DNA from: Promethearchaeia archaeon | Lineage (GTDB): Archaea > Asgardarchaeota > Lokiarchaeia > Sigyniarchaeales > SOKP01 | Reading direction: 5' to 3' | DNA: 34,279 nt | NCBI GenBank assembly: GCA_029856235.1 | Contig: JAHQWP010000091.1 | Coordinates: 1-34,279 of the forward strand | In this document: piece after piece, positions 1 to 34,279 of the stretch | How positions within the stretch are numbered: position 1 is the first letter of the stretch | Layout of the letters: the number at the start of each line of letters is the position of its first letter | Program-made: the position numbers and the translations under genes | Notes under the pieces: model-generated | Database searches by the model: none | Told to the model about the DNA's origin: nothing | The model's input: only the letters and a program-made list of their open reading frames with translations

Positions 1-2
1 CC

Positions 3-167
3 TGGTTTGCGATTCATATAATTGTTGAAAAGGAGAAATTAACTGAAACTATAAGAGCATTGAGAGAAATTGGCGGAAGTGGAGTTGTGGTTAGTCCAAC
101 TTTATTTATTTTTGAAAAAGAACCTAAGCGCTATAAGAATTTACTGAAGAATTTGGAGGATAATTGA
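3..167 (+). CDS. hisG: ATP phosphoribosyltransferase HisG, C-terminal end (5' truncated by window)
   Basis: Frame 3 reads WFAIHIIVEKEKLTETIRALREIGGSGVVVSPTLFIFEKEPKRYKNLLKNLEDN*; HisG C-terminal-domain-like, directly followed by hisD with a TGATG overlap. Confidence 0.75.
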   Translation, partial: WFAIHIIVEKEKLTETIRALREIGGSGVVVSPTLFIFEKEPKRYKNLLKNLEDN

Positions 168-1489
168 TGATTCCAGTTTATTCTTTAAAGGAAGCAGAAA
201 AAACTATATTAATACGTAAATCGATTATCGATACCACCGCATCACCTCAAATAAACGAGCAGATCATCAAGATCTTTGGAAAGGCTTTAACTTTACAAGA
301 AGTTGTTAAGCGAATCATTAATGATGTTAGTAAAAAAGGTGATCTTGCACTTATTGAATGGACTAAGAAATTAGACAAAAACGATATCTCTAATTCAATT
401 GAAGTTAAAGTTGATAAAATGGAAGAGGCTCAAAATAGTATAGATCCAAAAATAAAGGAAGTTTTAATTAAAACTAGAAATAGAATTTTAGCCTTTCACA
501 GGAAACAACCTATTTCTTCTTGGACTACGAATGAATTAGGGGGAAGTTTAGGTCAAATAATAACTCCCATCCAAATTGTAGGATTTTATGTCCCGGGAGG
601 TTCTGCACCGCTTCCATCGACTGTTATTCATAGCGTTTGTCCGGCAATTGTAGCAGGTGTTGAAGAAATAGTAATTGTAAGTCCCCCTCCCATTTCTCCC
701 ATAATATTAGCTACTTGTAATTTAATGCGTGAGTTTAATGTAAAACTTAGAGTTTTTCAGATAGGAGGAGCCCAAGCAATTGCAGCTCTAGCGTTCGGAA
801 CAGAATCAGTTCCAAAGGTTAATAAAATCGTAGGACCCGGCAATATTTTTGTAACTTTAGCCAAGCGAGAAGTATTTGGGGTTGTAGGAATTGATGGTAT
901 CGCAGGTCCGACTGAAGCGGTTATTATAGCTGACCAGTCAGCAGATCCTGAATTAATCGCGTCTGATTTACTCGCTCAAGCCGAACACGATTTTTTATCT
1001 ATCCCAATTTTACTGACAACAAGTGCGGATCTAGCAAGTATGGTTAAAAATTCAATTGAAGAGCAATTACCAAAATTATCTCGTGCAGAAAGAGCTTTAT
1101 ACGCGATCGAAAATAATGGGGGAATTGTTTTGGTTGCTAACATTGAGGAGGCTATATCTGTGATTAATGAATTTGCCCCAGAACACTTATCTATTGTAAC
1201 TGAAAACCCACAAGAGGTTTTACCACAAATAAGAAACTCTGGAGGTGTTTTTTTAGGCGAATCTTCTTGTGAAGTAATGGGTGATTATATTGCTGGCCCC
1301 AGTCACGTAATGCCAACAGGTGGTGCCGCTAAATTTTCTTCACCATTATCGGTATTGGACTTCGTTAAAATTACCAGCCTTGTTGCTTTAGATAAGGAAA
1401 CCGTTAAAACCATAGCACCTATAGCGGAAGCATTAGCCCGCAATGAAAAACTTACCGCTCATTCAGAAGCTGCTAGGAGGAGAATTTAA
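167..1489 (+). CDS. hisD: Histidinol dehydrogenase
   Basis: GFYVPGGSAPLPSTV, VGPGNIFVTLAKREVFG, GIAGPTE, LLAQAEHD, AGPSHVMPTGG motifs; ATG at 167 overlaps the hisG TGA (track starts at an upstream TTG, 164). Confidence 0.96.
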   Translation: MIPVYSLKEAEKTILIRKSIIDTTASPQINEQIIKIFGKALTLQEVVKRIINDVSKKGDLALIEWTKKLDKNDISNSIEVKVDKMEEAQNSIDPKIKEVLIKTRNRILAFHRKQPISSWTTNELGGSLGQIITPIQIVGFYVPGGSAPLPSTVIHSVCPAIVAGVEEIVIVSPPPISPIILATCNLMREFNVKLRVFQIGGAQAIAALAFGTESVPKVNKIVGPGNIFVTLAKREVFGVVGIDGIAGPTEAVIIADQSADPELIASDLLAQAEHDFLSIPILLTTSADLASMVKNSIEEQLPKLSRAERALYAIENNGGIVLVANIEEAISVINEFAPEHLSIVTENPQEVLPQIRNSGGVFLGESSCEVMGDYIAGPSHVMPTGGAAKFSSPLSVLDFVKITSLVALDKETVKTIAPIAEALARNEKLTAHSEAARRRI

Positions 1490-2613
1490 TGCCAAAAATT
1501 AAAACTGTAGAGCATATCAGTTCAATAGAGTGTTATGACGGAGTTAAACCTTTAGATGCTATTGCAGTAGAATTAAATATCCCCGTTTCCAAAATAATTA
1601 AGCTTGATGGGAACGAAAATCCTTACGAGCCACTTCCGGAGGTGTTAGAAGCATTAAGCTCCCTCAAAAATATTGGTCAATATCCAGACCCATTATGCTT
1701 AAACTTAATAGAACTATTATCAAAAAAAGAAAATTTGGAAGCTAACAACTTTATGGTAAGTTCAGGATCTGATGAATTAATCGAATTGCTAATAAAAGCG
1801 TACGCAAATCCTTCAGACACAATTCTCTCTGTTTCTCCTACTTTTGGCATGATTTCATTTTTAGCTCAAGTACAAGGTATTAAAAACATATCAGTTTCCC
1901 AACAAATTGTTAAAAAAGAGTCGTTTGCTCGCTACGTACTCGACGAGGATCAATTTCTAGATGAAGCGAAACGGTCGAAAATCGCATTTATCGCTCGTCC
2001 AAATAACCCTGATGGAAATGTTGTATCAGATAAATTTGTTGAGCGCTTAGTATCTCTCCCTATTTTAGTTGTCATTGATGAAGCTTATATAGAATTCTCA
2101 AGTTTTCAAAGCCTTGCTAAATTAGTCCCTCAACACGAGAATCTTGTTGTTCTTCGAACATTTAGTAAAGCTTACGGTTTAGGAGGGTTACGAGTTGGAT
2201 ATGGTATTATGCCAAACGACATCCGAAAAGTCTTAGTATCAATTAAACAACCTTATAACGTTAATATTGCTGGACAAAGGGCGGCAATAGCAGCATTATC
2301 TAGCCCACTAGTAGATCAAAGAATAAAAGAAATGAAAAAAACAAGAGAGTGGTTCATCGATCAGCTTAAATTAGTTCAAAAACAATACAAAAACTTTTGG
2401 ATCCACCCGAGTGAAGCTTGCTATGTGCTACTCACCTTTGAATCTCCTGATATTCCGAAGAAACTTTATTCACATTTCTATTCTAAGGGCATTTTAGTGC
2501 GATATTATTCTTCAACAGATATGATTAATAACCTTAGGATTAGTATTGGGCTCCAAGAAAATATGGTAAAGGTTATTGCTGAACTCAAATTATTTTTAAA
2601 AGGAGGAAATTAA
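1489..2613 (+). CDS. hisC: Histidinol-phosphate aminotransferase
   Basis: KLDGNENPYEP, RPNNPDGN, DEAYIEFS, RTFSKAYGLGGLRVGYG; within his operon. Confidence 0.95.
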   Translation: MPKIKTVEHISSIECYDGVKPLDAIAVELNIPVSKIIKLDGNENPYEPLPEVLEALSSLKNIGQYPDPLCLNLIELLSKKENLEANNFMVSSGSDELIELLIKAYANPSDTILSVSPTFGMISFLAQVQGIKNISVSQQIVKKESFARYVLDEDQFLDEAKRSKIAFIARPNNPDGNVVSDKFVERLVSLPILVVIDEAYIEFSSFQSLAKLVPQHENLVVLRTFSKAYGLGGLRVGYGIMPNDIRKVLVSIKQPYNVNIAGQRAAIAALSSPLVDQRIKEMKKTREWFIDQLKLVQKQYKNFWIHPSEACYVLLTFESPDIPKKLYSHFYSKGILVRYYSSTDMINNLRISIGLQENMVKVIAELKLFLKGGN

Positions 2614-2614
2614 A

Positions 2615-3220
2615 ATGGACCGTCAATCAAACCAAGAAAGAAAAACAAAAGAATCTACAATTAACATCTTGCTTAACTTAGATGGCTCCGGAATTGCGAA
2701 GATAGATACAGGGATAGGTTTTTTCGATCACATGTTAAGTCACATCGCAGTTCATGGAATTTTTGACATTGAAGTGAAAGCTAATGGAGATTTACACGTC
2801 GACACTCATCATACCATTGAAGATGTAGGGATAGTGTTAGGAAACGCTTTTAAGGAAGCAATTGGAGATAAAGTAGGTATAAGACGCATTGGATACTCTT
2901 ATGTTCCAATGGATGAAGCTTTAGCATTAGTCGTAGTTGATTTTTCTAATCGCCCTTATTCACTTATTGATATACCGTGGACGGGTAAATATTTTGGGAA
3001 AAATCAAGACGAATTGATTCCTCTTACTTTAATAGAGCACTTTTTACAAACTTTTGCTATTAATGCAAGCATAACTCTACACGTGAAAGTGCTTTCTGGG
3101 AAAGACGATCATCACATAGCAGAGTCAGTTTTTAAGGCCCTTGGATGCTCACTTGATAAAGCATCTCGATTGGATTCTAAGCGAAAAGGTATTGTCCCAT
3201 CAACTAAGGGAGTATTATGA
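2615..3220 (+). CDS. hisB: Imidazoleglycerol-phosphate dehydratase
   Basis: GIGFFDHMLSHIAVHG, DTHHTIEDVGIVLG, GKDDHHIAESVFKALG. Confidence 0.96.
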   Translation: MDRQSNQERKTKESTINILLNLDGSGIAKIDTGIGFFDHMLSHIAVHGIFDIEVKANGDLHVDTHHTIEDVGIVLGNAFKEAIGDKVGIRRIGYSYVPMDEALALVVVDFSNRPYSLIDIPWTGKYFGKNQDELIPLTLIEHFLQTFAINASITLHVKVLSGKDDHHIAESVFKALGCSLDKASRLDSKRKGIVPSTKGVL

Positions 3221-3260
3221 GTAAACTACACAAATAGGCAATAAGTCTAAGGAACTAATT

Positions 3261-3869
3261 ATGATTACAATAGTTGATTATGGGGTTGGGAACTTAAGAT
3301 CAGTTCAACGAGCAATTCAAAGGTATTATAAGGAAGTAATAATATCTAACGAAGAAGAACAAATAACAAAAGCAAAGGGTATTGTGTTACCTGGTGTGGG
3401 AGCGTTTGGAGATGCTGTCGAAGAACTGAAGCGAAAAGGCTTATTTGAATTACTAAAACAGGTTATCCCGACTAAACCAACCTTAGGAATATGTTTAGGG
3501 ATGCAATTATTACTTAATAAATCAGAGGAAAGTCCCGGAGTTGAAGGTCTAGGAATCGTTCCCGGAGATGTGAGGAAGCTTGAACTCACAGAATCAATTC
3601 GAGTTCCGCACACGGGATGGAATCGTGTAACTGGAATCAAAGAACCGTATTTTTCGGGATTTGCTTATTTCAACCATACATATTATTGTGATGTTGCGGA
3701 CAAAAATATTGTAACTGCCTTTTCTTTACATGGTATAAGATTTTGCGTTATTTTTACTTATGAAAAAATACTAGCATTACAGTTTCATCCAGAAAAGAGT
3801 AAGATTTTAGGAGAAAATATATTGAAATATTGGGTAAGATCACTTAAAAATCAGGTGAATAAAAAATAA
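3261..3869 (+). CDS. hisH: Imidazole glycerol phosphate synthase glutaminase subunit
   Basis: [38 protein letters not shown]. Confidence 0.95.
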
Positions 3870-5368
3870 AAACACTTATTCCAGCAATGGATATTAGAGA
3901 AGGAAAGGTTATAAGGCTTACGCAAGGTGATTTTTCCAAGCAGATTACATATTCTAATGATCCCATAGCCATTCTAAGACAATTTATAGAAGCTGGAGCT
4001 TTGTGGATTCATGTGGTTAATTTGGATGGAGCTTTAACAGGAGATTTTCGTGAGAATCTTTCCTATCCCGTTATATTGAATCTTGTTACACTTTCAAAAC
4101 AGGCGGGAGTAAAAATTCAAATTGGTGGAGGAATCAGGAACATTGAAATCGTTAAGTTACTGATAGATAAAGGTGTTGACAGAATAATACTAGGTACCAT
4201 CGCGTTGGATGATGAAAAGCTTCTTAACATCTTAGCGAAACAAGATAAAAACAGAATTGCCATCGCTTTAGATGTTTATAATAGAAAGATACGTATTAAG
4301 GGTTGGCGATTAGATTCCAATTTAGATATTTTTACCGTTTTATTTAAAATGGAAAATTTAGGAATCCGCAATTTTATCGTTACAGATATAATGAAAGATG
4401 GTACTTCGAAGGGTCTAAATACTAATCTGTTTTTAGAATTAATAGAGAATAAAAAACCAGACACTAGAATCATTGCATCAGGGGGAGTTTCAAACATGAA
4501 CGATGTTAAAAATGCGTTACAGTATGCTGATGGCGTAATTGTTGGAAAAGCTTTATATAACGGGAACATCTCTCTAACAGCTTTAGGCACATTCCTGGAT
4601 GATCTTTATACTTCAAGACTTATAAAAAGGATAATCCCTTGCCTAGATGTAAAAAATGGGAGAGTTGTTAAAGGAGTAAAATTCAAAAATTTACGAGATA
4701 GTGGAGATCCTGTTGAGTTAGCTCGATTTTATAACGATAATGGAGCGGATGAATTAGTTTTCTTAGACATCTCAGCAACTCTAGAAGGACGCAAGAGTAT
4801 GCTTAATACAATTCGATCAGTAGCAGAAGAAATCTTCATTCCTTTAACTGTCGGTGGTGGAATAAAAACTATTGAGGATATGACTGAAATAATCAAAGCG
4901 GGTGCTGAGAAAGTTAGTATAAACTCAGCAGCTATAAATGATCCAAACCTAATAACTAAAGGTGCGAAAAAATTTGGCTCTCAATGTATAGTTGTAGCAA
5001 TCGACGCTAAAAAAAAAGGTGAATCGTGGGAAGTTTATTCTCGTAGTGGTACAGAACCTACAGGACTGGATGTATTAGAATGGGTAAAAACGGTTGTAGA
5101 TAAAGGAGCGGGAGAGCTCTTAGTTACTAGCATGGATAGAGATGGTACAAATTCAGGATATGATCTTGATTTAACTCGAGCGATTACCGACATTGTTTCT
5201 GTTCCCGTGATCGCATCAGGGGGTGCTGGAAATAAAGAGCACTTTCTAGAGGCTATCAATAACGGCGCTGAAGCAGTATTGGCTGCTTCCTTATTTCATT
5301 TTAACATTCTGAAAATCCCTGACTTAAAGGAATATTTGAACACCCACGACGTTCTAGTAAGAATTTAG
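3866..5368 (+). CDS. hisAF: Fused HisA-HisF: phosphoribosylformimino-AICAR-P isomerase / IGP synthase cyclase subunit
   Basis: Residues ~1-240 HisA-like ([35 protein letters not shown]), then HisF with no linker ([66 protein letters not shown]). Track start is ATG 3887; homology suggests an ATA start at 3866. Confidence 0.92.
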
Positions 5369-5415
5369 TTGTAATTATCATAAAGACAAGAAAAAGGTTA
5401 AGAAAGTTATAATAA

Positions 5416-6123
5416 TTACTGATTTACTCCTATAAACAAACCTCTCTCTTTCATCAAACCGTCTTTTAGGTATTCCGATTTAAAATTAGCTTTTTCCATA
5501 ATCTCGAGAGTTTTATCGTGCTCAAATAAACCTAATTCGTGTATATCGACAAAATGTTTGATATATCCATTTTTTTCAGCAATTAAGTAATGCATTTCCA
5601 TTATAGATAAGTCTCCTTCTACCTTTGTCGAGTTAAGTCTCGCAATTTTGACATCTTCCCCGTCGTACGTAGTCATTCCAGGTACTCCAACCCAGAACGC
5701 AGATTTTGTAAACCATGGTTCCACAATTAGCACACCCCCCTTTTTCAAATGATTTGTAAAGTTCATGAGGGTTTTTTCTAAATTATCGTAAGTTTTTACG
5801 TAACCAATGGAGCTAAATAAGCATAAGATCACATCAAATTCTATGTTTAGATCGAAATCTACCATATCACCTTGTTTGAAACTCACACCTTCAACTTTAG
5901 TTTTAGCAACTTCTACCATTTCTTTGTTGATATCGATACCCGTACAAGCAAATTCGTCTCTAAAGTATTTTATATGCATTCCTGTCCCGCATCCTACATC
6001 AAGGAGATTATTTCCATCCGAAGTTTTATATTTCTTTATTAAGTTTTGAATTGTTTCAGCTTCTGCCTTATAATCCTTCCAATGGTAAATTAAATCGTAA
6101 TATTTAGCCAATTCTTTATACAT
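5416..6123 (-). CDS. Class I SAM-dependent methyltransferase (DesVI-like amine N-methyltransferase-like)
   Basis: LLDVGCGTGMHIKYF, GDMVDFDL, and a GGVLIVEPWFTKSAF segment resembling DesVI-type enzymes. Confidence 0.8.
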   Translation of the reverse strand: MYKELAKYYDLIYHWKDYKAEAETIQNLIKKYKTSDGNNLLDVGCGTGMHIKYFRDEFACTGIDINKEMVEVAKTKVEGVSFKQGDMVDFDLNIEFDVILCLFSSIGYVKTYDNLEKTLMNFTNHLKKGGVLIVEPWFTKSAFWVGVPGMTTYDGEDVKIARLNSTKVEGDLSIMEMHYLIAEKNGYIKHFVDIHELGLFEHDKTLEIMEKANFKSEYLKDGLMKERGLFIGVNQ

Positions 6124-6149
6124 AAGTTAAATCCTTTGATTTTTATTGT

Positions 6150-6989
6150 TTATTTTCTTAAACCTAATATTTTCCTTGCTTCGTAAGAAGAAGCAATTTC
6201 TCTTTCTAGTCCCATTGAAATCTCAACTACTTTTTCCACTAATTGACTATTAGATTCTGCTAATACTCCCTTAGAGAGGTATAAATTGTCTTCAAATCCT
6301 ACTCGAGCATGACCCCCTAGCTTGATTGATAACGTAACCATAGGAAACTCATGTTTTCCTATAGCACCGACACAGTAAGTTGATCCTTGAGGAATACTAT
6401 TTACTAAAAAACGCAAGTCGCGTTCTGTAGCGTTGATTCCACCAATTACTCCTAACATAAAGTTGAAGTGCATTGGTTCTTTTATGTATCCTTTCTTGTG
6501 AAGTCTTAATGTCATATCGATCATTCCTTTATCAAAGCATTCGAGTTCTGGTTTGACTCCACGGGAATTCATTTCTTTTGCAAAAGATATTATTGTATTT
6601 TCTGTATTAACAAAAATATCGTCACCACCACCAAAATTCATCGTTCCCATATCTAACGTGGCCATTTCGGGTTGTGGATTGGTGAATATTGGTTGTATTC
6701 TCTCTTCATTACTCATTCCTATGGCACCCCCAGTCGATGGAAGAATGATAACATCGGGAATTCGTTTTCTAATTTCATCAACACAAGCTTGAAAACGTTT
6801 TAAATCTTGTGTGGGAGTGCCGTCATCATCTCTTACATGTAAATGGATAATGCTTGCTCCAGCTAAAAAAGACTTTTCTGCTTCGATACCTATTTCTCTA
6901 ACGCTATATGGGATGTTTGGATTATTCTCTTTTGTTACTTCGGCGCCACATATTGCAGCAGTTATAATTAATTTTTCCATATACATCAT
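6150..6989 (-). CDS. kce: BKACE family / 3-keto-5-aminohexanoate cleavage enzyme
   Basis: MEKLIITAAICGAEVTKENNPNIPYSVREIG, SIIHLHVRDDDGTPTQD, ILPSTGGAIGMSNEERIQPI; directly after kal. Start placed at MMYMEKL; the track start at 7034 overlaps kal. Confidence 0.85.
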   Translation of the reverse strand: MMYMEKLIITAAICGAEVTKENNPNIPYSVREIGIEAEKSFLAGASIIHLHVRDDDGTPTQDLKRFQACVDEIRKRIPDVIILPSTGGAIGMSNEERIQPIFTNPQPEMATLDMGTMNFGGGDDIFVNTENTIISFAKEMNSRGVKPELECFDKGMIDMTLRLHKKGYIKEPMHFNFMLGVIGGINATERDLRFLVNSIPQGSTYCVGAIGKHEFPMVTLSIKLGGHARVGFEDNLYLSKGVLAESNSQLVEKVVEISMGLEREIASSYEARKILGLRK

Positions 6990-6990
6990 A

Positions 6991-7374
6991 TTACTTTTTT
7001 CTTTGTTTCTCTCTTGGAACAACACAAGTTCCACTTGCTTTGCATACTACAATAGGTTCTTTTAAGAAATCGGCAGCAGAATCATTTATCTCTGGTTTTA
7101 ATGTAATATCTTTTCTTGCCTCAAAAATCATCTTTCTTGAAGTGTTACCTATTTCAATAATTTTTCCTTCAGCTTCAATATAATCACCAGCATAAACGGG
7201 AGCTAAAAATTCAATGCTGTCATAAGCCCGAAATAAGCCCTCATCTCCATCGTTTTTAATTAATAACTCAGTAGCAACATCTCCAAACAATTCTAATATT
7301 TTAGCACCATCAACTAAATTTCCACCATAATGAGCATCGTTTAAACTCATCCTTACTCTAATTAATGATTTCAT
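6991..7374 (-). CDS. kal: 3-aminobutyryl-CoA ammonia-lyase (hotdog-fold Kal)
   Basis: [67 protein letters not shown]; small hotdog protein adjacent to kce. Confidence 0.8.
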
Positions 7375-7677
7375 ACTAGTTCATTCCGTTTATTTTTTTT
7401 TCTTAAGACAAAATTATAATCTAATTTCAATATTATCTTATGAAATTAAAAATTTCTTTTATTTTCAGTGTTTTATTATTCTTCAAAAATTTTTGGTTTT
7501 AATGGAAAATTGATTTGAAAGACAAATGTGTTTTTTATCTCATTTATAATATCTAATGACAACTAATTAATTCGTTTTTTATTTAAAAAGGGGATATGAA
7601 ATAAAGTTATATTACATAAAACAAGCTTTTTTCTATTCAAAATAGTATTAGAAAAATAAGAAATTTATGAAACAGAG

Positions 7678-7860
7678 TTGATGATAATACCTAAATTAAA
7701 ATGTGATATTTGTGGAAATGAAACAGATGTGCCGGTTTGTTGCGAACAATCTATGATGGTGAATGATAATTATTTGTTGTGTTGCTGTAAGTCAGAAGAG
7801 TGTGGTTATCAACCAATTCCAGAGTGTTGCGGTCAAAAAATGAATTACATAGGATCTTGA
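7678..7860 (+). CDS. Cysteine-rich small protein, probable metal-binding ribbon
   Basis: CDICGNE, PVCCEQSMM, LLCCCKSEECG, PECCGQKM in 60 aa. Confidence 0.6.
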   Translation: MMIIPKLKCDICGNETDVPVCCEQSMMVNDNYLLCCCKSEECGYQPIPECCGQKMNYIGS

Positions 7861-7972
7861 ACTATAAAAAATAACAAAATAAAATAACAAAAATTAATTT
7901 TTATATTATCACGTAAATTTATTATTAAATAGTTCAAATCTTAAACTAAACTTCAATAAAAGAGAGATAAAA

Positions 7973-9031
7973 ATGGAAATATCTTCTCAAGTTTTATTTA
8001 AATGTGGTCAACTGAATTATCACACATTCCGAATTCCTTCACTCATATCACTTCCTGAGGATATTTTGATTGCTATCGTTGAAGGAAGGAAGTACGACCA
8101 AGAAGATCATGGAGATATTCAGTTAATTATGCGCAAGAGTAGTGATGGTGGACTAAATTGGTCCTCTCCAGTTACTTTACTCCATTATCAATCACAACTT
8201 ATGCTAAAGAATCGCATTTCAAAGGAATTTGAAATCATTTCTAATTATGGAGATATAACTTGTGGTAATCCTTGTACTGTTTATGATAAAGCAACTCAAA
8301 GACTTTGGTTATCTTATACTTTGGATAATTCATCAATGTGGTTAGTTTATAGTGATGATTTTGGTGATTCCTGGAGCAAACCAAGAAATATATCAGAAGA
8401 GGTTTTTGGAACTGATTATAAAAATTGGAGCCATATGGCATCGGGACCAGGACATGGAATTCAACTAAAAAACGGTCGTTTAATAATCCCTTGTGACCAT
8501 CATATTTACGAAAGGAGTCGTGGTTATTATTCAATGTTGGTTGTTAGTGATGATCATGGAAGGACATGGGAAATGGGCGCATTTTCTGATACTCGTCTTG
8601 ATGAATGTGAAGTTTGTGAATTACAAAAGGGAAAATTATATTGGAATATGCGTAGTTACCGTAAGAAATACTGTCGAGTAGTTGCATACTCTAAAAATTA
8701 TGGAGATGATTTTGAAGATTTTATTGATGATTTTGAGTTAATTGAACCAGTATGTCAAGCGTCAGTCTTGAGATATGACTACAAGGATTATGAAAATCAA
8801 AACGTAGTTCTGTTTTCTAATCCCGCGAGTAAAACTCGGGATCACATGACAGTTAAAATCAGTTACGATGGTGCAAAAACATGGGAAAAATCTATCTTAT
8901 TATATGAAGGGCCATCTGCATATTCAGATTTGGCTTATAATCAGAAAGGCAAAGTTTGCATATTATATGAACGAGGAAAAGATAATCCATATGAGTCTAT
9001 TGTTTTTTCTACTTTAAAAATATTTGAATAA
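7973..9031 (+). CDS. Sialidase/neuraminidase-like six-bladed propeller (BNR/Asp-box)
   Basis: FRIPSL motif plus Asp-boxes SSDGGLNWS, SDDFGDSWS, SDDHGRTWE, SYDGAKTWE; no signal peptide visible. Confidence 0.85.
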   Translation: MEISSQVLFKCGQLNYHTFRIPSLISLPEDILIAIVEGRKYDQEDHGDIQLIMRKSSDGGLNWSSPVTLLHYQSQLMLKNRISKEFEIISNYGDITCGNPCTVYDKATQRLWLSYTLDNSSMWLVYSDDFGDSWSKPRNISEEVFGTDYKNWSHMASGPGHGIQLKNGRLIIPCDHHIYERSRGYYSMLVVSDDHGRTWEMGAFSDTRLDECEVCELQKGKLYWNMRSYRKKYCRVVAYSKNYGDDFEDFIDDFELIEPVCQASVLRYDYKDYENQNVVLFSNPASKTRDHMTVKISYDGAKTWEKSILLYEGPSAYSDLAYNQKGKVCILYERGKDNPYESIVFSTLKIFE

Positions 9032-9081
9032 AAAAAAATAGGAATTTTTCCATGAAAAACACGGAAAACTAGTGAATTATA

Positions 9082-10662
9082 CTACCATACTAAATTATAA
9101 ATGATTTCTTTATCTCTTTCGGCTTCTTTTTTACCTAAAACTTTTCGAATGCGCAAGTCATTTATTGATTCTTCAAGTTTATTGTCTAAGTTTTTAATTT
9201 CCATTAAATTGCCCGTCTCTCCTCCTTTCTCGACTAAATCTATCATAGCGTTGTCTTTATTCATTAAATCTCTTAATTTAGTTCTAAAGGAATCTGTTAC
9301 TTTTGTTCTATGAATTTTGCCACCTTCAATAAAGATTGGGAGAACAGGAGCTCTTTCAGTAGTTCTACGAGTGTTAGGATCTATGAAATAGAATATGAAC
9401 ATAGGTACTCCAACCACAACATCCTTGGTTTTGATCTCAATAGAATAAGTATTAAAGAAATTTTGGACGTTAGTCATCTCGACATCTTTAATTCTTTCGA
9501 TGTTATCTAAGCAAGTTTGTTTTTCTTGTTTGATTTTTGCTACAATATCTTCCGCAGATGAAAGATCACTGCTGAGTTCACTATGTTTTGCTTGAATTTT
9601 GCTCTCAGTTTCAGACTTTTTCCTTTCGAGTTCTCGTATTTTCTGTTGTTTTGTTTTTTCTAAATCACTTAGCTCTCGTTGCACGTTCTTTCTTATTTGA
9701 GCTAATTCAGTTTGATATCTACTAATTGTATTTCCTAAATCCGTGTATTTAATATTTACATCATTTAAAGATCCTTCGGCTTCAAATAAATCGTTTTTAT
9801 TTACTGCACTTTTTAATCTATCAACAGAATTCTTTATAGCACTGATATTATTATAGAGATCACCTGTTTTATCGCTCATTTTATATTTTCCACTCTTAAC
9901 TAATTCTTCAGGAGACTCCTCTATTTTTCGAGCCTTCTCTGCTTCTAACTCTCTTGTGATTTGAGCCAACTGTTTCTCTTCTTCGCTGGTATCGACTTTT
10001 CTGTTTCTCAAGTTGTCAGTTTGTTGTGAGCCTTTTTGAATGAATCTATCACATAGTTTAATGATCGTTTGTCCAAAACTATCTAATATTCCTACATCTC
10101 TTTGGGAGATAAATTCAAAAACTTCTGGGACGATTTTCGCTTGATTGATACTTTTTGGAATAGGTCCCCCCTCTAAAAGAAAATATGGCTCATTAAATGA
10201 ACCTACATTATATTGATTTAAGAAGAAGTTCTTGAAATAATCAACCTCACTCGCACTAAAAAGAGCTTCTTGTATAACTGTGCCTCTTTTATAATTCTTA
10301 GGTTTTTTTAGGTAAGTACTATTATAAGACGCTAAAGAACTTAAAAAAGATTCAGGGTCAGCACCTTGAATAACATTATCTGGGTTGGGAGGTTGTTGCG
10401 AGAATTTCCCTACATTTAATCTTTCTTGCTTATTTAGAAGATAACTACAAACACAAGCACGAGTTTCGCTTAAAGGTACTAAACGCACGGGCCAAAAACA
10501 CATAGAAATTCTATTGACTTTGCCAAGTTTCTTAATATTCTTCCCATAAATATTAATGCACTCATTTAGTGCCATAGCCATCTCATCCAATAATGTAGCC
10601 TTTGAACGAGCTGGAATTACATCCCCTATATTGATTAGAAAGGGGATAATCTTGTCAACCAT
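9082..10662 (-). CDS. Uncharacterised protein with a long central coiled coil
   Basis: 526-aa ORF; E/K/Q-rich heptad-like centre (RYQTELAQIRKNVQRELSDLEKTKQQKIRELERKKSETESKIQAKHSELSSDL); N- and C-terminal regions not recognised. Confidence 0.75.
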   Translation of the reverse strand: MVDKIIPFLINIGDVIPARSKATLLDEMAMALNECINIYGKNIKKLGKVNRISMCFWPVRLVPLSETRACVCSYLLNKQERLNVGKFSQQPPNPDNVIQGADPESFLSSLASYNSTYLKKPKNYKRGTVIQEALFSASEVDYFKNFFLNQYNVGSFNEPYFLLEGGPIPKSINQAKIVPEVFEFISQRDVGILDSFGQTIIKLCDRFIQKGSQQTDNLRNRKVDTSEEEKQLAQITRELEAEKARKIEESPEELVKSGKYKMSDKTGDLYNNISAIKNSVDRLKSAVNKNDLFEAEGSLNDVNIKYTDLGNTISRYQTELAQIRKNVQRELSDLEKTKQQKIRELERKKSETESKIQAKHSELSSDLSSAEDIVAKIKQEKQTCLDNIERIKDVEMTNVQNFFNTYSIEIKTKDVVVGVPMFIFYFIDPNTRRTTERAPVLPIFIEGGKIHRTKVTDSFRTKLRDLMNKDNAMIDLVEKGGETGNLMEIKNLDNKLEESINDLRIRKVLGKKEAERDKEIIYNLVW

Positions 10663-10854
10663 TTTTTTATCACTTGAGTTTTCTATATTAAATCTTAAAA
10701 TGAGTTATATAAATAAATATTTGCTTCTAGTTTTTTTCAAATTGATGAGTTTTATAATTTCCTTTTTATTGATAATCACAACTAGAATTAAAGATTTAAA
10801 TGATTTAACAACAAATAAATCATATAAGATATTTAATATAAAAGATGAAAAAAT

Positions 10855-11667
10855 ATGGAAGGTAAATTTTTAGAGGGAAAAGGAGCTATAATTACAGGTG
10901 GTGCTTCTGGATTTGGAAAGGGTGTAGCACATGCCTTTGCTGAACGAGGAGCAAAATTAGTTTTAGTAGATATAAATAACGAGCTTCTAGAAGAGGCATC
11001 TAAAAATATTGAAAAAGAAACTAGCCAAAGGGTAATACCAATAATCTGTGATGTTTCAAAATCAGATCAAGTAGAAGCTATGGCAAAACAAGCCTTTCAA
11101 GAATTAGATAATGTTTTTGTACTATTTAATAATGCTGGTGTCGGATATCCGTATGGAGCTGACTTGTTAAGAACAAAAGAAAAAGATTGGGATAGAATTC
11201 TCGATATAAATCTTAAGGGAGAGTGGCTAGTGTCTAAATCAGTAGCAAAAAGGATGAAAAAACAGACTTTTGAACCTATAGCGGGAAAAATTATTCATAC
11301 AGCATCATTAGCGGGAATGAAAGTTGATAATAAAACTCCAGTGTATACTATTAGTAAGGTTGGAATCATTGCTATGGTTCAGATGTTGGCTCAAAGTCTT
11401 GCTCCAAAAATTACAGTTAATTCAATATCTCCAGGATATCATATAACTGGTATTTATGATAATAGGGAAGATGCTGTTAAAATAATTATGGAAGATGGAC
11501 ACGTCAAAACACCTTTAAACAGATTAGGAACAATTGAGGATGTAGTGAATGTTCTCCTATTTTTGGCATCTAACTTATCGGATTTTATAACAGGACATAA
11601 TTTCCCTATTGATGGAGGAATAGCTGAAGTTGGGGTTCCAGCATATTATTTTAAATCGGATATATAA
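10855..11667 (+). CDS. Short-chain dehydrogenase/reductase
   Basis: GAIITGGASGFGKGVAHAFAERGAKLVLVD, NNAGVGYP, YTISK, FITGHNFPIDGG. Confidence 0.9.
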   Translation: MEGKFLEGKGAIITGGASGFGKGVAHAFAERGAKLVLVDINNELLEEASKNIEKETSQRVIPIICDVSKSDQVEAMAKQAFQELDNVFVLFNNAGVGYPYGADLLRTKEKDWDRILDINLKGEWLVSKSVAKRMKKQTFEPIAGKIIHTASLAGMKVDNKTPVYTISKVGIIAMVQMLAQSLAPKITVNSISPGYHITGIYDNREDAVKIIMEDGHVKTPLNRLGTIEDVVNVLLFLASNLSDFITGHNFPIDGGIAEVGVPAYYFKSDI

Positions 11668-11691
11668 TAAATAATAAGATGTGAAAAAAAA

Positions 11692-12087
11692 ATGATTGAA
11701 ATTATTCTTGCAATATTTCAAATAATTGGAGCCATCGGAATTGGGGGATTCTGGATATACTTTTTCTTAGTTGAAAATAAAAATCCTGAAAATACTGAAG
11801 TTTTTCTTGCTTTTGAAAGATCCTTTCCAATACCAGACATATTTTGGGCGACTCCTGCTCTATTACTGGCAGCGATTGGGCTATTGACAGGTGAAAGATA
11901 TGGTGTCTTTTTTTCCATAGCTGCAGGAAGTGCTATATTATTTCTAGGGCTATTAGACATATCTTTTAACGCTCAAAATGGTGGATATAAGAAGAGTACA
12001 TCTGATATAATAATGAACTTAGTCATTAACTTATACTGCGTCATTTTTGGGATACTATACATGGTATATGGTTTTATAAATTTCTAA
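11692..12087 (+). CDS. Small membrane protein, four predicted TM segments
   Basis: Hydrophobic 131-aa ORF between two SDRs, same strand. Confidence 0.6.
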   Translation: MIEIILAIFQIIGAIGIGGFWIYFFLVENKNPENTEVFLAFERSFPIPDIFWATPALLLAAIGLLTGERYGVFFSIAAGSAILFLGLLDISFNAQNGGYKKSTSDIIMNLVINLYCVIFGILYMVYGFINF

Positions 12088-12100
12088 AATATATTGAGAA

Positions 12101-12964
12101 GTGAATCAAATGACAAAAAAGAAACTAATAAAAAATCAACCGTTTAAAGGAAAATGGGCAATAATTAGTGGTGGTTCAAAAGGGATTGGCAAAGCCACAG
12201 CAAAAATATTCGCACAATTAGGCGGGAACGTGTGTATAGTAGCTAGAACTTTAGAAACGTTAAACGATGCTGCTGAAGAGATTAAAAGCTTGAAAGTAGA
12301 CGAGACTCAATTGGTGGAAGTCATTTCTTGCGATATGTCTAATATGGAACAAGTTGACCGGTTATTTAAAGAGCATATTAAAGAGTTTGGGGTTCCAGAA
12401 TATTCGTTTAACTTCGTAGGTATCTCTTATCCGAATTATACGGATAAACTGACCATCGAAGATTACAAATTTCATATGGACACCAATTATTTTGGTCAAT
12501 TAAATTCAATTTTAACGATATTGCCCTATTATATGGAACGAAAAGAGGGTTATTTTATCAATATGTCTTCCCTTGCGGGATATATTGGTGTAATGGGTTA
12601 TGCAGCGTATACTCCTACTAAATTTGCAATCGTAGGGCTAAGTGAGGTCCTGAGAAATGAATACAAGCAATATAACATTAAAGTTTCTATCGTTTACCCG
12701 CCGGACACTGATACTTTCGGACTTCACGAAGAAGCAAAAACCAGACCTGAGGAGTTAAACATCATTGCAGAAAAAGGAGGCCTTATGCAACCAGATGAAG
12801 TAGCTAGAATTATAATCAAGGGTGTATTGAAAGAGAAGTTTTACATTCACGCCGGATCGTCTAAAGTATACTGGAGAATAATGAGATTATTTCCTAAACT
12901 CGTACATAAATTCACCGATAGTGATCTTAAAAAAGCTCGAAAGAAGTTGGGTAAAAATATTTAA
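12101..12964 (+). CDS. SDR resembling 3-ketodihydrosphingosine reductase
   Basis: AIISGGSKGIGKATAKIFAQLGGNVCIVART, YTPTKFAIVGLSEVLRNE, VSIVYPPDTDTFGLHEEAKTRPEE. Confidence 0.85.
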   Translation: MNQMTKKKLIKNQPFKGKWAIISGGSKGIGKATAKIFAQLGGNVCIVARTLETLNDAAEEIKSLKVDETQLVEVISCDMSNMEQVDRLFKEHIKEFGVPEYSFNFVGISYPNYTDKLTIEDYKFHMDTNYFGQLNSILTILPYYMERKEGYFINMSSLAGYIGVMGYAAYTPTKFAIVGLSEVLRNEYKQYNIKVSIVYPPDTDTFGLHEEAKTRPEELNIIAEKGGLMQPDEVARIIIKGVLKEKFYIHAGSSKVYWRIMRLFPKLVHKFTDSDLKKARKKLGKNI

Positions 12965-12973
12965 TTTTTTTTT

Positions 12974-13003
12974 ATTTTTATTTATTTATTTATTTATTTA
13001 TTA
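12974..13003. repeat. (TTTA)n tetranucleotide microsatellite
   Basis: tttttatttatttatttatttatttattat read directly. Confidence 0.9.
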
Positions 13004-13033
13004 TAGAAGAATATCCTTTACAATCCATTAGAG

Positions 13034-13399
13034 GTGAGATTAGTCAAAAAATTAAAATTTAAAATATCTATTCCGCTAAAAGGTTTACAAAGTGGTAAGG
13101 AATACGAATTTGAGATTAAAGACGATGCAAATTTTATTGAAGCGTTAGCGTTAATTGACAAAATGGAGAGAGAAAGTTCAGAGAAGAAAATTTTCCCTCT
13201 ACATGACGGATATATCCATAACTACCTTCAACTATTTGTAAATTTGGAAGAAGGAACAATTTATGAAGATGTTGGCTTATCCCCTTATGCACCTGACGAA
13301 CATGGTCTTTATAGAAAGTTTAATCCTATAAGAGATGATATTAAATTCAATTTATTTCCTGATACAATTATTGAATTACAGCAAGATGTTGGATGTTGA
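13034..13399 (+). CDS. Small uncharacterised protein, possible beta-grasp fold, C-terminal GC
   Basis: 121-aa ORF with GTG start: FKISIPLKGLQSGKEYEFEIKDDANFIEALALIDKM ... DTIIELQQDVGC*. Confidence 0.5.
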   Translation: MRLVKKLKFKISIPLKGLQSGKEYEFEIKDDANFIEALALIDKMERESSEKKIFPLHDGYIHNYLQLFVNLEEGTIYEDVGLSPYAPDEHGLYRKFNPIRDDIKFNLFPDTIIELQQDVGC

Positions 13400-13680
13400 T
13401 GAGAAAAAGTGAAAAATAGATTAGATATAGGAACTTTTAAAAGGACCTTAATGGAAAAGTACGGAAAAGAGAACGAACTATTTGCTCATTATTTTAAATT
13501 AAAAAGGAATATAACTTAAAGAAGAATGAAATCTTCCAGGAAATGATAGTGGAAGATTAACAATAGGATTGCGTCCTATATATTCCTAAAAACTTTAAAG
13601 ATTTTAAAATTGACAAATTCTTATAATCAGATGAAAGAGAAAGAGGTACAAATGGAGAGTTATGGTATTCTCAAATATCT
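13399..13680 (+). pseudogene. Decayed ORF, originally coupled to the 13034 gene
   Basis: TGATG overlap at 13397; spliced reading with frameshifts: MRKSEK|NRLDIGTFKRTLMEKYGKENELFAHYFKL|KKEYNLKKNEIFQEMIVED*Q*DCVLYIPKNFKDFKIDKFL*SDERERGTNGELWYSQIS. Confidence 0.4.
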
Positions 13681-13683
13681 TTT

Positions 13684-14385
13684 TTATTTTTTTTGAGCAA
13701 AGATATATCTTAGGATATGCGTATGTGGCCCTAATTCCCCGTGATTCTCTGTATCTTCTATAATTCCCGTTTCTACTACCAAAAATTCTTTAAAATGCTC
13801 TTTTAAATCGTTTTCTGTGAAGTAGTGAGCGGCTCTCCAAGGTTTACTTTCGTAAGTGTTTTCTTCCACTCGTCTTCCCTTTCCAAAACTACTTTCCTTG
13901 TCGGAAAATACTACAAAAAATGCAAAACCTTTAACTCTCAATTGTTTATAACATTTTTTCAGGAAGGAAATTCGATCGTCCTTTAGAAATAAATGTAATA
14001 TGTTACAGCTATAGATCCCATCGTATTTTTCGTCGTCAAAAGGCATATTTAATACTGATCCTTGAAAAAAATGAGCTTTTGGATTGAATTTTTTCGCGAT
14101 ATTAATAGCGGGTTCAGAAATTTCAATTCCTACAACTTCTAAATTAGCATCTGTAAATAATTTTGTATTTCGTCCATACCCGGCACCTGGAACTAAAATT
14201 TTGTTAACTTCATGCTTTCTAAAAAGCTCAAGAGCGTGAATGGCGGTTTTACTAGGTTTTTCTCCCCAAATTTTACCACCTTCTAAGAAGCGCTTTTCCC
14301 AATATTCCATAAAAAAAGTAATTTTCCTTGCTAAATATGCTTTTTTTGATTTATAAAAAAATGTAATAATAAAGGCAGAGATCAT
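13684..14385 (-). CDS. Class I SAM-dependent methyltransferase (TPMT/TehB-like)
   Basis: MEYWEKRFLEGGKIWGEKPS, ILVPGAGYGRNTKLF, VVGIEISEPAI; true start probably at the internal MEYW. Confidence 0.8.
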   Translation of the reverse strand: MISAFIITFFYKSKKAYLARKITFFMEYWEKRFLEGGKIWGEKPSKTAIHALELFRKHEVNKILVPGAGYGRNTKLFTDANLEVVGIEISEPAINIAKKFNPKAHFFQGSVLNMPFDDEKYDGIYSCNILHLFLKDDRISFLKKCYKQLRVKGFAFFVVFSDKESSFGKGRRVEENTYESKPWRAAHYFTENDLKEHFKEFLVVETGIIEDTENHGELGPHTHILRYIFAQKK

Positions 14386-14464
14386 TCCTCTTTCAATTTT
14401 CGCTGAAAAATTTCCATTAAAGCTTTTAAGGGTAAAACGTCAGTTATAAAAGTTAATCCCTTTC

Positions 14465-14501
14465 TTTAACGGATCTTATTATTTTTAACGGGCCTTATTA
14501 T
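14465..14501. repeat. Two near-identical 18-bp direct repeats, 19-bp period
   Basis: TTTAACGGatCTTATTAT (14465-14482) and TTTAACGGgcCTTATTAT (14484-14501). Confidence 0.8.
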
Positions 14502-14567
14502 CTGGCGAAAAAAAAATAAGAAATTTAATAACTAATTCTCTTTTTATTCTAACTGATTTGTAGATAT

Positions 14568-14591
14568 GTTAAATTCATAGTTAAATTCATA
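14568..14591. repeat. Perfect 12-bp tandem repeat x2
   Basis: GTTAAATTCATA GTTAAATTCATA. Confidence 0.85.
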
Positions 14592-14662
14592 ACTTTCTTA
14601 AGTTATTACATAAGTAATGGACATGAAAGAACCATCACTACATTTAAAGGTATAACTTCAAT

Positions 14663-15769
14663 ATGAAGAAAATTGGATTAATAGCAAATCCAATCGCAGG
14701 AATGGGCGGTAGCGTAGGGCTAAAAGGAACAGATGGGGAGATTATTAGAGAAGCTATAAAATTAGGTGCCACACCAGTCGTTCCTAAGAGAGTGGAAGCT
14801 TTTTTAAGTCATTTAGAATCGAAAGATGAAATTTGTTTGTTGGTTGCTCCAGGAAATATGGGAGAAGAATTAGTTAAGGGTAAAGGGTTTAGATTTGAAG
14901 TTATTGGTCACATCCAACAACACACGACTGCAGAGGATACAATCAGAATTGCAAAACTAATGTTGGAAGAGCATGTTGAGTTGCTTATTTTTTGCGGTGG
15001 AGACGGGACAGCAAGAGATATTCATGATGCCATTGGCTTATTTATACCTGTTGTGGCAATACCTTCTGGCGTTAAAATGTTCAGTTCTATTTTTGCTATT
15101 AACCCTAGAGCTGCTGCCGAAATTGTTGATAAATTCATAAATGAAATAGTAGAAATTCAGGAAAATGAGGTTTTAGATATTAATGAAGAATCGTTTCGAG
15201 AAGGAATTTTAGATTCAAGACTATATGGATACTTAAATGTTCCTAAAGTTATAAATCTTCTACAGGCTGGAAAAGATGGTTCTAAAATAGGAAGATCTAT
15301 TGAAGAAAATAAACATGAAATTGCTCAACACATTATTGAAAATTTAGAAGATAATACACTATATTTACTTGGACCTGGTACAACTGTAAAAGCAGTCACC
15401 GATCAGTTAAAGTTAACAAAAAGCTTACTTGGAGTAGATGCTCTTTATAACGATAAGATTATTGGAATAGATTTAAATGAACGCGGAATCCTAGAACTTT
15501 TAAATAAATATAAAAAGGCAAAAATTATCGTTTCGCCAATAGGTGGGCAAGGATTTATTTTTGGAAGAGGCAATAAGCAATTTACTTCTAAAGTTCTAAA
15601 TAAAATTGGAAAAAAAAATATTAAAATAGTTTCAACTGAAGAAAAAATTAAAGGCTTAAGATGTTTAATGGTAGATACTGGCGATATTAAGACCGATGAA
15701 ATGCTTAAAGGCCCTGCAAAAGTGATAATCGGATACAAGGAGGAATTAATAATAGAAATTGAATGTTAA
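14663..15769 (+). CDS. ATP-NAD kinase-like protein (COG3199/AcoX-like)
   Basis: KKIGLIANPIAGMGGSVGLKGTDG, LLIFCGGDGTARDI, AIPSGVKMFSSIFAINPRAA. Confidence 0.85.
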   Translation: MKKIGLIANPIAGMGGSVGLKGTDGEIIREAIKLGATPVVPKRVEAFLSHLESKDEICLLVAPGNMGEELVKGKGFRFEVIGHIQQHTTAEDTIRIAKLMLEEHVELLIFCGGDGTARDIHDAIGLFIPVVAIPSGVKMFSSIFAINPRAAAEIVDKFINEIVEIQENEVLDINEESFREGILDSRLYGYLNVPKVINLLQAGKDGSKIGRSIEENKHEIAQHIIENLEDNTLYLLGPGTTVKAVTDQLKLTKSLLGVDALYNDKIIGIDLNERGILELLNKYKKAKIIVSPIGGQGFIFGRGNKQFTSKVLNKIGKKNIKIVSTEEKIKGLRCLMVDTGDIKTDEMLKGPAKVIIGYKEELIIEIEC

Positions 15770-15846
15770 GCATTTAATTTCTAGTATGGTTCATATATTA
15801 AAAGAGGGTAAACGAATAATAATTTTAATTAATTAGGGATTAAAAA

Positions 15847-16830
15847 ATGTTAATTAGATTAGATCGAAACGAAATGTTTATAAAGCTCCCAAGAGAGATT
15901 ACCGATCCTATCAAAGAAAGCATAGAATTCTTAAATCGATATACTCCTCAAAATAAAGTAGACGAATTATTATCCTTATTAAGTACATATACGAATTCTC
16001 CTAAAAATTCAATTATTCTTAGTTCTGCATCTGATATCTTGCTTAAAGAATTTATTTATCTTTTTTCGAAAAATAGACAAATTATTTTTGCTGATCCGTC
16101 ATTCTTCTTAATCAACGCGACCTGTCGAAAGATTTATTCTTCAATTTTAAAAATAAGATTAAAAGAACCTGAATTTAAATTTTCAATTGTACCGTTAATT
16201 GATGAGTTAAAAAAACCAACATTAATTATTTTAGATAATCCTAACAACCCAACTGGAAATATAATTTTAGATAACAACGAAGTAAATTTGATATTAGAAA
16301 ATGAAAACATTATTTTTTTAGTGGACGAAGCTTATTTTGAATTTTCAAAGGTTTCATATGCTAATTTAATCGCAGATTATCCTAATCTAGCTATATTGAG
16401 AACATTAAGCAAGGGATTTGGATTAGCTGGGTTAGGAGTGGGATACATAATTGGAGGAGAAACTGTCCAAAAGAGGTTTTTTGGAATCAATACACTGCTA
16501 CCTTATCCAAATGCAGTAGCTGGCATAAGTGCTTTGAAAAATAAAGACTATGCAATAGAATATATTAAAGAAGTTGAAAGAGAAAAAAATCGAATTAGAA
16601 GTGTTGCTTCGAAATTAAAGATCTCAGTGTTTAAAAGTTATACCAATTTTTTATTAATGAAAACAAATATCCTTAACATTTCAAAAAAGCTTTCCGAACA
16701 AGGAGTATTGGTACTAGACGTATCAAAACAACTAGGTTCAAAATATTTTCGGGTCACAATAGGAACTAAAAAAGAAAACAATTATTTTTTAGAAACTTTA
16801 GAAAAAATCACCCATCAAAATAAAGATTGA
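15847..16830 (+). CDS. HisC-like class I/II aminotransferase (second paralogue in window)
   Basis: LDNPNNPTGN, VDEAYFEFS, RTLSKGFGLAGLGVGY. Confidence 0.85.
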   Translation: MLIRLDRNEMFIKLPREITDPIKESIEFLNRYTPQNKVDELLSLLSTYTNSPKNSIILSSASDILLKEFIYLFSKNRQIIFADPSFFLINATCRKIYSSILKIRLKEPEFKFSIVPLIDELKKPTLIILDNPNNPTGNIILDNNEVNLILENENIIFLVDEAYFEFSKVSYANLIADYPNLAILRTLSKGFGLAGLGVGYIIGGETVQKRFFGINTLLPYPNAVAGISALKNKDYAIEYIKEVEREKNRIRSVASKLKISVFKSYTNFLLMKTNILNISKKLSEQGVLVLDVSKQLGSKYFRVTIGTKKENNYFLETLEKITHQNKD

Positions 16831-16876
16831 AGAAAATTCTAAAATTTAATTATAAAATTGTAAAAAAATATATTAG

Positions 16877-18751
16877 TTATATATTAAGTTCATCTAGTTT
16901 TTCTTTTGATGGCCATCCAGTCTCCCAATCCCAACCTCGAACCTTATAGTATCCCGCTAAACTGCCTTCCATGTCTAATTTTATGCCCTCAGTTTTGCCA
17001 GATTTCATTTCTGCTAAAACGTGTTTAGGTAATCTATCGTCTTCTCTGGTTGTTCCGAGCTTACAGCTGATAAGCCTTTTAAGAGTGTTTATTCTTTCTC
17101 CTACGAGCAACAATGATTTTCGGTTGTAATCGAAGTTCGTAGATGCGTTAATATACTTAATAATATGTTCGAGCGGGGGATTTATGAAATTGCAGTTGGT
17201 AGCTGAATCATCGATAGCTCTCAAATCTTGTAAATTTGCGACGCCCTTTTCTCTACCTTTGATTGAAGTTCGATCACCAGGTTTTACTCGAATTTTAGTA
17301 TATTTTAAAAGCATTAACTCAGCACCAAACCAATCGCATTTTTCATGGTTCGCTCCCATATAGCAAGTCATATAGCTCAACGCTTGTCCAGCGAATGCTC
17401 TCGGATCGTGCATCGGTATTTCTAAACCTTTAACGTGGGCAGCTAATTCGGGATCGACATTGAATTTTTTTGCCATTGCTCTTACACCATCAGCGAGAAC
17501 TTTTCCAATACCCTCTCGGATAGCAATTTTATCGAGTAATTTTAACACGGCATCTCCATTTCCCCATTTAATGTCTCCAATGCTAATATCATTAAGGTGT
17601 TGCTTAATAATCTCAATTCCTAAGTTATTTTCTACTAAGTAAATTAAGAATGCGATGGAGACGCCACTTGAAATCGTATCGAAACCGTATACATTACACA
17701 TGTGGTTAGAAAGAATTACTTTCTTTGAATCAAAGACGCCGCATAAAGGTCCAAAAGCAGCTACTGATTCGTATTCCGGACCGTCTACTCTGATCTCTTT
17801 ACCATCGTTCTCTATAATGGTTGTTTTACCACACCTCATAGTACACCCAGCACAACCATAATCTAAGACAGGGTATTCCTCTCGTAGTGTTTTTCCCGTG
17901 AGCTTGTCAGCAAAGAATTCGTTTCTGGTAAAGTAATAACCTGGCGTGTCACCTAGTGCCATACCCATATCTAAATAGCAATTGGTGCCATACAAGGTAA
18001 ACAGAAAAGGTGTTAGCGTTTTAAGAAGGTCTTTTCGCTTAGCATCGGCGTCCTCCTTTAACAATTGTTTGCCTATAGCGCTATCTGCAATTTGAACTCT
18101 ACTTTTCCCGTGAATTGCAATTGCCTTTAAATTCTTGGAGCCCATTATCGCACCCATTCCAGATCTTCCTATAGCGCGTCCTTCGTCGTTAATTATTCCT
18201 GCATATTTCACGAGATTTTCCCCAGCGATGCCAATCGTAGCAATTCGAATTTTATCGTTATTTAGTTCGCTTTTCAAAATTGATTGGCTTTCGTAGGTAT
18301 CTTTGCCCCAAATAGTATTAGCATCCTTAAAATCAATAGATTCATCGTGAATGTAGAGATACATGGGCTTCTTAGACTTCCCGGTAATGACTATCGCGTC
18401 AAAACCGCTATTTCGTAAAGAAATTGGGAAATACCCTCCAGAAGTGCCCTCTCCCCAAATTCCGGTGAGAGGTGAGATTGCGGTTACTGAATATCGTCCT
18501 GAAGATGGTCTGTTCGTCCCTGTAACTGGCCCAGTAGCAAATATTAGAGGATTTATCTCAGAAAAAGGATCGTTTTTTAGAGTCCCGAAATCGGTATCAG
18601 ATAACAGATCGTACGTTAATTTAGCGCTCAATCCTGTACCTCCAAGGTAATCCTTAGCGATTTGAGGATTTAACTCTTTCACATCAACTTTTTCATCAGT
18701 TAAGTTAACATAAGCTATTTTTCCATTATATCCTATTAAATTTTCACTCAT
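16877..18751 (-). CDS. aor: Tungsten-type aldehyde:ferredoxin oxidoreductase
   Basis: GYNGKIAYVNLTDEKV, TGPVTGTNRPSSGRYSV, GRAIGRSGMGAIMGSKNLKAIAIHG, CAGCTMRCGK. Confidence 0.94.
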   Translation of the reverse strand: MSENLIGYNGKIAYVNLTDEKVDVKELNPQIAKDYLGGTGLSAKLTYDLLSDTDFGTLKNDPFSEINPLIFATGPVTGTNRPSSGRYSVTAISPLTGIWGEGTSGGYFPISLRNSGFDAIVITGKSKKPMYLYIHDESIDFKDANTIWGKDTYESQSILKSELNNDKIRIATIGIAGENLVKYAGIINDEGRAIGRSGMGAIMGSKNLKAIAIHGKSRVQIADSAIGKQLLKEDADAKRKDLLKTLTPFLFTLYGTNCYLDMGMALGDTPGYYFTRNEFFADKLTGKTLREEYPVLDYGCAGCTMRCGKTTIIENDGKEIRVDGPEYESVAAFGPLCGVFDSKKVILSNHMCNVYGFDTISSGVSIAFLIYLVENNLGIEIIKQHLNDISIGDIKWGNGDAVLKLLDKIAIREGIGKVLADGVRAMAKKFNVDPELAAHVKGLEIPMHDPRAFAGQALSYMTCYMGANHEKCDWFGAELMLLKYTKIRVKPGDRTSIKGREKGVANLQDLRAIDDSATNCNFINPPLEHIIKYINASTNFDYNRKSLLLVGERINTLKRLISCKLGTTREDDRLPKHVLAEMKSGKTEGIKLDMEGSLAGYYKVRGWDWETGWPSKEKLDELNI

Positions 18752-18773
18752 TTTTCTCCCTCGTACAATATCA

Positions 18774-20066
18774 TTAAAAATCTATATCTTGCCCATCCCA
18801 GGCATATTCAAAAATGGTCTTAAACAGTTTTTCACTCATCGTTCGAAAAGAAGTCAGAGCAACTGCATCATCAGCGGCATAATTAGTCAACAAATCAAGT
18901 TTGCCAAAGTATTCTTCTTTGGTAATTACTGGATCCTTCAAATCTTTCACACATACAGGTGCATCAAGAGACACAATAAAATCTTTTATGGCTTGAATAA
19001 ATTCACCAAATAACTCTTTTCTACTCTTGTTGTCTTCTTGAATATTGAAAATAGGACATAATAATTTCCATCTATCAGTTACTTTCGCTTGAAAGGCGAT
19101 TGAATAAACTGTGAATAGACCTACGCTAAGTCCGTGATGAACATTGAAGATTTTCCCAAAACTGTGTCCTAACGAATGATCTATTCCGGGTGTCGTGTTG
19201 CCAAATCCTATTCCCGCCATCAAAGAAGCCATTTGCATGTGTTCTCTCGCTTCTATATCTTTCGCACCGTACTTATATGCTCGTGGTAAATATTTCAGTA
19301 TTTCTTTTATCGCGGTTGAATTCATAGCGTCAACATAGGGGCTACCCCAATTCGATACAAAACTCCCAATGGCATGAGAAAAAGCATCCAGACCAGTAGC
19401 CATAGTCAGAAAGGGAGGCAAGTCTTTAACAAAATCGGTAAATAAAATAGTTATATCCGCAGTTAACTCATCACTAAGTACTTCAAGCTTTTTTGGAGGA
19501 TCTCGATCAGTATCGGTAATTACGGCAACTTGGGTTACCTCTGAACCAGTCCCTGATGTTGTGGGGATCGCTATAAAATATTTAAATTTCTTTCGTAATC
19601 CTACGCAGCCAAAATACGGTAATATCATAAAAAGATTTATTTCCGGTTTTTCATATTTAACCATAACCATTTTTGTAGTATCCATTACGCTACCGCCCCC
19701 TATCGCAATAAAGACTTGTGGCTTAAAATCCTCGCATATTTTAGCTCCCTCGTAGATAGTTGAAATGGGTACTTCAGGTTCTACCCCTGACCAAATTCTA
19801 TATTCCATTCCAATTAAATCGAGATAGTCAGTAATATATTTGGTAAATTTTTGGGTAAAAGAATCTGTTATGATGAGCGCTCGTCTATCCTCTTTATCTA
19901 TTGTTGCCTCTAATAAGTTAGCTACTCGAAGTAATGATGCCTTTCCTTGATATATTTTAGATGAGATATAAGTTGACATGCCTCCTCTTAAGGCTCTGCC
20001 ACCCATTAATGCCATCATATCTTTAATTATTGTTGCTTCATACCAAGCTAATTTTTTTTTTACCAT
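18774..20066 (-). CDS. Iron-containing alcohol dehydrogenase
   Basis: IAIGGGSVMDTTK, IPTTSGTGSEVTQVAVITD, GLDAFSHAIGSFV, GIDHSLGHSFG. Confidence 0.93.
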   Translation of the reverse strand: MVKKKLAWYEATIIKDMMALMGGRALRGGMSTYISSKIYQGKASLLRVANLLEATIDKEDRRALIITDSFTQKFTKYITDYLDLIGMEYRIWSGVEPEVPISTIYEGAKICEDFKPQVFIAIGGGSVMDTTKMVMVKYEKPEINLFMILPYFGCVGLRKKFKYFIAIPTTSGTGSEVTQVAVITDTDRDPPKKLEVLSDELTADITILFTDFVKDLPPFLTMATGLDAFSHAIGSFVSNWGSPYVDAMNSTAIKEILKYLPRAYKYGAKDIEAREHMQMASLMAGIGFGNTTPGIDHSLGHSFGKIFNVHHGLSVGLFTVYSIAFQAKVTDRWKLLCPIFNIQEDNKSRKELFGEFIQAIKDFIVSLDAPVCVKDLKDPVITKEEYFGKLDLLTNYAADDAVALTSFRTMSEKLFKTIFEYAWDGQDIDF

Positions 20067-20287
20067 ATTAATCTATACTCCTTGAAGAGTCTTTTTTTTT
20101 GCAAAAATTAAATTTTCAAAATAAATTTTTGAATCTTTTTAATTATAATTTATTGGATATAAACTTGAATAAATACTTATTGAGCGAGCAGAAGAATTAG
20201 ACACAAATGTGGAAGTCGATGATTAAATTTTTCGGAATTCAGTAAAACTATTGACTACCTAAATATAATATTTAATTTAATATCAAT

Positions 20288-20305
20288 AACCCAATTAAAT
20301 GGGTT
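20288..20305. other. Short inverted repeat / hairpin
   Basis: AACCCA ATTAAA TGGGTT. Confidence 0.5.
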
Positions 20306-20564
20306 CGAAATATATTTAATATTTACAAGCTTATCATCTACTCCCTATGTATCCATATTGTTTCGGAGGTGCATAGAAAAATGTTGAACATAAGTTATGG
20401 AGGTTCTAAGTTAAGGTTTATTGCTAATCAAGGCATAGTATTGAGAATAAGTATTCGATTACTGACATTTAGGACGCTTTAGTTAATAACTTCAAAAGAA
20501 TTAATGTACCAATAAATTCGGAACTTATTAAATCAAATGTAAGTATTTAATTTGTATCTAGAAC

Positions 20565-21407
20565 GTGACCAAGATCGACACATTTAAATACTCTAGTTTA
20601 TATAACATATATGATCAAAATGATCATGTGTCAGAAAAGGTGACATTAAAAACGAATGAAAAAGAAAAAAATGAAACGAAAATCTATAAAGATCAAGATT
20701 GGCATTCCTGGGAATTCCATGATCCTCCATTTCAAAATTATCATTCCTCTCCAAGAAAACATCATCCACACCATAGGTATCATGTCCCATTCAATCCTTT
20801 AATCCCTCCACCTCGGTTTAGAAGACATTTCAGACCACCAAGAATCCCATTTACTAATGAAGATTTTCAAAATATCAAAAACTTTATGATTCTCAATATT
20901 TTAAATGAAAGTGAATCAGGAATTACAGGATACCAGCTTCAGAAAAATTATAAACTACCAAGAGGAACTTTAATCCACGTGCTTGACAAACTTCAAGATT
21001 TAAATTATCTCAAAACTCATGAGGAAACAATTGAAGGTCGTGCACAAAAATTTTTTCAGTTAACAGACTTAGGAAAGAAATATCTTGAAGACCTTAAAGA
21101 AAAATGGGCGTCTCGATTTATGATTCTCTCAGAGATGGCACCACCAGAGAAATATGGAGACCCTTTTCACCGAAGGAATCTAAGATTAAAAATGATAATG
21201 GATATTAAAGATTTAAGTGAAAAGGAAGAGGCAATCGATTACTTTCGGGGTATGAGGGCCCGAATCAGAAAATATTTGAAGCGGGTGAAGAGAAAAGAAA
21301 ATCGACTAAATAAAATAAAAGACATATTAAGTGAACTGATTAAAGTTATTGAAAATATGGATAAATTCAATCGCGATCAAATTATAGAACTAATTGAGAA
21401 GTTTTAA
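20565..21407 (+). CDS. PadR-family transcriptional regulator with His/Pro-rich N-terminal extension
   Basis: FMILNILNESESGITGYQLQKNYKLPRGTLIHVLDKLQDLNYLKTHEE...FFQLTDLGKKYLEDL; N-term SSPRKHHPHHRYHVPFNPLIPPPRFRRHFRPP. Confidence 0.82.
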   Translation: MTKIDTFKYSSLYNIYDQNDHVSEKVTLKTNEKEKNETKIYKDQDWHSWEFHDPPFQNYHSSPRKHHPHHRYHVPFNPLIPPPRFRRHFRPPRIPFTNEDFQNIKNFMILNILNESESGITGYQLQKNYKLPRGTLIHVLDKLQDLNYLKTHEETIEGRAQKFFQLTDLGKKYLEDLKEKWASRFMILSEMAPPEKYGDPFHRRNLRLKMIMDIKDLSEKEEAIDYFRGMRARIRKYLKRVKRKENRLNKIKDILSELIKVIENMDKFNRDQIIELIEKF

Positions 21408-21449
21408 TCTATTTTTTTTGTTTTTTGTATAGTTAACCCTTTTATTATA

Positions 21450-22397
21450 TTAAATTAGCTTAAATTCTGTATTTTTTTCTAGGAATTCTAATTGTTTTAG
21501 GTATAAGATATCTCGTTTTTTTAAAATTTCTTCCTCACTTTTTCCATGATAATCGAATAATCCTTTTCCAGTTTTTACCCCAAGTTGATTCGCATCTACT
21601 TTCTCTTGGATTAAAGGTAATACACCACCCTTCGATTTCTGAATATCGTACACTAAATCAAGTCCTGTAAAGTCTTGAGATTGAGCGATACCTACAATTG
21701 GTAATCTAATTCCTAAAGTCGTTCTGATAGCAAGATCAATCTGTTCTGGTGTAGCAATATTCCTAGCAAGTAGTTCGTACATAGCTCCGTACAAAGCAGT
21801 TTGAATACGATTAACTATGTAACCAGGAAGAAACTTGTCAATGACAATTGGTTCTTTTCCAATTCTTTTTAATAAGTTAACAGAAAACTCGACTGTTTCG
21901 TGTGATGTTTTTCTACCTGGTACCACTTCTACTAATGGGATTATATGCGGTGGAGCGAACCAATGATGGGCAATAATGCGGTGAACATTCTTAATACCTC
22001 TAATGATTGAAAAGATGTCTAAAGTTGAGGTATTACTTGCGAGTATCGCATTCTCAAGACAAAATTCAGATAGTTGATCAAACAGTTGCTTCTTTAGATC
22101 GGGATTTTCGTTTACGGCTTCTACTACCAACATCTTCTCCTCTGATGCTTCCTTTAGGTCAGTTTTTGGGTGTATTCTCTCGATTATTGCGGGAATTTCG
22201 TCATTTTGCACTCTATCGAATTCAGCTAATACCGCAAGATTAGACTTGATTAAATCTAAAGCATGGTTGAGTTTCTTTTGATGTGTATCCACGAGATCTA
22301 CTTCAAAACCAGCTTGAGCGTATACTTGAGCTATTGAATGCCCCATAGTACCTGCTCCTATTATTAAGACACTTTTCAAATCTTCTATCTCTCTCAA
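21450..22397 (-). CDS. 3-hydroxyacyl-CoA dehydrogenase
   Basis: VLIIGAGTMGHSIAQVYAQAGFEVDLVD, ASNTST, HWFAPPHIIPLVEVVPGRKTS, KTGKGLFDY. Confidence 0.9.
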   Translation of the reverse strand: MREIEDLKSVLIIGAGTMGHSIAQVYAQAGFEVDLVDTHQKKLNHALDLIKSNLAVLAEFDRVQNDEIPAIIERIHPKTDLKEASEEKMLVVEAVNENPDLKKQLFDQLSEFCLENAILASNTSTLDIFSIIRGIKNVHRIIAHHWFAPPHIIPLVEVVPGRKTSHETVEFSVNLLKRIGKEPIVIDKFLPGYIVNRIQTALYGAMYELLARNIATPEQIDLAIRTTLGIRLPIVGIAQSQDFTGLDLVYDIQKSKGGVLPLIQEKVDANQLGVKTGKGLFDYHGKSEEEILKKRDILYLKQLEFLEKNTEFKLI

Positions 22398-22490
22398 TCT
22401 AAATCACAAGTTCAATTTTAGTTTAATTAAATTATTATATGATCTCGTTCAAATTAAGATTATTAAAACCAATTAAAATAATGATTATCG

Positions 22491-23303
22491 ATGAGTGAAG
22501 ATATAAATATTGTTTCTATAATAGGCGTTGGCTATTTAGGTAAACAAATAGCTGAGAAAACGGCAATGAAAGAATATACAATACATTTATACGATACAAA
22601 TGTAGAGGATTTAGAAAAATTCTCCATTGAATTAAAGAAAAGAAAAAAAACTTCAGGAGAAATAACATCACATGAATCCATAAAAGACGCTGTAAAAGAC
22701 GCAGACTTAATTATTGAAGCAGTTCCAGAAATATTAGAATTAAAAAGAGAAATTTTTAAGATAATTGACGAAGCAGCTCAACCTAATGCCATTCTTGCCA
22801 CGAATAGTTCGTCATTCCCTGTCTCTAAATTAGAGGATGTCGTAGAGCGAAAAAATAAATTGTTGAATATCCATTTTTATGACCTTTTTGCTATGCCAAT
22901 GGCAGACATCATGAGAGGGACTAAAACTAGTGATGAGACATTTGAAAAAGGTAAAAAATGGGTTGAAAGTATTGAAATAACACCTTTAATAGTTAAAAAA
23001 GAGTGCTATGGATTTGTGTTTAATAGAGTATGGCGCGCTATTAAAAAAGAATGTTTGAAAATCTGGGCAGGAGGATATGCTGATTTAGAAGAGGTGGATA
23101 AAGCATGGAGAATATTCACGGGTATGGGAATAGGGCCTTTCCAATTTATGGACCAAATCGGGTTGGATGTGATTTATCACATTGAAATGTCCTACTATAA
23201 AAACAGTGGCTTAGAAGAAGACAAGCCTCCTCAAGCTTTAAAAGATTTAGTTGATAATGGTAATCTCGGGCAAAAATCGGGAAAAGGTTTTTACACCTAT
23301 TAA
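22491..23303 (+). CDS. 3-hydroxyacyl-CoA dehydrogenase-like protein
   Basis: VSIIGVGYLGKQIAEKTA, LATNSSSFPVS, NIHFYDLFAMPMADIMRGTKTSDE, GQKSGKGFYTY. Confidence 0.87.
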   Translation: MSEDINIVSIIGVGYLGKQIAEKTAMKEYTIHLYDTNVEDLEKFSIELKKRKKTSGEITSHESIKDAVKDADLIIEAVPEILELKREIFKIIDEAAQPNAILATNSSSFPVSKLEDVVERKNKLLNIHFYDLFAMPMADIMRGTKTSDETFEKGKKWVESIEITPLIVKKECYGFVFNRVWRAIKKECLKIWAGGYADLEEVDKAWRIFTGMGIGPFQFMDQIGLDVIYHIEMSYYKNSGLEEDKPPQALKDLVDNGNLGQKSGKGFYTY

Positions 23304-23336
23304 TACCTTTTTATCTTTTTTAAAAAAAATAAAATA

Positions 23337-23400
23337 CCCCAACCTTAGCAAGATTGTCTCCATGTATCAACAATTTTTATACATGAATCATCCAATGGGG
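23337..23400 (-). promoter_or_regulatory. Candidate SECIS element in 3'UTR of the Sec-peroxiredoxin-like gene
   Basis: Minus strand CCCCAUUGGAUGAUUCAUGUAUAAAAAUUGUUGAUACAUGGAGACAAUCUUGCUAAGGUUGGGG; CCCCA/UGGGG base stem, UGAU/AGAC quartet, UCAUGUAU/AUACAUGG helix, AAAAAUUGUUG loop; begins 2 nt after the stop codon. Confidence 0.65.
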
Positions 23401-23401
23401 T

Positions 23402-23911
23402 TTATAACTTCTCATCAATTATAGTTGTCATCATTTTTATCGAAGGTCGGTCTGTCTTATCTTTGCCAATATAGGTCCATATGATCTTTCTGTTCTTGTT
23501 TATCAGAAATTTGCTTGGTACTGCTTGTTTAATGTTTAAAGTTCCTCCTCCACCGGGAGCAAACCAATAAACATCGTAATCTTTTGCTATTTTTGCTCCA
23601 CGATCAGAGATGATATCAACGTTGAAATTGTTTTCTTCCTTAAATTTCTTTAAAAGTCTTTCACTATCGCTTGCGATTGATATTACCTTGATATTTCTGC
23701 TCTCAAATTCTTTAATATCTTCTGTTAGTAGATACAAATGCTTTTTACAGTGACTTCACCAATTTCCCCGGAAAAAGTCTATTAGAACTCCGTCGTACTC
23801 TTCAAGTAAGTTTTCCAAGTTCATTTCTTTTCCATAAACATCTTTAGTGTCAAAGATAGGTGCTACCGAATTCTCTGGTAATCCCCTAGGCCTTGGCGGT
23901 TCTTCGTTCAT
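23402..23911 (-). CDS. Peroxiredoxin-like (AhpC/TSA, Trx fold) selenoprotein; TGA at 23756-23758 (codon 52) read as Sec
   Basis: In-frame through TGA: MNEEPPRPRGLPENSVAPIFDTKDVYGKEMNLENLLEEYDGVLIDFFRGNWUSHCKKHLYLLTEDIKEFESRNIKVISIASDSERLL...; U occupies the redox Cys position of the RGxWCxxC motif. Confidence 0.82.
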
Positions 23912-24032
23912 ATTATTCAATAAAATAATTAAGAATTTAAAGTGATTGGCTAAGAAATATTACTATCTCTAAGAATAATTTGTCTCAAGGGGGCAATCCG
24001 AATTTAAAAAAAGAAATAAAAAAATTTAGAAA

Positions 24033-24992
24033 TTAAATTAAAGCGGTCCATGGGAGATTGACCGTTACATTCAAATTAATGAGGATTGAAGCATAAATTG
24101 TAGCAAACGAGATTTTAAGTGCAAAAGTCGCATCTGTGGTAGCTATTCCCACTATATAGGCTGGGTCCATTACAAGCGTTATGTTATTATTGATATTATT
24201 TGTGAAAGAATGAAACGTGCTAAAATAGTTATTTAGCGATCCTCCTACTTTAACTCCTACAGGAAGTACGGATTCATTCGCGCTAGCTACTGTGTGAAAT
24301 TCTGCGTCGATATAGACATCATAAATCGCGTAAAAACCTTGGTTGTCGAGATCAAAAGTAATTGTGATATTAATACTATCGTCAATCGGATCAAGAGGAG
24401 TACCCCCAGCATCCCAATCTAAATCAAAAGTGGGATGAAATTGAAAACTGAGATTCATTCCGCTATATACGATGCTGCCAAGATACCCCAATATTACAAG
24501 GCTCATAGTTATTCCCAGAACTTTAAAGAGTTTACTAAGTTTAACTTTCGCGCGATATTCCTTATTTTTTCGTAATTCTATTGCTTCGATTAGGTATTGC
24601 ATTGCTCTAATCCCGGATGAAGCTAATAATAGCCAAGCAATAAACTGTAAACCTAAAAGCACCTGAAGCGAACCAGGAATATCGATTGAATATGTTCCCA
24701 ATTGCACTCCAGGAGTAAACCCCCCGAAAAGATAGAAGAGATAAAGACCGGAATATACTGTAGAACCAAACGCAATTAAGCGATTTGCTGAAGTATCTTT
24801 AGGGTAAGCATGCCGTAACATGGCAAAAACGGTTCCAATAATTCCAATAATGATTATGGTTGTTTTAAATTCTTGGCTAAAGGTCATAAGATTTAACATG
24901 TCGATTACTTCGAAGAGAATTAGCGGTAGGGCAATGTAGAAAATTGCGTTTAAAATCCCATGCAAGATCATTTTAGTTACTTGAATAGCCAT
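24033..24992 (-). CDS. Multi-pass membrane protein with extracytoplasmic domain, unknown function
   Basis: Several N-terminal hydrophobic segments, then a Ser/Thr/Asn-rich beta-type C-terminal half. Confidence 0.6.
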   Translation of the reverse strand: MAIQVTKMILHGILNAIFYIALPLILFEVIDMLNLMTFSQEFKTTIIIIGIIGTVFAMLRHAYPKDTSANRLIAFGSTVYSGLYLFYLFGGFTPGVQLGTYSIDIPGSLQVLLGLQFIAWLLLASSGIRAMQYLIEAIELRKNKEYRAKVKLSKLFKVLGITMSLVILGYLGSIVYSGMNLSFQFHPTFDLDWDAGGTPLDPIDDSINITITFDLDNQGFYAIYDVYIDAEFHTVASANESVLPVGVKVGGSLNNYFSTFHSFTNNINNNITLVMDPAYIVGIATTDATFALKISFATIYASILINLNVTVNLPWTALI

Positions 24993-25174
24993 AGGTTTTA
25001 ACCTTTTTTTAATAGTAAAAGTAGTTATGATAAATTTACTTTAAAGAGTTCATAACATTTCTACTACTTAAATTTCTCTTATTGTTATTATTATATCATT
25101 TTTCATTAATAAAATGCAGTTTGTTAATTTATTAGCTTAATAAGTCCTATCTAAAAGAATAGTCAGAAATTTAA

Positions 25175-25672
25175 TTAATCTGTTCTATGAATTGTCTGAT
25201 TAACAGCCTTTATACAAAAACCAAAATCTATATCATTTAGTTTGACAATAACATCCACAAAAATACCAGGTCCCCATTTTGGTCCATTTCGAAAAACCAT
25301 TTCTAAAGTATTGCCATTCACCGAATATTCTTCTGTAGGTAACGTTGAAATAATGTTTAGCTCATCTATTAACCACAGGCGCTCAATTTTTGTCGATAAG
25401 GGAAAGTCTTCTACACCTAACGCATGAATCCGTATAATAACAATTAAAGGTTTACCATCTGGAGGTGAAATTGGCATAAAATCACGCCACATATAGGTCT
25501 CTAAAGAATATGTTATATTATTAACATTAACTTCTTCTAAAGCTGAAAATATGCATGGTTCAGTATAATATTCCCATCCAGAGTCTGGGGAAGGCCAAAT
25601 ATAAACTAATAAAACAGTGGTAAGTACTGAAAAACCAACAAGCACTAGGACTAATCCAATTCTTTTCCTCAA
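25175..25672 (-). CDS. Uncharacterised membrane-anchored/secreted protein
   Basis: N-terminal MRKRIGLVLVLVGFSVLTTVLLVYI, then soluble 140 aa. Confidence 0.6.
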   Translation of the reverse strand: MRKRIGLVLVLVGFSVLTTVLLVYIWPSPDSGWEYYTEPCIFSALEEVNVNNITYSLETYMWRDFMPISPPDGKPLIVIIRIHALGVEDFPLSTKIERLWLIDELNIISTLPTEEYSVNGNTLEMVFRNGPKWGPGIFVDVIVKLNDIDFGFCIKAVNQTIHRTD

Positions 25673-25827
25673 CTGATTAAATATCCTTTTAATTTTTATT
25701 CTACAAACAAGATAGAAAGAAATTTAAAATTTTCTCAAAATATCTCAAACATTTTTGATATATAAAATAAAGTCTTACATCTTTACTTAAATAATCTACC
25801 CTTGACTATTTGAGTTTAGATAATCTT

Positions 25828-25854
25828 CGTGAAAGCTGAGTTTCACGCTGAAAC
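25828..25854. promoter_or_regulatory. Overlapping inverted repeats (two mutually exclusive hairpins)
   Basis: CGTGAAA GCTGAG TTTCACG (25828-25847) and GTTTCA CGC TGAAAC (25840-25854). Confidence 0.45.
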
Positions 25855-25936
25855 ATATATGTACTCATATTATCCTCATATTATGGAGATGATATAACAA
25901 ACAAGTTCTATTTTTTTAATAAAAAAATTATAAATT

Positions 25937-27157
25937 TTAATCTTCTGAAAGTGGATTTTCTTTACTTCGAAATGGTTTTATAAATGCCCATCGCCATATG
26001 ATAAAAATAAGCGAGAAAATGATTGCTGATAAGAGAGGGAGTATTTGTGGAGGTAAATATTGTAAGATTAATCCACCAAGAATTGGAGTTATTATCTGAG
26101 CAATACTATTTAATGCATTATTTACTCCAAGTAAACTACCAGTTTCTTCCCTTTTAACTACTTTTGTTAGCTTACTGGTGAGAATGGGGCGAGTTACACC
26201 TGTTCCAAAAGCTAAAAAGGAAATGGGGATAAATACGATCCAGAAGTTAGTAGTAAATATAAGAAACGCCATCGTGAAAAACAACGCAAAAATACCTAAT
26301 TTCAGAGTCGTATTTTCGCTTACTTTCTTCAATATTGGGGTGATAAGAACGCTTTGAAATATGACTCTAAGAACGCCTATCCAAGCCATATAAAATATGA
26401 GTTGTTGGGCAGTAAATTTGAGATAGGTTGTAGTATATAGAGCAAATGTGGATATAAAGAGGAAAAATCCGAAACTATACATGAAGAATGCTATTAAAAT
26501 GCCTCGCGTTTCAGCGGACTTAAAGTAACGCTTAGTTTCCTTAATAGGGATGATATCTCCAAGCTTTAAACTAATTTTTTCCTCTTTTTGCGTTATTGAT
26601 TCGGGTAAAAATATGGCTACTAAAACAATAGAGAGAAGGCTAATCCCAGCTGCAAAGAAAAATGGAGCTGAAAAGTTAATGAGTAATAGCACACCTCCAA
26701 TCATAGGTCCAAAAATTAGTCCCGCACCAAAAACTGCGCTGGAATAACCATATGTTTTAGTTCTTTGTTTTTGAGTCGTCACATCGCTAATATATGCTTG
26801 AGTAACCGTCATGTTACTTCCTAGAAGTCCGTCTACAAGACGCGCAGCAACGAGTATCCAAACATTTGAAGCTGTTCCAAGAAGAAAAAATCCTATAAGA
26901 GTGCTCGTTTGACTGAATAAGAGTAATGGTTTTCTTCCAAATCTGTCGCTAAGTTTACCGGTAATTGGACTGGCAAAAAGTTGACATAAACTAAAAATAC
27001 TTAGAATTAATCCTACTTGTAACTCATTCAAACCTAAATTTGTTCCTAAAATCGGAATTAGGGGCATCACGCTACTGAATCCCAAAATTTCTGTAAATTG
27101 AATCAAGAAAATGATTAAAAGGCGTTTATCGAATTTTTCCTCTGGATTAGTTGGCAT
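25937..27157 (-). CDS. Major facilitator superfamily transporter
   Basis: 12-TM profile; FASPITGKLSDRFGRKPLLLFSQ motif A, GFFLLGTASNVWILVAARLVDGLLGSNMTVTQAYISDVT. Confidence 0.9.
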   Translation of the reverse strand: MPTNPEEKFDKRLLIIFLIQFTEILGFSSVMPLIPILGTNLGLNELQVGLILSIFSLCQLFASPITGKLSDRFGRKPLLLFSQTSTLIGFFLLGTASNVWILVAARLVDGLLGSNMTVTQAYISDVTTQKQRTKTYGYSSAVFGAGLIFGPMIGGVLLLINFSAPFFFAAGISLLSIVLVAIFLPESITQKEEKISLKLGDIIPIKETKRYFKSAETRGILIAFFMYSFGFFLFISTFALYTTTYLKFTAQQLIFYMAWIGVLRVIFQSVLITPILKKVSENTTLKLGIFALFFTMAFLIFTTNFWIVFIPISFLAFGTGVTRPILTSKLTKVVKREETGSLLGVNNALNSIAQIITPILGGLILQYLPPQILPLLSAIIFSLIFIIWRWAFIKPFRSKENPLSED

Positions 27158-27323
27158 CGAACTAATAACGTTTCACATCAAAAATTTAAATCTAAAATTA
27201 GCTTTTATAGGAGAGAGATGTAAATAAATTAAGTTTTATGTCTATATATTATCAATTTTTGACCATTTTTATTAGATTACCATTATGGAGTAAAATTATA
27301 TAGTTAAAAAATAATCTTATTAT

Positions 27324-27698
27324 ATGCATAAAGATGAAGTAGAGCTTTTTCTTAAGCGAGCTGGAAACTTTTTAGATGGAGCGAAAGAGAGATTTCAAAA
27401 AGAAGATTGCGATTTAACATGTTTTATGGCAGAACAATCTGTTCAACTTATAACGAAAGCCATTATCCTTGAAAAAGGAGGAGAATTACCCAAAACTCAT
27501 TCAATTAGAAAATTATTTGCAATACTTTATTAATTAACAGAACACAAGGCGTTTAAATATGATAGAAAAGCTCTACTCTTCCTTGAAAGCGCTTACTTAA
27601 GCTCTCGATATTTTAGTTTTACTTATGAGAAGGAAGATGCTGAAGAAGCAATAAAAATTGCAGAAGAAATAAAGAGTATTATAAAAAATGTTAGATAG
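27324..27698 (+). pseudogene. HEPN-domain protein interrupted by TAA at 27531-27533
   Basis: MHKDEVELFLKRAGNFLDGAKERFQKEDCDLTCFMAEQSVQLITKAIILEKGGELPKTHSIRKLFAILY*LTEHKAFKYDRKALLFLESAYLSSRYFSFTYEKEDAEEAIKIAEEIKSIIKNVR*. Confidence 0.75.
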
Positions 27699-28038
27699 AA
27701 TGATTAATACGAAAGAAATGATTAGAAATCATAAAGAATATTTGAAAAGAATCGATAAAAATATCAAACTCGTTTTAAAAGAAGCTCAGATATTCCTATT
27801 TGGGAGTATTATTGAAGGAAATTTAGTAGCTGCCAGCGATATTGATATACTAATCATTGCGGATATTCCTAAAAAACATTTAAAAAGAGCTGAAATAATA
27901 GCAGACATAGAAGAAAAATCGGGATTACCTCTTAGTCATCCATTTGAATTTCATTTGTTAACTCAAGAAGAATTTGATAAATGGATTGAGATTTATAAGA
28001 TCAAATTTGAGGATATCTCCTCTTATCTTTATACTTAG
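27688..28038 (+). CDS. MNT-type nucleotidyltransferase (HEPN partner)
   Basis: IFLFGSIIEGNLVAASDIDILIIAD (GSxxxG...SDIDI) motif; overlaps HEPN 3' end by 11 nt. Confidence 0.85.
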   Translation: MLDRMINTKEMIRNHKEYLKRIDKNIKLVLKEAQIFLFGSIIEGNLVAASDIDILIIADIPKKHLKRAEIIADIEEKSGLPLSHPFEFHLLTQEEFDKWIEIYKIKFEDISSYLYT

Positions 28039-28060
28039 AGTAAAAAAAAGGTAAAAAAAA

Positions 28061-28213
28061 TTAATTTTTCTCTTTCGATTTCGCTTTTCGAACTAGGTTT
28101 AGTTCAAAGGGTAGATTATCCCACATCGCTTTGCAAGTTTCTGGATTTTTTTCCCGTAATAGTCTTAATTTTACTTAAGCAATTTTTTCATTTTCTATTA
28201 TGATGCATTCCAT
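28061..28213 (-). pseudogene. Fragment of cyclophilin-like (DUF3830/DUF369-type) protein with nonsense codon
   Basis: MECIIIENEKIA*VKLRLLREKNPETCKAMWDNLPFELNLVRKAKSKEKN*; NPxTxxAxWxxLPFE resembles the family's N-terminal motif. Confidence 0.5.
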
Positions 28214-28239
28214 TCTAATCACAACAATTTTAAATAATT

Positions 28240-29415
28240 TTAGTTAATTTGGATCGGATATTTACCATATTTATTTAATGTTTCGTGCATAACAAGAAAA
28301 TTTTCTAATTTAACTGCGGGATTTATACTATGCCCTGAGCTAAGGATAAATCCGCCTTCTGGAGCTAGTTTATCTATCAGTTCCTTAACATAATTTCTAA
28401 TAACTTCTGGAGGTTGGTCTGCTAAATCTTGAGGAGAAACATTCCCTACAAAAGTAATTTGGCCCCCATATTTCTCGTGCAATTTAAAGATATTGAATTC
28501 TGGATTGGCGGTCGTAGGTTCAATCGGATGGATTGCATCAACTCCACATTTAATGATATCTTCAAATATAGTAATTATATCTCCACAACTATGTAAAAAG
28601 AATTTTAAGCCTCCTTTATGCGCGGTTTCACACATTCGTTTTAGCCATGGAAAGACATATTTATGATAATTGCGTGGAGCCATTAATAAGCCTGATTTAA
28701 ATCCATAATCGTCTCCCATTAAAACAATGCCATCTTCCCCCCAATCAATTAGACGTTTAATCAGTTCAACTTGAAATTTACCTCTTTCATCGAAAATTTG
28801 CTTAATGATTTTAGGTCGAGCTAACATCCTGCTAAATTCTTGTAAACCGAAACACTGCCATGACGATTCTAATAATCCACAAAATGAAGGCATAACATAC
28901 ACTTTTCCTTTATATTTTTCTTCAATAAGCTTACCTGCTCTATATACGGACTCTCTTTTTGGATCGTCAGGATCTGGTTTGGGGAACGATTCGTAATCCT
29001 CAAAGTCCTCAAAATAACCTTTCATATAATAAAGGATATCCATATTATCAGAGGGATTTTTCTTAAAATGCATCACCCTACCGACATCATCTATTATTCC
29101 TTCTCTTATGTATTCTACTGGATAGTTAGTTAAATAAAGAGAGAATAAATCTATACCTGCATTTAGGCAGAGTTCAATTCCCGGAGTAAGGGTGTCTGCT
29201 AGTTTACTCGATTTATCAATAAATTTCTTAAGCAGAGCCGTATCTCCCTTAACAAGGTCGTAGGTCTTTCGCAACAAATCTCCGTTCCCTTGATAACCAT
29301 ATTTAAGATCGTAATGCTCATAAACCTTCAAATTATCTATTGCAATTTCAAAGGAAGGCACTCTGTCTGGTTCTTCATGGCGAATGCTTTTTAAGATTCT
29401 TTCTTTAGCATCCAT
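28240..29415 (-). CDS. Uroporphyrinogen decarboxylase-like (URO-D superfamily) protein
   Basis: MDAKERILKSIRHEEPDRVPSFE, LMGDDYGFKSGLLMAPRNYHKYVFPWLKRM, FFLHSCGDI, HPIEPT, GNVSPQDL. Confidence 0.88.
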   Translation of the reverse strand: MDAKERILKSIRHEEPDRVPSFEIAIDNLKVYEHYDLKYGYQGNGDLLRKTYDLVKGDTALLKKFIDKSSKLADTLTPGIELCLNAGIDLFSLYLTNYPVEYIREGIIDDVGRVMHFKKNPSDNMDILYYMKGYFEDFEDYESFPKPDPDDPKRESVYRAGKLIEEKYKGKVYVMPSFCGLLESSWQCFGLQEFSRMLARPKIIKQIFDERGKFQVELIKRLIDWGEDGIVLMGDDYGFKSGLLMAPRNYHKYVFPWLKRMCETAHKGGLKFFLHSCGDIITIFEDIIKCGVDAIHPIEPTTANPEFNIFKLHEKYGGQITFVGNVSPQDLADQPPEVIRNYVKELIDKLAPEGGFILSSGHSINPAVKLENFLVMHETLNKYGKYPIQIN

Positions 29416-29524
29416 TATAATTAGTTTAAAGGTATGAATTATTAAATATAATTTGAATTGTAGAAATAAAAACCGTAAGTAGATTAATAAATTGCCAAAC
29501 TTATATAACTCTAAAATAAGTTAA

Positions 29525-30664
29525 GTGAATATTATGATACTCTTAAAGAACTCGTTTAAATTTCCTAACAAAAAAATTCGAAAAACGGTTTCCATTACTC
29601 TCGTTCTTTTTACGCTTATATCTCCTGCATTTTTCTTAAATTCTCGGGCTCAAACAGCCCAAAGATTATATTTAAATAGGGTTGGTTTCATTGATTTAGA
29701 GGTTGGATACGATGTTCACATAGTTGGGAATCATGCTTATGTAACAAATAATGAAGGTTTGATGATAATAGATATTCAAGATCCTCACAATCCTCAAAAA
29801 GTAGGAGAAGTACTTTCTGGAGGGGCGCTAGGCGTTGAAGTTGAAAGTAATATAGCGTATATTGCGTCAGTAACAGGTGGATTTATTATCTCAAATGTAT
29901 CAAGTCCGAGTAACCCCCAATTAGTAGGACAGAACAGCGTCGGAGGGGCAATCAGAATTGCTGTTTCAGGTTCACGTGCGTACATAACGTATTTTGGAGG
30001 AGGATTTAAGATCTTTAACATCAGCGATCTTACGAACCCTACTTTTTTAGGGGAGTATATCGATACAAGAAGTGATGCTATAGAAATTAAAGATAACTTT
30101 GTTTATTTCGCTAATGCGGAAGTTGGTTTGAAAGTGGTTAATGTTTCTAATCCTAGTTCACCTCAACTTGTAACAATAATATCCCAAACAGGAGGGGCAA
30201 ATGACATCCATATCACGAACGATACTTTATATCTTGGATGTTGGGGAGCGGGTATAAGAGTAATTGATATTTCTAATCCGACATCACCGCAAATGCTTGA
30301 TTCTTACGATGATAACGATGGAGGAGAAGAATTAGGGGTAATAGAGAAAGATGGGTTTCTTTATGTTGCTGATAATTATGGGGTTGAATTATTCAATGTT
30401 AGCGATCCTACTGCAATTGTTGAAATTGCTGAACGGACGAGTGATGTGAGTGCTGCCCACGATATTGATGTTGATGAGGAATACATCTATGTTGCGCTGG
30501 GCGGCGGATTACTAATTCTTGAAATAAGTTCAACGCCTGAAAATGAAGATTCTGAGTTATTGTTTTATTTGATAATAATATTGGCGGTATCTGTTACAAT
30601 AGTGGTAATTTCAAGCATAATTTATTTCAAGATACTCAAACCAAGAAAAAGATATATATCTTAA
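29525..30664 (+). CDS. Surface-anchored LVIVD-repeat beta-propeller protein
   Basis: N-terminal hydrophobic signal, repeats of AYVTNNEGLMIIDIQDPHNPQKVG type, C-terminal TM LLFYLIIILAVSVTIVVISSIIYF + basic tail. Confidence 0.82.
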   Translation: MNIMILLKNSFKFPNKKIRKTVSITLVLFTLISPAFFLNSRAQTAQRLYLNRVGFIDLEVGYDVHIVGNHAYVTNNEGLMIIDIQDPHNPQKVGEVLSGGALGVEVESNIAYIASVTGGFIISNVSSPSNPQLVGQNSVGGAIRIAVSGSRAYITYFGGGFKIFNISDLTNPTFLGEYIDTRSDAIEIKDNFVYFANAEVGLKVVNVSNPSSPQLVTIISQTGGANDIHITNDTLYLGCWGAGIRVIDISNPTSPQMLDSYDDNDGGEELGVIEKDGFLYVADNYGVELFNVSDPTAIVEIAERTSDVSAAHDIDVDEEYIYVALGGGLLILEISSTPENEDSELLFYLIIILAVSVTIVVISSIIYFKILKPRKRYIS

Positions 30665-30692
30665 ACGAATAAGAAAAAGAAGAAAATTAACT

Positions 30693-31421
30693 TTAAAATA
30701 GAAGTTCTTCTCCCACTTTAATTTCGTGGTATTTTTCAGGATATTTTACTTTTAAAATATCATTATATTTAGTACAATGACATGCTCCAATAAATTTTAA
30801 TGAATTTAAAGTCGAAAAAACTCTGGTATTGTGAAGCCCTCCAATAATTACTTCAATATTTCCTCGATTTGGAAAAGCATTGAAGATCTCGTTCAAGCCA
30901 GGATGGCAACATCCAACAAGTAAAATTCCCTTATCTTCGCGTGTTTTTAATAGCAGTGATTGTTCCTTTAAGTAATTTCCCAATTGACCCGTTAAGTATA
31001 CATTCTTTTCAATCTCTGTAACTTCACTGACACCATAAACCTTAGACAAGGGATATTTTCTGTTGTAGGTAATTTGATTTTCTACAGGAACATAGATTTC
31101 TAAATCATTATTTGCATCATAAATATTTTCTAAACCTTTAGTATGCTCTGGATGATTATGAGAAATTACTACCTTTGAGATATCAGCAACATCAATTCTT
31201 AATTGGCTCAAATTATGAAGTAAAACATCTCCATCACTACCTGTATCAAAAAGAATATAACTACCTGTTTCTACATTATAAATTAAGGCAGCAAATCCAA
31301 AAGAGGAAATAAATCCTTCAAGACTTTTACCCTGATTGAAGAGAATGTTAATGTAGAAATTCTCTAAATCTAAATATTTTTCCGTGATCTGCATTATAAT
31401 TATAAACTTGAAAAAATCCAT
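30693..31421 (-). CDS. Metallo-beta-lactamase-fold hydrolase (MJ0301/dihydropterin-type)
   Basis: LFDTGSDGDVLLHNL, VVISHNHPEHTKGLENI, LLVGCCHPGLNEIF, IIGGLHN. Confidence 0.83.
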   Translation of the reverse strand: MDFFKFIIIMQITEKYLDLENFYINILFNQGKSLEGFISSFGFAALIYNVETGSYILFDTGSDGDVLLHNLSQLRIDVADISKVVISHNHPEHTKGLENIYDANNDLEIYVPVENQITYNRKYPLSKVYGVSEVTEIEKNVYLTGQLGNYLKEQSLLLKTREDKGILLVGCCHPGLNEIFNAFPNRGNIEVIIGGLHNTRVFSTLNSLKFIGACHCTKYNDILKVKYPEKYHEIKVGEELLF

Positions 31422-31558
31422 TAGTAGTTTTTTAATACGAACTGTAAATGGAATCTTAGACTCTTTTTGAATTCTATCTTAATCTTTCTGTTTTCTTTTA
31501 CTTTTTAAAAAATTTTTAATTAGAAGCTATAAGTATATTTCTAAAGGTTGAAAAGATA

Positions 31559-32002
31559 ATGGTTCAAAAAAATTCAGATAAATTACCGAGTAATCCAATA
31601 GAAGCTCAAGGTTTACTAATAAAAGAAGTTTACAAAAAGTTCGGAAAGGAAGCACTACCTATTATAAAAAAGGTTTGTGGAAAACAAGGGCGTGCTTTAG
31701 GTTCAAAAATAATGAAAAAGTTACCAGATAATAAATTATCTACAGTAGCACGGGCTTTTTCCGAGAGCTTTAATCCTAATTCTGTTAAAATAATTTCAAT
31801 GTCAGATGAAACTTTTCACATTCAAGGTACAACATGCCCTTTTGGTCTTGAAAATACATCCAGGGCATTGTGTGAAGCCGTTATGGCAATCGATGAAGGG
31901 TATTTTCGCGAAGCAGTGAGCGATAAGATCGAACTTAAGATTCTTAAAACTGTTGCGGCAGGAGATTTACACTGTGATACAATTTACACTCTTAAAGAAT
32001 AA
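31559..32002 (+). CDS. Possible L-2-amino-thiazoline-4-carboxylate hydrolase-like / uncharacterised Cys-containing protein
   Basis: HIQGTTCPFGLENTSRALCEAVMAIDEGYF...AAGDLHCDTIY pattern. Confidence 0.45.
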   Translation: MVQKNSDKLPSNPIEAQGLLIKEVYKKFGKEALPIIKKVCGKQGRALGSKIMKKLPDNKLSTVARAFSESFNPNSVKIISMSDETFHIQGTTCPFGLENTSRALCEAVMAIDEGYFREAVSDKIELKILKTVAAGDLHCDTIYTLKE

Positions 32003-32063
32003 AGTGCTTATATAGGATTAAAAACAAGGAAGTAATAAATAAAATTAAAATTATGAATGGTAA

Positions 32064-32168
32064 TTGAGTTTCTCCATACTTCTCTTTCCAGATTGGATCG
32101 TTAATTTGTAATTCCCTTCTCTAAACTTTCCCAACAATAGATTTAGGAATTTCATTCATAATTTCGTT
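32064..32168 (-). pseudogene. Remnant of acyl-CoA synthetase C-terminus
   Basis: NEIMNEIPKSIVGKV*RRELQINDPIWKEKYGETQ aligns with IEIIEEIPKSMVGKVQRRQLQIEDPLWKARYGATQ* of the intact gene at 32838; TAG at 32123-32125 replaces a Gln codon. Confidence 0.8.
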
Positions 32169-32203
32169 TTAAATTTGGTTTGGTGAGATGTGGCTAACCT
32201 TCT

Positions 32204-32239
32204 AAAAGTAAATATCATTTATATTTTCAATTTACTTTT
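32204..32239 (-). other. 3'UTR stem-loop, weaker SECIS candidate
   Basis: Minus strand AAAAGUAAAU-UGAAAAUAUAAAUGAU-AUUUACUUUU, perfect 10-bp A/U-rich stem, 17 nt after the stop of the second Sec gene. Confidence 0.4.
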
Positions 32240-32256
32240 TCCAAACATATTTTTTA

Positions 32257-32724
32257 TTATATTTTCTCTAATATTTCAAATATTTCTTCATTTTTAGGAA
32301 TATCTTGCATGCTATCTCCATAATAAGCGAATTGAATAATACCTTGCTTATCAACGATTAACATTCCAGGCATCCTTCCTCCTTTGGATAACTTGATCTC
32401 TTGATTCAACATTTTAGGAACCTTTTTCGAAGGATCATAGTATATTGGATATTTTCGAGCGTATTTTTCTTCCATTTTTTTTGCGTTTTTCTCAGAATCT
32501 GCTAAGATTGGATAAAGTACGGTTTCCATCTGCTCAAACTTCTCGAAATCTTTTCTTAAATGTGCCGCGTGCCATCTACAGTAAGGTCATTTAATGTTTC
32601 GAAATAATATAACAACAACTTTTTTTTTACCTTCAAGAGCTCTTATATTTAGTACCCCGCCTCTCGAATCTGGGAGGGAAAATTCTTGAATTTTCGTACC
32701 AACGATTTGAAATTTATCCTTCAT
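32257..32724 (-). CDS. Peroxiredoxin-like (AhpC/TSA) selenoprotein; TGA at 32587-32589 (codon 46) read as Sec
   Basis: In-frame through TGA: MKDKFQIVGTKIQEFSLPDSRGGVLNIRALEGKKKVVVILFRNIKUPYCRWHAAHLRKDFEKFEQMETVLYPILADSEKNAKKMEEKYARKYPIYYDPSKKVPKML...; UPYC replaces CPYC. Confidence 0.82.
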
Positions 32725-32837
32725 CTTCTTCACTTTTTTGTAGAATTCTATAATAATTTAATCGGAATTGAATAAAAAGTTGCTTTTTATAGATTAAAAA
32801 TAGGTGAATATAAAAAAAGAAAAATTTTTATTAAAGA

Positions 32838-34279
32838 TTATTGTGTTGCTCCATATCTAGCCTTCCACAAAGGATCTTCAATCTGTAATTGTCTTCTCTG
32901 AACTTTTCCAACCATAGATTTTGGAATTTCTTCTATAATTTCTATTTGTTTAGGGCATTTATAGTGTGTTATATTTTCTTTACTCCACACGATTAAATCT
33001 TCAGAAGAAACTTTACCCACTGATTCGTCCTGTAATTGGACCCACGCTTTTACTATTTCTCCTGTTTCAGCATCAGGCAATCCAGCAACCGCTACTTCCA
33101 TTACAGCGGGATGAGATCCTAATAAATCTTCTACTTCTTTTGGAAAGACAGAATAACCTTTATACTTAATCATTTGCTTCTTTCGATCTCTGATAACCAT
33201 TTGTCCATTCTCATCCATATATCCGATATCTCCAGTTAGGCACCATATACGCCCATCCCACTCTTTTAAAGTTTCTGCTGTGGCTTCAGGCCTATTTAAA
33301 TAACCTTTCATTACTTGTGGACCGCATACACAGATTTCTCCCGTAAAATCTATTCCATAACCTTTCATTGGTCCTTTAGTGAAATCCTCTGAATCGAATA
33401 TTGCCCATTCAACCCCTGGTAACGGTAAACCAATAGTGCCTGGGGTATCTGTACCGTCAAATGGACCCAAACTTACTGCAGTCGTACATTCTGTAAGTCC
33501 ATAAGCTTCAACGAGTGTTCCGTTACTGACTGCTTCAAACGCATCCTTTACGGGTTTGTGAAGTGGTCCCGCACCACTAACGCACAAACGAAACATATTT
33601 TCCAATTTAGGCTCGGGATTTTCTTTTAAATAACGAGTCAAACCAATGAATAGATTTTCAACTCCCGGTAAAATAACTCCCCCTTCAGGACCAACCTCTA
33701 TAATCATATCTACAACTTCTTTTAAGTCAAGTTCTCTTTTTGCGTAAAGTATATTGAAGTCTCCTCCTTCTATTACGACATTTTGAACAATCGTCATTCC
33801 AAAAGCGTGGAACATAGGTAAAATACCGACACATGCCATAGGATGGGAAGCGTCAGGCATCCACATTACGTTTTGCTTAGCATTCGTCACACAATTATAG
33901 TGTGTGATAATGGCTGGTTTGGGAACGCCTGTAGTTCCTCCCGTCATTAAGTAAACGGCCGTATCGTTTAAAGGATCGATTTCGACTTCCGGAATGTCAA
34001 TTTCACCACGTTTTTGGCATACATCAAGAAAATTAATAGCCCCAGGAACTTCTCCTTTAGGAATTGTTCCATCCGCAATTAATTGTTCTTTTACAGCAGG
34101 AGGAATAGCTGCTAAATCGACGATACATGTCGAAATAACAAATTCAAACTTATATTTTTCTTGTATAGGTTTAATTAAACCATACATAACATCCATACAA
34201 ATAAGTCCCTTTGGTTTTACTTGTTCGAGTACATGGAGAATTTCTAAAGGTTTATATGTGGGGTTAATCGGGATTACGA
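32838..34279 (-). CDS. Acyl-CoA synthetase (AMP-forming), 5' end beyond window
   Basis: YLMTGGTTGVPKPAIITHYN, EAYGLTECTTAVS, WCLTGDIGYMDENGQMVIRDRKKQMIKYKGYSVFPKEVE, PKSMVGKVQRR; frame stays open to the window edge upstream of the track's Met. Confidence 0.93.
   Translation of the reverse strand, partial: VIPINPTYKPLEILHVLEQVKPKGLICMDVMYGLIKPIQEKYKFEFVISTCIVDLAAIPPAVKEQLIADGTIPKGEVPGAINFLDVCQKRGEIDIPEVEIDPLNDTAVYLMTGGTTGVPKPAIITHYNCVTNAKQNVMWMPDASHPMACVGILPMFHAFGMTIVQNVVIEGGDFNILYAKRELDLKEVVDMIIEVGPEGGVILPGVENLFIGLTRYLKENPEPKLENMFRLCVSGAGPLHKPVKDAFEAVSNGTLVEAYGLTECTTAVSLGPFDGTDTPGTIGLPLPGVEWAIFDSEDFTKGPMKGYGIDFTGEICVCGPQVMKGYLNRPEATAETLKEWDGRIWCLTGDIGYMDENGQMVIRDRKKQMIKYKGYSVFPKEVEDLLGSHPAVMEVAVAGLPDAETGEIVKAWVQLQDESVGKVSSEDLIVWSKENITHYKCPKQIEIIEEIPKSMVGKVQRRQLQIEDPLWKARYGATQ

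Follow-up and report, generated by a model that had tools for sequence, protein, structure and literature searches.

The prxL gene and its UGA codon

The window, i.e. the whole stretch of 34,279 nt that was analysed, carries on its minus strand a gene for a Prx-like selenoprotein, here called prxL, followed directly by a structured 3'UTR element.

23402-23911, minus strand: prxL, Prx-like (AhpC/TSA) selenoprotein gene, 169 aa when TGA is translated as U; ATG at 23911-23909, TAA stop at 23404-23402
23756-23758, minus strand: in-frame UGA, codon 52, predicted Sec in FRGNWUSHC (UxxC motif); the same codon is TGA in nearly all homologs

The product matches PF00578 (AhpC/TSA) with an E value of 7e-23. 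Homologs of prxL were found in 44 of the 86 genomes of the class, nearly all with TGA at the Sec codon, and the FRGNWUSHC gene with its in-frame UGA is kept in about 40 Lokiarchaeal genomes. Some paralogs carry a second UGA (UxxU active site), and a review already lists Prx-like selenoproteins with UxxC or UxxU (PMC13188914). Such two-UGA paralogs, with one SECIS apiece, were seen at twelve loci (L026, L027, L033, L035, L037, L038, L041, L044, L045, L050, L052 and L054).

The element downstream of prxL

The hairpin of the original prediction occupies precisely positions 23400-23337 of the minus strand. It begins 1 nt past the stop codon, not 2 nt as had been claimed, and this is the 3'UTR placement expected of an archaeal SECIS. 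The parts are listed below from 5' to 3'; the T-rich run was placed from the sequence alone.

23397-23401, minus strand: P1 (helix I), 5' strand ACCCC
23388-23393, minus strand: bulged strand of the putative kink turn, containing AUGA; G23393 (-1b), bulge G-A-U 23392-23390, G23389 (1b), A23388 (2b); G in 125/126, A in 125/126 and TGA in 124/126 elements
23387, minus strand: U of the N.N pair, facing A23359
23379-23386, minus strand: P2 (helix II), 5' strand UCAUGUAU; compensatory changes at all 8 pairs
23368-23378, minus strand: apical loop AAAAAUUGUUG with A-rich 5' end; AAA in 56/56
23360-23367, minus strand: P2 (helix II), 3' strand AUACAUGG
23356-23358, minus strand: non-bulged strand G-A-C; G23358 (2n), A23357 (1n), C23356 (-1n, pairs with G23393); GA or AA in 126/126, C in 123/126 elements
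23341-23355, minus strand: P3 (third helix), AAUCUU-GCU-AAGGUU, hairpin on the non-bulged strand, from covariation and recurrence across families
23336-23340, minus strand: P1, 3' strand GGGGU, abutting P3
23321-23335, minus strand: T-rich run 3' of the element, a plausible transcription terminator

The 8-bp helix above the core, the A-rich opening of the apical loop and the closing CCCC/GGGG helix are all there as originally described. The UGAU/AGAC stretch is there too, but for C23356 a pair with G23393, which leaves G-A-U as a 3-nt bulge, is a better assignment than the U.C pair of the quartet. Folded as a single sequence, the element has an energy of -18.5 kcal/mol and a z-score of -2.1 relative to dinucleotide shuffles, which taken alone is suggestive only.

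Comparative evidence places the hairpin far beyond chance. A total of 56 distinct 3'UTR elements from prxL homolog loci were taken and aligned. In helix II 95.1% of the cells are paired, a percentage slightly favoured by an extraction which required an AUGA- or GGA-type core and some pairing; the compensatory changes, found at 8 of the 8 pairs, are not accounted for by this bias. The covariation score, which spans helix II plus part of the third helix, is 0.584, while shuffled versions score 0.298 ± 0.015 and slid ones no more than 0.213. Several positions never vary in the set: the G that precedes the bulge, A and GA within AUGA, the loop's AAA, and the AC that follows the core G. The original prediction had named orthologous 3'UTRs as the place to look for covariation, and there helix II covaries at every pair while the core and the apical A's do not change. 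RNAalifold recovered helix II and no other helix in the PrxL set, partly because MAFFT shifts the third helix by one column in some rows, and for this reason anchored and per-family counts were used for that helix. An Rfam search at gathering thresholds gave no match anywhere in the window. All in all we regard the element as almost certainly the SECIS of prxL.

A third helix next to the core

The hairpin between the core and the 3' strand of P1, called P3 here, was missed in the first account of the element, and is in our judgement very probably a real helix. In the PrxL set the anchored hairpin has a mean of 5.16 bp compared to 3.88 ± 0.15 in shuffles, and its stem reads AACC/GGUU, UGCC/GGGUG, AUCC/GGAU or GCUCU/AGAGC among the relatives. 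The folding z-scores of the P3 segment are weak in PrxL alone (mean -0.89); what supports P3 is its covariation and its recurrence across families. The stems are AACUC/GAGUU or AACCC/GGGUU in VhuD elements, and CCGUU/AACGG, CCACC/GGUGG, ACACC/GGUGU or CCAAC/GUUGG in SelD elements. Outside the class, other Asgard families (f11, f18 and f20) have UGGCCC/GGGCCA and AAUCCUC/GGAGGGUU, both in VhuD elements, and CCACC/GGUGG. On sequence-only alignments, P3 of the SelD set is 85.8% paired with a covariation of 0.430 compared to 0.262 ± 0.034, and in the VhuD set the covariation is 0.293 compared to 0.209 ± 0.025; none of 300 shuffles reaches the score in either set. As the shuffles do not remove relatedness, a stronger argument is that hairpins of unrelated sequence recur at this place in different families and classes: P3 is present in PrxL, VhuD, HdrA, SelD and a new membrane family, i.e. 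five gene families in several Asgard classes. Helix I also covaries in the SelD and VhuD sets.

A plain eukaryote-type SECIS with two helices (helix I, internal loop, quartet, helix II), in which P3 would be a chance pairing within a conserved internal loop, would agree with the published Asgard models and a review, which in the parts of their text available give one apical loop, an internal loop and a lower stem. It would also suit PrxL taken alone, where two P3 pairs vary on one side only and the sequence is fairly conserved. A chance pairing is nevertheless improbable when P3 has unrelated sequences in the five gene families, lies always directly 3' of the core, and covaries in SelD and VhuD beyond all shuffles. 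Even less probable is a bistable element which switches between P3 and a competing GGAU/AUCU pairing. GGAU/AUCU is indeed the minimum free energy structure of the window element folded as a single sequence (-17.5 compared to -14.6 kcal/mol with P3), but it depends on one C-to-U change (U23353) in the source genome; the closest relatives have a C there (AACC) and fold as a three-way junction. The GAUU/AAUC pairing with a bulge, which had been offered originally as an alternative, was rejected because it is not conserved among the relatives, and the suggestion of an archaeal/eukaryotic intermediate found no support, the window copy being of the ordinary Lokiarchaeal form.

Occurrence at other selenoprotein genes

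A covariance model built from the Prx set was run over the 3.7-Mb genome to which the window belongs, and gave eight sites at E values up to 0.04. One of them is the window element. Four others mark the 3' ends of selenoprotein genes: two for VhuD, each with a pair of UGA codons, one of the HdrA type (CGIU), and one for a 63-aa single-TM protein with GGGUPSTC. Across the genome the element thus marks selenoprotein genes. Two sites have no convincing gene: L067 1501-1584 (C40:37057-37140) is a strong SECIS of 60 bits behind a small zinc-ribbon-like frame ending UGA UAA, and L070 765-845 (C4) is a 41-bit match near a contig end with no convincing UGA gene upstream. At L073 1501-1586 (C29:8173-8258) a SECIS-like element with good P1 and P3 lies at the 3' end of a 309-aa frame without UGA, and is a fossil or a product of chance.

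The single-TM protein belongs to a candidate new selenoprotein family (L068/L118, C14:6027-6215 in this genome, and L119-L137) of 60-70 aa with one TM helix. About 20 Lokiarchaeal genomes have the conserved GGGU with in-frame UGA and a SECIS directly after the stop. Among the 20 loci 17 have GGGU with the in-frame UGA, two are variants (GDGTU and GGSSU) and one was not resolved; identity ranges down to about 32%, and all 20 have a standard SECIS core with a P3-like hairpin behind it. The family has no Pfam match and is not among the seven Asgard selenoprotein families listed in 2024, as far as the available part of that text goes (PMC11227280).

As to the Sec machinery, the genome has SelD with one UGA of its own, SecS and a PSTK-family gene. 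A TIGR00475 search of this MAG returned EF-1A, aIF2-gamma and other relatives and no EFSec; EFSec is present in 17 of 25 congeners, and its absence here is most simply an assembly gap. A tRNA-Sec was not found in the MAG, the best RF01852 match being rejected as a tRNA-Leu. Lokiarchaeal tRNA-Sec has been reported to carry an intron (PMC9499178), which would make it score poorly under a standard model.

The window has a second Prx-like selenoprotein gene (32257-32724, minus strand) with UGA at 32589-32587 in FRNIKUPYC. Relatives of this gene were found in 44 genomes, and nearly all of them carry a single UGA. In the 3'UTR, at 32178-32246 (minus strand), there is a conserved three-way element with P1 GUUUGG/CCAAAC, a long A/U helix, a loop containing AAUGA and a conserved GUUAGCCA hairpin, but no AUGA_GA quartet. 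This is possibly a different class of SECIS, and the AUGA_GA core is thus not universal.

Two readings of the locus leave no role for recoding. The UGA could be a true stop and the frame beyond it a pseudogene remnant, and standard gene calling does yield a 111-aa frame starting at TTG; but the protein identity of 82-91% within the genus runs through and past the UGA, the region beyond it belongs to the AhpC/TSA domain and the UGA is kept in the homologs, so that the chance of this being right is negligible. Hardly more credible is a hairpin that merely terminates transcription or stabilises 3' ends between convergent genes. Such a role would suit the T-rich run that follows the element, as well as the neighbouring convergent gene, which ends at 23303, but a terminator has no need to conserve AUGA, GA-C and the A's of the loop. 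The element moreover tracks UGA genes, and in relatives it starts while the frame is still open, so that the stop codon falls in the junction. Neither a lack of covariation nor a mere terminator, the two outcomes originally named as speaking against a SECIS, is thus what was found.

A kink-turn signature, a probable k-junction and a proposed model for the element

Taken together with P3, the core has the sequence pattern of a canonical kink turn, with a C-stem pair, an R-A-U bulge and then G.A and A.G. In 123 of 126 elements a G lies four positions before the G of the GA in AUGA (G-R-A-U-G-A), and the 3' GA has a C after it; in SelD elements the -1b:-1n pair is C-G or U.G. A k-junction is a kink turn with an additional helix (PMC10573300). 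The kink turn of such a junction (C-stem pair, 3-nt bulge, G.A then A.G) is seen here in the sequence and in the covariation of -1b:-1n, and P3 provides the extra helix on the non-bulged strand. Going by these sequence features we think it rather likely that the element has true k-junction geometry.

The model that we propose is as follows. Helix II with its A-rich loop would stack on the tandem sheared G.A/A.G pairs, the GAU bulge would kink the backbone with C23356 paired to G23393, and P3 and helix I would complete the three-way junction. We know of no SECIS-binding protein of archaea, and since archaea have no SBP2 the 3'UTR element would recruit EFSec with Sec-tRNA-Sec probably via another binding protein, after which the UGA about 350 nt upstream would be read as Sec. 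No SBP2 is reported in Asgard genomes in the available part of one study (PMC11227280). A point against the model is that a Lokiarchaeal SECIS was not functional in Methanococcus maripaludis (PMC11881835), a result that also fits a different SECIS reader.

L7Ae of A. fulgidus did not fold two k-junctions that were tested, and the authors suggested that the extra helix blocks access (PMC10573300). On this ground we propose shielding as the likeliest role of P3. By making a k-junction out of what would otherwise be a simple kink turn, P3 might prevent L7Ae, an abundant protein, from binding the SECIS, which would then be free for a reader of its own; the proposal is tentative, and we hold it to be somewhat less likely than not. 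A wider scenario would be that the ancestral Asgard SECIS was a three-way k-junction, set apart by P3 from the kink turns bound by L7Ae and read by an Asgard-specific factor, and that eukaryotic SECIS lost P3 when SBP2, which is of the L7Ae type, took over. We offer this as speculation that is rather unlikely to hold.

A conserved third helix bears on the question of how a SECIS can be read in archaea, which lack SBP2. P3 beside the kink turn changes the structural model and sharpens the search model, which has already found a selenoprotein family absent from the published lists in the portions available. It also permits a direct test of L7Ae binding with and without P3, and of which protein requires P3.

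Comparison with known SECIS types

The eSECIS-like element of Lokiarchaeota was reportedly first described by Mariotti et al. in 2016. The prxL element is of a known kind, namely a type I Asgard eSECIS-like element (Huang 2024; PMC11227280). Where that study calls for a core 5'-GA_[G/A]A-3', usually AUGA_GA, the element has AUGA_GA; for a stem of 7-15 bp with at most 2 mismatches and a loop of 8-20 nt without ministem, it has 8 bp plus U-A and an 11-nt loop. It lies 1 nt after the stop at -18.5 kcal/mol; the study allows a place between 30 nt before and 600 nt after the end of a UGA selenoprotein gene, and an energy below -5 kcal/mol. At least 3 Sec-machinery genes are asked for in the host, and here these are SelD (with its UGA), SecS and a member of the PSTK family. 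The element is predicted to direct Sec insertion at the UGA.

In the part of that text available, type I elements share with the one described here the AUGA_GA core, an upper stem of 8-9 bp, an 11-nt apical loop opening with A's, the place in the 3'UTR beside the stop and the occurrence in prxL; the model runs from an upper stem through the core and an internal loop to a lower stem, without mention of a third helix on the 3' side of the internal loop, and the k-junction paper is cited only for the geometry of GA_AA (PMC11227280). A review, also available in part, ascribes a single apical loop to the Lokiarchaeal SECIS, with Mariotti 2016 as its source (PMC9499178). P3 is thus likely to be new with respect to the available text of the published Asgard SECIS models.

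Known examples of the k-junction (TPP riboswitches and DUF-3268 RNA; PMC4005666, PMC10573300) are riboswitches or of unknown function; for the prxL element the k-junction fold is a prediction from its sequence. The methanogen SECIS (eaSECIS) has a GAA_A bulge flanked by consecutive S-S pairs, the G-C clamps, and these are absent from the prxL element on inspection of the sequence. With the eukaryotic SECIS (form 1) it shares the AUGA_GA kink-turn core, the unpaired apical A's and the location in the 3'UTR. It differs from that form by a shorter helix II, by a third helix where the eukaryotic form has just an internal loop between its two helices, and by its occurrence in archaea, which do without SBP2. 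The Asgard SECIS is the best stand-in for the ancestor of the eukaryotic one.
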